Positions 1-64,000 of a stretch of DNA of 64,000 bases are shown one piece after another. Positions within the stretch are counted from its first letter, which is position 1; each line of letters opens with the position of its first letter. The notes below the pieces were generated by a model. It searched no databases, had not been told where the DNA came from, and was given only the letters and a program-made list of their open reading frames with translations. The position numbers were made by a program, and so were the translations under genes. This DNA comes from Lichenicoccus roseus (lineage in GTDB: Bacteria > Pseudomonadota > Alphaproteobacteria > Acetobacterales > Acetobacteraceae): assembly GCF_005844085.1 (NCBI RefSeq), contig NZ_VCDI01000003.1:334374-398373 (forward strand). Reading direction: 5' to 3'.

Positions 1-135
1 ACCTCGAGCAGTTACAACGGCGCGGCGATAACAGGTGGGTCCTTGACCCTGGATAGCGCCGGAACGCAAACGATGAGTTTTTTTGCCGCTGCTGGTTCCC
101 AGGCTTTGATCCACCAGACGACGATCACGGTCTAG
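1..135 (+). CDS. C-terminal end of an unidentified protein (partial)
   Basis: Reading from the first base gives 44 residues before a TAG stop, rich in Ser, Thr, Ala and Gly with alternating hydrophobics (for example LTLDSAGTQTMSFFAAAG). This looks like a beta-rich C-terminus of a secreted or surface protein. The start lies outside the window, so no family can be named. It reads toward the converging glycosyltransferase gene. Confidence 0.45.
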   Translation, partial: TSSSYNGAAITGGSLTLDSAGTQTMSFFAAAGSQALIHQTTITV

Positions 136-499
136 ACGTGCTTGCTGTATCAGTGACTTGTAGATCCGCAAAAGTATAGTTCAGCAGGTTGGAGGAAATT
201 CAGCATAGCGTAGGAACTGCCTCTGACGTCGTTCAGCTGCGATGATGTTCAAGCTCGGTTCAAGAGCGGCCGTTCACGTTCGAAACAGTCGCAAAACCGG
301 CCAGAAATGTAGCAGCCTTAAGTTCCTAATAACACTTCGGGATCAAGCTGTGAGCGTTGGCTGCCTTATCAGCGCGCGCTCGCGCATCCGCACCGGCGGC
401 CTACGCAGCCGCCGAGTTGTCGCCCACCGCCCACGGCGTCAGGCTTGTCGCGTTGCGCTCCAGGAAAGAGCCTAAAGCGACGTACCCGGCGAGCCCCAG
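136..499. other. Intergenic stretch without a supported gene
   Basis: This stretch lies between the stop of the partial leftmost gene and the 3' end of the glycosyltransferase region. It is more AT-rich than the rest. A 77-codon open frame at 242-475 has no recognisable motif, an Arg-rich tail typical of spurious frames in GC-rich DNA and no good ribosome binding site. I see no RNA gene or clear terminator. Confidence 0.5.
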
Positions 500-599
500 C
501 TAGGTCAGCGGCGGCTGAACGAATAGCGGACCTTCTAGCGGCAGCCGGTTGAACCTTGGCAGTGCCGAGCCTGCGAGCGGCACCCAGCGGCTCCCGCAG

Positions 600-1511
600 C
601 TACCGCCCTGCGAGAGCAGCCGCCGCGTGGTGCCGGTGGCGCCGAGGGCCACGATGTCGACCGACAGCCCGGTCACCATCTTGTCGGCCTTGCTGCACTC
701 GGCCGCCGTTGATCCATTGCGGCACCAGCCGGTCCGCATAGGCGCCGACCCGCAGCCCCTGGCGTGCCGCGACGGCGGCGAACTCCTCGTGCAGATCGCG
801 GTCATAGCGGACGTTGCGCGTATATCCCGCAAGGTTGACCTTGTTCGCCGATGACGCCCAGAGATTGCCGCCATGCACGCGGTAGGCGCCGAGCTGCCTA
901 GGCAACGTTGCCACGTCGCCGAACAACGGTGCCAGCTTGTTCACGTAGCCGTCCGGCGCCTTCCAGATGCGCGGATGCGGCACCGGCATGACGGCAAGCA
1001 GGTAGGCGCGCGCATAGGCATTCCCCGTCGACACCGGCCAGGGATAATAGCCGTTGGCGACCGAACGGCGACGGATCTCCTTCGCGGTCAGCAGCGAGGA
1101 GTAGGCGGGGAAAGGCATGTTCAGGTCGCGGCCGTCCGCATCGATGGTATCGAGCCGGAATTGCAGCTTCGACAGGCCGTCGCGCCAGGCCGACAGTACC
1201 GATGCAAGACAGTCGGGATACAGCATGTCGTCGGCATCGACGAACAGCACGACATCGCCCCGGCTGGCCGCGAAGCCTGCGTTGAAGGCTTTGACATGGC
1301 CGAGATTCTCCTGGCGAACCGTCGTTATGCGGTCACCGTAGGAGGCGAGGACATCTTCCGAGCTGTCACTGGAGCCGTCGTCGACGACGATAAGTTCCGA
1401 GGCCACGTGCGACTGCTCGAGAACGCTCTCGATAGAGGCGCGGAGGAAAGCCCCGTAATTGTGGTTGATGATGACGACGGACACGGCAGTTGCCGTCGTC
1501 TGCCTTGTCAT
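600..1511 (-). CDS. Family 2 glycosyltransferase, 3' end probably frameshifted
   Basis: The GT-A fold N-terminus is clear: VSVVIINHNYG near residue 10, then LIVVDDGSSDSS near residue 40, and the metal-binding FVDADDMLYPD near residue 93. It should transfer a sugar from a nucleotide donor to a glycan or lipid. The start at 1511 was chosen because GGAGCGGAG lies upstream and the fold begins right after it; a longer frame opens at 1577. The last ~35 residues become Arg/His/Gly-rich with low GC at third positions. The next frame over, running down to 500, keeps high third-position GC from about 705 (SKADKMVTGLSVDIVALGA). An indel near 680-710 is therefore likely, natural or a sequencing error. 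Confidence 0.75.
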   Translation of the reverse strand: MTRQTTATAVSVVIINHNYGAFLRASIESVLEQSHVASELIVVDDGSSDSSEDVLASYGDRITTVRQENLGHVKAFNAGFAASRGDVVLFVDADDMLYPDCLASVLSAWRDGLSKLQFRLDTIDADGRDLNMPFPAYSSLLTAKEIRRRSVANGYYPWPVSTGNAYARAYLLAVMPVPHPRIWKAPDGYVNKLAPLFGDVATLPRQLGAYRVHGGNLWASSANKVNLAGYTRNVRYDRDLHEEFAAVAARQGLRVGAYADRLVPQWINGGRVQQGRQDGDRAVGRHRGPRRHRHHAAAALAGR

Positions 1512-1650
1512 CTCGTAGGTTTCTCCGCTCCGCATCGCATCCTGGAATGCCATGCTTCGGGCGTCGATCCAAGGCACGGTTATAGAATTGTTACGGGGTG
1601 GCCGCTGGGACAGCGCACGATGGACCGGTCAACAGCACCCGGAGACTTCC

Positions 1651-1992
1651 ATGTCCGCATCAACGGCGACCAACATCTCGATCATCGAGAGCGGGGTGCT
1701 TACTTCGTTGCCCGGCCTGATCGGCATTGCCTTCGCCGGCAAGCTGACGCCGGTGTCGCTCACCATCCAGAAGAGCCTGGTCACCGCCGACGCCAACGTG
1801 GCCGCAGCCATTACCCGCCTGCAGGCCACCGCCGACGCGCTCGAGACCGGCAGCCCGCTGATCGTGGGTTCGGTGCTGGCCTTCCACCAGATCGCCACCG
1901 TGCTCGGCCTCGCCCTGCCATCCGAGGATGCGGTCTTCGCCGGCGTGAAGGCCGCCGCCCACGACGTGCTGGAAAGCCTCGTCGCGCACTGA
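1651..1992 (+). CDS. Small hypothetical protein
   Basis: The frame gives 113 residues from an ATG preceded by GGAG eight bases upstream; a longer in-frame start at 1552 would overlap the divergent glycosyltransferase start and lacks such a site. The protein is rich in Ala, Ile, Leu and Val, with two hydrophobic stretches (SLPGLIGIAFAGKL and LIVGSVLAFHQIATVLGLAL) that could be weak membrane helices. I do not recognise a family. A small membrane-associated protein is possible, but nothing nearby points to a phage. Confidence 0.55.
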   Translation: MSASTATNISIIESGVLTSLPGLIGIAFAGKLTPVSLTIQKSLVTADANVAAAITRLQATADALETGSPLIVGSVLAFHQIATVLGLALPSEDAVFAGVKAAAHDVLESLVAH

Positions 1993-2011
1993 GCCGGCTT
2001 CGCGCCCAGGC

Positions 2012-2281
2012 TCAGTGCCGACTGATCGTCACCTGAATGGAGGGGGCCAGCTTCTGCCAGTGGATCGGCGCCAGGCGGGTGTTGGTCTCCACGCCGAAGC
2101 CCCATACCCCGATGCCTACCACCACCAGGGCGCCGATCATCGCATAGAGCGCGATCCGCCTCGAGCGCCGGCGCTCGCCGGCCATGAAGCGATCCTGTCC
2201 GGCATCGAGGACTTCGGTGAAGGCGGCCGCCCGCGCCACGGCGTCGTGGCTGCGCGGGCCGGGCTGCAGGCGGTCAAGCAT
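2012..2281 (-). CDS. Small single-pass membrane protein
   Basis: This 89-residue protein has an N-terminal polar half, an Arg-rich patch (GERRRSRR) near residue 35, one strong membrane helix around residues 44-64 (ALYAMIGALVVVGIGVWGF) and a short C-terminal tail. By the positive-inside rule the N-terminus should face the cytoplasm. Its ATG follows the stop of the DUF427 gene by three bases, so the two are almost certainly co-transcribed. No known family is apparent. Confidence 0.6.
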   Translation of the reverse strand: MLDRLQPGPRSHDAVARAAAFTEVLDAGQDRFMAGERRRSRRIALYAMIGALVVVGIGVWGFGVETNTRLAPIHWQKLAPSIQVTISRH

Positions 2282-2284
2282 CGT

Positions 2285-2566
2285 TCACGGCTTGACCTGC
2301 ACGCCCTTCCAGAACGCCACCCTGTCCTTGATCTCGGCCGCCGCCGTCTTCGGCTCGTCGTAGTACCAGGCGGCGTTCTCGTTGCGCTTGCCATTCACCT
2401 CGAGCGAGAAGTACCGCGCGGTGCCCTTCCATGGGCATACGCTGGTATGCGAACTCGGCGCCAGCACGTCCGCCCGGACCGCGCTGCGCGGGAAATACGC
2501 GTTGCCCTCGACACTGACGATGTCCTCGCTCTCCGCGATGACCTGCCCGTTCCAGACCGCCTGCAT
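2285..2566 (-). CDS. DUF427 domain protein
   Basis: From the ATG at 2566 (GGGAGG eight bases upstream) the protein is 93 residues, the usual length for the DUF427 family. It carries the family features VxWNGxVIAES near the start, the CPWKGTARYFSLEVNG segment mid-protein, and AWYYDEPKTAAAEIKDRVAFWKGV near the end. The biochemical role of this family is not settled. An in-frame extension to 2728 is Arg-rich and not supported. It is first in a two-gene unit with the small membrane protein downstream and diverges from the MscS-like channel gene. Confidence 0.85.
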   Translation of the reverse strand: MQAVWNGQVIAESEDIVSVEGNAYFPRSAVRADVLAPSSHTSVCPWKGTARYFSLEVNGKRNENAAWYYDEPKTAAAEIKDRVAFWKGVQVKP

Positions 2567-2732
2567 GACACTGTCCTCCCTGTTCCTGACGATCATGCCA
2601 CAACCCCGGCATGCCACAACGCCGGCCGGGAAACCCCGTTGCGCCATGCCGCGGTACCGCCGTCGCCGGTCTGGCCTCCGTCCCGGCTTCATGGAATGCT
2701 CGGTCGCCGGCGAGGGTAGGGACGACACCGAC

Positions 2733-4211
2733 GTGACTGAGGCCCTGTTGCCCCTGCTGCTCTCGACCGTGGTCCTGCTGCTGACGGCGCTGGTGCCGCG
2801 CCTCGCTCACCTCGCCGGGCTGCGCTGGCCGCTTTGGCTGCGTGTCGGCTGGCAGCTCACCGCCTTCACCGTGCTCACCGTGCTGATCGGGAGGGTGCTC
2901 GGCTCGCCGCTGCAGCCGCACTACCGCGAGGCGCATTCGGCCGGGCGGTTCTGGCAGCAGATCGTCGAAGCCGGGTGGTGGCTGATCGTGGCGCGCATCG
3001 CGGTCGGCCTGGCCCGCCTGCTGGTGGTGCTCGAGGGCCGGCCGCGCGAGACCCGCATCGTCTCCGACCTGCTGGCCGGCGCGATCACCGTCGCGATCAT
3101 CCTGGCGATCGTGAACTTCGCCTTCGAGGTGCCGATCCGCGGCCTCTTGGCAACCTCCGGCGTGATCGCCATCGTGCTCGGCCTCGCCTTGCAGAGCACC
3201 CTGTCCGACGTGTTCTCCGGCATCGCGGTCGGGCTGGAGAGGCCGTACAAGGCCGGCGACCTGCTCTGGGTCGAGGGCGGGATCGAGGGCCACGTGGTTC
3301 AGGTCAACTGGCGCTCGACGCAGATCGCCACCGGCCAGAGCAACATCGCCGTCATCCCGAACAGCATCATCGCCAAGGCCCGGCTGGTGAACCGCAGTGC
3401 GCCGACCCCGATGCGCGGCGACAGCGTCGAGGTCCGGCTGGACGCCAATGCCGTGCCGGAGCAATGCCAGACCGCCCTGCTTTCGGCAATCCGCGCCTGC
3501 CGGCTGCTGCGCGCCAACCCGCCGCCGGGGGTGTCCTGCACGGGGCTCCAGGGGGACGGCGCCATCTACGAGATCAGCTTCTCGGTCGACAGCAGCGAGG
3601 GCCTGGCCGCCGCACGCACCGAGCTGCTCGCCCAGATCCACCGCCATCTGCATCATGCCGGCATAGCCCTCGCCCTGGTCGGCGCCGCCACGCCGCCACC
3701 GGTGACGGTGCCGGCCCTGGATCAGCTGCTGGCGCGCTCCGACATGTTCGGTGACCTGTCGCCCAAGCAGCGCGACCTGCTGGCGGCGCGGTTCACCCCG
3801 CTCTGGCTGCCGGAAGGCAACCGTCTCATCCACCAGGGCGACCCGCCGGAAGCGATGTTCATGATCGCGTCCGGCGTGGCCGAGATCACCATCGAGGGTC
3901 CGAACGGACCGCACGTGGTCTACCGGATGAGCCCGGGCGAAAGTCTCGGGGCGATCGGCGTGATCACCGGGGCGCCCTTCTCGGCATCGGCGACGGCGCT
4001 CACCGCCATGAAGGTCTACCGGCTCGATCGGAGCGAGATCGCGGCCGCCATCCTCGCCGAGCCAGGGCTCTCCACAGCACTCGACGCGGTGGCGCGGCGC
4101 GGCCAGGCAGCCTTGCGTCGCAATATCGCGAGCACAGACGATGCACAACTGGCGCATCCCGACATGTTTCTCGGCAAGCTGCGTGGGTTCCTGCATCTGC
4201 TGGGGACCTGA
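2733..4211 (+). CDS. MscS-family ion channel with C-terminal cyclic-nucleotide-binding-like domain
   Basis: From a GTG start the protein is 492 residues; an ATG at 2691 is an alternative. It has four or five membrane helices in the first ~165 residues, the last being the MscS pore helix (ATSGVIAIVLGLALQSTLSDVFSG), followed by the beta domain with YKAGDLLWVEGG and VIPNSIIAK. A cNMP-binding-like beta roll follows from about residue 345 (LIHQGDPPEAMFMIASGVAEI). This is the bacterial cyclic-nucleotide-gated (bCNG) architecture of the inner membrane. The phosphate-binding cassette, usually FGE followed later by RSAT, reads LGAIGVITGAPFSASAT, so the Glu and Arg that hold the cyclic phosphate are missing. 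Ligand gating is therefore uncertain. Confidence 0.85.
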   Translation: MTEALLPLLLSTVVLLLTALVPRLAHLAGLRWPLWLRVGWQLTAFTVLTVLIGRVLGSPLQPHYREAHSAGRFWQQIVEAGWWLIVARIAVGLARLLVVLEGRPRETRIVSDLLAGAITVAIILAIVNFAFEVPIRGLLATSGVIAIVLGLALQSTLSDVFSGIAVGLERPYKAGDLLWVEGGIEGHVVQVNWRSTQIATGQSNIAVIPNSIIAKARLVNRSAPTPMRGDSVEVRLDANAVPEQCQTALLSAIRACRLLRANPPPGVSCTGLQGDGAIYEISFSVDSSEGLAAARTELLAQIHRHLHHAGIALALVGAATPPPVTVPALDQLLARSDMFGDLSPKQRDLLAARFTPLWLPEGNRLIHQGDPPEAMFMIASGVAEITIEGPNGPHVVYRMSPGESLGAIGVITGAPFSASATALTAMKVYRLDRSEIAAAILAEPGLSTALDAVARRGQAALRRNIASTDDAQLAHPDMFLGKLRGFLHLLGT

Positions 4212-4284
4212 GCCGGCCTGCGAAGCACTTGGTTAAGTTTTGTGCGGCACACTGCGCCTGGGCTGGAAATCAGGGCGATCGGAC

Positions 4285-5403
4285 GTGGCGCAGGCGCAGA
4301 GCATCCTTCTTGTCACCAGCGATCCCGAGGCCGTGCAGCCCGTGCGCCGCAGCCTCGCCCTGCTGCAGCCGGTGCAGACGCTCTGCCTGACCGACCCCCG
4401 GGACGATGCGATCCGTCACATGCTGGCGCATGGCGACGGGGTGTCCGTCATCGTCAGCGACGTCGTCCCGCGCGGCGTCGACATCGTGCGCGGCCTGAGA
4501 GGCTTGCTGGACCCGTTCCGCCTGCTGAAGACGCCGATCCTCTGCCTGGTCACCAGAACCTCGCCGCGCGACGAGGTGCAGGCCTGGGCGCTCGGCGCCT
4601 CGGCGGTGCTCGCGACCGGCAGTACCTCGGGTGCCCTAGTGGCGGCGGTGCGCGGCATGCTGCAGCCGGGCGAAACCCACCCCGGCCTGCAGCCACCGGA
4701 GCTTGAACGTCAGCTTGCCGTTGCCGTGACCGATGTCGGGGTCGCCGTCGCCGACATGCTGTCGAGCGCCAAGCAGGGCGGCCGGATCAGCACTCCGGCG
4801 ATCGCTGAGGCGTCCGGGAGCATGCTGCAGGGCATCGGCACGGTCGGCATCTCGGCCTGGATGCGCCTGGTGTCGGAAGTCGACGATCAGACCTACCGGC
4901 ACTGCATGATGGTCGCCGGCTTCGTCGCGGCCTTCGCGATGTCGCTCGGCTTCAGCCATGGCGATTGCGACCGCCTGACCCGGGCCGCGCTGATGCATGA
5001 CATCGGCAAGGCCTTCATCCCGCTCGACATCCTGAACAAGCCTGGCCCGCTCGATGCGACACAGGCGGCGCTGATGCGCAGCCATGCCTGTCTTGGGGAC
5101 GACCTGCTGCGCGCCCAGGGCGGTCATGGGGAGATGACCCTGGACGTGGTGCGCCACCATCACGAACATCTCGATGGCAGTGGCTATCCCGACGGGCTGT
5201 CGGGGAGGGGGATCTCGGATCCGGTGCGGATCGCGACGATCTGCGACATCTTCGCGGCCTTGATCGAACGCCGGGCCTACAAGTCGCCGATGACCGATGC
5301 CGAGGCGTTCCAGATCATGCGCGGCATGACCGGCAAGCTCGACATGCAGTTGCTGACCATGTTCGGCCGGCTGTTCGCGCGGCCGATGCCGCGGAGCGCC
5401 TGA
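4285..5403 (+). CDS. HD-GYP phosphodiesterase with degenerate receiver domain
   Basis: The C-terminal half is an HD-GYP domain, which hydrolyses cyclic di-GMP: LMHDIGKAFIP carries the HD pair and VRHHHEHLDGSGYPDGL carries HHExxDGxGYP. The N-terminal ~120 residues fold like a response-regulator receiver, with a candidate phospho-Asp in VIVSDVVPRG. The paired acids at the start are reduced to SD and the usual Lys-Pro near the end is replaced by ATGS, so phosphorylation may be weak or absent. A GTG start at 4285 with AGGG upstream is preferred; a TTG at 4240 is in frame. No histidine kinase is adjacent. Confidence 0.85.
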   Translation: MAQAQSILLVTSDPEAVQPVRRSLALLQPVQTLCLTDPRDDAIRHMLAHGDGVSVIVSDVVPRGVDIVRGLRGLLDPFRLLKTPILCLVTRTSPRDEVQAWALGASAVLATGSTSGALVAAVRGMLQPGETHPGLQPPELERQLAVAVTDVGVAVADMLSSAKQGGRISTPAIAEASGSMLQGIGTVGISAWMRLVSEVDDQTYRHCMMVAGFVAAFAMSLGFSHGDCDRLTRAALMHDIGKAFIPLDILNKPGPLDATQAALMRSHACLGDDLLRAQGGHGEMTLDVVRHHHEHLDGSGYPDGLSGRGISDPVRIATICDIFAALIERRAYKSPMTDAEAFQIMRGMTGKLDMQLLTMFGRLFARPMPRSA

Positions 5404-5442
5404 AGCCAGGCCCGGCGACCGGCACCCTTGCCTGAATCGCTG

Positions 5443-5937
5443 TCATCGCGCGGACGCTGCCTTGCAGAGAGCGAGGAACTGCTCGCGGCTCAAGCCGTCG
5501 GACTGCAGCACGTAGGCCTCCGCCATGGCCTCCTGGAAGGCGAGCAGATGCGCCTGCGCCCCCAGGGTAGCGAGCAGCGCGCTGGCCGCTTCGAAGCAGA
5601 GCAGCATCTCGACGCCGCGTTCGGTCCGGATGGCCTGCGCACTCTCCGGCCGCGACGCGTAGATCCATTCCGACGCGACCGAGTAGCCCGCGCCGTCCGT
5701 TGCCAGTGCAAACAGGTCGCGCAGCACGACCCAAGGGTAGTCCGGCGGCGGCAGGGGAGAACGGTAGAACCTGATCGGCCAGCCTCGGATCGAGCAGCCG
5801 TGCAGCAGCCGCCGCGCTTCCTGGTGCGACGGTCCGGCTGCCGCCGCGGGGCGCCGTGACGCCGTCCGGCGCAGGATCACGCAGCATACGAGCAGCATGA
5901 GCGCGCAGTAGCCCAGCAGACCGTAGACGACGAACAT
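5443..5937 (-). CDS. Membrane-anchored hypothetical protein
   Basis: The supported start is the ATG at 5937, where a hydrophobic N-terminal helix begins (FVVYGLLGYCALMLLVCCVIL). The remaining ~135 residues are soluble and mainly helical, ending near SREQFLALCKAASAR. A longer frame to 6225 runs into the HNH gene and is Arg/Pro-rich noise. One N-terminal membrane anchor with the domain probably cytoplasmic is all that can be said; the family is not recognised. It follows the HNH nuclease gene on the same strand. Confidence 0.6.
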   Translation of the reverse strand: MFVVYGLLGYCALMLLVCCVILRRTASRRPAAAAGPSHQEARRLLHGCSIRGWPIRFYRSPLPPPDYPWVVLRDLFALATDGAGYSVASEWIYASRPESAQAIRTERGVEMLLCFEAASALLATLGAQAHLLAFQEAMAEAYVLQSDGLSREQFLALCKAASAR

Positions 5938-6007
5938 TGCACGATCCGATCCCGTCCCGGCGCCGGCCGACCCGGCCGGGATCGCGTCCGGTGCCGGGTC
6001 GCCCGGC

Positions 6008-6568
6008 TCAGCTTTCCAGCACGCTGTCCCAGTAGAGATAGTCTCGCCAGCTCTCATGCAGGTAGTTCGGTGGAAAGGCCCGGCCGTTATCCTGCAGTTC
6101 CCAGGTTGTCGGCTGTGCCGGCGTGCGGCGCGGAAACATCCGGCACTCGCGCGGCAGCCTCGAACCCTTGAGCAGGTTGCAGGTGCCGCAGGCGGTGACG
6201 ACGTTCTCCCAGGTGGTCCGGCCACCCCGGCTGCGCGGGATCACGTGGTCGAAGGTGAGGTCGTGCGTCGGCAGCCGGTCGAGACAGTACTGGCACGAGA
6301 AGTTGTCGCGCAGGAACACGTTGAAGCGGGTGAAGGCCGGTCGCCGGGCGGTCGGGATGTAGTCCTTCAGGGCGATCACGCTGGGCAACCGGATTGCCTG
6401 GCTCGGCGAATGCACCACGGTGTCGTATTCGTTCAGCACCGAGACACGATCTAGGAAGACCGCCTTGACCGCATCCTGCCAGGACCAGAGCGACAGCGGG
6501 AAATACGAGAGCGGCCGGAAGTCCGCATTCAGGACCAGAGCCGGATAGTGCTGGCCGCCATGAAGCAA
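6008..6568 (-). CDS. HNH endonuclease family protein
   Basis: The 186-residue protein contains a treble-clef HNH domain: a first CxxC (SCQYC), then LTFDHVIPRSRGGRTTWENVVTAC with the metal-coordinating HV and central Asn, and a second CxxC (CGTCN). The N-terminus (ALVLNADFRPLSYFPLSLWSW) is the conserved lead-in of a widespread chromosomal HNH family in alphaproteobacteria that is not tied to phage or restriction. The usual role is unknown, with a DNA-repair-like nuclease activity only presumed. It diverges from gluQ. Confidence 0.88.
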   Translation of the reverse strand: MLHGGQHYPALVLNADFRPLSYFPLSLWSWQDAVKAVFLDRVSVLNEYDTVVHSPSQAIRLPSVIALKDYIPTARRPAFTRFNVFLRDNFSCQYCLDRLPTHDLTFDHVIPRSRGGRTTWENVVTACGTCNLLKGSRLPRECRMFPRRTPAQPTTWELQDNGRAFPPNYLHESWRDYLYWDSVLES

Positions 6569-6697
6569 AGCGAATCCTTTCCCGGATCGCGGCTGGCAGC
6601 ATGGCGTTCAGTCGCACGGGCGATCACGCTGCGCCGTCGATTACCTGGCTAATCTATTGCAGACGCTCATTGAGCAGGCAAGCAGGCTGCATAGTCC

Positions 6698-7600
6698 GTG
6701 ACCATCTTGTCCCCGAACAGCAACATTCCCGGCCTCGGGCCCGGATTGGTGACCCGCTTTGCGCCCAGTCCGACCGGATTGCTGCATCTGGGCCATGCCG
6801 CCTCCGCGCTCGCCGGCTGGCACGCGGCTCGCACCGCCGGTGGCCGGTTCCTGCTGCGACTCGAGGATATCGACCCGCAGCGATGCCGGCCCGGCTATGC
6901 GCAGGCCATCCTGGAGGACCTCGGCTGGCTCGGCCTCGACTGGGATGGTGAGGTACGGGTGCAGTCCGGGCATCTGGACGACTACCGCTGCGTGCTCGGC
7001 AACCTGCATCGGCGCGGCCTGCTCTACGAGTGCTTCTGCAGCCGCGCGGCGATCGCGCGCGAGACCGCCCTGTCGGTCGCTGCCCCGCACGTCTCCCCCG
7101 ACCATGTGCCGCTCTATCCCGGCACCTGCCGACGGCTGGATCCGGAGTTGCGCCGGCGACGCTCCGCAGCGGGCGAGCCGTTCGTGCTGCGGCTGGACAT
7201 GCGGTCGGCGCTCGCCGGCCTTGCCTGCACGGAGCGGGCGCTGCTGGCCCGGGATGCCGATACCGGGCGCGACCGGCAGTGCCATCCCGAGCGCTTCGGC
7301 GATGTGGTGCTGGCCCGGCGCGACGTGCCGGCCAGCTACCATCTCTGCGTCACCCACGACGACTGGCTGCAGGGGGTGACCCTGGTGGTGCGCGGCGAGG
7401 ACCTGCTGCCGGCCACCGACGTGCATCGGCTGCTGCAGGCGCTGATGGGGTGGACGCCACCGGCCTGGTCGCACCATCATCTGCTGCTGGACCGGGACGG
7501 AAGGCGGCTGGCCAAGCGCGATGGCGCCCCCACCTTGCGGGCCATGCGTGCGGACGGCATGACCGCGGCGCACGTGCGTGCGCTGGCGGGGTTCCCCTGA
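6698..7600 (+). CDS. gluQ: Glutamyl-Q tRNA(Asp) synthetase
   Basis: This is the short paralogue of glutamyl-tRNA synthetase that attaches glutamate to queuosine at position 34 of tRNA-Asp. At 300 residues it has the catalytic domain and lacks the anticodon-binding domain. The class I signatures are HLGH at residues 30-33 within RFAPSPTGLLHLGHA and a KMSKS equivalent LAKRDG near 271. A zinc site is visible as CFC followed by YPGTC. The GTG start at 6698 fits the conserved N-terminus. Confidence 0.93.
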   Translation: MTILSPNSNIPGLGPGLVTRFAPSPTGLLHLGHAASALAGWHAARTAGGRFLLRLEDIDPQRCRPGYAQAILEDLGWLGLDWDGEVRVQSGHLDDYRCVLGNLHRRGLLYECFCSRAAIARETALSVAAPHVSPDHVPLYPGTCRRLDPELRRRRSAAGEPFVLRLDMRSALAGLACTERALLARDADTGRDRQCHPERFGDVVLARRDVPASYHLCVTHDDWLQGVTLVVRGEDLLPATDVHRLLQALMGWTPPAWSHHHLLLDRDGRRLAKRDGAPTLRAMRADGMTAAHVRALAGFP

Positions 7601-7669
7601 CGCCGGCGGGGCCGGCCGCGTGGATGCGGCCGCACCGGCGTCGGGACACGATCGCGAACGGAGCATGTC

Positions 7670-9190
7670 TTGCCAGGTCCAGACCCCATTGCCCTGCCGG
7701 CGGCGCCGCGCCATCCCGTGCTATACCAGATCAACACCAGGGTCCTGCTGGCCGGCATCAGCGCCCGCTTCGGCCGCCAGGCCAGCCTGGACGACATACC
7801 CGACGCCGCGTTGCACGGCGTCGCCGAGCTCGGCTTCGACTGGGTGTGGTTCCTCGGCGTCTGGCAGACCGGCGCCGCCGGCCGGGCGATCTCGCGCAGC
7901 AACCCGGCCTGGCAGGACAGCTACCGGCATGCGCTGGCCGACCTCCGCCCCGAGGATATCAGCGGCTCCCCCTACGCGATCTCCGACTACCGCGCCGACG
8001 CGGCGTTCGGCGGCAACGAGGCGCTGGAGCGGCTGCGCCGGCGGGTGAACGCAGCCGGCCTGCGCCTGATGCTGGACTTCGTTCCAAACCACCTGGCGCC
8101 CGACCATGAATGGGTGGCCTCGCGGCCGTCGCTGTTCATGCATGGCACCGAGGCGGATCTCGCCTCGCATCCGCAGGACTGGCTGCGCATCGGCGAGGCG
8201 GGTGATGCGGGATCGATCGTGCTCGCCCACGGCCGCGATCCGTATTTCCCCGGTTGGGTCGACACCGTCCAGCTCGACTATGCCAACCCGGAGACCCGGT
8301 CGGCGATGGGCGAGGTGCTGCTCGATCTCGCCGGCCGCTGCGATGGACTGCGCTGCGACATGGCCATGCTGCTGCTGCCGGAGGTGTTCCGACAGACCTG
8401 GAGCGACAGCCTGCGGGGCCGGCCGGTCGCCGGCTTCTGGCCTGACATCATCCCGCGCCTGCGGGCGCGGCATCCCGGCTTCTGCCTGATGGCTGAGGTC
8501 TATTGGGGCCGCGATCGGGAAATGATCGAGCAGGGCTTCGACTTCGCGTACGACAAGTCGCTGTATGACGCCCTGGTGGCAGGCGACGGTCCGCTGGTTC
8601 GTGACCTGCTCGCCGCCGATCCGGACTGGCAGGGACACCTCGCCCGGTTCCTCGAAAATCATGACGAGCCGCGCGCGGCCAGCACGCTGCCGCTGCCGCG
8701 TCACAAGGCCGCCGCGGTGCTGAGCTTCGCCGCTCCGGGGCTGCGCCTGCTGCACCAGGGTCAGCTCGAAGGGGCGCGGGTGCATATCCCGATCCATCTC
8801 AATCGCGGCCCGGTCGAGGACATCGACATCGCCGTGCACGAGTTCTACCTCGACCTGCTGTCGGTGCTGCGCGATCCGGTGCTGCGGAACGGCAGCTACC
8901 AGCCGGTCGCGGCAGACCCTGCGTGGGACGGCAATCCGAGCCACCGCGCCTTCACCGCAGCGATCTGGTCGGACGAAAGCGGGCCGCGTCTGCTTTGCGT
9001 GGTGAACTATGGCGACAGCCGCGGGCAGTGCCGGGTCCGGCTGTCGCATCCGCGGCTGGCCGGGCAGCTGGTGTCGCTATCGGATCGGCTCGGCCCGGAA
9101 CATTATGCCCGCGACGGCGGCGCGCTTGCCGGCGAGGGGCTCTACCTGGACCTGCCGGGTTGGGGGTACAACCTCTTCGCGATCGGCTAG
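7670..9190 (+). CDS. GH13 alpha-amylase family glycosidase
   Basis: The 506-residue protein is a TIM-barrel GH13 enzyme. It has the family regions DFVPNHLAPDH near 136, the catalytic nucleophile Asp230 in GLRCDMAML, the acid/base Glu276 in AEVYWG and the third Asp332 in ENHDEPR. A C-terminal beta domain follows. No signal peptide is seen, so it is probably cytoplasmic. The exact substrate (maltodextrin, trehalose, sucrose) cannot be set from sequence alone. The start is a TTG with GGAG six bases upstream; an ATG six bases before it is out of frame. It lies 69 bases after gluQ. Confidence 0.85.
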   Translation: MPGPDPIALPAAPRHPVLYQINTRVLLAGISARFGRQASLDDIPDAALHGVAELGFDWVWFLGVWQTGAAGRAISRSNPAWQDSYRHALADLRPEDISGSPYAISDYRADAAFGGNEALERLRRRVNAAGLRLMLDFVPNHLAPDHEWVASRPSLFMHGTEADLASHPQDWLRIGEAGDAGSIVLAHGRDPYFPGWVDTVQLDYANPETRSAMGEVLLDLAGRCDGLRCDMAMLLLPEVFRQTWSDSLRGRPVAGFWPDIIPRLRARHPGFCLMAEVYWGRDREMIEQGFDFAYDKSLYDALVAGDGPLVRDLLAADPDWQGHLARFLENHDEPRAASTLPLPRHKAAAVLSFAAPGLRLLHQGQLEGARVHIPIHLNRGPVEDIDIAVHEFYLDLLSVLRDPVLRNGSYQPVAADPAWDGNPSHRAFTAAIWSDESGPRLLCVVNYGDSRGQCRVRLSHPRLAGQLVSLSDRLGPEHYARDGGALAGEGLYLDLPGWGYNLFAIG

Positions 9191-9628
9191 CCTACCTGTC
9201 GGGGCGGTGCGCACCCGAGATCCGGCGCAGCAACCTTCGCCCAGACTCAGAGCAAGGCGAGGCGCCCACTCGCAGGTGGTAACGTGATCCAGCAACCGGG
9301 ATCCTCCCGTGCCTGCGTGGACACCGGGAAGCAGGGCTTGACCTGCACTGGGACCAGGCGCCCGCAGAGGCCGCCAGCGGCGTATCTCACGGACACGATC
9401 GACTTGCCGAACGCGATGATCGCGCGTCCGGCGGACGTGAGGGATCGTGATGGTGTGCCCGGCTCTGCTGTCACGTCGTCCGGCGAGGACAGGATGCCCG
9501 CTCAGGCAGGTGTCCCTGCCAGGTCGATGCGGGTCAGCCCCTTAAAGGATCCTTAAGAGTTCTGCCGTACGTGTAGGTGACAAGGACTCCTGTCGCCGAG
9601 GGCGTCCATACGCACGCGTAGGATCATC
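9191..9628. other. Intergenic region upstream of the chemoreceptor gene
   Basis: About 440 bases without a supported gene; 70-90 codon frames on both strands show no motifs. Near the right end, 9545-9554 is a 10-base palindrome (AAGGATCCTT) within an AT-rich patch that could be part of the chemoreceptor promoter. GTAGGA just before the ATG at 9629 serves as the ribosome binding site. Confidence 0.4.
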
Positions 9629-11329
9629 ATGTCTGTCAGAGCGCGTGTTGCGAACCTACTCATCCGCACCAAGATCATAGCTTCGTTCATGATCATTCTT
9701 GGTGTGATGTTTCTGTTGTGTGCGACTGCGCTGCAACAACTCAACACGCTCAACAGCTCGGTTGTTTATTTCGCGTCCAACTTGACGCCCAGTCTCGTCG
9801 ACCTGGGAAACATGCGCCAGGCTTTTACGGCCCAGCAGGGCAGCGTGAGCCGTATCATACTGGCAATCGACAACCAGGCGGCTCTGCAAGCCAACGAAGC
9901 AGCCTATGCCGGCGCATTCAAGGATTTCGCCGACAATGATGCGCAATACGGAGCCTCGATCGATCCCGGCAGGGAAATGGAAATCCATGACGGGATCGTT
10001 GCAAGATACAAGGAATATACGACCGGCGTCGGTGAGCTGCACAAGTTCCTGCTGTCTGGAAAAAGCAGCGATGCGAAGGCCTACCTGACTGACAGTCTGG
10101 ATCCGATAGCAGGCAGGATCGATGTCCTGATGAAGCAGGACGTCGAACTCAACATAGGCCAGGCATCCGCAGCCGCTGCCAAGGGAGCAACTGCGGATGC
10201 AGCCGCCAAGAGATTCGTAATCGCATTCTGCGCTCTTGGCGTGCTGGTCGCGGTCTTGGTCGGCATCTTCCTCATCCGTTCCATCGCATCGCCCATCAGG
10301 TCGATGACAATCACGATGCGCAAGCTGGCGTTGCACGACACGGCGGTGGACGTCCCGGCACGCGGTCGTACCGACGAAGTCGGCCAGATGGCCGAAGCCG
10401 TCCAGTCCTTCAAGGACGGCATCATCAAGGCTGAAGCTGCCGCATCGGAGCAGGAACTCATGCGCCAGATCATGGCGCAGCGGACTGTGCGCATCGAGAG
10501 CCTGATCGGCGTGTTCGAGCGGCAGATCGGCAGCACCGTGGCATCCCTCGCAACGGCTTCGACAGAGATGGAGGCGACTGCGCGCTCGATGACCGGCAAT
10601 GCCGACCTGACCGATCAGCAGGCGACCGCGGTAGCCCGGGCGGCGCAGCACTCGAACACCGGAGTGCAGACCGTGGCGGCAGCATCGGAAGAACTCGCCT
10701 CCTCGATCACCGAGATCAACCGCCAAGTTTCGTCATCAGCCGCGCTGACGGCGAAGGTCGTCCACAGCATCCGGCAGACCGACGCCACCGTGCAAGCACT
10801 CGCACGATCTGCAACCCAGATCGGTCAGGTCGTGGAACTGATCAACAACATCGCCAGCCAGACCAATCTGCTGGCGCTGAACGCCACCATCGAAGCCGCC
10901 CGGGCAGGAGATGCCGGCAAGGGCTTTGCGGTAGTCGCATCCGAGGTCAAGAGCCTGGCGCAACAGACCAGCAAGGCAACCGGCGACATCGGTGGACAGA
11001 TTGCCGGGATCCAGCACGCGACGCAGAGCGCGGTGGTCGCGATCAAGGAGGTGGCGAGCCTGATCGAGGAGGTAGGCTCGATCACCACCTCGATCGCGGC
11101 CGCCGTCGAGCAGCAGGGCGCTGCGACGAGTGAGATCGCACGCAACGTGCAGGATACTGCCGTCAGCACACGCACGGTGACCGACAACATTGCCGGGGTC
11201 AGCCGTGCAGCCAACGAGACCGGCACCTCGGCCGGACAGGTGCTCGACGCCGCCGGCGGACTGTCGCGTCAGGCGGAGACGCTGTCTTCGGAGGTGAAGA
11301 GCTTCCTGACCTCGGTCCGGGCTGCCTGA
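9629..11329 (+). CDS. Methyl-accepting chemotaxis protein
   Basis: The 566-residue receptor has one membrane helix near residues 15-38, a periplasmic four-helix-bundle-like sensor of about 155 residues, a second membrane helix near 195-215, a HAMP domain ([14 protein letters not shown] onward) and a cytoplasmic signalling domain. The hairpin tip is unmistakable: [23 protein letters not shown] followed by [21 protein letters not shown]. It should feed a CheA/CheW complex; none is in this window. No C-terminal methyltransferase-tether pentapeptide is evident. Its 5' half is noticeably less GC-rich than neighbouring genes. Confidence 0.95.
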
Positions 11330-11378
11330 GCGCCGCCTGCTTGCAAGTCCCGCGAGCCCCCCATCCAGGAGACCGCAT

Positions 11379-12962
11379 GTGCGACATCGCCAGCCAGCAC
11401 GGCATCATTGCCACCGGTCGTCGCGCCGGCAATGGACACTCGTGGCGATTGCCTTTGCCATCGGCTCGATCGACCTGCTGTCCCGGGGCGCCATGGCACA
11501 GGCTCCGGCGCCGATAGACGGGCAGCCGATCCCGACCACGCCCGCCGTGACAGGCAGTCGCGTCCCTGGCCAGACAGGTGTCGCGACCCCGCCACCCGCC
11601 CCGTCCGCCGAGGCACCGACCGGGATCTGGCAGCGGCCGAACCTGCTGGGAAACATGGGTGGCCTGCGTTCGGTTCTTGGCCGCTACGGGATCGCCCTCG
11701 GACTGAACGAGACCGACGAGGTGTTCGGCAACGCCACCGGTGGCACACGTCGCGGAACCGACTATGACGGACTGACGGTCTTGAGCGTCGGTCTCGACAC
11801 ATCGAGTGCGTTCGGCTGGGCTGGCGGCAGCTTCAACCTCAGCGCGCTGCAGATCCACGGCCGCAACCTGAGCAGCGACAACCTCTACACGCTCCAGTCC
11901 GCCACCGGCATCGAGGCCTACCGGTCGACACGATTGTGGGAAGCCTGGTTCCAGCAGACATTCATGGGCGGGAAACTCGACCTGAAGCTCGGCCAGCAGA
12001 GCGTCGACCTGGAATTCATCACCAGCCAGGGCTCAAGCCTCTTCACCAACACGGTGATGGGCTGGCCGGCACTTCCCTCCCTCGACCTCTATGCGGGCGG
12101 TCCGGCCTATCCACTCTCCTCGCTCGGCATCCGGCTGCGCGCCCAGCCGGCCGACAACGTTGCGCTGCTCCTGGGCGTATTCGACGACAATGCTCCCGGC
12201 GGCCCGATAGACGACGACAGCCAGCTGCGAGGTGCAGCGCAGTCCGGAACCAGGTTCAATACCGGCACCGGTGCCCTGCTCATCGCCGAGGTCCAGTACG
12301 CCTTCAACCTGCCATCGGCGGGAGTGCCGCAAACCGGCGCGCCACCACCGGCCGAGCCGGTCACGCAACTGCCGCCACCCGGGCTGCCTGGCGTCTACAA
12401 GCTCGGTGCCTACGTCGATACCGGCGATTACCTCGATCAGCGCTTCGACGAAGACGGTCTGTCGCTCGGCGATCCGGCCAGCGTCGGGCGACCGCACCGC
12501 CGAAGCGGCAACTTCGGCATATACGGCGTCATGGACCAGACGATCTGGCGGCCCGATCCGCAAGGTGCACGCGCGGTGGGCATCTTTGCCCGGCTCATGG
12601 GTGGCCCGGGCGACCGCAACCTCGCAGACTTCACCCTCAATACCGGGATCACGCTCAAGTCCCCGCTGCACGGCCGCGACAACGACACGGTCGGACTAGG
12701 CTATGGGTTGGTGCGTATCAGCCACGCCGTCTCGGCTCTCGACCAGGACAGGATTGCCGCTTCCGGGCTGGCACTTCCCATACGCTCAAGCGAAAGCTTC
12801 ATCGAGCTCACCTACCAGGCACAGATCGTTGCGTGGTGGAGCATGCAGCCTGACCTGCAATACGTATTCACACCCGGCGGCGGCATCGCCGATCCGCTGC
12901 GACCAGGACGGCGGATCAGCAATGAGCTGGTCGTGGGAGCTCGGACGATCGTCACGTTCTGA
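11379..12962 (+). CDS. OprB family carbohydrate-selective porin
   Basis: The 527-residue protein begins with a basic N-terminus and a signal peptide (WTLVAIAFAIGSIDLLSRGAMA, cleavage probably after AMA), then a Pro-rich linker. The body of the protein carries OprB features such as RLWEAWFQQTFMGGKLDLKLGQ and GNFGIYGVMDQTIWRP, and it ends in a beta strand with terminal Phe, as outer membrane proteins do. It should let sugars diffuse across the outer membrane. The GTG start has AGGAG seven bases upstream; an ATG two bases earlier is out of frame. It lies 49 bases after the chemoreceptor and is probably co-transcribed with it. Confidence 0.85.
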   Translation: MRHRQPARHHCHRSSRRQWTLVAIAFAIGSIDLLSRGAMAQAPAPIDGQPIPTTPAVTGSRVPGQTGVATPPPAPSAEAPTGIWQRPNLLGNMGGLRSVLGRYGIALGLNETDEVFGNATGGTRRGTDYDGLTVLSVGLDTSSAFGWAGGSFNLSALQIHGRNLSSDNLYTLQSATGIEAYRSTRLWEAWFQQTFMGGKLDLKLGQQSVDLEFITSQGSSLFTNTVMGWPALPSLDLYAGGPAYPLSSLGIRLRAQPADNVALLLGVFDDNAPGGPIDDDSQLRGAAQSGTRFNTGTGALLIAEVQYAFNLPSAGVPQTGAPPPAEPVTQLPPPGLPGVYKLGAYVDTGDYLDQRFDEDGLSLGDPASVGRPHRRSGNFGIYGVMDQTIWRPDPQGARAVGIFARLMGGPGDRNLADFTLNTGITLKSPLHGRDNDTVGLGYGLVRISHAVSALDQDRIAASGLALPIRSSESFIELTYQAQIVAWWSMQPDLQYVFTPGGGIADPLRPGRRISNELVVGARTIVTF

Positions 12963-13109
12963 ATCGATCTCGAATGCCGGTATAGCTCTCGGAGCCATCG
13001 TCGAACTTCGCGCGCATGCATCCGGTCGAGGGTTTGCAGAGATCGACCGTCAAAGGATGATTAATGCCCGGAAGCCGGGTCGATGTTTCCGAACCTGTCT
13101 CCTGTTACG

Positions 13110-13763
13110 TTACCGTCCGAGGTCAGACCCCATAGGGTGCCCGCCGGTGCTCAGGATCTGCATGAGCGCCGTCCGATCGGCGTGTCGGGTGAAGCCCAGC
13201 AGTGCGATCGCGGCCGCGTCGCGGGCGCGCGGGACCAGCATGCGGTCGGCAATCTCTCCGGCGGTCCAGAACGACAGCACGCCGCGGAACATGACGGCGA
13301 GCTGATCGGGCAGTACCGCCAGCGCCAGCGCGGTATCGGAAAGCCCGGTCCCGGCGCCGAGTGCCTCGGCCCAGAATGCGCTCGAGCGCGACGAGACATT
13401 GCCCGGAGTGTCGATCGGGGCGCCGATCGCTGCCATGACGGCCCGGTTCACGGTCGGGTCCGCGCACATGACCGATGCCGCGACATCGGCCGCCATCAGG
13501 ATGCGGTCGACTGCATCCACCGGCAGCGCAGTCCCGCCGAGGCGCGCATGCATGAGCTCGATGCGACGCGCCGACAACGCCAGCATGATCGCACCCTTGC
13601 TACCGTATTGGTTGAAAGGGGTTGCGAAACTGAGCCCGGCTTCGTCCGCGAGCGCCCGCATCGAGAATGCGGCGTCGCCCTGGGCGAGCAGGCGCTCGGC
13701 CGCGTCCAGGATCCGTTCGCGCGTGTGGGTTTTCGGAAGTTGGTGGACCTCGCCCCTGGTCAT
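13110..13763 (-). CDS. TetR family transcriptional regulator
   Basis: The N-terminus holds the TetR DNA-binding helices: RERILDAAERLLAQGDAAFSMRALADEAGLS, then FNQYGSKGAIMLAL. The C-terminal ~150 residues form the ligand/dimer domain without a recognisable subfamily. At 217 residues it is of normal length. It diverges from the short-chain dehydrogenase with 51 bases between starts, and a perfect 14-base palindrome lies in that gap, so it probably represses both genes. The effector is unknown. Confidence 0.88.
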   Translation of the reverse strand: MTRGEVHQLPKTHTRERILDAAERLLAQGDAAFSMRALADEAGLSFATPFNQYGSKGAIMLALSARRIELMHARLGGTALPVDAVDRILMAADVAASVMCADPTVNRAVMAAIGAPIDTPGNVSSRSSAFWAEALGAGTGLSDTALALAVLPDQLAVMFRGVLSFWTAGEIADRMLVPRARDAAAIALLGFTRHADRTALMQILSTGGHPMGSDLGR

Positions 13764-13770
13764 CAGACTT

Positions 13771-13784
13771 TATATCATGATATA
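13771..13784. promoter_or_regulatory. Palindromic operator candidate between the TetR and SDR genes
   Basis: TATATCATGATATA is a perfect 14-base palindrome placed 8 bases before the regulator's start and about 30 bases before the dehydrogenase start. It overlaps TATA-like elements on both strands (TATAGAAT on the + strand). The placement fits a shared TetR operator; binding is inferred. Confidence 0.6.
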
Positions 13785-13814
13785 GAATAAGGACAACATG
13801 CTTAGGACAGCGCG

Positions 13815-14648
13815 ATGACGGATACCAGGACCTTCCTCATAACCGGCGTCAGCTCCGGCCTCGGCCGAGCCTTTGCCGACGGCGCACTGGCGGCAGGCCA
13901 TCGCGTCATCGGCACGGTACGCCGCCCCGAGGATGCGCTCGCCTTCGGTGCGACGGCGCGCGCGTTCCCGCTCCTGCTCGACGTCACCCACTACGCATCG
14001 GTCGCGGAAGCCGTCCGCCAAGCCGAAGGTGAGGCGGGCCCGATCGATGTCCTGGTCAACAATGCCGGCTACGGGCACGAAGGGATCCTGGAGGAGTCGT
14101 CGATCGACGACCTGCAACGACAATTCGCCGCCAACGTGTTCGGCCCGGTCGCGATGATGCAGGCCGTGCTGCCCGGCATGCGCGAGCGTCGTCGCGGCCA
14201 TATCTTCAACGTCACCTCGATGGGCGGCTTCATCACCATGCCGGGGATCAGTTTCTACTGCGGCAGCAAGTTCGCGCTCGAGGGCATCTCGGAGGCGCTC
14301 GGCAAGGAAGTCGCCAGCTTCGGCATCCATGTCACGGCACTCGCACCCGGGCAGTTCCGCACCGACTGGGCCGGTCGCTCGATGGATCGCACCGGGCGCA
14401 GCATTGCCGCCTACGACGCGGTGATGGACCCGATCCGGGCGGCGCGGCAGGCCAAGAGCGGCAACCAGCCGGGCGATCCCGACAGGGCGGCGCAGGTCCT
14501 GCTGCAGCTGGTGCAATGCGCGAACCCGCCGACCAGGTTGTTCCTCGGCGCGGATGCGTTGCAGGTCGTGGCGCAGAAGCTGGAGCAGATGGCAGCCGAG
14601 ATCCGGCAATGGGAGACGCTGTCCCGCTCGACCGACTTCGGCGCCTGA
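13815..14648 (+). CDS. Short-chain dehydrogenase/reductase
   Basis: This is a classical SDR of 277 residues with the cofactor glycine motif TGVSSGLG near residue 10, NNAGYG near 82, a catalytic Ser in FNVTSMGG near 134 and the YxxxK pair in FYCGSKFALEG near 147. It uses NAD(P)H to oxidise or reduce an alcohol or carbonyl; the substrate is unknown. The basic RRPED after the second strand suggests NADP. The divergent TetR gene probably controls it. Confidence 0.9.
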   Translation: MTDTRTFLITGVSSGLGRAFADGALAAGHRVIGTVRRPEDALAFGATARAFPLLLDVTHYASVAEAVRQAEGEAGPIDVLVNNAGYGHEGILEESSIDDLQRQFAANVFGPVAMMQAVLPGMRERRRGHIFNVTSMGGFITMPGISFYCGSKFALEGISEALGKEVASFGIHVTALAPGQFRTDWAGRSMDRTGRSIAAYDAVMDPIRAARQAKSGNQPGDPDRAAQVLLQLVQCANPPTRLFLGADALQVVAQKLEQMAAEIRQWETLSRSTDFGA

Positions 14649-14656
14649 GCCCGTCG

Positions 14657-15805
14657 TCAGAGCAGGCGGCCGCAGAGCGAGACGGCGACCAGCATCAGGG
14701 CCAGGACCAGGAACGCCACCGGCAGGCTGCCCACATGCGCGACCAGGCCGATCCCGGCGGGCCCGACGAGGATCCCGGCATAGCCAAGGGTGGTGATCGC
14801 CGGCACCGCGACCGGTTCCGGCATGACGGTCTGCCGGCCGACCGCGCTGAACAGCACCGGCACGATGTTGGCGCAGCCTACCCCGATCAGCGCGAAACCG
14901 AGCAGGCCGACCGGCCAGGACGATGCCAGGACGGCGAGCAGGAAGCCGCTCGCCGCGCACAGGCCGCCGACCAGCACCACCCGCCGGGGTCCCAGCGCAT
15001 CCACGATGCGATCGCCCGAGAGCCGTCCGATGGTCATCGTCGCTGCGAAGGCGGCGTAGCCGAGCCCGGCACGGGCGCGGGCGATATGGTCGATCGCGGT
15101 GAGGAACACGGCACTCCAGTCGAGCACCGCGCCCTCCGCCAGGAACAGCACGAAGCAGAGCAGCCCGATGAACAGCACGATGCCGTGCGGCAGGGCGAAG
15201 GCCGGACCGTCGCTACGGGCGCCGTACGGCAGCAGGCTGGAGGCGGACAGCGCCAGGGCCGCGGCCATGACCAGCGATACCGCCAACGTCGCCTGCAGCG
15301 GCGCCAGGCCGACGGTCAGCAGCAGCGCCATGCCGCCGGCGCCGGCCATGCCGCCGAGACTGAACAGGCCGTGGAAGCCGGACATCATCGACCGTCCGCT
15401 GGCGCGCTCGACGATGATGGCCTGGATGTTCATCGCGACGTCCAGGCCGCCGATGCCGGCGCCGAACAGCATCAGGGCCGGCACCAGAACCCAGAGCGAC
15501 GAGATCGTGGCAAGCAGCGGCAGGGCGAGCAGGGCGGCGATACCGGTGGCGACGATCACCCGGCGGCAGCCGAACCGCGCGGTGGCGGCGCCGGACAGTG
15601 GCATGGTGACGATCGAGCCGATGCCCAGGCAGAGCAGCAGCAGGCCGAGGGTGCCGTCGGTGAGCCCGGCACGCGCCTTGGCGAACGGCACCAGCGCCGC
15701 CCAGGCTGCGCTCGCGAAGCCGGTGACGAAGAAGACCAGCCTGGTGGCGCGCTGCTCGGCACCGGCGGGATGACGGCGCAGGGCCGCGTCGGCGATGCGG
15801 GTCAT
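14657..15805 (-). CDS. MFS transporter of the YbjJ/FucP-like type
   Basis: The 382-residue protein has about twelve hydrophobic helices. It carries an MFS-type loop after helix 2-3 (TARFGCRRVIVATG) and a second copy in the C-terminal half (DALGPRRVVLVGG). Its start overlaps the stop of the upstream DeoR regulator by four bases (ATGA), so the two are translated from one message. A sugar or sugar derivative is the likely substrate because DeoR regulators normally sense sugar phosphates, but this is inference. Confidence 0.85.
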   Translation of the reverse strand: MTRIADAALRRHPAGAEQRATRLVFFVTGFASAAWAALVPFAKARAGLTDGTLGLLLLCLGIGSIVTMPLSGAATARFGCRRVIVATGIAALLALPLLATISSLWVLVPALMLFGAGIGGLDVAMNIQAIIVERASGRSMMSGFHGLFSLGGMAGAGGMALLLTVGLAPLQATLAVSLVMAAALALSASSLLPYGARSDGPAFALPHGIVLFIGLLCFVLFLAEGAVLDWSAVFLTAIDHIARARAGLGYAAFAATMTIGRLSGDRIVDALGPRRVVLVGGLCAASGFLLAVLASSWPVGLLGFALIGVGCANIVPVLFSAVGRQTVMPEPVAVPAITTLGYAGILVGPAGIGLVAHVGSLPVAFLVLALMLVAVSLCGRLL

Positions 15806-16602
15806 GTGGCGGCGCCGGCGCGATGGATCGCGATGCCGAGCGCCACGAACGGCTCGAGCAGCGTTGCGGGAGCATCCGCCTCGACGACGAGATGCGCGAG
15901 ACGGCTGGCCGGCAGGACGGCGAACGGCGCACCGGTGCCGAGTTTCCCGCTGGTCGCCGTGCTCAGCACCATCGCCGCATCCTGCGCCGCGGCGCGCTTG
16001 AATTCGGCATCCTCGAGGTGGAAGGCGGCCAGACCGGCGGCCGCATCGATCGCACAGGCGCCGAGCAGCGCGACGTCGATGCGGATCGCCGCGAGGTCCC
16101 GCAGCGCCCGGATGCCGAGCGCCGCGCCGGATCGGGGATCCACGCGTCCGCCGATCATGACCAGCTCGATGCCGGCAGCGTCGGCCAGGGCGGCGGCCAC
16201 CCGCGGCGCGTGCGCCACCACGGTGATCCGGAGTTCCTGCGACAGCGCCCGCGCCACCGCGACATTGGTGGATCCGGCATCGAGGAACAGCACCTGATGC
16301 GGCTGGATCACCTTTGCCAGCAGGTCGGCAGCCGCCTGGCCGAGTGCCGCCTTGCGCGAGACCTGCTCAGTTTCACGCTGGCGCAGCGTGCCGGTGGCGG
16401 GGGAGAGCGGCAACGCGCCGCCGTAGACGCGGCGGCACAGCCCGGCGGCGGCGAGGTCGCGCAGGTCTCGCCGTGCGGTGTCCTCGGAAACTCCGAACCT
16501 GCGGGCCAGATCGATCGCCATGACCCGCCCCGAGCGGGATAGGTGTTCCAGAATGTGCCGCTGACGCTCGTCCGGCATCGACCATGTCGTCTCGACCACC
16601 AC
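15802..16602 (-). CDS. DeoR family transcriptional regulator
   Basis: The N-terminal winged helix (RQRHILEHLSRSGRVMAIDLARRF, then SEDTARRDLRDLAAAGLCRRVYGGA) is the DeoR signature, followed by a sugar-phosphate-binding domain with LFLDAGSTNVAVA near residue 105 and MIGGRVDPRSGAALG near 150. The GTG at 16602 has GGGGGA close upstream; an ATG eight codons later is possible. It forms a unit with the overlapping MFS gene and diverges from the first aminotransferase. Its ligand is not predictable. Confidence 0.9.
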   Translation of the reverse strand: MVVETTWSMPDERQRHILEHLSRSGRVMAIDLARRFGVSEDTARRDLRDLAAAGLCRRVYGGALPLSPATGTLRQRETEQVSRKAALGQAAADLLAKVIQPHQVLFLDAGSTNVAVARALSQELRITVVAHAPRVAAALADAAGIELVMIGGRVDPRSGAALGIRALRDLAAIRIDVALLGACAIDAAAGLAAFHLEDAEFKRAAAQDAAMVLSTATSGKLGTGAPFAVLPASRLAHLVVEADAPATLLEPFVALGIAIHRAGAAT

Positions 16603-16692
16603 AAATCCCCCGGCAAACCGGCATCATCATGCAGAACCGTGCAACTCCATGCAAGGGCCGATCCGGTTTCGCCGCCGGCTGTTATGATCTAG

Positions 16693-17931
<1,239 letters not shown>

Positions 17932-17941
17932 GCAACCCGGC

Positions 17942-19144
<1,203 letters not shown>

Positions 19145-19148
19145 CGCC

Positions 19149-21383
19149 TCACCACTTGTAGGTGAGGCGTCCGATCACGTTGCGCCCGGCGCCGAAGAAG
19201 CAGCCGAACGAGGCCGAGTAGCAGCTCGAGATGTAGCGCTTGTCGAGCAGGTTCTGCGCGGTGATCTGCGCGACCGCGCCCTTCAGCGACGGCAGCAGGC
19301 CGGCCAGCGCGTACTGGATCTGCGCATCCACCAGCGTGGTGTTCGGCGTGACCGTCTCGACCGTCTGGTCGGCCAGGGTGTTGCCGTTGTAGCGCACGCC
19401 GGCGCCGAGCCCTAAGCCGCGCAGGCGTCCGTCGCCGATATCGTAGTGCGCCCACACCGATGCATATTGCGCCGGGATCTGCGTCGGCCGCTTGCCGGAA
19501 AGCACGCCGCTATCGCCCTCGTAGGCGACATCCTGGTAGGTCCAGGAGGCGATGACGTTGAGGCGCCTGGTCAGGTTGGCGTGCGCCTCGAGCTCGATGC
19601 CCTGCGAGCGTATGGCGCCGGTCTGCACGCTGGCGAACAGGTGTGCCGGGTTGGGATCGGCCACCAGCACATGCGTCTCGGTGAGGTGGAACAGCGCCGC
19701 GGTCAGGAACGCGTCGATGTTGCGCGGCTGGTACTTGAGCCCGACCTCGTACTGCTCGCCCTTGGTCGGCTTGAACGGGTTGCCGAAGAAATCCACCGAG
19801 TTCGCCGGCTGGAACGACTGCGCGTAGTTGAAATAGGGCGAGAGGCCGACCGGGAAGGCGTACAGGATGCCGCCGCGCCAGGTGAAGGCGCGGTCGAACT
19901 GGTCGAAGCTCGACGCCGGGGTGATCTGGTTGCGCGTCGAGATGTCGGACCAGTCCTCGCGTGCGCCGATCTGCAGATGCAGCCGCCCCAGGGCGATCTG
20001 GTCCTCGGCGAACGTCGCCTCCTGGCTGGTGCCGACGCTTTCGTTGGTGGTCAGCGCCGGCGCCGGAATGACCTGGTTGTTGTTCGGTGCGTAGATGTCG
20101 ATCGGCGGCGCCTGGCCGAACAGGAAATCATAGCTGTCGCGCAGGTCCTGCCAGTTCGCGCCCACCAGCAGGCTGTGATGCAGCGGCCCGGTATCGAAAT
20201 GGCCCAGCACCTGCTCCTCGAGCGTGATGGTGTCGAAATGCTCTTTCGAGGCGGCGGTGTTGCGGGCGAGCGTCCGGTCGTCCGCCTCCAGGCTGCCGCC
20301 GCCATAGACCTGCTCGTAGGCGCTGCCGACATTGGCGTAGCGCGCGACCGAACGCACGCTCCACTGGTCGTCGAAATGATGGGTGAACTGGTAGCCGATC
20401 GATGTCTGGCTGCGGTCGAACTTCTCGAAGCCGGTGTCGCCGATATAGACATCGTTCGGGATCGGGCCGTTCGGATTGGGCAAAATAGTGCCCTGCAGCG
20501 GTACGGTGCCGTAGCCGCCACCCTGCGGATCGTGCTGGTAGAACGCATTGATGGTGAGCGTGGTTCGGTCGTCCGGCAGCCAGGAGATCGACGGCGTCAC
20601 CGCATAGCGGTCCGAAGTGGTGTGCCGGTCCTGCGAGCCGGAGGTGAAGCCGGTCGCGGCCAGACGGTACAGGAACTGGCCGGACTGGTCCAGCGCGCCG
20701 CCGAAATCGCCGGTGCCGCGCACGTAGCCGAAGGTGCCGCTTTCGAACGACAGCATGTGGATGGGATCCGCCACCGGCAGCTTCGAAGTGAGGTCGACGA
20801 CGCCGCCCGGGCTCGCCTGGCCGTACAGCACCGAGGGCGGCCCCTTCAGCACGTCGACGCGCTCGAGCAGGTAGGGGTCGATCTGCTGGGTGGCGTAGAA
20901 TGCGCCGTTGAACAGCTTGAGCTCGTCGAGGAACTCGTCGATGCCGTCGACCGCGTTGAAGCCGCGTATGCTGATCTGGTCATAGCGCGTCGAGAAGCCG
21001 CGGTTCTCGCTGGCGATGCCCGAGGTGTAGCGCAGCGCTTCGCCGAGCGTGCGCGCGTTCTGCTGGTCGAGCTGCGCGCGGGTCACCACCGAGACCGCCT
21101 GCGGCGTGTCGATCAGCGGCGTGTCGGTCTTGGTGGCGGCGTTGGAATCCTTCGGCACGAAGCCGTTGCGCCGGTTGCGATGACCGATCACCGAGACGAT
21201 CTCGGGCGGCTTCTCGCTGCCTTCGGCGCCAACCTGCCCCGACGCCGGCTGGACGGCGACCGGTGCGGCCGCCTGCGTTGCCTGCGCGCAGGCCGGCTGC
21301 GGCGCGAGCAGGCCGCTGGTCAGGCAGGCCGCCGACGAGAGCATGAGGGTGTGACGCAGCGGCCACCGCAGCCTTGGGCGCAT
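19149..21383 (-). CDS. TonB-dependent siderophore receptor
   Basis: The 744-residue outer membrane receptor has a signal peptide ending near ACA (residue 33), a plug domain (DTPQAVSVVTRAQLDQQ, then ISIRGFNA and VDVLKGPPSVLYGQASPGGVVD) and a 22-strand barrel ending in RLTYKW with terminal aromatic residue. The plug sequence is typical of ferric-siderophore receptors of the FhuA/FpvA group. A Cys pair (SSCYSASFGC) lies in the last extracellular loop. Its ATG directly follows the stop of the PepSY-like gene, making it the third gene of an operon that begins beyond a Fur-box-like repeat. Confidence 0.93.
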   Translation of the reverse strand: MRPRLRWPLRHTLMLSSAACLTSGLLAPQPACAQATQAAAPVAVQPASGQVGAEGSEKPPEIVSVIGHRNRRNGFVPKDSNAATKTDTPLIDTPQAVSVVTRAQLDQQNARTLGEALRYTSGIASENRGFSTRYDQISIRGFNAVDGIDEFLDELKLFNGAFYATQQIDPYLLERVDVLKGPPSVLYGQASPGGVVDLTSKLPVADPIHMLSFESGTFGYVRGTGDFGGALDQSGQFLYRLAATGFTSGSQDRHTTSDRYAVTPSISWLPDDRTTLTINAFYQHDPQGGGYGTVPLQGTILPNPNGPIPNDVYIGDTGFEKFDRSQTSIGYQFTHHFDDQWSVRSVARYANVGSAYEQVYGGGSLEADDRTLARNTAASKEHFDTITLEEQVLGHFDTGPLHHSLLVGANWQDLRDSYDFLFGQAPPIDIYAPNNNQVIPAPALTTNESVGTSQEATFAEDQIALGRLHLQIGAREDWSDISTRNQITPASSFDQFDRAFTWRGGILYAFPVGLSPYFNYAQSFQPANSVDFFGNPFKPTKGEQYEVGLKYQPRNIDAFLTAALFHLTETHVLVADPNPAHLFASVQTGAIRSQGIELEAHANLTRRLNVIASWTYQDVAYEGDSGVLSGKRPTQIPAQYASVWAHYDIGDGRLRGLGLGAGVRYNGNTLADQTVETVTPNTTLVDAQIQYALAGLLPSLKGAVAQITAQNLLDKRYISSCYSASFGCFFGAGRNVIGRLTYKW

Positions 21384-22571
21384 TCAGCAATCTCCTTGGG
21401 TTGGGGTCGGGCGCTCGTTCGCGCGCGCGGCGGCAGCCGGCCGGCGGCCGCGGAGCCGGCGCCACCAGGGCAGGAAGCCGGTCACCGCGAGGCCGGTGGT
21501 CGCCAGGCCGAGCAGCAGGACCAGCAGGCGTGTCGGCAGGCCGAAGACCTGGCCGCTATGCAGCGGGTAGAGCGAGCGAAGCACCAGCCGCCCCGCGCCA
21601 TCCAGGCGCGGCTGGTCGATCCAGGCGACGTCGCCATCGCGACGGTCGATCGAGTAGGTGACGCGGCCGAAGCCCTCGTAGAGCGTGCTGCCGCCGGGAG
21701 CGAAGCCGACTTCGTAGAAGCCGCGTGCGGGATCATCGGCGATCTCGACCGGCGCCAGACCGGGCGTACGCCGCGACGCTGCCGCCACCGCCGCCTGCTC
21801 GGCACGCGCGAAGCCGATCGCGGGGCCGGCCGCCGGCAACGAGGCGGCGGGGCGATCGAACGGCGATGGTCGCGGCGGCGACAGCGTCTCGACGATCGGG
21901 CGGAACGCCTCGTCGTAGAAATTCATCGCCACCGACGTGTAGGCCAGGATCGCCAGCGGCCCGAGCAGCCACAGGCCGCCGACGCGATGCAGTTCCGGCA
22001 GCGGCCGGCGCGCCAGTGCTGGACCGGTACTGCGCCATGCCGGCGCCCAGGTGCGCCACCAGGGAGGCCGCCGTGGCCAGGTGATGCAGATGCCGAGCAG
22101 CGCCAGCAGCAGCCAGGCAAGCGCCGCCACACCCATGAGCCAGCGGCCGGGGGTGCCCGCGAGCAGCGTGTAGTGCAGCAGGTAGATGGCCTGGAACAGG
22201 TTGCGCCGGCCCAGTCCTGCCGCGCTGGTACGGGCGCCGACCACGGCGCCGTCCGCCGGATCGACGAAGATCTGGTCGTGCGCATCCGGGCCGGCCGGTG
22301 CCAGGTGGATGCAGAAGGCCTCGCCGGGCGCGGTGCGCAGCGGAAAGCCGGCGACGTGCCAGTCGGGATGCGCCCGCTGCTCGAAGCGCACCAGCGCCAG
22401 CGGCGGCTGCACCGGGCGTGACGGGACGCGGAACAGCTCCGGGTTGAGGGCCGCGTCGAGCCCGGCGCGGAACACCAGCAGGCAGCCGGTGGTTGCGGCG
22501 ATCAGCAGGAAGATCGCGGCGGCCAGGCCGAGATAGCGGTGCGACACGAACAGCAGCCGGCGCATCGTCAT
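21384..22571 (-). CDS. PepSY-associated transmembrane protein
   Basis: The 395-residue protein has an N-terminal membrane helix (HRYLGLAAAIFLLIAATTGCLLVF), a periplasmic PepSY region with HPDWHVAGFPLRT and QIFVDPADGAVVGAR, further helices near 140-165 and 210, a second periplasmic PepSY-like part and a last helix (LLVLLLGLATTGLAVTGFLPWW) before an Arg-rich tail. Proteins of this type accompany siderophore receptors and are thought to help reduce or release iron at the inner membrane. Its stop codon abuts the receptor's start, and it follows the peptidase gene by 15 bases. Confidence 0.88.
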   Translation of the reverse strand: MTMRRLLFVSHRYLGLAAAIFLLIAATTGCLLVFRAGLDAALNPELFRVPSRPVQPPLALVRFEQRAHPDWHVAGFPLRTAPGEAFCIHLAPAGPDAHDQIFVDPADGAVVGARTSAAGLGRRNLFQAIYLLHYTLLAGTPGRWLMGVAALAWLLLALLGICITWPRRPPWWRTWAPAWRSTGPALARRPLPELHRVGGLWLLGPLAILAYTSVAMNFYDEAFRPIVETLSPPRPSPFDRPAASLPAAGPAIGFARAEQAAVAAASRRTPGLAPVEIADDPARGFYEVGFAPGGSTLYEGFGRVTYSIDRRDGDVAWIDQPRLDGAGRLVLRSLYPLHSGQVFGLPTRLLVLLLGLATTGLAVTGFLPWWRRLRGRRPAAAARANERPTPTQGDC

Positions 22572-22586
22572 GCCGCCGCACCTTGC

Positions 22587-24809
22587 TCAACGCCAGGCAT
22601 CGGATGCCGCGCGGATGGCGAAGGCGGCGAACAATGCGCGCTGCCGCAGCAGGTCGTCGGCGCCGGCATCGCCCTGATGGCCGGCATGCATGTTGGTCAG
22701 CAGCATGACCGGGCGGTGGCCGGTGGAGCGATCGCGCAGGCGTGCCACCCATTTGGCGGCTTCCCAGTAGCCGACGCGGTCGTCGAGCAGGCCGGCGGTC
22801 GCCAGCACCGCCGGATACGGAGCCCGGCGGACGGTCTCGTAGGGGGAAAACTCCGCCATGCTCTCGAACATCGTGCGATCGTCGGGATCGCCCCATATCG
22901 GCCGCGCAGAGGCGACCAGCGGGTTGCTGCTGTCCTGCATGGTGTTGAGGACGTCGACGAACGGCACCTGGCCGATGGCGCCGGCGAAAAGCTCCGGCCG
23001 CAGGTTGATCGCGCCGCCGATCATGATGCCGCCGGCGGAGAAGCTGTGCCCGACGATGCGTCCGGCGGCGGTATAGCCGGCCTCGGCGAGATATGCGGCA
23101 CAATCGACGAAGTCGGAGATCGTGCGATGCTTGCCGGTGGTCAGCGTCTGCGTGTTCCAGGCCATGCCGCGTTCGGCGCCGCCACGCACATGCGCGATCG
23201 CGACCATCCAGCCGCGGTCGGCGAGCGACAGGTCCGGCACCGAGAAGTCGGCCGGCAGGTTGAAGCCGTACGCGCCATAGCCGTACAGCATCAGTGGCGC
23301 ATGGCCGTCCCGGGCGGTGTCGCGATGCCGCAGCAGCGACACCGGCACCCGCACGCCGTCCGCGGCCGCGACGTCGATGCGCTCGACCACGTAGTTGCGC
23401 GGATCGACGCCGGCGACCGCCTGCCGCCAGACCACTCCACGCGCGCCGCTCGCCATGTCGAGGGTTTCCCACTGCACCGGACGGCGTGGCGACTGGCACG
23501 AGAAGCGCACCAGCGTGCTGTCGTAGGCGGCATCCGGATCGAGGCCGAGCGCGTAGGCGGCGTCGTCGCAACCGGCCTGCCGGCGCGCGCCTCCGGTGCG
23601 GTCCATGGTCAGCAGCACCGGGTTGGCGTCGATCCATTCGATCCAGGCGAGGTGGCCGCCAAAGGCGCGCATGTCGGTGATCGCGCGGCCGGGCCGGTAC
23701 GGCACCAGCTCCCGCCAGTACGCCCGGCCCGGCCGGTCGATGCCGGCGAGCATCAGCTTGTTGTCGACCGCGCCGTCGGCATTGGTGCGGATGACGAAGC
23801 GGTCGCCCCAATGGTCGAGGGCATAGACCAGTCCGGGGCTGCGCGGCTCGATCAGGCGGGGCAGGGCGGCCTGGTCGGCTGCGGCGATGACCCTGATCTC
23901 GGAGGCGGTCGCGTTCAGCGCGGTGATCAGCACGTAGCCGTTCGACGCGGTGCGTGACAGCGTCACGAAGAACGCCGGATCGTGCTCCTCGTACACCAGC
24001 CGGTCCGGGCCACCCGATAGCGGGCGACGGAATACCCTGGTCGGGCGGCTGTGCGCGTCGCGCAGCAGCCAGAAGATCGAGCGGCTGTCGGTGGAGAACA
24101 CGAAGTCGCCGTAGCAGTCGGCGATCGGCACGCAGGCCGCGCGACCGGTGGCGGTCTCGATGACATGCAGCTCGAAATGCTCGTCGCCGCGTACATCCAC
24201 CGCCCAGGCGAAATAGCGTCCGTCCGGACTGTGCGCCGGGCGCTTCAGCGACGAGAGCCGGTAGTAGGCGCGGCCATGCGCGTCCGCGTCGGCATCGAGC
24301 AGCACCTGGCCGGGACCGGTGCCGCCACGCCGGCGTCGCAGGTAGACCGGCTGCTGGGCTCCGGGCCGTGTCTGCGACCAGTACAGCCAGTCCCCGTCGG
24401 GCTCCGGCGGCTCGCTGTCGCCGGTGGCGGTTCGCGCCTGCATTTCGCGCAGCAGCTCCGCCTGCAGCGCCAGGGTCGGCTGCAGCACCGCATCCGCGTA
24501 GGCATTCTCGGCATCGAGATGCGCGCGTATGCCGGGTTGCAGGGTCTCGGGATGCTGCAGCCGGGCGAACCAGTCGGGATCGCGCAGCCAGCCATACTCG
24601 TCGACCCGCACATGGCCCCAGCGTTCGAGGCGCACCGGACGTTTTGGCGTCACCGGCGGCGGCGGCGGCGGCGCGGCCCGGGTCGCCTGCAACAGGGCCG
24701 CGTCGGCGGCTGCGCGAGCCGCCGGGACGCCGAGCAGGCAGGTCGTGGCCAGCAGCAGGGTGCGGCGACCCATCCCCATCGAAAGGGTTTCTGTCGGACG
24801 GCGGCTCAT
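22587..24809 (-). CDS. S9A family peptidase (oligopeptidase B-like) with signal peptide
   Basis: The 740-residue protein is a prolyl-oligopeptidase fold enzyme. It has an N-terminal export signal (MGRRTLLLATTCLLGVPAARA), a Pro-rich stretch, a beta-propeller with RLERWGHVRVDEYGWLRD, and a C-terminal hydrolase domain. The triad is Ser591 in GHSFSAGG, Asp677 in LLDDRVGYWE and His711 in MHAGHQGD. Family members usually have a Gly where Ser589 sits. It should cut short basic peptides. An exported form at the head of an iron-receptor operon is unusual and suggests that it processes a peptide siderophore or similar ligand. An ATG at 24779 is an alternative start. Confidence 0.88.
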   Translation of the reverse strand: MSRRPTETLSMGMGRRTLLLATTCLLGVPAARAAADAALLQATRAAPPPPPPVTPKRPVRLERWGHVRVDEYGWLRDPDWFARLQHPETLQPGIRAHLDAENAYADAVLQPTLALQAELLREMQARTATGDSEPPEPDGDWLYWSQTRPGAQQPVYLRRRRGGTGPGQVLLDADADAHGRAYYRLSSLKRPAHSPDGRYFAWAVDVRGDEHFELHVIETATGRAACVPIADCYGDFVFSTDSRSIFWLLRDAHSRPTRVFRRPLSGGPDRLVYEEHDPAFFVTLSRTASNGYVLITALNATASEIRVIAAADQAALPRLIEPRSPGLVYALDHWGDRFVIRTNADGAVDNKLMLAGIDRPGRAYWRELVPYRPGRAITDMRAFGGHLAWIEWIDANPVLLTMDRTGGARRQAGCDDAAYALGLDPDAAYDSTLVRFSCQSPRRPVQWETLDMASGARGVVWRQAVAGVDPRNYVVERIDVAAADGVRVPVSLLRHRDTARDGHAPLMLYGYGAYGFNLPADFSVPDLSLADRGWMVAIAHVRGGAERGMAWNTQTLTTGKHRTISDFVDCAAYLAEAGYTAAGRIVGHSFSAGGIMIGGAINLRPELFAGAIGQVPFVDVLNTMQDSSNPLVASARPIWGDPDDRTMFESMAEFSPYETVRRAPYPAVLATAGLLDDRVGYWEAAKWVARLRDRSTGHRPVMLLTNMHAGHQGDAGADDLLRQRALFAAFAIRAASDAWR

Positions 24810-24976
24810 CGGATGCGCTTCACGGTCATCTGGCGACGATTATGTTTGGCGCGGTCGCGGGACGTCGCGCGCGGTCGGGCCGGAAATCGCAGCAACCGGG
24901 CCAATCGCGCCGGTCCGCCCGGATGCGGCGGGCGGCGTCCGGGCAGTGCGCGAAACGCCGGAGACAGGCTGCTCAT
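24806..24976 (-). CDS. Possible small Arg/Pro-rich ORF leading the peptidase operon
   Basis: A 56-codon frame starts 14 bases downstream of the Fur-box-like repeat (in operon direction) and ends with a TGA that overlaps the peptidase ATG by four bases. The product is Arg- and Pro-rich with no motif I recognise and does not match HemP. The exact overlap supports translation, but Arg-rich composition is also what chance frames look like here. The ribosome binding site is weak (TGGGGC). Confidence 0.25.
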   Translation of the reverse strand: MSSLSPAFRALPGRRPPHPGGPARLARLLRFPARPRATSRDRAKHNRRQMTVKRIR

Positions 24977-24989
24977 GCCCCAGTGTAAT

Positions 24990-25004
24990 TGAGAACAGTT
25001 CTCA
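24990..25004. promoter_or_regulatory. Fur-box-like inverted repeat
   Basis: TGAGAACAGTTCTCA is a perfect 7-1-7 inverted repeat within AATTGAGAACAGTTCTCATT, close to Fur or Irr-type iron boxes seen upstream of siderophore receptor genes. It lies about 180 bases upstream of the peptidase start, in the gap between that operon and the divergent esterase. Iron repression of the peptidase/PepSY/receptor operon is the natural reading; which regulator binds is inferred. Confidence 0.6.
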
Positions 25005-25127
25005 TTCGCAAGTGGCTTCGTCGCGAGGGCGGCGGTTCGGCCCGGACCAGACGATGAACGGCCCGACCGCGCACGACGCCGGCACGAGGGGGCGCTAAGC
25101 CTGTCGAAACAGCCCGACCGGAAGACC

Positions 25128-26126
25128 ATGCCCGACCCCGTGCGTCACGCAGCGCAGCCTGCCCCCGACATGATCCGCTTCCGCGACGGGCTGGCCGTTG
25201 CCTATGGGCGGCATCCGGCCCTGCACAGCCTGCCGGTCGCGGAGGCGCGCGCGGTCGCCGAGGCGGTCCGTGCGCCGTGGGCGAGCGGCGGACCGTCGAT
25301 GCACGAGAGCCGCGACCTGAGCCTCGAACATGACGGCATGGCGCTGCGCCTGCGCGTCCATCGGCCGCGCCCGGCCAACGACGGTGTCCTGGTCTATGTC
25401 CATGGCGGCGGCTGGACGCTGTTCTCGCTCGACACCCACGACCGGGTGATGCGGGAATACGCGGCCGGCACCGGTCTCACGGTGATCGGCATCGACTATA
25501 CGCTGGTCCCGGAGGCGGTGTTTCCCCGGCAGCTGGACGAGGTCGCCGCGCTGCTCCGGCTGTTGCATGGCGGCGGCGGAGAAGCGGCGTTCGGCTTCTC
25601 GACAGCCGGCCTGCCGCTGGCGATCGGCGGCGACTCGGCGGGAGCCAACCTCGCCATGGCCGCCGCCCTTACACTCAGGGATACCGGCCTGCCCGACGCG
25701 CTGCAGGCGCTTCTGCTGAACTACGCCGCAGTCGATCCGGACGCCGCCGGCGCGTCCACCCGGCTCTATGACGGCCCCGACTTCAACCTGACCCGCGAGG
25801 AGATGCGCAACTTCTGGGCCGGCTACCTGCCGGACGCGACCGACCGGGCGGACCCGCGCGCGGCCTTGCTGCGTGGCGGGCTGCACGGCCTGCCGCCCTG
25901 CTTCCTGGCGATCGCCGAATGCGACGTGCTGCGCGACGAGAACCTGGCGCTTGCCGCGGCGCTGCGCGAAGCGGGCGTCGCGGTCCGCGCGGAACAGTAT
26001 GACGGCATGCTGCACTCGTTCCTCGAAGCGGTGTCGATCTCGCCGACCGCCGCGCGCGCCTTTCGCGAAAGCGGCGACTGGCTTGCCGGCATCGTCCGGC
26101 ACCCACGCGGCCTCGCGCGGGGCTGA
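25128..26126 (+). CDS. Alpha/beta hydrolase of the hormone-sensitive lipase group
   Basis: The 332-residue enzyme has the HSL oxyanion motif HGGGW (near residue 93), the nucleophile elbow GGDSAGAN (near 167), an acid in AECDVLRDE and the catalytic His in MLHSFLEA. It is probably a cytoplasmic carboxylesterase for short acyl esters or an arylacetamide-type amidase. The ATG has GGAAG just upstream. It diverges from the iron-box operon and is followed 9 bases later by the PaiB-like gene, which may share its transcript. Confidence 0.88.
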   Translation: MPDPVRHAAQPAPDMIRFRDGLAVAYGRHPALHSLPVAEARAVAEAVRAPWASGGPSMHESRDLSLEHDGMALRLRVHRPRPANDGVLVYVHGGGWTLFSLDTHDRVMREYAAGTGLTVIGIDYTLVPEAVFPRQLDEVAALLRLLHGGGGEAAFGFSTAGLPLAIGGDSAGANLAMAAALTLRDTGLPDALQALLLNYAAVDPDAAGASTRLYDGPDFNLTREEMRNFWAGYLPDATDRADPRAALLRGGLHGLPPCFLAIAECDVLRDENLALAAALREAGVAVRAEQYDGMLHSFLEAVSISPTAARAFRESGDWLAGIVRHPRGLARG

Positions 26127-26135
26127 GCCGGCGCG

Positions 26136-26774
26136 GTGTTCATTCCCGACGAATACCGTCTCGACGATGCCGCCACCGCCTATGCGCTGATCGGGGAGAT
26201 CCGCACCGGCAGCCTGGTGACGGTGACGCCGGGCGGCCTGCCGGAGGTGAGCCACCTGCCGTTCCTGGCCGACCCGCCCGGCGTGGCGGCCGGTGCCGGG
26301 GGCACCCTGACCGGGCATGTGGACCGGCGCAACCCGCAGTGGCGCGGCTTGGCGACCGATCCGCGCTGCCTGGTCACCTTCCTCGGGCCGCAGGCGCATG
26401 TGTCGCCGAGCTGGTACGGCACCAGGCCGCGCGCGCCGACCTGGCTCTACGTTGCCGTGCATGTGCACGGCACCGCGACCCTGGTCGAGGATCCGCAGGC
26501 CCTGCGCGCGATGGTCGAGCGGCTGTCGCGGGAGCTGGAGCCGGCCGGATCGGGCTGGGAGCCGGGCCAGATCGTGCCGTACACCGAGCGGCTGATGCAG
26601 TACATCGCCGGCTTCACCATCGCCATCGAGCGGATCGAGACCCAGGTCAGGCTCGGGCAGGCAAACTCGCCGGAGGACAGGCGGCGCGTGCTCGCCGGAT
26701 TGTCGGAAGGCGGCCCCGGCGCGCGCCAGGTGGCGGCGCTGATCCGACGCCTGATGCCGCTCCCGGCCGGTTGA
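26136..26774 (+). CDS. PaiB-like FMN-binding protein
   Basis: The 212-residue protein begins MFIPDEYR from a GTG and continues with HLPFLAD near residue 40, GHVDRRNPQWRGL, the conserved YISPSWY-like AHVSPSWYGT near 90, and TWLYVAVHVHG. These are marks of the PaiB family, split-barrel flavin-binding proteins first described as negative regulators of protease and sporulation genes in Bacillus. In proteobacteria the function is not established. It follows the esterase gene closely. Confidence 0.88.
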   Translation: MFIPDEYRLDDAATAYALIGEIRTGSLVTVTPGGLPEVSHLPFLADPPGVAAGAGGTLTGHVDRRNPQWRGLATDPRCLVTFLGPQAHVSPSWYGTRPRAPTWLYVAVHVHGTATLVEDPQALRAMVERLSRELEPAGSGWEPGQIVPYTERLMQYIAGFTIAIERIETQVRLGQANSPEDRRRVLAGLSEGGPGARQVAALIRRLMPLPAG

Positions 26775-26798
26775 GCCTGGCCGGGTCGCGCCGGCGGG

Positions 26799-27608
26799 TC
26801 AGCAATGCAGGCCGCCCTCGGGGGTGCCGCCCGGCGCCGGCCGCCTGGCCTGCCGGATGTAGACGCTGGGCGTGGTGCCGAGCTCGCGCTGGAACAGGGC
26901 GGTGAAGGCGCTGGGGCTGTCATAGCCGACCTCGCACGCCGCCTGCAGCACCGAGCAGCCCTCGGAAAGCCGTGCCGACGCCGTCACCAGCCGCGCCCGT
27001 TGGCGCCAAGCGACGAAGCTCATGCCGGTCTGCAGCCGGAACAGCCGCGTCATCGTGCGCCGTCCCATGCGCGCGATCTCCGCCCAGGCATCGAGATCGC
27101 CGGGCGCGGTCAGGTGGGTCAGCACATGCCGGCAGAGCCGCAGCAGACGCTCGTCGGACGGCATCGGCAGGAACAGGCCGACACGCGGTCCCTCGGCGAT
27201 CTCGTCGAGGATCAGGCGCATGATGCGCCCGTCGCGGCCATCCACCGCATAGTCGGCATCGAGCGTCATGGCTTCGAGGATGAGGGCGCGCAGCAGGCCG
27301 GACACCTCGATGACCTGCGGACAGACCGGCAGGCCGGCCACCGCATCGGCCTCGACATAGAGCGTGCGCAACGAGACGGCGCTGCGGCACAGCACCTCGT
27401 GCTCGACCCCGGCCGGCAGCCAAAGTGCCTTCTGCGGCGGCACCACGTACGAGCCGGCATCGGTGGTGACGATCATCACCCCGGCGGCGGCGAACAGCAG
27501 CTGGGCACGGCCGTGCCGGTGGCGAGGATCGAGATGTCCCTGCGGATACTCGTCGGACAGGGCGGCGACCGGCCGTGGCGTGGACAGGCAGGGAAGGCTG
27601 CAGCGCAT
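26799..27608 (-). CDS. AraC family transcriptional regulator
   Basis: The N-terminal half is a cupin-like sensor (HRHGRAQLLFAAAGVM, VPPQKALWLPAGVEHEV), which resembles the regulators often paired with efflux or esterase genes. The C-terminal ~100 residues contain two helix-turn-helix motifs (WAEIARMGRRTMTRLFRLQTG, and VLQAACEVGYDSPSAFTALFQRELG). The ATG at 27608 was chosen; an in-frame GTG/ATG at 27659/27653 would add 15-17 residues. It converges on the PaiB gene and follows the Fic-like gene on the same strand. The target genes are unknown. Confidence 0.88.
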   Translation of the reverse strand: MRCSLPCLSTPRPVAALSDEYPQGHLDPRHRHGRAQLLFAAAGVMIVTTDAGSYVVPPQKALWLPAGVEHEVLCRSAVSLRTLYVEADAVAGLPVCPQVIEVSGLLRALILEAMTLDADYAVDGRDGRIMRLILDEIAEGPRVGLFLPMPSDERLLRLCRHVLTHLTAPGDLDAWAEIARMGRRTMTRLFRLQTGMSFVAWRQRARLVTASARLSEGCSVLQAACEVGYDSPSAFTALFQRELGTTPSVYIRQARRPAPGGTPEGGLHC

Positions 27609-27677
27609 CGTCGGACTTCGGCTCTGGTTGCGTCCGTCACGGCGATGCAACATCCGCACCAGGATGCGGCGCCTGCC

Positions 27678-28994
27678 CTATGCCTCGGCGGCCTCGAACA
27701 TCGCCACGATCCGCGGCGCCAGGAAGATCCGGTTGCGGTCGTGACGCTGGTATTGCGCCAGGATCTCGTGGCGCACCAGGGTCTGAACCGCCGTGTTCGC
27801 GGTCTGGAACGATACGCCCAGCATCCTCTGCGCCTGGCCGACGGTGACCACCGGCTGGTCGAGCACGAGTTCCGCCAGTCGATGCGCCTGGCTGTCGGAG
27901 CGCACCTGGGCGAGTCGGGCATGCCAGGCGGCGGCGGTCTGCGTCAGATGGCCGATCCTGCGCTCGGCGGCGGCGCAGCTTTCGACCACCGCCTGCAGGA
28001 AGAAGGTCAGCCAGGCGTCCCAGTCGCCGCCGAGAAGGGCCGAGGACAGGCACTCCCGGAACCGCACCCGGTTTGCCAGGAAGATGTCCGACAGGAACAG
28101 CGGCGGGTATCCCGCGTGCAGGCTGATCACCGATGGCAGCAGGAAGGTGATGAAGTCGTTGCCATCGTCGAACGGCGCGATCGCCTCGACCTGTGCGCAG
28201 GCCAGCGCCGCGCGCACCAGCATCGGCAAGGACTTCGCACCGGTCAGGAAGCTTTCAAGATCTTGCAGCGCGCCCGCGATCTCCTGCGGCGGTGGCGGCA
28301 CCACGCGCCAGGGCCCAAGCCGGTAGCCGCCGAGCGTGATCGGCTTGCTGCGCAACATGCCGGCATGCGCGGTGATGCGCTCGTTCAGCCGGCGATGCAT
28401 TCCGCAGAGCGTCTCGATGGTCGGCTCGAGCGACCGGCCCTGGGTGTCGCGAGATTGCAGCAGGCTGAAATAGTAGGCGACGTGATTTTCCGCCTGTCGC
28501 AGGTCGCGCGACGGGGAGGGGCTCTGGTCGGCCTCGCGGGCCAGCAGCATCGCGAGCGTGGCGCTGGTCCCGACCAGCTGGCTTGCGGCGATGGCGTCGC
28601 GCCGGGCGTGCAGCTGGTGCAGCCGAAGTGCCGAGGGCAGGGTGTCGGCCTTGGACTTCAACTGTCCGAGCGCCCATGCCGCCTGTTCAAGTTCCGGCAG
28701 CCAGGATCCCGTCGGCAGAACTCGCGGCAGTGGCCCCGGCAGCAGGGTCACCATGTTGTCGGCCACCCCCGCCGTGCGCATGAAGCGGCGGTCGTCCAGC
28801 CGGCGATCGTCGAACGGCAGGTCGACCCTCAGGGCTTCGTTCGGCGATTCGGTGCCGTGTTCATCGAAGCCCGGGACGCGGGCCGCTTCGGTTGCCCTCG
28901 CGTCCAGAGCGAGGCGTTCGGCCGCGCGATCTTCGCGCAACCTGTCCTCTAGTGTGATCCGGCTTGTCTGTGCAGGTCTTTGCTGCAGTGGCAT
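27678..28994 (-). CDS. Fic-fold protein with degenerate active site
   Basis: The layout matches Fic/DOC adenylyltransferases: an N-terminal Fic_N region (LLPGPLPRVLPTGSWLPELEQA, residues 84-105), the inhibitory-helix position at 137-142, the Fic core with GGYRLGPWRVVPPPP near 222, and a C-terminal winged helix (VTVGQAQRMLGVSFQTANTAVQTLV). The catalytic motif normally HPFxDGNGRxGR reads A273-P-F-D-D-G-N-D280-F281, so the essential His and the first Arg are gone. The inhibitory Glu is Val141 in ASQLVG. Classical AMP transfer is therefore unlikely. It may instead act as a DNA-binding or scaffold protein. Confidence 0.8.
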   Translation of the reverse strand: MPLQQRPAQTSRITLEDRLREDRAAERLALDARATEAARVPGFDEHGTESPNEALRVDLPFDDRRLDDRRFMRTAGVADNMVTLLPGPLPRVLPTGSWLPELEQAAWALGQLKSKADTLPSALRLHQLHARRDAIAASQLVGTSATLAMLLAREADQSPSPSRDLRQAENHVAYYFSLLQSRDTQGRSLEPTIETLCGMHRRLNERITAHAGMLRSKPITLGGYRLGPWRVVPPPPQEIAGALQDLESFLTGAKSLPMLVRAALACAQVEAIAPFDDGNDFITFLLPSVISLHAGYPPLFLSDIFLANRVRFRECLSSALLGGDWDAWLTFFLQAVVESCAAAERRIGHLTQTAAAWHARLAQVRSDSQAHRLAELVLDQPVVTVGQAQRMLGVSFQTANTAVQTLVRHEILAQYQRHDRNRIFLAPRIVAMFEAAEA

Positions 28995-29377
28995 CTCGGT
29001 CTTCCCGATCTGTGGCCAGCCGCTGATGATATCGTCGTTCGCACACTAGACCTGTGTTCCGTGAAATTGAACGCGCAGATGGCTCCGACACTTGTGGGGT
29101 GGTCGCCAAACGGCGACGTTATACTTGCGTTAATGCCTGCATTGGCGGCCGCTAGCCCGCGCTACTGGTAGGGTTCGTTCAACAATATGGGGTCATGCTT
29201 GATTACTGGGTCGACTGCATCCGCACCGGTGGGGAAGTCTGACAGCGTCTGAGTTGTAACAATTCCGTGATACCTCATCCGGAACGATCCGGCTGCCGCT
29301 GCGGCGAAGATGCCTCCGTCGGCAGCCTGATCCTGCGATTGCTTGAACTTGACCGGCCGACCCTCCACCATCGCGCC
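28995..29377. other. Intergenic region between the Fic-like and DUF3108 genes
   Basis: About 380 bases, more AT-rich than the flanking genes, with promoters of the two divergent genes presumably inside. A 6-base stem with a 4-base loop (GTCGCC/GGCGAC, 29102-29117) is visible, without a T-run. Short frames here show no motif and no good ribosome binding sites. Confidence 0.4.
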
Positions 29378-30244
29378 ATGAGACGCTGCTTCCTCCGGCC
29401 GGCTGCGATGCTCGCGGCCGGCGTCCTGCTCGTGGCCGGTGTCGTGCTCGCACCGGCCTGCGCGCCTGCCCGCGACACCGCATCGGGCCCGGCCCCCGTT
29501 GCGGGCGTGCACGCCTCTCCCATCCGCCTCAGCTATGCCCTCTACGGACACGGCTTCCACGTCATGGACGTCACCGTCGAGATGCAGCTGACGCCCGACG
29601 CCTACAGCGTCCAGTTGAACGATCACACTGCCGGCCTGATCGGCTTCATGCTGAATACCAACGTCACCAGTTCGGCGATCGGGCGTTTCGTCGGTGACGG
29701 CGTGCAGCCCATCCGCTTCAAGAGTGCCGGCTACTCCCGCGGCGCGCAGCGCAGCACGCAGCTCGACTATCCGGACGGCAATCCGAGCGTGACGCTGCTC
29801 AGCCCGCCGGAGACCCGGCGCGACCCGGTGCCGATCGCCGCGGCCCACGGCAGCGTGGACACGCTCAGCGCCATCGCCGACCTGGTGCGGCGGGTCCAGC
29901 GATCCGGCCGCTGCGACGGCGACGCCCTGATCTTCGACGGGCTGCGCCTGACCCGCGCCCACGCCCGGACGGCCGGCCAGCAGCCGGTGCCGATGGACCA
30001 TGACGCGACCTACGGCGGCACTGCGCTGCGCTGCGACTTCGTCACCCAGCAGGTCGCGGGCTTCCTGCATAACGACGACGAGGCGCCGCTGCACCGGCCG
30101 CAACACGGCAGCGCCTGGGTCAACCGCATCGTGGCGGGTGCGCCGCCGTTGCCGGTCCGGATCGTGTTCGAGCATCCCAAGCTCGGCACCGCGACGATGA
30201 TACTGACGCGGGTGGTGGCGGGTGCGGCGTCACCTGGCGGCTAG
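29378..30244 (+). CDS. DUF3108 domain protein, exported
   Basis: From the ATG at 29378 the protein is 288 residues and starts with a signal sequence (MLAAGVLLVAGVVLAPACA); the Cys there could make it a lipoprotein, but the lipobox is imperfect. The mature part matches DUF3108: LYGHGFHVMDVTVEMQL, then GRFVGDGVQPIRFKSAGY and a Gly/Asp-rich DGDALIFDGLRL segment. The family is a periplasmic beta-rich protein of unknown role. The frame extends upstream to 29267 without support. Confidence 0.82.
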   Translation: MRRCFLRPAAMLAAGVLLVAGVVLAPACAPARDTASGPAPVAGVHASPIRLSYALYGHGFHVMDVTVEMQLTPDAYSVQLNDHTAGLIGFMLNTNVTSSAIGRFVGDGVQPIRFKSAGYSRGAQRSTQLDYPDGNPSVTLLSPPETRRDPVPIAAAHGSVDTLSAIADLVRRVQRSGRCDGDALIFDGLRLTRAHARTAGQQPVPMDHDATYGGTALRCDFVTQQVAGFLHNDDEAPLHRPQHGSAWVNRIVAGAPPLPVRIVFEHPKLGTATMILTRVVAGAASPGG

Positions 30245-30279
30245 GCCCGGGGAGCCGTACTACCCCAGTAGTCCAGTCT

Positions 30280-30948
30280 TCACTCCCGGATCATCGCAGC
30301 GGCGAGCGCCGGGATCTCCGGCAGCGCTCCGGCGCGTGCCCGGCTGCCTTGCGCCATCGCCTCGGACCCGAAGCCCCAGCCGGCGAAGATCGAGGCCACT
30401 CCGGCGCCGCGCGCCGCCTCGATGTCGTTGCGATGGTCGCCGACCATGACCGAGCGCGCCGGGACGCCGCCCGCCTGTTCGATGGTGCCGAGCAGATGCG
30501 CAGGGTCCGGCTTGCGGGCGGGAAAGCTGTCGCCGCCGCCGATGGCGTCCAGATAGTCCGCCATGCCGAGCGCCGTCAGCAGGTGCCGCGCCGCCGCCTC
30601 CGGCTTGTTGGTGCAGACCGCCAGGCGCCAGCCATCCCGGCGAAGCGCGTCAAGTGTCTCCGTGGCACCCGGATAGGCACGCGACGCTTCCGCCGCGCGC
30701 TGCTCGTAGTCGGTGGCGAAGCCTGCGATGGCGGCGGTCTCGTCGACCTCCGCGAGCCCCGCCCGGCGCAACACGCGTCGCACCAGCGCCGGCACGCCGT
30801 CCCCGACCATCGGCCGCACCTCGCCCGCCACCAGCCTGCGATCCGCGCCGAGGCGGCCGAGCAGCCGGTTGGCACAGGCGGTCAGGTCGTCGAGCGTGTC
30901 GACCAGGGTGCCGTCGAGGTCGAACACGACAAGGCGTGGTGCAGTCAT
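30280..30948 (-). CDS. gph: HAD family phosphatase, phosphoglycolate phosphatase-like
   Basis: The protein shows the HAD motifs in order: VFDLDGTLVDT with the nucleophile Asp at the start, CTNKP (motif II) near residue 115, KPDPAHL with the Lys near 145, and VGDHRNDIEAARGAG (motif IV). The cap is helical, as in phosphoglycolate phosphatases, which remove phosphate from 2-phosphoglycolate formed in DNA repair or photorespiration. The substrate is inferred from family similarity. An in-frame ATG six codons upstream is possible. It diverges from glmU. Confidence 0.85.
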   Translation of the reverse strand: MTAPRLVVFDLDGTLVDTLDDLTACANRLLGRLGADRRLVAGEVRPMVGDGVPALVRRVLRRAGLAEVDETAAIAGFATDYEQRAAEASRAYPGATETLDALRRDGWRLAVCTNKPEAAARHLLTALGMADYLDAIGGGDSFPARKPDPAHLLGTIEQAGGVPARSVMVGDHRNDIEAARGAGVASIFAGWGFGSEAMAQGSRARAGALPEIPALAAAMIRE

Positions 30949-31054
30949 CGGCGCAGTATCCGGCATCGGTGCAGTATCCGGTAACGCATCGTGAGAGGCG
31001 CGATGCAGCCTGTGTTTGACACTTCAGGCCGGCGACAGCTACCCGCATCGTCTC

Positions 31055-32407
31055 ATGCATGCCACCGCCATCCTGCTCGCCGCCGGCCTCGGCACCCGTA
31101 TGAAGTCGAGGCACCCGAAGGCGGCGCATAAGCTGGCCGGGCGGCCGATGCTGCGCCACCTGATCGAGAGCTGCGGCGTGGTATTCGACCAAATCGTGGT
31201 GGTGGTCGGGCCGGACATGCAGGAGCTGGAGGCGATCGCGTCGCCGCATGCGGTGGTGGTGCAGCAGGAGCGGCTCGGCACCGCGCATGCCGCCCTGCAG
31301 GCGGCCGGACTGTTTGGCGATGGCGATGTCGCGGTGCTCTATGCCGACAACCCGCTCATCACGCCCGACACCCTGCGCCGGCTGGTGGAGACGCGTCGCG
31401 ACGGCGCCACCCGGCTGGCGCTGCTGGCGATGCGCCCGGCCGATCCGGGCCGCTACGGCCGCGTCGTGCAGCAGGACGGCGAGGTCGAGCGCATCGTCGA
31501 GTGGGCCGATGCGAGCGAGGCGGAACGTGCCATCCCGCTCTGCAATGCCGGCGTGCTGTGCGCCGCCGCCGCCGACTTCGAGCCCTGGCTGCGCGCGGTG
31601 CGCAACGACAACGCGCGGGGCGAATATTATCTTACCGACGTCGTGGCACTGGCCGCCGCGAGCGGCGGGATCGTGCGCGCGGTCGAGGCGTCGGAGGCCG
31701 AGCTGCGCGGCATCAACAGCCGTGCGGAGCTCGCCGAGGGAGAGGCCGCCATCCAGCAGCGGCTGCGGCGTGCCGCGATGGATGCGGGCGCCACGCTGGT
31801 CGCCCCGGAAACGGTGTTCCTCAGCGCCGACACGGTGCTGGCGCCGGACGTCGTGGTGCAGCCGCACGTGGTGTTCGGCCCGGGCGTGAGCGTGGGCGCC
31901 GGCAGCGAGATCCGCGCCTTCAGCCACCTGGAGGGCTGCATCGTCGGCGAAGGCGCGCAGATCGGCCCGTATGCGAGGCTGCGGCCCGGCACGCATGTCG
32001 GCGACGCGGCGCATGTCGGCAACTTCGTCGAGCTGAAGGCGGCCGATCTGGGCGCCGGCGCGAAGGCCAACCACCTGAGCTATATCGGCGATGCCAGCAT
32101 CGGTGCGGGCAGCAACATCGGCGCCGGCACCATCACCTGCAACTATGACGGCGTGTTCAAGCATCGCACCGAGATCGGCGCGCGCGCCTTCATCGGCTCC
32201 AACTCCATCCTGGTGGCGCCGGTGCGCATCGGCGACGGTGCGCTGACCGCCGCCGGCAGCGTCATCACCAACGATGTGGAGGCCGACGCACTGGCGCTCG
32301 GCCGTGCGCGTCAGGTCAACAAGCCCGGCCAGGCGTCGATGCTTCGGGAGAAGCTCGCGCGCGAGACGAAGGTCCGCGACCAGAAGAAGCATGGGGAGAC
32401 AGGCTGA
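31055..32407 (+). CDS. glmU: Bifunctional UDP-N-acetylglucosamine pyrophosphorylase / glucosamine-1-phosphate acetyltransferase
   Basis: The enzyme makes UDP-GlcNAc for peptidoglycan and lipopolysaccharide in two steps. The N-terminal half has the nucleotidyltransferase signature LLAAGLGTRMKS with LAGRPML and YADNPL; the C-terminal half is a left-handed beta helix (HVGNFVELKAADLG, NIGAGTITCNYDG) carrying the acetyltransferase. At 450 residues it is of normal length. The ATG at 31055 follows the conserved N-terminus; the frame opens 13 codons earlier. Its TGA stop shares one base with the glmS start. Confidence 0.96.
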   Translation: MHATAILLAAGLGTRMKSRHPKAAHKLAGRPMLRHLIESCGVVFDQIVVVVGPDMQELEAIASPHAVVVQQERLGTAHAALQAAGLFGDGDVAVLYADNPLITPDTLRRLVETRRDGATRLALLAMRPADPGRYGRVVQQDGEVERIVEWADASEAERAIPLCNAGVLCAAAADFEPWLRAVRNDNARGEYYLTDVVALAAASGGIVRAVEASEAELRGINSRAELAEGEAAIQQRLRRAAMDAGATLVAPETVFLSADTVLAPDVVVQPHVVFGPGVSVGAGSEIRAFSHLEGCIVGEGAQIGPYARLRPGTHVGDAAHVGNFVELKAADLGAGAKANHLSYIGDASIGAGSNIGAGTITCNYDGVFKHRTEIGARAFIGSNSILVAPVRIGDGALTAAGSVITNDVEADALALGRARQVNKPGQASMLREKLARETKVRDQKKHGETG

Positions 32408-34230
32408 TGTGCGGCATCGTCGGCGTCATCGGGACGAATGTCGCGGCTCCGATCCTGTACGAGGCGTTGCGCCGGCTGGAATATCGCGGCTACGACTCGG
32501 CCGGTATCGCGACGCTGGTGAACGGCCATATCGAGCGCCGACGCGCCGAGGGCAAGCTGGTCAACCTCGGTGCGGCACTCGAACGCGCGCCGTTGTCCGG
32601 CACCACCGGCATCGGCCACACGCGCTGGGCGACGCATGGCGCACCGACCGAGGGCAACGCGCATCCACACGGCACCTCGCTGGTGTCCATCGTACACAAC
32701 GGCATCATCGAGAACCACGCCGAGCTGCGCGCCGAGCTTGAGGCGGAGGGCTCGGTGTTCAGCACCGAGACCGATACTGAGACGGTGGCGCAGCTGGTCG
32801 ATCGCAACCTGCGCGCCGGCATGGCGCCGCGCGAGGCGGCTCATGCCGCACTCGGACGGCTGCACGGCGCATATGCGATCGCGATGATCTTCGCAGGCCA
32901 CGCCGAGCTGATGATCGGCGCCCGGCACGGCGCACCGCTGGTGGTGGGGTTCGGCGAGGACGAGATGTTCCTTGGTTCCGACAGCCTCGCCCTGTCGCCG
33001 CTGACCAGGCGCATCGCCTACCTGCGCGACGGCGACTGGGTGGTGGTGAGTCGCACCGGCGCCGAGATGTTCGATCCCGAGGGCAATCCGGTGCCGTTCG
33101 AGATCCGGCAGACCGCGCTCGCCGGCGGATCGATCGGCAAGGATGGCTACCGGCACTACATGGACAAGGAGCTGCACGAGCACCCGCTGGTGATCGGGCA
33201 GACCCTGCGCCGGATGATCGATCCCGCGACCCGCCGGGTGGTGATGCCGCCGCTGCCGTTCGACCTCGCCGCCATCCCGCGCGCCACCATCACCGCCTGC
33301 GGCTCGGCGTTCTATGCCGGGCTGCTCGGGCGGCACTGGCTGGAGAGCGAGGCGCGGCTGCCGGTGGATGTCGATGTGGCGAGCGAGCTGCGCTATCGCG
33401 ACGCGCCGCTGAGCGCGGGCGGCCTCGCGCTGCTGATCAGCCAGTCCGGCGAGACCGCGGATACGCTCGCGGCACTGCGTGCGCTGCGTGCGGGCGGCCA
33501 GCATGTCCTGTCGGTGCTGAACGTGCCGGAGAGCAGCATGGCGCGCGACAGCGACATGGTGCTGGAGACGGTGGCGGGACCGGAGATCTGCGTCGCCAGC
33601 ACGAAGGCCTTCACTGCCCAACTGTCCGTGCTGGCGTGTCTCGCGATCGCCACCGGGCGGGCGCGCGGCACGCTGAGCGCCGAGCGCGAGCAGGTGCTGG
33701 TGCAGGCGCTGCTCGACCTGCCTGGCAAGGCCGCCGAGCTGTTCGACCTGCGCGCCGATATCCAGCATGTGGCGGCCATCGTCGCCGATGCGCGCGACGT
33801 GCTGTATCTCGGCCGCGGCGCCTATTTTCCGGTAGCCCTGGAAGGCGCGCTGAAGCTCAAGGAGATCTCCTACATCCACGCCGAGGCCTATGCCGCCGGC
33901 GAGATGAAGCACGGCCCGATCGCGCTGATCGACCGCAGCGTGCCGGTGGTGGCGATCGCGCCCTCGGGCCGGCTGTTCGGCAAGACCGCTTCCAACCTGC
34001 AGGAAGCCCGCGCGCGCGGCGGCCGGCTGATCGCCTTCACCGACGCCGAGGGGGCGGCCGGGCTGCGCGGCATCGCGGAAGCATTGGTGGTGCTGCCGGA
34101 GGCGGACCCGTTCACCGCGCCGATCCTGCACAGCATCGCGGTGCAGATGCTGGCCTACGAGGTGGCGCTGCTGAAGGGCACCGATGTGGACCAGCCGCGC
34201 AATCTCGCGAAGTCGGTGACGGTGGAGTAG
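32407..34230 (+). CDS. glmS: Glutamine-fructose-6-phosphate aminotransferase
   Basis: The 607-residue enzyme makes glucosamine 6-phosphate from fructose 6-phosphate and glutamine. The glutaminase domain starts with the catalytic Cys after the initiator Met (CGIVGVIG), with RWATHGAPTEGNAHPH near 73. Two SIS domains follow (TACGSAFYAGLLGRHWLE and LLISQSGETADTL), and the C-terminus ends with the active-site DQPRNLAKSVTVE. It overlaps glmU by one base and its own TAG by one base with the GTG of fdhD. I saw no glmS ribozyme; such elements belong mostly to Gram-positive bacteria. Confidence 0.97.
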   Translation: MCGIVGVIGTNVAAPILYEALRRLEYRGYDSAGIATLVNGHIERRRAEGKLVNLGAALERAPLSGTTGIGHTRWATHGAPTEGNAHPHGTSLVSIVHNGIIENHAELRAELEAEGSVFSTETDTETVAQLVDRNLRAGMAPREAAHAALGRLHGAYAIAMIFAGHAELMIGARHGAPLVVGFGEDEMFLGSDSLALSPLTRRIAYLRDGDWVVVSRTGAEMFDPEGNPVPFEIRQTALAGGSIGKDGYRHYMDKELHEHPLVIGQTLRRMIDPATRRVVMPPLPFDLAAIPRATITACGSAFYAGLLGRHWLESEARLPVDVDVASELRYRDAPLSAGGLALLISQSGETADTLAALRALRAGGQHVLSVLNVPESSMARDSDMVLETVAGPEICVASTKAFTAQLSVLACLAIATGRARGTLSAEREQVLVQALLDLPGKAAELFDLRADIQHVAAIVADARDVLYLGRGAYFPVALEGALKLKEISYIHAEAYAAGEMKHGPIALIDRSVPVVAIAPSGRLFGKTASNLQEARARGGRLIAFTDAEGAAGLRGIAEALVVLPEADPFTAPILHSIAVQMLAYEVALLKGTDVDQPRNLAKSVTVE

Positions 34231-35057
34231 TGGCCCATCCGGTGACGGCGTCGGTCACGATCGACCGCCTGGCCTGGCGCGACGGCGGCTTCACCTCCGG
34301 CACCCGCTGCATCCCCGAGGAGATGCCGGTTGCGTTCTCCTACAACCGGCTGTCGCACGCGGTGATGATGGCGACGCCGGACGATCTCGAGGATTTCGCC
34401 CGCGGCTTCTCGCTCAACGAGCGCATCGTGCAGCATGCCGGCGAGATCGAGGAGATCGAGCGCGTCGACCTGCCTGATGGCATCGGCATCGAGATGCGGA
34501 TGTGGATCGCGCCCGGGCGCATGGCAGGGCTTGAAACCAGGCGGCGGCGTATCGCCGGGCCGACCGGTTGCGGACTGTGCGGCATCGAGAGCCTGCAGGA
34601 GGCCATCGCCGTGCCGGGCGATCCGGTGCCGGCGGGGCGTGCGGTCGGCGCCGCCGACATCATGGCGGCGATGGCGGCGATGCGTCCGGCGCAGTTGCTG
34701 AACCGCGACACCCGCGCGGTGCACGCGGCGGGGTTCTTCCGGCCCGGCGAGGGCCTGCTGGCGCTTCGCGAGGATGTCGGCCGGCACAACGCCCTCGACA
34801 AGCTGGCCGGCTCGATGAGCCTGGCGGGCCACGACGCTTCGGACGGCATCCTGGTGATGAGCAGCCGCGTCTCGGTCGAGCTGGTGCAGAAGGCGCAGCG
34901 CATGGGAGCGACCATCCTGGCGGCCGTCTCGGCGCCGACCGCGCTCGCGATCCGCACCGCGCGGGCGGCCGGCCTGACCCTGATCGCCGTCGGGCGCGAG
35001 GACGGCTTCGAGCTCTGCACCCATCCGCACCGGGTGCTCGGCGCCGCGCAGCCTTGA
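34230..35057 (+). CDS. fdhD: Formate dehydrogenase accessory sulfurtransferase FdhD
   Basis: FdhD passes sulfur from IscS to the molybdenum cofactor of formate dehydrogenase. The 275-residue protein contains the CxxC motif in GPTGCGLCGIESL (Cys114 and Cys117) and the family blocks DLEDFARGFSLNERI and REDVGRHNALDKLAGSM. The GTG at 34230 overlaps the glmS stop (TAGTG), which fixes the start. No formate dehydrogenase structural gene is in this window. Its position inside the glmU-thi run is unusual. Confidence 0.92.
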   Translation: MAHPVTASVTIDRLAWRDGGFTSGTRCIPEEMPVAFSYNRLSHAVMMATPDDLEDFARGFSLNERIVQHAGEIEEIERVDLPDGIGIEMRMWIAPGRMAGLETRRRRIAGPTGCGLCGIESLQEAIAVPGDPVPAGRAVGAADIMAAMAAMRPAQLLNRDTRAVHAAGFFRPGEGLLALREDVGRHNALDKLAGSMSLAGHDASDGILVMSSRVSVELVQKAQRMGATILAAVSAPTALAIRTARAAGLTLIAVGREDGFELCTHPHRVLGAAQP

Positions 35058-36043
35058 GCGAGCCGCTGCGGGTCCTGGTGCTGGGTGCCGGCGTCGCCGG
35101 TCTGGTGAGCGCGCTCACCCTGGCCGAGCGTGGCGCCGCGGTGACGCTGGCCGAGCGGGGGCCGCGCATCGGCTCCGGCGCGTCCTGGCAGGCCGGTGGC
35201 ATGCTGGCACCGTGGTGCGAGGCGGAGACCGCGCCGCCGGAGATCCTGCTGCATGGCGAGGCGTCCATAGACTGGTGGCTGGCGCACGTGCCGGATGCCG
35301 CCAGGGAAGGCAGCCTGGTGCTGGCGCCGGCCCGCGACCAGGGCGAGCTGGTGCGGTTCGCACGTCGCACCGAGGGTCATGAATGGCTCGATGCCGAGGC
35401 GATCGCCGTCGCCGAGCCGTCACTGGCCGGCCGCTTCACCCGCGCGCTGCTGTATCCGCGCGAGGCGCATCTCGATCCGCGTTCGGCGCTGCCGGCGCTG
35501 GAGGCCCGGCTGCGGGGTCTCGGCGGCAGGGTGCTGCTTGGCGCCGACGAGCCCGACCGCTCGGTGTTCGACCACATCATCGACTGCCGCGGCTTCGCGG
35601 CGCGGCAGACGGTGTCCACGTTGCGCGGCGTGCGCGGCGAGATGCTGCTGCTGCGCTGTGCGGACTTCTCGCTGCGTCGCCCGGTGCGGCTGCTGCATCC
35701 GCGCCATCCGGTGTATCTGGTGCCGCGGCCGGATCACGTGTTCATGCTGGGCGCCACCATGGTGGAGAGCGAGCAGCAGGGCGGTATCACCGCGCGCGCC
35801 GCGATGGAGCTGCTGGGCGCCGCCTATGCGCTGCATCCGGCGCTGGCCGAGGCCGAGATCCTCGAGACCGGCGCGGGCCTGCGGCCGTCCTACCCCGACA
35901 ACATGCCGCGGGTGCAGGTGCTGGACGCCCGCACCCTCAGCGTGAACGGCATGCACCGGCACGGCTACCTGCTGGCGCCGGTGCTGGCGGCCGAGGTCGC
36001 GTCGCTGCTGAACTTGCAGGGTGGCCCCGAACTGCATACCTGA
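35054..36043 (+). CDS. thiO: Glycine oxidase-type FAD enzyme ThiO
   Basis: The 329-residue flavoenzyme of the DadA/ThiO group oxidises glycine to the imine needed for thiazole synthesis. The dinucleotide fold is VLVLGAGVAGLVSALTLAERG near the start, followed by GSGASWQAGGMLAPWCEAE. The end carries NGMHRHGYLLAPVLAAEVA, typical of the family. The likely start is TTG at 35054, overlapping the fdhD stop (TTGA). The thiS, thiG and thiE genes follow, which makes the thiamine assignment firm. Confidence 0.9.
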   Translation: MSEPLRVLVLGAGVAGLVSALTLAERGAAVTLAERGPRIGSGASWQAGGMLAPWCEAETAPPEILLHGEASIDWWLAHVPDAAREGSLVLAPARDQGELVRFARRTEGHEWLDAEAIAVAEPSLAGRFTRALLYPREAHLDPRSALPALEARLRGLGGRVLLGADEPDRSVFDHIIDCRGFAARQTVSTLRGVRGEMLLLRCADFSLRRPVRLLHPRHPVYLVPRPDHVFMLGATMVESEQQGGITARAAMELLGAAYALHPALAEAEILETGAGLRPSYPDNMPRVQVLDARTLSVNGMHRHGYLLAPVLAAEVASLLNLQGGPELHT

Positions 36044-36072
36044 ACACCACACGCTGTGTCTGGAGACCGTGC

Positions 36073-36270
36073 ATGCGCATCCTGGTCAATGGCGCGCCGC
36101 ACGAGGTCGCGTCGTCAACCCTTGATACCGTTCTGGTCGAGCTCGGCTACACCCAGCCGCGCCTGGCGACCGCGCTCGATGGGCAGTTCGTGCCGGCTAC
36201 GCGACGGCCGGCGCAGGCGTTGCGTGACGGCATGCGGCTTGAGATCGTCTCGCCCATGCAGGGGGGCTGA
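36073..36270 (+). CDS. thiS: Sulfur carrier protein ThiS
   Basis: A 65-residue beta-grasp protein ending in Gly-Gly (SPMQGG), the end that is adenylated and thiocarboxylated to carry sulfur for the thiazole ring. It contains DTVLVELGY and VPATRRPAQALRDG, as in ThiS. GGAG lies seven bases before the ATG. It sits between thiO and thiG. Confidence 0.93.
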   Translation: MRILVNGAPHEVASSTLDTVLVELGYTQPRLATALDGQFVPATRRPAQALRDGMRLEIVSPMQGG

Positions 36271-36273
36271 AGC

Positions 36274-37044
36274 ATGCGTCTCTATGGCCGGGAGTTCGCC
36301 TCGCGCCTGCTGCTCGGCACCGCGCTGTATCCGTCCCCCGACATCCTGGCCGCCTGCGTGCGGGCGGCGTCGCCGGCGCTGGTGACGGTCTCGCTGCGCC
36401 GGGAGGGTGCCGGGTTGCGCGCCGGCGAGGGATTCTGGTCGCTGGTCCGCGATCTCGGCGTTCCGGTGCTGCCCAACACCGCCGGCTGTCACACCGCGCG
36501 CGAGGCGGTCACCACCGCGCAGATGGCTCGCGAGGTGTTCGACACCGACTGGATCAAGCTGGAGGTGATCGGCGAGAGCGACACCCTGCAGCCCGACGTG
36601 TTCGGCCTGGTCGAGGCGGCCCGCATCCTGAGCGGCGAGGGCTTCAAGGTGCTGCCGTACACCACCGAGGACCTGGTGGTGGCGGAGCGCCTGCTGGAGG
36701 CCGGGTGCGAGGTGCTGATGCCGTGGGGCGCGCCGATCGGCTCGGGACGCGGGCTCAACAACCTGTTCGGACTGCGGGCGCTGCGGGCGCATTTTCCGGA
36801 AGTGCCGCTGGTGGTGGATGCCGGCATCGGCCTGCCCTCGCATGCGGCGGCGGCGATGGAACTCGGCTACGACGCCATCCTGCTGAACACCGCTGTCGCC
36901 AAGGCAGGTGATCCGGCGGCGATGGCGCGGGCCTTCGCGCAGGCGATCGAGGCCGGCCGCACCGCCTTCCTGTCGGACCCGATGGAGGGCCGCGACATGG
37001 CCTCGCCCTCGACGCCGGTGTTCGGCCGTGCGGTGCTCGCTTGA
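36274..37044 (+). CDS. thiG: Thiazole synthase
   Basis: The 256-residue TIM-barrel enzyme condenses deoxyxylulose phosphate, dehydroglycine and ThiS-thiocarboxylate into the thiazole phosphate. Family marks are [23 protein letters not shown] with the Schiff-base lysine, [15 protein letters not shown] and [20 protein letters not shown]. The ATG follows the thiS stop by three bases. Confidence 0.95.
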
Positions 37045-37054
37045 GGATGTCGGG

Positions 37055-37705
37055 TTGAGCAGCCAACTGCCGGTGGGCCTGCCGTCCCGGATCTACCCGG
37101 TGGTCGATAGCGCTGCCTGGGTGCAGCGGCTGGTCGAGCATGGCGCCCGGCTGATCCAGCTGCGGGTAAAGTCCACCGACACCGCCCGCCTGCGGCAGCA
37201 GATACGCAGCGCCAGGCTCGCCTGCGTGGCGGCCGGCGCGACCCTGGTTGTGAATGACCACTGGCAGCTCGCCATCGAGGAGGGTGCATCGGTCATCCAT
37301 CTCGGCCAGGAGGATCTGGACGAGGCGGACCGCGAGGCGATCCGGCGAAGCGGCGCACGGCTCGGCATCAGCACCCACTCGGACGAGGAACTCGAGCGCG
37401 CTCTGGTGCTGGCGCCGGACTACGTGGCGCTCGGGCCGGTCTATCCGACCACGTTGAAGGTGATGCCCTGGGCGCCGCAGGGCCTGGACCGGATCGGCGA
37501 GTGGCGCCGGCGGATCGGCAGGCTGCCGCTGGTCGCGATCGGCGGCATCACGCTCGAGCGCGCCGCCGGCTGCCTCGAAGCGGGCGCGGACTGCGTTGCG
37601 GTGGTGTCGGACATCGTCGGTCATGCCGACCCGGAGGCACGCATGTCGGCCTGGGTGCGTATCCTCGACGACCAGTCTCAGAATGCGGCCGGGACGTGGC
37701 GATAG
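37055..37705 (+). CDS. thiE: Thiamine-phosphate synthase
   Basis: The 216-residue enzyme joins thiazole phosphate with the pyrimidine diphosphate. It shows RLIQLRVK near residue 31, LVVNDHWQLAIEEGA (pyrimidine-binding), LGPVYPT and IGGITLERAAGCLEAGADCVAVVSDI. A TTG start at 37055 is preferred because GAGG lies eight bases upstream and it gives the usual short N-terminus; no ATG fits. Its 3' end overlaps the converging oxygenase gene by 28 bases. Confidence 0.92.
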   Translation: MSSQLPVGLPSRIYPVVDSAAWVQRLVEHGARLIQLRVKSTDTARLRQQIRSARLACVAAGATLVVNDHWQLAIEEGASVIHLGQEDLDEADREAIRRSGARLGISTHSDEELERALVLAPDYVALGPVYPTTLKVMPWAPQGLDRIGEWRRRIGRLPLVAIGGITLERAAGCLEAGADCVAVVSDIVGHADPEARMSAWVRILDDQSQNAAGTWR

Positions 37706-38619
37706 GTCGCGTCCAGTCGCGACTGCAGGAATTCAGCGCCGGTGACCGGCGGATAGCGTGACGGACGGCTCGGATCGGTCGTCACCGGCGTCACGATGGC
37801 GTCCGGGTTGGGGTCGAGGAAGAAGGCGATCGAGGTGCGGTCGCGCTCGGGCGGGCTGACCCGGTGCGGCGTGGAGACGTAGATGTCGTTGCTCCAGCGC
37901 ATCAGGCAGTCACCGATGTTGCAGACGAAACAGCCCGGGATGTGCGGCGCGAGGATCCAGCGCCCGTCGCGTCCCTGCACCTGCAGGCCGGCAACGCCAT
38001 CGACGGCGAGCAGGGTCAGGTTGCCGTAGTCGGTATGGGTGCCGGCGCCCGGCCCGGCGACGCCGGCGGCTGCGGGCGGATAATGCAGCAGCCGCAGCGT
38101 CGCCATCGGCAGGTCGAGCGCGCTGTCGAAGACATGCTCGTCGAGGCCGAGGTCGAGCGCGAAGCCGCGATGGATCAGGGTGCCGAGTGCCAGGCAGGCA
38201 TCGTAGTACGACAGCATCAGCGCACGAAAGCCGGGCAGGTCTGGCCATGCATTGGCGCCGCGGAACGGCTGCGCATGGGCCGGATGCCCGGTCGGTAGTT
38301 CCAGCCCGATATTGAACGCCTCCTTGCGATCCGGAGCGGCGTCGAGATCGAGCCGCTCGTGCCCGAGTTCGACATAGCCACGGTTGTTGCCGACCAGGTT
38401 GCGCGCCAGCTGCCGCTTGGCGTCGAGCGGCTGCGCGAAGAAGCGGCGCGCGGCGTCGAACATCGCCTGCAGGGTGGCGTCGGCGATGCCGTGGCCAGCG
38501 ACGTAGAAGAAGCCGGTTTCCCGGCAGGCCTTGCCGAGGGCCGCCGCGACCTGCCTGCGCGCGGCCCGGTCCGGAGAGCGCAGCGGTGCGACGTCGATGA
38601 CCGGCAGGTCCCGCGTCAT
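37678..38619 (-). CDS. 2-oxoglutarate/Fe(II) oxygenase of the isopenicillin N synthase family
   Basis: The 313-residue protein has the N-terminal DIOX_N region (LPVIDVAPLRS, CRETGFFYVAGHGI) and the jelly-roll core with the iron ligands His and Asp in GTHTDYGNLTLL and His in STPHRVSPPERDRTS. The RxS pair there binds 2-oxoglutarate. It should hydroxylate or desaturate a small molecule in the cytoplasm; the substrate cannot be inferred. Its closest type is the bacterial ethylene-forming/IPNS-like group, which is widespread in proteobacteria. It overlaps thiE tail to tail. Confidence 0.9.
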   Translation of the reverse strand: MTRDLPVIDVAPLRSPDRAARRQVAAALGKACRETGFFYVAGHGIADATLQAMFDAARRFFAQPLDAKRQLARNLVGNNRGYVELGHERLDLDAAPDRKEAFNIGLELPTGHPAHAQPFRGANAWPDLPGFRALMLSYYDACLALGTLIHRGFALDLGLDEHVFDSALDLPMATLRLLHYPPAAAGVAGPGAGTHTDYGNLTLLAVDGVAGLQVQGRDGRWILAPHIPGCFVCNIGDCLMRWSNDIYVSTPHRVSPPERDRTSIAFFLDPNPDAIVTPVTTDPSRPSRYPPVTGAEFLQSRLDATYRHVPAAF

Positions 38620-38632
38620 GCGGTCTTTCCCT

Positions 38633-39820
38633 TCATGCTCCGGTGACGATGCGCCGCCGCTTCCAGTCGAACCGCACCGTGTCGAACAGCGTCGGCACCT
38701 GGTCCCAGGGCTCCTGTGGTCGCGGAACGGTATAGGTCGAGACCGCGATCTCCTCCGGCGAGACTTCCAGGCGCAGGAAGCCGAAGCGGTCGTCGTAGTA
38801 GCTGTTGAGCGTGACGCCGGCCTGCCCGGGGACGGCGTACGGCGTGATCAGCGGCTGGCCGTTGACCTTCGCGACCTTGTGCAGGTTGTGGTAGCCGCCT
38901 TGCCCCGCCACGAAATACGGCGTCACGCCGTTGCCATCCGCATCGGCGATCGTGAAGCGCTGGTAGTTATGCACATGCGCGGTGAACACCATGTCGGCGC
39001 TGCGCCCGGCGCTGGCGAACGAGTTCGCCAGCAGCGTGCCCATCGGCTTGCTGCCGGAATGGTAGGTGTCGAGCGAATAGATCGGATGATGCAGCGCCAC
39101 GATCAGCGCGCGATCCTTTGGCGCCGCCTTCAGCTCGCCCACGAACCACGCCACCTGGTCGTCCTCCACCACGCCGCCCTCTGGAACGTTGGTGTAGAGG
39201 CCGATGATGGTCGCGAACGGCGTGTTCAGCGTCCAGTAGACGTTCGGCTGGATCATCGCCGTGCGCGACGCCTCGCCGGCATCCGGCGAATGCGTGCCGG
39301 GGGTGGCGGCGCAGAAATTGCGCACGAAGGTCGCGAGCGACGGCAGCGGGTTGGTGCGGGTGCCGTCGTCGAACACGTCGCCGTCGTGGTTGCCCGGGAT
39401 GCCCATGATGGGCAGCGGATAATGCGCGTACGGATCATAGAATTGCGGCACGTATTCCTGCGCCTGGCCGTCGAAATACACGACGTCGCCGAGATGGTAG
39501 AAGAACGCCGGCGCACCGAACTTGCCGGCGACGCCTGCATCATGCTCCAGCCCCGCCGCCACCAGCAGCTGCGGGTTGGGATCCTTCACGCCGCCGGTGT
39601 CACCGACCATGTGGAACGCCATGCCGCCGGCTTTCCTGGCGGCGGCCACGGCGTCGGGCACGATCGCGTCGAGGTCGAGCCGGAATGGCGACGCCCCGGT
39701 CGGCGCCGGCAGCGGCTGGAACGCGCTGCCCTCGAACAGCGGCGATTGCTGCGGATGCGGCGGGTTCTGCGAAGGCCGGAGCTGGCCGAAGCCGTGCTTC
39801 GGGTGGGGATGGCGCGCCAT
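38633..39820 (-). CDS. Metallophosphoesterase, purple-acid-phosphatase-like
   Basis: The 395-residue protein has the calcineurin-fold metal motifs: HMVGDTGG, YHLGDVVYFDGQ, MGIPGNHDGD, ALHHPIYS and TAHVHNYQRF. No export signal is seen, though the N-terminus is Pro/His-rich and polar. It probably hydrolyses phosphomono- or diesters. The substrate is unknown. It lies 13 bases downstream of the oxygenase start on the same strand and diverges from the sugar-transport operon. Confidence 0.88.
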   Translation of the reverse strand: MARHPHPKHGFGQLRPSQNPPHPQQSPLFEGSAFQPLPAPTGASPFRLDLDAIVPDAVAAARKAGGMAFHMVGDTGGVKDPNPQLLVAAGLEHDAGVAGKFGAPAFFYHLGDVVYFDGQAQEYVPQFYDPYAHYPLPIMGIPGNHDGDVFDDGTRTNPLPSLATFVRNFCAATPGTHSPDAGEASRTAMIQPNVYWTLNTPFATIIGLYTNVPEGGVVEDDQVAWFVGELKAAPKDRALIVALHHPIYSLDTYHSGSKPMGTLLANSFASAGRSADMVFTAHVHNYQRFTIADADGNGVTPYFVAGQGGYHNLHKVAKVNGQPLITPYAVPGQAGVTLNSYYDDRFGFLRLEVSPEEIAVSTYTVPRPQEPWDQVPTLFDTVRFDWKRRRIVTGA

Positions 39821-39883
39821 GGGCGAAACTCCTTGCAGCTGCCGGCGGTATCGGCCCGACCGTCATGCCAGGCTGTCCCGGCA

Positions 39884-39911
39884 TTGACAGCGCTATCAGC
39901 CGCTCCATACG
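39884..39911 (+). promoter_or_regulatory. Candidate sigma-70 promoter for the sugar ABC operon
   Basis: A perfect -35 box TTGACA at 39884-39889 is followed after 16 bases by CATACG, a modest -10. It lies 60 bases ahead of the binding-protein start, where GGAGG provides a strong ribosome binding site. Assignment is by consensus only. Confidence 0.45.
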
Positions 39912-39971
39912 CTGTCCTCAACTAGGTAGCGAGCGCCAGACGGGCGCAGCAAGCCTGAACCGGAGGCCGTC

Positions 39972-41006
39972 ATGTATTGTTCACCGCTGCGCGCGGGCGT
40001 TGCTGCGACTGCGCTCGCCTGTCTTGGTCTGATAGCCAGCGCCGCCGCGCCGGCGGCCGCCCAGCAGCCGGCCGTGGTCGGCTACAGCGTCTCCACCCTG
40101 GCCAACCCGTTCTTCCAGGGCATGACTAAGGGCGTCGTCACCGGCATCAAGGCCCATCCCGGCCTCACCCTGATCAACACCAGCGCCAACGGCGACGCCA
40201 ACACCCAGGCGACGCAGGTGCTCGACCTGATCAACCAGCATGTGGCGGCGCTGATCCTGAACCCGATCAACGCCAACGCCATCGTCCCGGTGGTGCGGCG
40301 CGCCAACAAGGCGCACATCCCGGTCTTCACGCTCGATCGCGGCGCCGCCTGCGGCAAGTGCCAGGTGAACTTCCTGGAGACCGACAACGTCGCCCTCGGC
40401 AAGGAGGGCGCCGACTTCATCGCCGGCCGGCTGAAGGCGCGCTACGGCACCATCAAGGGCAACGTGGTCGATCTGGAAGGCCTGCTCGGCACCACCGCCG
40501 GCGACGATCGCGAGCGCGGCTTCGCCACCGAGTTCGCCAAGCTGTCCTCGGCCAATCCCGGCCTCAAGCTGGTGGCGCGCCAGGCTGCCGATTTCGACGC
40601 CGACAAGGGCTTCAACATCACCACCCAGCTGCTGGCCGCCCACAACGACATCGATGCGATCTTCAACGGCAACGACGACAACGCGATCGGCGCGGTGCGC
40701 GCGATCCGGCAGGCCAACCGGTTCGTGCCGATCGGCGATCCGAAGCATATCGTGGTGATCGGCATCGACGGCACCGAGCAGGGGCTCAGCGCCATACGCA
40801 AGGGCCAGATGGACGCGACGCTGTCGCAGAACCCGCTGACGATGGCGGCGCAGACGGTCAACTACATCGAGCAGTACCTGCACGGCGACAAGGCCGGAAT
40901 ACCGGCGCACCAGTTCTGGCCGCACGTGCTGTTGACCAAGGACAATCTGGATACGCCCGAGGTGAAGCAGTACGGCCTCTGGGGCGACCAGGTGGCGGCG
41001 CAGTAG
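39972..41006 (+). CDS. Sugar ABC transporter substrate-binding protein, ribose type
   Basis: The 344-residue periplasmic protein has a signal peptide ending near AAAPAAAQ, then the RbsB-type fold: VGYSVSTLANPFFQGMTKGV, QVLDLINQHVAALILNPINA, VFTLDRGAACGKC and IFNGNDDNAIGAVRAI. A Cys pair near residue 120 may form a disulfide. The ligand is a monosaccharide. The downstream PfkB kinase hints at fructose or a related ketose, as in Frc-type importers; that is inference. It leads the importer operon. Confidence 0.88.
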   Translation: MYCSPLRAGVAATALACLGLIASAAAPAAAQQPAVVGYSVSTLANPFFQGMTKGVVTGIKAHPGLTLINTSANGDANTQATQVLDLINQHVAALILNPINANAIVPVVRRANKAHIPVFTLDRGAACGKCQVNFLETDNVALGKEGADFIAGRLKARYGTIKGNVVDLEGLLGTTAGDDRERGFATEFAKLSSANPGLKLVARQAADFDADKGFNITTQLLAAHNDIDAIFNGNDDNAIGAVRAIRQANRFVPIGDPKHIVVIGIDGTEQGLSAIRKGQMDATLSQNPLTMAAQTVNYIEQYLHGDKAGIPAHQFWPHVLLTKDNLDTPEVKQYGLWGDQVAAQ

Positions 41007-41033
41007 GGCAGGGCGCCCGCGGGAGGCAGCAGG

Positions 41034-42521
41034 GTGGCGACGTTGCTGGAAATGCACGGCATCAGCAAGTCGTTCCCCGGCGTGCGCGCGCTGGCCGACG
41101 TGTCGATCACGCTGGAGCGCGGCGAGGTGCTCGGCATCGTCGGCGAGAACGGCGCCGGCAAGTCGACGCTGATGAAGGTGCTGGCCGGAGCCTATCGCGC
41201 CGACGAAGGTCGCGTGCTGCTCGACGGTGCGGAATTCGCGCCGCGCGGGCCGCGCGATGCGCTTGACGCCGGCATCGTGGTGATCCACCAGGAGCTCAGC
41301 CTGGTACCGGACCAGACGGTCGCCGAGAACATCTATCTCGGCAACCTGCCGCGCAATCCGCTCGGCATGGTCAGGCGCGCGGTGCTCCACCGCAACAGCC
41401 GTGCGCTGCTGGCCCGGGTCGGGCTCGATATCGCGCCCGGCATGCCGGTGCGCCGGCTTGGCATCGCCCAGCAGCAGCTGGTCGAGATCGCACGCGCCCT
41501 GTCACGCGAGGCGCGGGTCATCGTGATGGACGAGCCGACCGCGACGCTCACCATCGCCGAGCAGCGCATCCTGTTCGCCACCGTCGCCGACCTGCGCCGG
41601 GCCGGCATCGGCATCGTGTTCATCAGCCATCATCTCGAGGAGATCTTCGAGATCTGCGACCGCGTGACGGTGATGCGCGACGGCGTCACGGTGGCGACCC
41701 GCCCGGTGGCGGAGTGGGACGAGGCCGGGTTGATCCAGGCCATGGTCAACCGGCCGATCTCGGCGCTGTTCCCGCCGCGGACCTCCAGCATCGGCGCCCC
41801 GATGCTCGAGGTCGAAGGGCTTTCCTCGACGGGCCGCTTCTCCGACGTGTCCTTGACGGTGCGCGCCGGCGAGGTCGTGGGCCTCGGCGGGTTGATGGGC
41901 GCCGGGCGCACCGAGGTGCTGAAGGCGATCTACGGCGCGATGCCGGACACCACCGGCACCCTGCGCATCGACGGCAGGCCGGTGCGCACCCGCAATCCGC
42001 GCGAGGCGATCGCGGCGGGCATCGCCTTCGTGCCGGAGGACCGCAAGGGCGAGGGACTGGTGCTGCCGTTCGCGGTCCGCGACAACGTCGCGCTGTCCAC
42101 TCTCGACCGGCTCGCCTGGCTGCGCATGTTCAGCGCCGCCGGCCGCACCGACCGCCTCGCCACCGATGCCGTCGGCGAGTTGCGCATCCGGACCCCCGGC
42201 ATCGGCACCAAGGTCGGCAGCCTGTCGGGCGGCAACCAGCAGAAGGTGGTGCTGGCGCGGGCGCTGACGACCCATCCGAGGGTGTTCCTGCTGGACGAGC
42301 CGACGCGCGGCATCGATGTCGGCGCCAAGGTCGAGGTCTACCGGTTGATCGGCGAGCTGGCGGCACAGGGTGGTGCGGTGCTGGTGGTGTCGTCGGACAT
42401 GCTGGAGCTGCTCGGGCTGTGCGACCGCATCCTGGTGATGCGTGGCGGCCGGCTCGCCGGCGGGATCGAGCGAGAGGCGTTCAGCCAGGAGCGGATCATG
42501 GCGCTGGCGGCCTTGGGTTGA
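41034..42521 (+). CDS. Sugar ABC transporter ATP-binding protein, RbsA type
   Basis: The 495-residue protein carries two fused nucleotide-binding domains. The first has the Walker A GENGAGKST near residue 37 and Walker B VIVMDEPTA; its signature is atypical (VRRLGIAQQQLVEIARAL). The second has VGSLSGGNQQKVVLARAL and VFLLDEPTRGIDVG. It powers import with the permease 27 bases downstream. The start is a GTG with GGGAGG upstream. Confidence 0.93.
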   Translation: MATLLEMHGISKSFPGVRALADVSITLERGEVLGIVGENGAGKSTLMKVLAGAYRADEGRVLLDGAEFAPRGPRDALDAGIVVIHQELSLVPDQTVAENIYLGNLPRNPLGMVRRAVLHRNSRALLARVGLDIAPGMPVRRLGIAQQQLVEIARALSREARVIVMDEPTATLTIAEQRILFATVADLRRAGIGIVFISHHLEEIFEICDRVTVMRDGVTVATRPVAEWDEAGLIQAMVNRPISALFPPRTSSIGAPMLEVEGLSSTGRFSDVSLTVRAGEVVGLGGLMGAGRTEVLKAIYGAMPDTTGTLRIDGRPVRTRNPREAIAAGIAFVPEDRKGEGLVLPFAVRDNVALSTLDRLAWLRMFSAAGRTDRLATDAVGELRIRTPGIGTKVGSLSGGNQQKVVLARALTTHPRVFLLDEPTRGIDVGAKVEVYRLIGELAAQGGAVLVVSSDMLELLGLCDRILVMRGGRLAGGIEREAFSQERIMALAALG

Positions 42522-42548
42522 ACCTCATTCCAAAGATTGGCGTCGATC

Positions 42549-43559
42549 ATGTCAGCATCTGAGAGCGGCGACACCGGCAGCGGCGGCCGCTTCACCCTTG
42601 CCCGCCTGAAGCTGGGCGGCGGCCTCGGGCGCGCCCTCAACGAGCTCACCATCGTGGTCGGCTTCGTCGCGATCTCGCTCTATCTCGCGGTCACCACGCC
42701 GGCGTTCCTCAGCACCGCCAACATCCTGTCGATCCTGCTGGCCAGCTCGCTGATCGGCATCGTCGCGGTCGGCGAGACCTTCGTCATCGTCACCAGCGGC
42801 ATCGACCTGTCGGTGGGATCGGTGGTGGCGTTCACCGGAGTGATGACCGGGCTCGCCATCCACGCGCACTTCCCGGTGCCGCTCGCGGTGCTGACCGGCA
42901 TCGGCATCGGCGCCTTCTGCGGCGCCTTCAACGCGTTCGCCATCACCGTGCTCAACATGAGCCCGTTCATCGTCACGCTGGCGGTGCTGGCGATGGCACG
43001 CGGGCTTGCGTTCATCGTCACCAACGGCAACACGATCTTCGACTTCCCCGACAGCTTCGACAATATCGGCGGCGGCAACCTGGGACCGCTGCCGATCGCG
43101 GCCCTGATCGCGGCGGTGGTGTTCCTCGCTGCCTGGGTGCTGCTGTCGCGCACCGTGCTGGGGGCGGAGATCTATGCCGTCGGCGGCAATCGCGAGGCGG
43201 CGCGGCTGGCCGGCATCCCGGTCACCCGCACGCTCAGCGTCGTCTACATCATAAGCGGCGCGCTGGCGGGCCTCGGCGGCGTGGTGCTGGCGGGACGGCT
43301 GGACAGCGCGCAGCCGATCGCCGCGGTCGGGCTGGAGCTGAACGCCATCGCCGCGGTGGTGATCGGCGGCGCCTCGCTGTTCGGCGGCAAGGGCAGCGTG
43401 CTGGGCACCCTGCTCGGCGTGCTGATCATCGGCCTGATCAACAACGGTCTGACGCTGAAGAACGTGCAGCCGTTCTGGGTGCAGTTCATCCAGGGCGCGG
43501 TGATCTTCGGCGCCGTGCTGGTCGACAGCCTGAACCAGAAGCGGCGCGGGCGGGTGTGA
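42549..43559 (+). CDS. Sugar ABC transporter permease, RbsC type
   Basis: The 336-residue membrane protein has about nine helices and the RbsC signatures VAVGETFVIVTSGIDLSVGS, LNMSPFIVTLAVLAMARG, NREAARLAGIPV and a C-terminal ATPase-contact region (GGKGSVLGTLLGVLIIGLINNGLTL). It is the channel for the importer formed with the two preceding genes. A TTG four codons upstream is also in frame. Confidence 0.93.
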   Translation: MSASESGDTGSGGRFTLARLKLGGGLGRALNELTIVVGFVAISLYLAVTTPAFLSTANILSILLASSLIGIVAVGETFVIVTSGIDLSVGSVVAFTGVMTGLAIHAHFPVPLAVLTGIGIGAFCGAFNAFAITVLNMSPFIVTLAVLAMARGLAFIVTNGNTIFDFPDSFDNIGGGNLGPLPIAALIAAVVFLAAWVLLSRTVLGAEIYAVGGNREAARLAGIPVTRTLSVVYIISGALAGLGGVVLAGRLDSAQPIAAVGLELNAIAAVVIGGASLFGGKGSVLGTLLGVLIIGLINNGLTLKNVQPFWVQFIQGAVIFGAVLVDSLNQKRRGRV

Positions 43560-43667
43560 GGAGGCCCGACCTTCTCCGCCAGCGGCAACCGCGCTAGGCT
43601 GTATCAGTAGTATGGTTGGTCTCGCGACGCTGGTCGCCGGGCCGGACCGACGAGCCGGAGAGTTTTT

Positions 43668-44654
43668 GTGACAGCGCCCCCCTTCCTGACGGTGACCCTC
43701 AACCCGGCGATCGACCAGACCGTGCACCTGACGGAACTGGTGCCGGGCACGGTGCATCGGGCGACGCAGGCCGAACAGCAGGCCGGTGGCAAGGGTGTCA
43801 ACGTCGCGGGCTATCTCTCGGATTGGCGCCACGCCAGCGAGCCGCCGATCGTCGCCACCGGCTTCCTCGGGCAGATCAACGCCCCGACCTTCCAGTCCTT
43901 CTTCGACAGCAAGCAGATCATCGACCGCTTCGTGCGGCTGCCGGGTCATACCCGGCGCAACATCAAGCTGGTCGACGAGACCTCCGGTGATACCACCGAC
44001 ATCAACCTGCCCGGTCTGGCGCCCGATGCCGACCGCCTCGACGAGCTGCGCGGCGTGCTCGATACCGAGGCGCAGCCTGGGGCGATCGTGGTGCTGTCCG
44101 GCAGCCTGCCGCCAAGCCTGCCGGTGTGCACCTACCGCGATCTGGTGGGCCGGCTCAGGTCGCGCGGCGCCCGGGTGCTGCTCGACACCAGCGGCCTGCC
44201 GTTTCGCGAGGCCCTGGCAGCCCCCGCCGAGGCGCTACCCTGGGCGATCAAGCCGAACCAGGAGGAACTCGAGGAGCTGCTCGGCCACCGGTTCGCCAAC
44301 CTCGACGAGATGGTGCAGGCGGCGATGATGCTGTGCCGGCGCGGAATCGGCCTGGTGATCGTCTCGCGCGGCGCCGAGGGCGCGCTGTTCGTCAGCGAGC
44401 GGCACGCGCTGCTCGGCCAGCCGCCGCTGCTGAAGGTGAGCAGCACAGTCGGCGCCGGCGATGCGCTGGTGGCCGGGGTGGTGACCGCCTGCCGCGAGAA
44501 TGCCGAGCCCGAGATCGTGGCGCGGATGGGCCTGGCCTTTGCCGCCGCCACGCTCGCGCATCGCAACCAGAGCCTGCCCGACCGCGCCGCGGTGCTGTCG
44601 CGAATGGACAGCATGCATGTCGAGCGGCTGCGCGCCCTGGACATGACGGCCTGA
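43668..44654 (+). CDS. PfkB family hexose-phosphate kinase, 1-phosphofructokinase-like
   Basis: The 328-residue kinase begins [14 protein letters not shown], has [14 protein letters not shown] near residue 41 and the ATP/catalytic motif [14 protein letters not shown] near 258, which match the LacC/FruK branch. It should phosphorylate a ketose phosphate such as fructose 1-phosphate or tagatose 6-phosphate. There is no PTS here; the upstream ABC importer would bring in free sugar, so the exact step is open. The start is a GTG. It lies 108 bases after the permease. Confidence 0.85.
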
Positions 44655-44679
44655 TGCAAGCCCGCCAACGGAGGTCCTC

Positions 44680-45594
44680 GTGAAGACAGAAAGCGTTCTC
44701 GCCACCATCGGCGGCACGCCGCATATCCGGCTGTCACGGCTGTTCCCGGATGCCGAGGTCTGGATCAAGTCGGAACGGACCAATCCGGGCGGCTCGATCA
44801 AGGACCGCATCGCGCTCGCGATGATCGAGGCGGCCGAGGCAAGCGGTGCGCTCAAGCCGGGTGGCACCATCATCGAACCGACTTCGGGCAATACCGGCAT
44901 CGGCCTGGCCCTGGTGGCGGCGGTCAAGGGCTATCGCCTGATCCTGGTAATGCCGGAATCGATGTCGGTGGAGCGCCGCCGGCTCATGCAGGCCTACGGC
45001 GCGACCTTCGACCTGACGCCGAGGGCCCTGGGCATGAAGGGCGCGATCACGCGCGCGCACGAACTGGCCGCCGAGCATCCGGGATCCTGGATCCCGCAGC
45101 AGTTCGAGAACCCGGCCAACATCGAGGTGCACGCCCGCACCACGGCGCTGGAGATCCTGGCCGACTTCCCGGGCGGCGTCGACGTCATGATCACCGGCGT
45201 CGGCACCGGCGGCCACATCACCGGCTGCGCCGAGGTGCTGAAGCCGCACTGGCCGCAGCTGCAGGTATTCGCGGTCGAACCGACGGCCTCGCCGGTGATT
45301 TCGGGCGGCGAGCCCGGGCCGCACCCGATACAGGGCATCGGCGCCGGTTTCGTCCCGGCCAATCTCCATCAGGCGGCGATCGACGGCGTGATCCAGGTCG
45401 AGGCGGAGGCGGCGAAGGAATATGCGCGGCGCTCGGCGCGCCAGGAGGGCCTGCTGGTCGGCATCTCCTCCGGCGCAACGCTGGCGGCGATCGCCCAGAA
45501 GCTGCCCGAACTTCCCAAGGGCGCCGTGGTGCTCGGCTTCAACTACGATACCGGCGAGCGCTACCTGTCGGTGCCGGAGTTCCTGCCGGCCTGA
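44680..45594 (+). CDS. cysK: Cysteine synthase (O-acetylserine sulfhydrylase)
   Basis: The 304-residue PLP enzyme joins sulfide with O-acetylserine. The PLP lysine is Lys41 in NPGGSIKDR, the phosphate loop is EPTSGNTG at 66-73, with [12 protein letters not shown] near 170 and [12 protein letters not shown] near 262. The GTG start has GGAGG five bases upstream. It follows the PfkB gene by 25 bases, although the functions are unrelated. Confidence 0.93.
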
Positions 45595-45614
45595 TCCCTA
45601 CCGGCGGGGATGCG

Positions 45615-46499
45615 TCAGGGCAGCAACCCCGCATCGTCGCGCGAGCGGCGCGACAGGGCGGCGAAATCGAGCCCGGCCTCGCCCTTGGCGGTCATCGCCA
45701 GGAACCGGTCGCGCAGCAGCGACGCCATCGGCACCGGCACCGCCAGGGCCTCCGCCGCCTGCAGCAGCAGGCGGTTGTCCTTCAGGGCGAGCGGCACCGC
45801 GGCACCCGGCGGGTCGAAGTTCTCGTCGACGATGAGGCGGCCGTAGTTCTTGTGCACCGGCGCGCTGAAGAAGCTGTTGGTCATGATCTCGTACAAGGTC
45901 GCCGGCGCGATGCCGCCCTTGTCGTTGAGCGCGAACATCTCCGACATCTGCTCGATGGTCGAGAAGATCATGAAGTTGAGCGACAGCTTCACGAGGTTCG
46001 CCTGCGCCGGGTCCTCGCCGAGATCGAAGACGCGCTGGCCGAGTGTCGCGAGCGGCTGCGCGATACGCTGCCGGGCGGCCTCGGCGCCGGCCAGCACGAT
46101 GAAGAGTTCGCCGGCCTGCGCAGCCGGCGGGCGGCCAAGCACGGTGGCGGCGGCATAGAGCTGGCCATGCTCCTGGTGCGCACGCTGCAGCCGGGTGGAA
46201 AGATCGGGCGAGATGGTGCTGGTCGAGACGTGGACCGCATCGCACGCGAGGCCGGCGACGATGCCGTTCCCGCCGTACGCGAGGCTCTCGACCGCCTCGT
46301 CGTTGGCCAGCATCGAGAACACGATGTCCGCATCGCGCGCGGCGGCGGCCGGCGTGTCGGCACGGCGCGCCCCGCGCGAGACGAGGTCGTCGGCCCTGGA
46401 CTGCGTGCGGTTGAACACCGCGAGCGTGTGGCCGGCATCGAGCAGCCGTCCCGCCATCGGAGTTCCCATCGGGCCGAGGCCGATCCATCCGATCTTCAT
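45615..46499 (-). CDS. NAD(P)-dependent beta-hydroxyacid dehydrogenase
   Basis: The 294-residue protein has the cofactor motif IGWIGLGPMGTPMAGRL, the substrate-binding VHVSTSTISPDLS near 90 (usual Asp replaced by Ser/Thr), and the catalytic Lys in NLVKLSLNFMIFS near 168. It is in the 3-hydroxyisobutyrate / tartronate-semialdehyde / succinic-semialdehyde reductase family. The start overlaps the stop of the upstream MFS gene by four bases (ATGA). A sugar acid or short hydroxyacid is a reasonable guess for the substrate. Confidence 0.85.
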   Translation of the reverse strand: MKIGWIGLGPMGTPMAGRLLDAGHTLAVFNRTQSRADDLVSRGARRADTPAAAARDADIVFSMLANDEAVESLAYGGNGIVAGLACDAVHVSTSTISPDLSTRLQRAHQEHGQLYAAATVLGRPPAAQAGELFIVLAGAEAARQRIAQPLATLGQRVFDLGEDPAQANLVKLSLNFMIFSTIEQMSEMFALNDKGGIAPATLYEIMTNSFFSAPVHKNYGRLIVDENFDPPGAAVPLALKDNRLLLQAAEALAVPVPMASLLRDRFLAMTAKGEAGLDFAALSRRSRDDAGLLP

Positions 46500-47788
46500 G
46501 GGGTGATCCCTTCAGCAGAGTGGTTCGAGCGCTTGCCGGCCGGCTCGCCGACCATCAGGCCGTACACGATGGCGGACAGCACCGCGATCGCCGACGCGAA
46601 CAGCAGGGCCGGAGTGAACGAGCCGGTCGCCCACACGACGCCACCGGTGATCGCGGGCGCACAGGCGCCGCCGAGCGAGCCGCCGATATTCTGGATCGCC
46701 TCCAGCGTGGCGACCTTGTCCGGACTGGTGGCTACAGCGGCCATCGCCCAGCCGCAGGACGAGGCGAGGGTGGCCGAGAAGAGTGCGAGGCTGATCAGGA
46801 CGATGGCGGCGCCGGCGTCGTGCACCAGCGCCGCGCCGGCGGTGCAGGCGGCGGTCACCAGCATGCCGGCGATCAGCGGCAGCTTGCAGGAGGCCACCGG
46901 CGCGACCCCGCGACGCGACAGGATGCGCGATGCCAGGCCACCAAGGATGGCGCCGAGGAAGCCGCAGGCCTGCGGCACCGCGGTCCACAGCCCGGCGGCC
47001 TTGACGCTGAGATGGCGCTCCCGCTCGAGATAGTCGGGCAGCCAGGTGCCGTATAGCCAGGTCAGGTAGATCACGCCGAAGAAGCCGATCGCCATGCCCC
47101 ATGTGGTGCGCTGGCGGAACAGCGCCGGCCAGCCCTCCTTGGCGTGCGCGTGGGAGCTGTCGTCGTCCCAGGCCCTGATGGTGGCAAGTTCGTCCGGCGC
47201 CAGCCCGGCCTCCGCGGGATCGCGGTACAGCCACTCCCACAGCAGGGCGATGGCGATGCCGCCGACGCCGATGACGATGAACATCGGGCGCCAGCCATAG
47301 GTGAGCAGCAGCAGGGTCAGCAGCGCCGGTGCGATGGTCGGGCCGAGCGCCGACGAGGCGTTGAAGATGCCGATCGGCCAGGAGCGCTCCGCCGGCGGGT
47401 ACCAGTTGGTGAACACCTTGGTGCCGGCGAGATACATCGGGCTTTCGCCGATGCCGAGCGCCGCGCGGGCGGCGATGAACTGCCCGAGGCCGCCGACGAA
47501 GCCCGACCCCACCTGCGCCACCGACCACAGCACCAGGCCGCCGCCGAGGATGCGGCGCGGGCCGAAGCGGTCGATCAGCACGCCGATCGGAAGCTGCGCC
47601 ACGCCGTATGCCAGCTCGAAGGCGGACAGCAGCAGGCCCATCTGGATGTCGGAGAGATGCAGGTCGGCGCGGATCGCGCCGTTGCCGATCGAGAGTGCCG
47701 AGCGGTCGAGATAGTTGACCGTGCCGGCGATCACCAGCAGCACCAGCGCGACGAGGCGCATCCGCCTTGCGCGCGGCGACAGCGTCAT
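46496..47788 (-). CDS. MFS transporter, anion:cation symporter type
   Basis: The 430-residue protein has twelve predicted helices and ACS-family marks: NYLDRSALSIGNGAI in helix 1, LIDRFGPRRILGGGLV after helix 2, GIGESPMYLAGTKVFTNWYPP in helix 4, and WLPDYLERERHLSVK. Members import hexuronates, glucarate, phthalate or similar acids. It is translationally coupled to the dehydrogenase, suggesting that one organic acid is imported and then oxidised or reduced. Confidence 0.9.
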   Translation of the reverse strand: MTLSPRARRMRLVALVLLVIAGTVNYLDRSALSIGNGAIRADLHLSDIQMGLLLSAFELAYGVAQLPIGVLIDRFGPRRILGGGLVLWSVAQVGSGFVGGLGQFIAARAALGIGESPMYLAGTKVFTNWYPPAERSWPIGIFNASSALGPTIAPALLTLLLLTYGWRPMFIVIGVGGIAIALLWEWLYRDPAEAGLAPDELATIRAWDDDSSHAHAKEGWPALFRQRTTWGMAIGFFGVIYLTWLYGTWLPDYLERERHLSVKAAGLWTAVPQACGFLGAILGGLASRILSRRGVAPVASCKLPLIAGMLVTAACTAGAALVHDAGAAIVLISLALFSATLASSCGWAMAAVATSPDKVATLEAIQNIGGSLGGACAPAITGGVVWATGSFTPALLFASAIAVLSAIVYGLMVGEPAGKRSNHSAEGITP

Positions 47789-47810
47789 GCGGCGGGCCCT
47801 ACCGGTACCG

Positions 47811-48230
47811 TCACCGCCAGAAGCCGGGTCCCCACATTCCCCAGTCCCAGGCGCCCTCCTGGAACTGGTCGGCGGTCATCTGCTGTTCGTCGACGATCTG
47901 CTGCTGCTGGTCGAGCAGGCGCTGCTGCAGGCGCTCCTGCCGGTAGCGGCCATAGGCCTCCTGGGTGCCGATATAGAGGCAGTTGCAGACCAGCGGATCG
48001 GCATAGAGGTAGACCACCTGGTCGCCGTGCGTGCGCTGGACGAAGTGGTGCGGCGGCAGCTTCGCCATCGCCTGCTGGCGCGCCGGCGTGTTGGCGGGCC
48101 TGATGGTGAAGCCGGCAGCGCTCAGCAGATCCTCGCGCTGCTCGACACGCTGCTGCGGCGTGGCGCAGGCGGACAGGGCCATGGCGGCGGCGAGGCACGC
48201 GGCGAGGACCGGGATCGATCTCGGGGACAT
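47811..48230 (-). CDS. Small outer-membrane-type lipoprotein
   Basis: From the ATG at 48230 the product is 139 residues with a lipoprotein signal (VLAACLAAAMALSAC; lipobox LSAC). The mature part has HGDQVVYLYADPLVCNCLYIGT, a long Gln-rich helix (RLQQRLLDQQQQ, likely coiled coil) and a Trp-rich end (WDWGMWGPGFW). I do not know a function. It diverges from parC and lies 22 bases upstream of the MFS gene. Confidence 0.75.
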   Translation of the reverse strand: MSPRSIPVLAACLAAAMALSACATPQQRVEQREDLLSAAGFTIRPANTPARQQAMAKLPPHHFVQRTHGDQVVYLYADPLVCNCLYIGTQEAYGRYRQERLQQRLLDQQQQIVDEQQMTADQFQEGAWDWGMWGPGFWR

Positions 48231-48366
48231 CGGCGAGGCTCCAGGTCGGCTTCTTGGCACGGACGGGCTCAACGCCGCCGCCCGGTCATGAAGTTGCCGG
48301 AATGCTGCATTTCATGGTTTGTTCCGTCGGGGTCGAAGGCCCCGGCTCGTAGGTTGAGGGACGCAG

Positions 48367-50574
48367 ATGGCTGATCCGTTGGCAGGGCACATCGAGGATA
48401 CACGGCTCGCCGACGCGCTGAGCGAGCGCTACCTCGCCTACGCGATGTCGACCATCATGTCGCGGTCGCTGCCGGACGTGCGCGACGGGCTCAAGCCGGT
48501 GCACCGCCGGCTGCTGTACGCCATGCAGCAGCTCCGGCTCGATCCGACCGCCGGCTTCAAGAAATGCGCCCGCGTCGTCGGCGACGTGATCGGCAAGTAT
48601 CATCCGCACGGCGATGCGTCCGTCTACGAGGCGCTGGTCAGGCTGGCGCAGGAGTTCGCGCAGCGCTACCCGCTGGTCGAGGGGCAGGGCAATTTCGGCT
48701 CCATCGACGGCGATAATGCCGCCGCCATGCGATACACCGAGGCCCGCCTGACCGAGGTCGCGCGCGCGCTGCTCGACGGCATCGAGGACGACGCGGTCGA
48801 CCTGCGCCCGACCTACGATGGCGAGGAGCAGGAGCCGGTGGTGCTGCCCGGCGCCTTCCCGAACCTGCTGGCGAACGGCGCCGCCGGGATCGCGGTCGGC
48901 ATGGCGACCAGCATCCCGCCGCACAATGCCGGCGAGGTGTGCGCCGCCGCGCTGCTGATGGTGCGCGATCCGGACGTGGGCCTGGATGCGCTGCTGGCGG
49001 CGATGCCGGGACCCGATTTCCCCACCGGCGGCGTGGTGGTGGAGGATGCGGGCGCGATGCGCCAGGCCTACGAGACCGGGCGTGGCGGCTTCCGGCTGCG
49101 GGCGCGCTGGAGCGTCGAGCAGGGGCGGTTCGGCACCTGGACCGTGGTGGTCACCGAGATCCCCTACCAGGTGCAGAAGTCGCGCCTGATCGAGCAGATC
49201 GCCGAGCTGCTGGAACTGAAGAAGCTGCCGCTGCTGGGCGACGTGCGCGACGAGAGCACCACCGAGGTCAGGCTGGTGCTGGAGCCGAAGACGCGTGGCG
49301 TCGAGCCGGAAGTGCTGATGGAGACGCTGTTCCGCGCGACGCAGCTGGAAACGCGGTTCGGGCTCAACATGAACGTGCTCGGCGCCGACCGGGTGCCGCG
49401 TGTCATGGGCCTGCGCGAGGTGCTGCGCGCCTGGCTCGATCATCGCCACGAGGTGCTGCTGCGCCGCTCCCGCCACCGGCTTGCGGCGCTCGACCGCCGG
49501 CTTGAGGTGCTGGACGGCTTCCTTGCGGTCTATCTCAACCTCGACGAGGTCATCCGCATCGTGCGCGAGGAGGACGACGCCAAGGCCGCGCTGATCGCCG
49601 CCTTCACGCTGACCGAGACCCAGGCCGACGCGATCCTCAACATGCGGTTGCGCTCGCTGCGCCGCCTGGAGGAGATCGAGATCCAGAAGGAGCACGCGAC
49701 GCTGACCCGCGAGCGTGCCGAGCTGGCCAGCCTGCTGGAGCGCGAGCCGCTGCGCTGGCGCCGGATCGCCACCGAGCTGGAGGCGACCCGCAAGAAGTTC
49801 GGCGGCGGACCGCTGGGCGCGCGTCGCAGCACGCTCGCCGAGCCGCCGGCGCCGGTGGACATCTCGCAGATCAGCGCCGTCGAGCGCGAGCCGGTGACGG
49901 TGATCCTGTCCGAGAAGGGGTGGATCCGGGCGGTGCGCGGGCATGCGATCGATCCCGCAGCACAGAAATTCAAGGAGGGCGACGCGCTCGAGCGCACGCT
50001 GGAATGCTGGACCACCGACCGGCTGTGCGGCTTTGCCACCGACGGCCGCGCCTTCACCTTGCGCGTCTCCGATCTGCCGCGTGGCCGCGGCGACGGCCAG
50101 CCGATCCGGCTCATGGTCGAGCTGTCCAACGAGGAGCGGCTGATCGCGCTGTTCGTCGTCGCGGACGGCGAGCGCTGGCTGCTGGCGTCCGCCGGTGGGC
50201 GTGGCCTGCTGGTGAAGTCGGAGGACCTGCTGGCCGAGAAGCGTACCGGCCGGCAGGTGCTCAACCTCAGGCCGGGCGAGCGCGCGGCGCTTTGCGTGCG
50301 AGCGGCCGGCGATCATGTGGCACTGCTCGGCGGCAATCGCCGGCTGCTGATCTTTCCGCTCGACCAGGTGCCGGAACTATCTCGCGGCACCGGGGTCGCG
50401 CTGCTGAAACTCAAGGAGGAGGGCCTGAAGGAGGCGCGCACCTTCGATCGCGTGGCCGGTCTTGCCTGGCACGAGGGCGTGCGGCCGCGTGGAATGGCGG
50501 ATCTTGCCGAATGGGTCGGCAGGCGTGGCGATGCCGGTCGCCCGGCGCCGATCTGGGTGACGCGAAAGGCCTGA
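48367..50574 (+). CDS. parC: DNA topoisomerase IV subunit A
   Basis: The 735-residue subunit cuts and rejoins DNA to separate daughter chromosomes. The N-terminal breakage domain shows LAYAMSTIMSRSLPDVRDGLKPVHRRLLYAM, YHPHGDASVYEALV, EGQGNFGSIDGDNAAAMRYTEARL with the catalytic Tyr, and the C-terminal part is the DNA-wrapping region. The fluoroquinolone-determining region shows no odd insertion. parE is not in the window. GyrA is longer, so ParC is preferred. Confidence 0.95.
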   Translation: MADPLAGHIEDTRLADALSERYLAYAMSTIMSRSLPDVRDGLKPVHRRLLYAMQQLRLDPTAGFKKCARVVGDVIGKYHPHGDASVYEALVRLAQEFAQRYPLVEGQGNFGSIDGDNAAAMRYTEARLTEVARALLDGIEDDAVDLRPTYDGEEQEPVVLPGAFPNLLANGAAGIAVGMATSIPPHNAGEVCAAALLMVRDPDVGLDALLAAMPGPDFPTGGVVVEDAGAMRQAYETGRGGFRLRARWSVEQGRFGTWTVVVTEIPYQVQKSRLIEQIAELLELKKLPLLGDVRDESTTEVRLVLEPKTRGVEPEVLMETLFRATQLETRFGLNMNVLGADRVPRVMGLREVLRAWLDHRHEVLLRRSRHRLAALDRRLEVLDGFLAVYLNLDEVIRIVREEDDAKAALIAAFTLTETQADAILNMRLRSLRRLEEIEIQKEHATLTRERAELASLLEREPLRWRRIATELEATRKKFGGGPLGARRSTLAEPPAPVDISQISAVEREPVTVILSEKGWIRAVRGHAIDPAAQKFKEGDALERTLECWTTDRLCGFATDGRAFTLRVSDLPRGRGDGQPIRLMVELSNEERLIALFVVADGERWLLASAGGRGLLVKSEDLLAEKRTGRQVLNLRPGERAALCVRAAGDHVALLGGNRRLLIFPLDQVPELSRGTGVALLKLKEEGLKEARTFDRVAGLAWHEGVRPRGMADLAEWVGRRGDAGRPAPIWVTRKA

Positions 50575-50695
50575 ACACCGCTGCATCCCGCGGAGTATCC
50601 GGGCGGCATCCTCGGCGCAGTTCCGCACGCGCATCGAATTCGCGCCGCCCCCGTGCGGGGTTGGGCTAGGTTGCCCTCATCACCCCGGGGGCAGG

Positions 50696-52144
50696 ATGAA
50701 CGAGCACGTGCTTGCCTCCGTGGGTCGCCGGATGAGCGTGCCGGAGCTGGAGATGCTCGTGCTGGAGCGCATCGCGCGCCGCCGGCCGGCTTCCATCGTC
50801 CGCTTCAACGACGGCGAGGCCAAGCTCGTCGGCGCGCCCGAGTTCTACGCGCAGAGCCAGCTCACCCGCATGCTGGAACGCTGGTTTCGCGACAACCGGC
50901 TCAGCATGGGCCAGCTCGTCCGCCTGCGCGGCGCAGTTGCGGACGCGATCCGCAATGCGGACGTGGTCGGCTGTCCCGATGACGACTGGCCCGAAGAATT
51001 CTCGCGCGCCAACGCCGTGCTCGCATCGCTTGCCGATGGGGTTCCGCTCGCCACCGTGCTGGTGAACTTCCCGCAGGCGATGATCCTGGACGGCTTCCTG
51101 CAGTCGACGCTGACCGGCATCGAGTTCCTCGGACTGGTGACCGCGCGCGACGTTCGCGGCGTGGTGCGCCACATGCTGGAGCCGCGCCGCAGCGTCTGGT
51201 ACCGGGTGCCCGAACAGGCGCTGTTCAGCTACGAGCCGCACCTGCCGCGGCATGTCCCCGAGCTGTTCGACTTCCTGTGCGCCTCGATCGAGGTGCCGTT
51301 TCCCGGCGCGTTGTTCCTGGTCGGCGCCGGTCCGTGCGGCAAGGTCTATTGCGACGTCATCAAGCGACGCGGCGGCATCGCCATCGATATCGGCAGCGTG
51401 TTCGACCTGTGGGCGGGACGCGTGACACGGCCAGGGACGGATTTCTCCTCGGTGCGCGACTACTACGAGCGGGTGGTGGGCATCCCGTCGCCGCGCGACG
51501 ACGACGTGCTGGCGCTCGCCGAGATCCACCAGAACGACGGCGATCTCGGCCGCAGCATCGACCTGCTGCGCATGGCGCTGCGGCTGCGCCCGGGCTCGGT
51601 GGCGCTTGGGCTCAAATGCGTGGAGTGCCTGCTGCTGCTCGGCGACGCGCCGTCGGCGCACGGGCTGTTCCAGTCCATGGCGCAGCCGGTGTCGCACAGC
51701 GCCGCGGTGCTGCGGGCATTCGCGCGGCTGTTCCGGGAGCGACATAAAACCATTGCCGGCGAGATCCTGGTGCAGGCGCTGTATGCCGATCCGACCGACT
51801 GCATCACGCTGCGTCTCGCGCTCGACGTATTCGCCGATGCCAGGCTCGTGGTGCCGGAGCAGCCGACCCGCTTCCGCCGCGACCTCGTCATCGCGACGGG
51901 CCTCGCGCTCTCCACGCGGCCGGACGATCATGCGCTCAGCTTCGCCGCGGCGCGCTACCTGGGTGCGAACGGCGACATGTCGGAGGCGATCCGCCTGGGC
52001 GTCCGCGCCATCGCGCTGTTCCCGATCGAGATCGACTACTATCCGCCGGTGATCGCGTGGCTGCGCTATGACGCCCGCGACGGCGAGGCGGACACGCTGG
52101 CGGAAGAGATGGGACTGCTCGCCGCCGTGCCCCGGGCACTCTAG
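50696..52144 (+). CDS. GT-D fold glycosyltransferase domain fused to TPR-like repeats
   Basis: The first ~260 residues resemble the GT-D glycosyltransferase fold: the sugar-nucleotide DxE motif in IVRFNDGEAKL (Asp39, Glu41), SMGQLVRLRG, and the Rossmann-like LFLVGAGPCGKVYCDVIKRRGGIAIDIGSVFDLWAG. Residues ~270-480 are helical repeats (LAEIHQNDGDLGRSIDLLRMALRLRP, CVECLLLLGDAPSAHGLF), as in TPR proteins. It probably decorates a surface glycan or protein. The fusion is not common in characterised members. It meets bpt tail to tail with a four-base overlap. Confidence 0.75.
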   Translation: MNEHVLASVGRRMSVPELEMLVLERIARRRPASIVRFNDGEAKLVGAPEFYAQSQLTRMLERWFRDNRLSMGQLVRLRGAVADAIRNADVVGCPDDDWPEEFSRANAVLASLADGVPLATVLVNFPQAMILDGFLQSTLTGIEFLGLVTARDVRGVVRHMLEPRRSVWYRVPEQALFSYEPHLPRHVPELFDFLCASIEVPFPGALFLVGAGPCGKVYCDVIKRRGGIAIDIGSVFDLWAGRVTRPGTDFSSVRDYYERVVGIPSPRDDDVLALAEIHQNDGDLGRSIDLLRMALRLRPGSVALGLKCVECLLLLGDAPSAHGLFQSMAQPVSHSAAVLRAFARLFRERHKTIAGEILVQALYADPTDCITLRLALDVFADARLVVPEQPTRFRRDLVIATGLALSTRPDDHALSFAAARYLGANGDMSEAIRLGVRAIALFPIEIDYYPPVIAWLRYDARDGEADTLAEEMGLLAAVPRAL

Positions 52145-52875
52145 CTGCCGGGTGCCTGGTCCAGCAGGCGCCAGGCACCGCCCGACAGGATCTCGGTCGG
52201 CCGGAAGCGCGCCTTGTATGCCATCTTGCGGCTGTCGGCGACCCAGTAGCCCAGATAGACATAGGGCAGATCGAGCGAGCGGGCGCGATCGATCAGCCAG
52301 GTGATGGCGAAGCTGCCGAGCGAGCGGCTGGCGCGATCGGCGGCGAAGAAGCTGTAGACCGCGGACAGCCCGTCGCCGAGCCTGTCGGTGAGGCAGACGC
52401 CGATCAGGCTGTCGTCCGGCTCGCGGAACTCGACCAGGAAGGTCTCGATCGGGGTGTCCTCGATCATCGCCCGGTAGTCGTAGAAGCTCATCCCGGCCAT
52501 GTCGCCGTCACCGTGACGTGCCTGCTGGTAGCGCTGGAACAGGGCATACTGCTCGGTGGTGGCGCGTGCCGGCACTTCGAAGCCCTCGACGCCGGAATTG
52601 CGCCGGATGATGCGCTTGAGCGTGCGGCCCGGCGTGAACAGCGCCACCGGGATGCGTATCGGCACACAGGCGTTGCAGGCCGGGCAGACCGGCGCGTAGG
52701 CGATGTTGTGGCTACGCCGGAAACCCGCCCGCGACAGCCGGTCGTGCAGGTTCTCCGCATCCGGCCCGGTGATCTCGGTCACCACCTTGCGCTCGGTGCG
52801 CCCCGCCACGTACGGACAGGGCAGCGGCGCGGTCGTGTAGAAGAACTGCGGCCGTCGCGGCGCCGTGTAGGTCAT
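52141..52875 (-). CDS. bpt: Aspartate/glutamate leucyltransferase (Bpt)
   Basis: The 244-residue protein belongs to the bacterial Ate1-related branch that attaches leucine to N-terminal Asp or Glu, marking proteins for ClpAP degradation. The N-terminal region has CPYVAGRTERKV and the Cys cluster CPACNACVPIRIPV; the C-terminal GNAT-like part has SAVYSFFAADRASRSLGSFAITWLIDRA and YLGYWVADSRKMAYKARFRP. The family is typical of alpha- and gammaproteobacteria. It ends against the GT-D gene. Confidence 0.92.
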   Translation of the reverse strand: MTYTAPRRPQFFYTTAPLPCPYVAGRTERKVVTEITGPDAENLHDRLSRAGFRRSHNIAYAPVCPACNACVPIRIPVALFTPGRTLKRIIRRNSGVEGFEVPARATTEQYALFQRYQQARHGDGDMAGMSFYDYRAMIEDTPIETFLVEFREPDDSLIGVCLTDRLGDGLSAVYSFFAADRASRSLGSFAITWLIDRARSLDLPYVYLGYWVADSRKMAYKARFRPTEILSGGAWRLLDQAPGS

Positions 52876-52939
52876 GCGGCAACCGGGTTCATGCGGCGGT
52901 CCGGCTCATAGGGGTTGAACGACCTCGTCCAGGCTTGTG

Positions 52940-56387
<3,448 letters not shown>

Positions 56388-56411
56388 TCACCGTGACGAC
56401 CCGGATCACGG

Positions 56412-56459
56412 TTGCAGGAAGGCATGCAAACGCTATATGACCACTGTGGTCACAGGAGG
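56412..56459 (+). promoter_or_regulatory. Toxin-antitoxin promoter with perfect operator repeat
   Basis: A -35-like TTGCAG (56412-56417) and -10-like TATATG (56434-56439) are 16 bases apart. TGACCACTGTGGTCA (56438-56452) is a perfect 7-1-7 inverted repeat overlapping the -10 end and directly abutting the AGGAGG ribosome binding site (56454-56459). This is how an antitoxin would repress its own operon; binding is inferred. Confidence 0.65.
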
Positions 56460-56464
56460 GTTGC

Positions 56465-56704
56465 ATGCAGCAGATCCAGCTTCGCGATGCCAAGGCCACC
56501 TTGTCGGCGGTGGTCGACCAGGCGCGCCAGGGCGAGCCATCCATCATCACCCGCCACGGCAGGCCGGAGGCGGTGCTGCTGGGGTTCGAGGATTGGCAGC
56601 GCCTGTCGCAGGTGCCGAGCTTCGGGCGCCTGCTGATGGCGGCGCCTCTCGAGGACGACGATGTGGCTGAGCGGCAGGGCGGGTTGCGGGACGCCGGCTT
56701 CTAG
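56465..56704 (+). CDS. Phd/YefM family antitoxin
   Basis: The 79-residue protein starts QIQLRDAKATLSAVVDQARQGEPSII, the N-terminal DNA-binding half of Phd/YefM antitoxins, then RHGRPEAVLLGFEDWQRL. The C-terminal tail is acidic (EDDDVAE) and would wrap around the toxin. It is followed after three bases by a PIN-domain toxin. AGGAGG stands five bases before the ATG. Confidence 0.9.
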   Translation: MQQIQLRDAKATLSAVVDQARQGEPSIITRHGRPEAVLLGFEDWQRLSQVPSFGRLLMAAPLEDDDVAERQGGLRDAGF

Positions 56705-56707
56705 CGC

Positions 56708-57154
56708 GTGTATCTGGTCGACACCAACGTGCTGTCGGCCGGGGCGCCGACCAGGGCGATGGCGTCGCCGGGGCTGCTGGCCTGGATGGATGGCCACAGC
56801 CTGGACCTCTATCTCTCGGTCATCACCGTGGCGGAGATCGTGGACGGGATCGAGAAGAGCCGCAGGCTCGGGGCGGGGCGCAAGGCCGACCGGCTGGCGG
56901 AGTGGCTGCAGACGGTGCTGCACCTGTATGGCAACCGGGTGCTCCCGGTCGATCTCGAAGCCGCGCGGCACACGGGCCTGCTGTCGGACGTCGCCCGCGC
57001 ACAGGGCCAGGCGCCGGGCCTCGCCGATCTCGCCATCGCCGGCACCGCGCGCAGCCGAGGCTACGCCATCCTGACCCGCAACCTGCGGCATTTCGAGCGA
57101 CTGGGTGTGCCGGTCATGGACCCGTACGAGGGTTTGCCGCCGGAAGCCAGGTAG
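56708..57154 (+). CDS. VapC-type PIN domain ribonuclease toxin
   Basis: The 148-residue PIN protein has the acidic metal residues in VDTNVLSAG (Asp5), TVAEIVDGIE (Glu near 43), and GLADLAIAGTA (Asp near 105), ending with ILTRNLRHFERLGVPVMDPYEG. Such toxins cut RNA, often tRNA or rRNA. The GTG start is spaced tightly behind the antitoxin. The target of this one is unknown. Confidence 0.9.
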   Translation: MYLVDTNVLSAGAPTRAMASPGLLAWMDGHSLDLYLSVITVAEIVDGIEKSRRLGAGRKADRLAEWLQTVLHLYGNRVLPVDLEAARHTGLLSDVARAQGQAPGLADLAIAGTARSRGYAILTRNLRHFERLGVPVMDPYEGLPPEAR

Positions 57155-57343
57155 GGCCGCAGCCTTCGGTTATCGCCCCTGGACGGTCTGTCCCCACGCT
57201 CGACGAGGTGAAGCGGCGCCCGACCGCCTGAGGCTCTGCAATGGTCCGCCGGAGCAACCCCGCCGGCTCGACTTCGGCCCACGAGATTGGACGTGGGGAA
57301 TCGTGCGAGCCGTGCGGAAATGCTCTCCGTCGCGAGCAGCCGC

Positions 57344-57931
57344 CTACCGCTGCTCCGACCTGAGCGTGTCCAGCGTGCCCGGCTCCAGCTTTGTCGAGAT
57401 CTCGGCCAGGCGGTGCGCGGCCGCGACGATCCGCTCGAGTCCCTCGGTCCGCGCAGCGACGCTGACCCCCTCGAGCAGCGCGTGGAACTCGTCCTCCAGT
57501 GCCGGCACGACGTGGGCGCTGCCGAACAGGACCTCGTTCAGCCACGTCGGCGAGCCCATCGTGATATCGAGCTGGTTGCCGAAGAAGAACAGCAGGTTTC
57601 CCTGGCGATCGCGCACCGGCGAGATGAACAGCAGGTTGTAGAAATGCGACCCGTCGCGGCGGTAGTTGACGATCCACTCGATGCAGCCCTGACCCGCATC
57701 CAGGCACTTCCGGATGCGCAACGGAGACACCGGATCGGTCCTCGGACCCTGCAGGAACCGGCAGTTGCGACCGACGATCTCCTCCACCGGATAACCTGAC
57801 AGCCGTGCGAAGGCGGCGTTGACCGCGACCATCGGGGTGTCCGGCAGGTTGGGGTCGGACAGCACCATCGGCGCGGTGCTGTGCTGCATCGCCAGCGTGA
57901 GCGCGGTGCGGATTTCCGGGGCAGTCAACAT
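57344..57931 (-). CDS. Short LOV blue-light photoreceptor
   Basis: The 195-residue protein has one LOV domain with the flavin-linking Cys57 in GRNCRFLQGP, the Asn/Gln flavin contacts in NYRRDGSHFYNLLFISPV and LLFFFGNQLDIT, and a C-terminal helical region (LEDEFHALLEGVSVAARTEGLERIVAAAHRLAEI) that may be a dimerising coiled coil or jointly signal. No kinase, HTH or EAL domain is attached, as in short LOV proteins of Pseudomonas and Rhodobacter. Blue light would form a Cys-FMN adduct; the output partner is not visible. Confidence 0.9.
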   Translation of the reverse strand: MLTAPEIRTALTLAMQHSTAPMVLSDPNLPDTPMVAVNAAFARLSGYPVEEIVGRNCRFLQGPRTDPVSPLRIRKCLDAGQGCIEWIVNYRRDGSHFYNLLFISPVRDRQGNLLFFFGNQLDITMGSPTWLNEVLFGSAHVVPALEDEFHALLEGVSVAARTEGLERIVAAAHRLAEISTKLEPGTLDTLRSEQR

Positions 57932-58010
57932 ATGAAGCCTCTCGTTCGCATGGTCTGGAGCGCCTCGCCGGCAGCAGCAGCCGGCGCGCCTCCGCCCGGG
58001 CCGCGTCGCC

Positions 58011-59468
58011 TCACTGGATGATCCGCGCGTGCTTCCGGCTGTAGCCGAAATAGATCACGAACCCGATCGCCAGCCACACGAACAGCCGGATCCAGGTCAG
58101 CCCGTCGAGCGACGCCATCAGGGCGAGACAGGACAGGATGCCGAGGACCGGCACGATCGGCCCACCCGCCACCCGGAATGCTCGCGGCCGGTCCGGATCG
58201 CGCCGGCGAAGCACCAGCACGCCGCCGCATACGATGACGAAGGCGAGCAGGGTGCCGATCGAGGTCATGTGGCCGAGTTCGCTGATCGGCAGGAAGGCGC
58301 ACAGCACGCCGGTGAGGCCCATGAACAGCAGGTTGGAGCGCCAGGGCGTGCGCCAGGTGGGATGGATGTCGGAGAAGAAGCCCGGCAGCAGGCCGTCGCG
58401 CGACATCGCGTAGAACACCCGGCTCTGGCCGAGCAGCAGCACCAGCATGACGGACGTGAAGCCGCAGATGATGCCGAACTTCACCAGCTCCTTGAGGAAG
58501 TGATACGGCGTGACGTCGATCGCGCTGGCCACCGGGGCGGCGTCGTTCAGCATCGCCTTGTAGTTGACCAGCCCGGTCAGCACGAACGAGAACGCGACGT
58601 AGGCGAGCGAGCACACCACCAGGCTGCCGAGAATGCCGATCGGCATGTCGCGCGACGGATTGCGGGTCTCCTGGGCCGCGGTGGACACCGCGTCGAAGCC
58701 GACATAAGCGAAGAAGATCGTGCCGGCTGCGCGCATGATGCCGGAATAGCCGAAGTGCCCGAAGGTGCCGTCGTTGGGCGGGATGAACGGCGTGTAGTTG
58801 GCGGTGTTGATGTACGGGATGCCGAAGCCGATCACCGCGAGGATGACGGCGACCTTGATCACCACGATCACCGCATTGACACGCGCACTCTCGGATATGC
58901 CGCGTATCAGCAGCATCGAGATCGCGACGATGACGAATACCGCGGGCAGGTTCATCAATCCGGGCGCGGTCGTGCCGTCGGCAAGCTTCACCGTCTCGAA
59001 CGGCGAGGCGAGCAGGCGCGGCGGCAGGTAGATGCCGAAATCGCGCAGCAGCGAGTTCACGTAGCGCGACCAGCTCACCGCCACGGTCGCCGCACCCACG
59101 GCATATTCCAGCACCAGGTCCCAGCCGATGATCCAGGCGACCAGCTCACCCAGCGTCGCGTAGGCATAGGTGTAGGCGCTGCCGGCGATCGGGATCATGC
59201 TCGACAGCTCGCTGTAGCACAGCCCGGCGAAGCCGCAGCCGATGGCCGCCACCAGGTAGGAGATCACCACCGCCGGCCCGGCATTCTCCGAGGCCGCGAT
59301 CCCGGTCAGCGAGAACAGCCCGGCGCCGATGGTGCAGCCGATGCCGAGCAGGACCAGGTTGACCGGCCCCAGCACCCGGCGCAGGGCATGGCCGTCGTCT
59401 GTCGTCTGCAGGCTCTCGATCGATTTGCGTCGCCAGAGCGAGCCATTGGGTGCGGTGACCTGCGACAT
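58011..59468 (-). CDS. APC family amino acid permease
   Basis: The 485-residue protein has twelve or more helices. Helix 1 is the substrate-binding IGCTIGAGLFSLTG, and ELSSMIPIAGSAYTYAYATLGE and FFAYVGFDAVSTAAQETRNPSRDMPIGI are typical of the cationic amino acid transporter subgroup of APC. It imports an amino acid, probably basic, or exchanges it. It stands alone on its strand, reading toward the LOV gene. Confidence 0.9.
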   Translation of the reverse strand: MSQVTAPNGSLWRRKSIESLQTTDDGHALRRVLGPVNLVLLGIGCTIGAGLFSLTGIAASENAGPAVVISYLVAAIGCGFAGLCYSELSSMIPIAGSAYTYAYATLGELVAWIIGWDLVLEYAVGAATVAVSWSRYVNSLLRDFGIYLPPRLLASPFETVKLADGTTAPGLMNLPAVFVIVAISMLLIRGISESARVNAVIVVIKVAVILAVIGFGIPYINTANYTPFIPPNDGTFGHFGYSGIMRAAGTIFFAYVGFDAVSTAAQETRNPSRDMPIGILGSLVVCSLAYVAFSFVLTGLVNYKAMLNDAAPVASAIDVTPYHFLKELVKFGIICGFTSVMLVLLLGQSRVFYAMSRDGLLPGFFSDIHPTWRTPWRSNLLFMGLTGVLCAFLPISELGHMTSIGTLLAFVIVCGGVLVLRRRDPDRPRAFRVAGGPIVPVLGILSCLALMASLDGLTWIRLFVWLAIGFVIYFGYSRKHARIIQ

Positions 59469-59615
59469 CCGATCCGTCTCCCTCCCGGTGTTCGCACCGG
59501 GTCACGTCTGTTTTGCCTGCCCGGAGGCCAGCCGGCGGTTCCGCCGCTTGCCGTGCTGCGCTAGGATGACCAGCTGATTGTCCGGCCAGTTGAACCTACT
59601 TGAACCTTGCATGCC

Positions 59616-59638
59616 AGCCCCCCGCCGAACGAGGGGCT
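59616..59638 (+). promoter_or_regulatory. Hairpin in the glyA leader
   Basis: AGCCCC (59616-59621) pairs with GGGGCT (59633-59638) across an 11-base loop, about 20 bases before the glyA start and just ahead of its ribosome binding site (GGAG). It could modulate translation. No known riboswitch pattern was recognised. Confidence 0.3.
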
Positions 59639-59659
59639 CAGGTGAAATGGAGCCTGCCG

Positions 59660-60988
59660 ATGCCCGACCACTCAATCCCTGGCCAGCCCGCGCCGGGTAG
59701 TCTGGAAGCCGGGCTGCACCGGTTCTTCTCGACCTCGCTGCATGACGCGGACCCGGAGCTGGCGGCGACGATCGATGCGGAGCTGCTGCGCCAGCAGGAC
59801 GGGATCGAGCTGATCGCCAGCGAGAACCTGGTATCCCGTGCGGTGCTCGAGGCGCAGGGTAGCGTGCTGACCAACAAGTATGCCGAGGGGTATCCGGGCC
59901 GGCGCTACTACGGCGGCTGCGTCGAGGTCGACCGCGCCGAGACGCTCGCGCTGGATCGCGTGAAGCGGCTGTTCTCGGTGCAGTATGCGAACGTGCAGCC
60001 GCATTCCGGCGCACAGGCCAACCAGGCGGTGTTCCTGGCGCTGCTCAATGCCGGCGACACCATCCTGGGCATGAGCCTGGCGTCGGGCGGCCACCTCACG
60101 CATGGCGCGGCGCCCAACCTGTCCGGCAAGTGGTTCAACGCGATCCAGTACGGCGTCCGGCGCGATGACGGGCTGCTCGACTACGAGGAACTCGAGCAGC
60201 TTGCCCGCGAGCACAAGCCACGCCTGATCATCGCCGGCGGCTCCGCCTATCCGCGCATCATCGACTTCGCCCGCATCCGCGCGGTGGCCGACGAGGTCGG
60301 CGCCTTCTTCATGGTCGACATGGCGCATTTTGCCGGCCTGGTCGCGGCAGGGCTGTATCCCAGCCCGCTGCCGCACGCGCACGTCGTCACCAGCACCACC
60401 CACAAGACCCTGCGTGGCCCACGCGGCGGGCTGATCCTGTCCAACGATCCGGAGCTCGGGCGCAAGTTCAACTCGGCGGTGTTTCCCGGCCTGCAGGGCG
60501 GTCCGTTGATGCATGTGATCGCCGCCAAGGCGGTGGCATTCGGCGAGGCGCTGCGGCCGGACTTCAAGCTCTATCAGCAGGCGGTGGTCGAGAATGCGCG
60601 CGTGCTGGCGGGAACGCTGGTCGAGACCGGGCTCGCGATCGTCACTGGCGGCACCGACAGCCATCTGCTGCTGGTCGATCTGCGGCCGAAGCAAGTCACC
60701 GGCAAGGTGGCGGAGGCGACACTTGAGCGCGCCGGCATCACCGCCAACAAGAATGCCATCCCGTACGATCCGGAGAAGCCGGCGATCACCTCCGGCATCC
60801 GGCTCGGCAGCCCGGCAGCGACCAGCCGCGGCTTCGGGCCGGAGGAGTTCCGCGCCGTCGGGCTGATGATCGACGAGGTGCTTGACGGGCTCGGCGGCTC
60901 GAAGGACGGCAGCAACGCGACCGTCGAGGCGGCGGTGCACGAGAAGGTCAGGGCGCTGTGCGCGCGGTTCCCGATCTACCGCCGCTGA
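59660..60988 (+). CDS. glyA: Serine hydroxymethyltransferase
   Basis: The 442-residue PLP enzyme exchanges serine and glycine through tetrahydrofolate. It has [48 protein letters not shown] and the PLP lysine in [16 protein letters not shown]. The ATG at 59660 has GGAG eight bases upstream and gives the normal N-terminus; an in-frame extension starts at 59600. It converges on the deacylase gene. Confidence 0.97.
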
Positions 60989-61004
60989 GACGCGGGCCAG
61001 CCGG

Positions 61005-62027
61005 CTAGTCGTCGAGGAAGTGCGCCAGGCGCATGGCGGTGTGGCCACGCGTCGGGCGCAGGCTCGGCATCACCAGCAGGCAATCGTCGTAGGGCGTGTA
61101 GATCGGCGTGGTGCCGTCATGGGCGATCAGGGTGCCCTGCTTGGCGATCACTTCGCCGCCGCGATACGGGCGCACGAAGCTGAAGCTGCTGGTGGCGGCA
61201 TTGACGGCGTGGGTGACCTCGGCATTCCGCCGCCCGCTCGACAGGGCCGCCGGCATCGGCGCCGTGCCCTCGAATTCGTGGCGCGGACTGGCCAGCCCGG
61301 TCATGTGCAGCAGGGTGGCGACCGACAGGCGCGCCATGCGCACCGTTGCCTCTTCCCAGTGCGGCCCGGCCTCGACCAGGCAGGCGATGCGCGGGTCATC
61401 CTCGTCGGCAAAGCCGCCATAGTCGATCAGGCGCGGCCCGCTGCTGTGGCCGCGATCGGCCACCACCAGCGGCGGCACGCCGATGCTGCGCGCCAGCCGG
61501 CGACCCTTGGCGGTCGGGCCGCTGAGGATGAGCGGGTCGGACGGCCAGAGCATCGAGTGCAGGTCTAGCAGGATGTCGGCGCTGTCGATGATCGGCTGCA
61601 CCGCGCGGGCCCGGGACAACTCCAGCGAGTCGCGGCTGCTGGCCAGCACGGCGCGGTCCCAGAGCCGGTTCATGTCCTCCTCGACGAAGCGCGAGGCGGT
61701 AGGGTGTGCAGGATCGAAGCGCGCGAAAGCGGCAAGGTTGAGAAAGCCCAGCGTCAGCCTGCCGCGTGCCGGCCGGATCCGCGCGCGCAGCAGATCGTCG
61801 AGCGCGATCGCGCCGGCGATCTCGTTGCCGTGCATCAGCGCGGTGATCACCACATGCGGCCCCGGCTGCACCGCCTCGAAATGCATGAAGCCGGCGACCC
61901 CGCAATTGCCCTGGGTCCAGTCCGACAGGTCAGGCGCCCGGAGCCGCACGTCGAAGCGAGGCAGGCCACTCCCAGCCGATGCCGGACCGAGGCCCGGAAG
62001 CGGATAGGGCGGCCGCTCCTCGCTCAT
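61005..62027 (-). CDS. Succinylglutamate desuccinylase/aspartoacylase family hydrolase
   Basis: The 340-residue zinc hydrolase has ALMHGNEIAGA with the zinc His and Glu, VEEDMNRLWDR with the substrate Asn-Arg, and DLHSMLWPS with the second zinc His. Members deacylate N-acyl amino acids. The start overlaps the stop of the ArgE-type gene by four bases, so both are probably part of the same N-acyl-amino-acid pathway. The exact substrate is unknown. Confidence 0.88.
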   Translation of the reverse strand: MSEERPPYPLPGLGPASAGSGLPRFDVRLRAPDLSDWTQGNCGVAGFMHFEAVQPGPHVVITALMHGNEIAGAIALDDLLRARIRPARGRLTLGFLNLAAFARFDPAHPTASRFVEEDMNRLWDRAVLASSRDSLELSRARAVQPIIDSADILLDLHSMLWPSDPLILSGPTAKGRRLARSIGVPPLVVADRGHSSGPRLIDYGGFADEDDPRIACLVEAGPHWEEATVRMARLSVATLLHMTGLASPRHEFEGTAPMPAALSSGRRNAEVTHAVNAATSSFSFVRPYRGGEVIAKQGTLIAHDGTTPIYTPYDDCLLVMPSLRPTRGHTAMRLAHFLDD

Positions 62028-63196
62028 GCCGGCCGGGCCAGGCCGGCGGCGAGGCGTCGTATGAAGCCGTCGCAGGCATCGAGCTGGTCACGCGCGATCC
62101 ATTCATCGGCCTTGTGCGCCTGGGCGATGTCGCCCGGGCCGCAGACGATGCTGGCGATGCCGGCGTTCTGGTAGATGCCGGCCTCGGTGCCATAGGAGAC
62201 CTTGCCGTGCGCGTTGGCGCCGGATGCCTGCTTGACCAGCGCCACCAGCGCATGGTCGGGGTCGAGCGACAGCGGCGGCAGCAGGTGCAGCGGCTCGAAG
62301 TCGAAGCCGGTCGCGGGGTCGACGGCGTGCATCCAGGGCTCGATCGCGGCGGCGGCGTGACGTCGCAGCCGGTCGAGCTCGAGTTCGGCATCGTCACCCG
62401 GGATGGTGCGCCATTCCATCTCGAACACCGCCCGCTCGGGAATGATGTTCAGGATCGAGCCGCCTTCCACCAGTCCGGTGTGGATGGTGCTGTGCGGCGG
62501 CTCGAAGCCGTCCTCGCGCTTTCCCTCGGCCTGCAGGCGGCGGGACTCGGCGGCAATCCATGCGATCGCCTCGGACGCCGCGTGGATGGCGTTGACGCCG
62601 AGCGCCGGCTGGCTCGAATGGCCCGGCCGGCCGCGCGCGGTGACACGCACCGACAGGCGGCCCTTGTGTGCGGTGATCGGCTTCATGCCGGACGGCTCGC
62701 CGATGACGCAGAGCGACGGCTTGAGCCGGCCCTGCTCGAGATCGCGCACCAGCACCTGCGCGCCCTCGCAATCCACTTCCTCGTTGTAGGAGATGAAGAG
62801 ATGCACCGGCCGCTGCAGCGCAAGCGCCTTCAGGTCGGGCACGGCGGCGAGGCAGGAGGCGACGAAACCCTTCATGTCGACGGCGCCGCGGCCATAGAAC
62901 CGGCCATCCCTGCCGGTGAGGCGGAACGGATCGGTGCTCCAGGCCTGGCCGTCGACCGGCACGGTGTCGACATGGCCGGACAGGGCGAGGCCGCCCTCGA
63001 CCTCCGGTCCGATGATGGCGTGCAGGTTGGCCTTCCGGCCGGTCTCGTCATGGGTCAGCCGGTAGCCGACCTCGTGGCGGTCGAGATAGGCGCGCACCCA
63101 GTCGATCAGCGGCAGGTTGGAGTTTCGGCTGGTGGTGTCGAACCCGACCAGTGCCTCGAGGATCCCGGCTGTGCTCGTTTGGTCTGTGGCAGGCAT
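62024..63196 (-). CDS. argE: Acetylornithine deacetylase (ArgE type)
   Basis: The 390-residue M20 peptidase family enzyme has zinc residues in LSGHVDTVPVDGQ, GRGAVDMKGFV and SYNEEVDCEGAQVL, with GRPGHSSQP near 190 in the dimer domain and GTEAGIYQNAGI near the end. ArgE releases ornithine from N-acetylornithine, but other M20 deacylases look alike, so the symbol is provisional. It is the first gene of a two-gene unit with the overlapping deacylase. Confidence 0.85.
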   Translation of the reverse strand: MPATDQTSTAGILEALVGFDTTSRNSNLPLIDWVRAYLDRHEVGYRLTHDETGRKANLHAIIGPEVEGGLALSGHVDTVPVDGQAWSTDPFRLTGRDGRFYGRGAVDMKGFVASCLAAVPDLKALALQRPVHLFISYNEEVDCEGAQVLVRDLEQGRLKPSLCVIGEPSGMKPITAHKGRLSVRVTARGRPGHSSQPALGVNAIHAASEAIAWIAAESRRLQAEGKREDGFEPPHSTIHTGLVEGGSILNIIPERAVFEMEWRTIPGDDAELELDRLRRHAAAAIEPWMHAVDPATGFDFEPLHLLPPLSLDPDHALVALVKQASGANAHGKVSYGTEAGIYQNAGIASIVCGPGDIAQAHKADEWIARDQLDACDGFIRRLAAGLARPA

Positions 63197-63265
63197 TCCG
63201 GCAGTCTATACGGGGCATCCGGCGCGGCAATGGTGTCTGTGGCGCGACTGAGGCGACTGGGACCT

Positions 63266-64000
63266 GATGGCGACGGCTACGACCACCCTGCACCCGATGC
63301 ACCGGCTCTGGCGCCTGCTTCCAGCCGAACGGCGACGGTTGCTGCTGGCACGGGGCGCCGCCCTGCTGGCGCCGAAACCCGATCGCCGGCCACCGGCGCA
63401 CTGCGATGGCGTCGTCGTCGGTGGCGAGATCGGGCGTGCATCGGGCCTCGGCGAGGCGGCGCGCATCATGCACCGTGCCCTGGAGGGCCTTGGCGTTCCC
63501 ACCGCCGCGCTGCGGGCCGGGCTGGATGTTCCCGGCGAGATCGTCCCGGCCGGCGATGCGACCGGCCGCCGCGACCTGCCGCCGCCTGCCGCGCTGCTGC
63601 TGCACGTCAACGCTCCGGTGCTGCCGGCCGCGTTGCTGAGGCTGCCGCGCGGCGTGCTGCATGGCCGCCGGGTGATCGGCTACTGGGCCTGGGAGCTGCC
63701 TTCGGTACCCCCGAGCTGGCGGCCCGCTGCGTCCTGCGTGCACGAGGTCTGGGCGCCTTCGCGCTTCACCGCGTCCGCGCTGGAAGCGTTGCTGCCCGGC
63801 CGGGTCAGGGTGGTGCCGATCCCGATCGCCTCCAGCCCGCCATTGCCCGCGCCGCTGGGACGTGACGCCTTCGGGCTGCCGGAGGCGGCGGTGGTGGTGC
63901 TGGTCTCGTTCAGCGTCGCCTCCGCCTTCGAACGCAAGAACCCGCTGGGCGCGATTGCCGCGTTCCGTAAAGCCTTCGGCAACCGGTCCGACCGTATCCT
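63266..64000 (+). CDS. Glycosyltransferase, family 4-like (partial, cut by window end)
   Basis: Reading from the ATG gives 244+ residues with no stop. The first half contains GGEIGRASGLGEAARIMHRALE, and then YWAWELPSVPPSW, VHEVWAPSRFTASALEAL and VRVVPIPIA, followed by the start of the second Rossmann domain (FSVASAFERKNPLGAIAAFRKAFG). This is the pattern of GT-B enzymes that build exopolysaccharide or lipopolysaccharide. The C-terminal domain lies outside the window. Confidence 0.85.

Follow-up and report, generated by a model that had tools for sequence, protein, structure and literature searches.

The gene and its predicted protein

At the locus considered here, within a stretch of 64,000 nucleotides of Lichenicoccus roseus DNA (the window), lies a gene for a Fic protein with a degenerate motif, which we call a pseudo-Fic. 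From its N-terminus, the protein comprises an extension, the Fic_N or inhibitory-helix region, the Fic domain and a C-terminal winged helix (Table 1). All of its 438 codons are open, and the GC content by codon position (0.71/0.49/0.85) matches that of the neighbouring genes, which bears out the view of an earlier note on this DNA that the frame is long, uninterrupted and without sign of decay. On the plus strand, antisense to both the pseudo-Fic and the AraC gene, there is a further open frame of 715 codons (window 26805-28952). It most likely exists because third codon positions are rich in GC.

The AraC-family gene that follows is possibly co-transcribed with the pseudo-Fic, two consecutive regulators then forming an operon. 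The 272 bp between the pseudo-Fic and the divergent DUF3108 gene are a candidate place for an operator. These two neighbours are not common to the other members of the clade described below.

Table 1. Features of the window, with positions in it, and loci of the related pseudo-Fics
Feature	Position or locus	Strand	Basis or source
Pseudo-Fic gene, 438 aa	27678..28994	minus	ORF, ATG start, Pfam Fic + Fic_N, PADLOC SoFic, AlphaFold, Foldseek
Fic_N region (residues 100-172)	28479..28697	minus	Pfam PF13784, E=7.9e-8, above cut-off
Inhibitory-helix remnant S-Q-L-V-G (residues 138-142)	28569..28583	minus	alignment with SSQIEG of relatives
Fic domain (residues 192-286)	28137..28421	minus	Pfam PF02661, E=4e-10, 40.8 bits, cut-off 24
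Flap/target-docking hairpin region (residues 214-236), partly eroded, LRSKPITLGGYRLGPWRVVPPPP	28287..28355	minus	alignment; model strands E224-226, E229-232
Degenerate Fic motif A273-P-F-D-D-G-N-D-F-I-T-F284	28143..28178	minus	alignment, versus HPFxDGNGRxGR
Arg313 at SoFic Tyr241 position (ATP-coordinating)	28056..28058	minus	alignment table; Y241 role from PMC12249575
Linker and C-terminal winged helix (residues 361-433), wing with R420, R422	27696..27914	minus	model, clade conservation
AraC-family regulator, directly downstream, gap about 18 bp	26799..27659	minus	ORF; Pfam HTH_18/AraC_binding
DUF3108 gene, divergent, upstream	29267..30244	plus	ORF; Pfam PF11306, E=1.3e-10
Clade member	L002/L040		Acidisoma sp. 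L85
Clade member	L003/L036		Acetobacteraceae bacterium KSS12
Clade members, three copies	L004; L031 3354-4640; L196		all genome G248
Clade member	L005		G250
Clade member	L006/L037		G180
Clade member, split over two contigs	L038/L228		G218
Clade member	L039		Endobacter medicaginis

The protein belongs to the Fic/Doc (Fido) fold family, with 40.8 bits in Pfam Fic and a Foldseek probability of 1.00 to SoFic. Within this family it is of the SoFic type, with Fic_N, Fic and C-terminal winged helix. The PADLOC SoFic model PDLC03963 matches residues 81-433 with 180 bits (E=2e-53), whereas the NCBIfam SoFic equivalog NF046030 yields 72.8 bits against a cut-off of 550. The PADLOC match shows descent and architecture, not activity.

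The structure prediction proposed in the earlier note still returned the SoFic fold. The AlphaFold model, built with 28 sequences, has a mean pLDDT of 84.1 and a pTM of 0.80; residues 38-70 or so, close to the N-terminus, are disordered. Foldseek placed 7cb8 and SoFic (3zcn, 3eqx) at the top, followed by others including CccR (7xux) and CbFic2 (8cil). Pfam HTH matches all stayed below cut-off. In the model, the winged helix that had been read as intact is indeed complete (H368-377, H385-392, H396-408, E413-416, E423-425), with a recognition helix at about 396-408, FQTANTAVQTLVR, and the protein thus has the C-terminal winged helix that characterises CccR-like Fic-HTH proteins.

Loss of the catalytic and inhibitory residues

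Where HPFxDGNGRxGR is expected, the window protein reads APFDDGNDFITF. Alignment on the canonical motif agrees with the earlier claim that the general-base His is replaced by Ala and the Arg by Phe. The losses go further: G280 has become Asp, G283 Thr, and the second Arg, R284, Phe. APFDDGNDF therefore does not conform to the motif of active AMP-transferases, HPFx[D/E]GN[G/K]R, of which His and Arg are gone in all clade members. That a canonical motif might lie elsewhere in the protein had been named as an objection; the whole protein was scanned, and none is present.

The inhibitory Glu is likewise lost. Its replacement by Val141, also claimed before, follows from aligning S138-Q-L-V141-G with SSQIEG of the relatives, and SQLVG does not conform to the class II (self-inhibited) motif [S/T]xxxE[G/N]. 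The Glu is present in 22/22 canonical rows and in none of the pseudo-Fics.

In SoSofic, ATP coordination has been attributed to E73, H198, R206 and Y241 (PMC12249575). Mapped onto SoFic, the residues of the window protein are V for E73, A for H198, D for G205, F for R206, T for G208, F for R209 and R for Y241. Wherever they could be aligned, E73, H198, R206 and Y241 are lost in the nine pseudo-Fic rows tabulated. The 22 canonical relatives sampled keep the first three without exception, and Y241 in 20 cases.

The FDDGN segment is retained in the window copy, as stated in the earlier note, but not across the clade, where only Pro-Phe is invariant: the structural P199 and F200 are kept in 9/9 pseudo-Fic rows, Gly203 and Asn204 partly, and Asp202 is lost except in the window copy (one other member has Glu). 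The G2 position of the motif varies (D, G, G, Q, R, P, D, P, P), and the phosphate-binding positions have turned hydrophobic or varied. The target-docking flap is absent or shortened in several members. In L005 and L006, Pfam no longer detects a Fic domain at all, which places the window copy among the less eroded ones.

A clade of degenerate Fic proteins in Acetobacteraceae

Nine related Acetobacteraceae proteins, at most 39% identical to the window protein, form one clade with it. The searches covered family, order and class as well as genome contigs. Since the family and class searches were samples, and each species is represented by one genome in the collections, what is known of the clade's spread is a minimum. 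In the scan of genome contigs, a single-protein query found no match and an alignment query five loci. The best matches in the plasmid collection are only 31-32% identical to the window protein, those in the phage collection weak. In its own genome the pseudo-Fic is the sole Fic gene found; by recorded kinship, its genus comprises a single genome.

None of the relatives has an intact motif; they read APFEFGNGIVSR, MPFDYGSGLMAW, APFEQGNQMLCQ, QPFGSGNRQLAW, APFEEASPQLAR, QPFNILGSDLLMR, APFGVASPMLAR and APFEFGSPVLAR. The nearest are 37-39% identical to the window protein and equally degenerate, which dismisses a lone recent mutation; a nearly identical homologue with intact HPFxDGNGR, the other finding named earlier as an objection, did not turn up. 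By recorded kinship, Acidisoma sp. L85 and G248 are of the same genus, and the latter carries three divergent pseudo-Fics. Two of these flank a gene for a glycosyltransferase of 1031 aa, a homologue of which lies near the Endobacter pseudo-Fic.

In the tree, nine degenerate sequences fall on one side of a branch with a support of 100/99. The figures become 99/98 if the motif columns are omitted, 100/99 if the four most divergent rows are dropped as well, and 97/92 with the tenth member, L196. Long-branch attraction is thus dismissed as the cause of the clade, which survives the removal of the longest rows and the motif columns. The substitutions, which the earlier note had wished to see checked for conservation as a clade, are accordingly clade-wide: ten proteins lie on one branch side with 97-100% bootstrap. 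The window protein shares with the others this placement, the loss of E73, H198, R206 and Y241, and the winged helix with RSDSxA and SFQTAN. A profile of the clade scores 500-578 bits on the six members used to build it, and 280 bits on an independent member versus at most 222 on canonical relatives.

All canonical loci scanned at first keep HPFxDGNGRxGR. A further 40 weaker matches were read directly; most have the motif, with a few single exceptions including L248, L256, L270 and L275. Three of these, L248, L256 and L270, were placed on the tree, where they are scattered among canonical sequences, apart from each other. L248 (G322) reads ISPYLDGNGSLGR and keeps the inhibitory Glu; L256 (G155) reads IQPFLVGNGRLGR with SSRIDG. 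The motif losses of L248 and L256 are independent of the Acetobacteraceae pseudo-Fic clade and lie inside canonical clades.

Conservation was compared by domain instead of by dN/dS, synonymous sites being saturated at identities of 39% or less. Among 22 divergent canonical proteins, the catalytic loop has a mean pairwise identity of 82%, the Fic core one of 55% and linker plus winged helix one of 33%. The nine pseudo-Fics show 39%, 38% and 49%, respectively, and the regions outside their winged helix have mean identities of 25-39%. The winged helix is better conserved than the Fic region in 31/36 pseudo-Fic pairs versus 3/231 canonical ones, a large difference, although the pairs are non-independent. 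RSDSxA of the linker, VSFQTAN of the recognition helix and the wing residues are near-invariant in five full-length members; in L004 the recognition helix is less conserved. Judged by these identities, conservation in the clade is inverted, with the winged helix on top and a pocket that has drifted.

A probable pseudoenzyme and putative regulator

One of the nearest comparisons is SoFic itself (Shewanella oneidensis SO_4266, 3eqx/3zcn; in E. coli, Sofic is an anti-phage AMPylase). SoFic and the window protein have the same fold, with N-terminal inhibitory helix region, Fic core and C-terminal winged helix, yet E73, H198, R206 and Y241 are all replaced in the latter. Fic and a C-terminal HTH are also combined in CccR (7xux), a toxin and autorepressor of the Fic-HTH kind from Yersinia pseudotuberculosis. 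CccR keeps the FIC motif and AMPylates FtsZ, whereas the motif of the window protein is degenerate; the two are 16% identical in structural alignment, and no operator was found for the window protein. Among experimental precedents for the regulator role proposed below, CccR comes closest. It represses its own promoter via the HTH, at an inverted repeat of 10 bp whose spacer measures 26 bp, and the catalytically dead H192A mutant still represses; a dimer-interface mutant was also tested, and repression was not restored (PMC9755527). CbFic2, too, binds DNA through its HTH (PMC10628234). By analogy, the natural pseudo-Fic clade resembles a CccR H192A fixed by evolution.

We consider it rather probable that the window protein is a pseudoenzyme, the Fic domain of which would act as the dimerisation or sensor scaffold of a DNA-binding regulator. 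This view is built on what the sequences show: a monophyletic clade that has lost its catalytic, phosphate-binding and inhibitory residues together with the Tyr, intact ORFs, the inverted conservation and the predicted SoFic fold. We infer from them that the protein does not AMPylate, that it binds DNA, dimerises and regulates transcription, and that it might bind a ligand. A switch to DNA binding would be expected to leave just this pattern, a winged helix conserved above the rest beside a drifting pocket, and to this extent the earlier suggestion of a regulator acting through its winged helix holds. A shared operator, however, did not emerge: in the upstream regions of eight members, dyads (spacers up to 36) and 9-mers were not above shuffles. 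Nor is a target gene conserved; AraC and DUF3108 genes adjoin the window copy, secB2-pyrF other members, and still others lie elsewhere.

The C-terminal domain of SoFic can control catalysis instead of binding DNA (PMC12249575), and a conserved winged helix could therefore reflect protein contacts. One may envisage a pseudoenzyme that acts by binding proteins and not DNA, for example an inhibitor or decoy that either pairs with active Fic toxins as a heterodimer or blocks access to their targets, the winged helix being a protein-contact or localisation module. SoFic proteins do dimerise, and their C-terminal domain touches the AMPylase domain (PMC12249575); degenerate Bartonella FIC domains such as that of BepC work through partners, enzyme activity being undetected (PMC8401265); and G248, G250 and G180 also have other Fic-domain genes. 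The window genome, G129 and G071, however, are without another Fic gene, and as the sole one in its genome the window copy is not obviously the partner of an active Fic. Moreover, the surface under most constraint is the recognition helix with the wing, not the Fic interface, and several members have a missing or shortened target-docking flap. We regard this alternative as unlikely. An altered chemistry, e.g., deAMPylation via Asp280, is suggested by the resemblance of PFDDGND in the window copy to PFxxGNE of Bep8, where the G2 glutamate was proposed as general base for this reaction (PMC8401265). That glutamate is described as strictly conserved in Bep8, whereas G2 is unconserved in the clade. 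Most members lack the metal-binding Asp, and the phosphate-binding positions are hydrophobic or varied. The analogy with Bep8 was dismissed on account of the unconserved G2 acid; such a chemistry, very improbable in our view, could hold for the window copy only.

Long branches, nearest known relatives of only 39% identity and the isolated degenerate copies elsewhere in the family (L248, L256) might evoke a decaying pseudogene, or a functionless ORF held open by high GC. Yet the frames are intact in most members, in several genera; GC by codon position is coding-like; the place beside secB2 is conserved in five genomes; and the winged helix keeps a mean identity of 49%, with a recognition helix near-invariant in most. 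One domain selectively conserved on long branches is not neutral decay, and this reading strikes us as quite improbable. There remains the neighbourhood. A subset of Acetobacteraceae genomes has two SecB genes, the other genomes of the family one, and the surroundings of secB2 are conserved, comprising an M20 peptidase and in many cases pyrF and trpF as well. Five genomes, G071, G250, G180, G218 and Endobacter, have their pseudo-Fic divergent to this second secB (L033, L034, L035, L039, L227), and except in Endobacter homologues of pyrF and trpF also follow, a setting that suggests vertical inheritance in these four. The arrangement could mean a functional unit with a SecB-like chaperone, similar to toxin-antitoxin-chaperone modules. 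However, eight other sampled genomes have the second secB without any pseudo-Fic (L230-L237), which led us to reject the pairing, and in G129, G248 and the window genome the only SecB does not adjoin the pseudo-Fic. The adjacency thus looks like an inherited position, and a chaperone module appears most improbable.

If the protein is a DNA-binding regulator, its history might be pictured as follows. The clade would descend from SoFic-type (class II) Fic AMP-transferases and would have lost AMP transfer in an Acetobacteraceae ancestor. With the engine gone, the inhibitory Glu would have been free to go, because a dead enzyme needs no brake. The pocket residues may then have drifted; the Pro-Phe turn stayed, as did the helices on which the fold depends, and what selection maintained would be the C-terminal winged helix. 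The protein would recognise a particular site on DNA, probably in the form of a dimer joined by its Fic part in the manner of SoFic and CccR, and regulate transcription of its own gene, of other genes, or of both. The old Fic pocket could be a mere scaffold, or the site for a ligand or partner.

Degenerate Fic domains as such are not new, nor are Fic-winged-helix regulators. Clades with lost residues have been reported (PMC4454073), as have Bep5, Bep8 and BepC of Bartonella. The latter resemble the window protein in their degenerate motif, kept fold and retained Pro-Phe and small residues (PMC8401265), but they are secreted, host-targeted effectors with BID domains, whereas the window protein is chromosomal and carries a winged helix. 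In 2009, Kinch et al. (PMC2686095) noted that the DUF1612-HTH_13 proteins (RHE_PE00001 family, Rhizobium plasmids) join a winged helix to a remote Fic-like N-terminus without Fic motif. The window protein, in contrast, keeps recognisable Fic and Fic_N domains. Membership in this family was rejected: NF040876 gives 29.4 bits (E=4.6e-7) against a cut-off of 250, DUF1612 does not match, and BLASTP against RHE_PE00001 is not significant (E=0.57). On these scores DUF1612/RHE_PE00001 is another degenerate lineage, not the family of the window protein. The DUF1612 profile also weakly matches a canonical Acetobacteraceae Fic, L011 (E=0.002; RHE_PE00001 = L112 176-1312), in agreement with the 2009 note. 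Our search of the open-access literature found no description of the Acetobacteraceae pseudo-Fic clade, which appears to be undescribed there. Whether it amounts to an undescribed Acetobacteraceae family of one-component regulators with a catalytically dead Fic as sensor or dimerisation domain, i.e., a phage-defence-type AMPylase lineage turned DNA-binding regulator with a fixed recognition helix, we consider an evenly balanced question.

A practical consequence is that a Fic or SoFic profile alone can mislead annotation, e.g., towards an AMPylase or a phage-defence gene. So far, Fic pseudoenzymes have come to notice mainly in remote sequence families or among the secreted effectors of Bartonella. 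In the present set, a change of function would be visible inside one bacterial family, the catalytic loop having become variable and the winged helix the most conserved part, and the clade may offer a clean test case for the passage from a toxin-type enzyme to a regulator and for the role of the winged helix in SoFic-type proteins.
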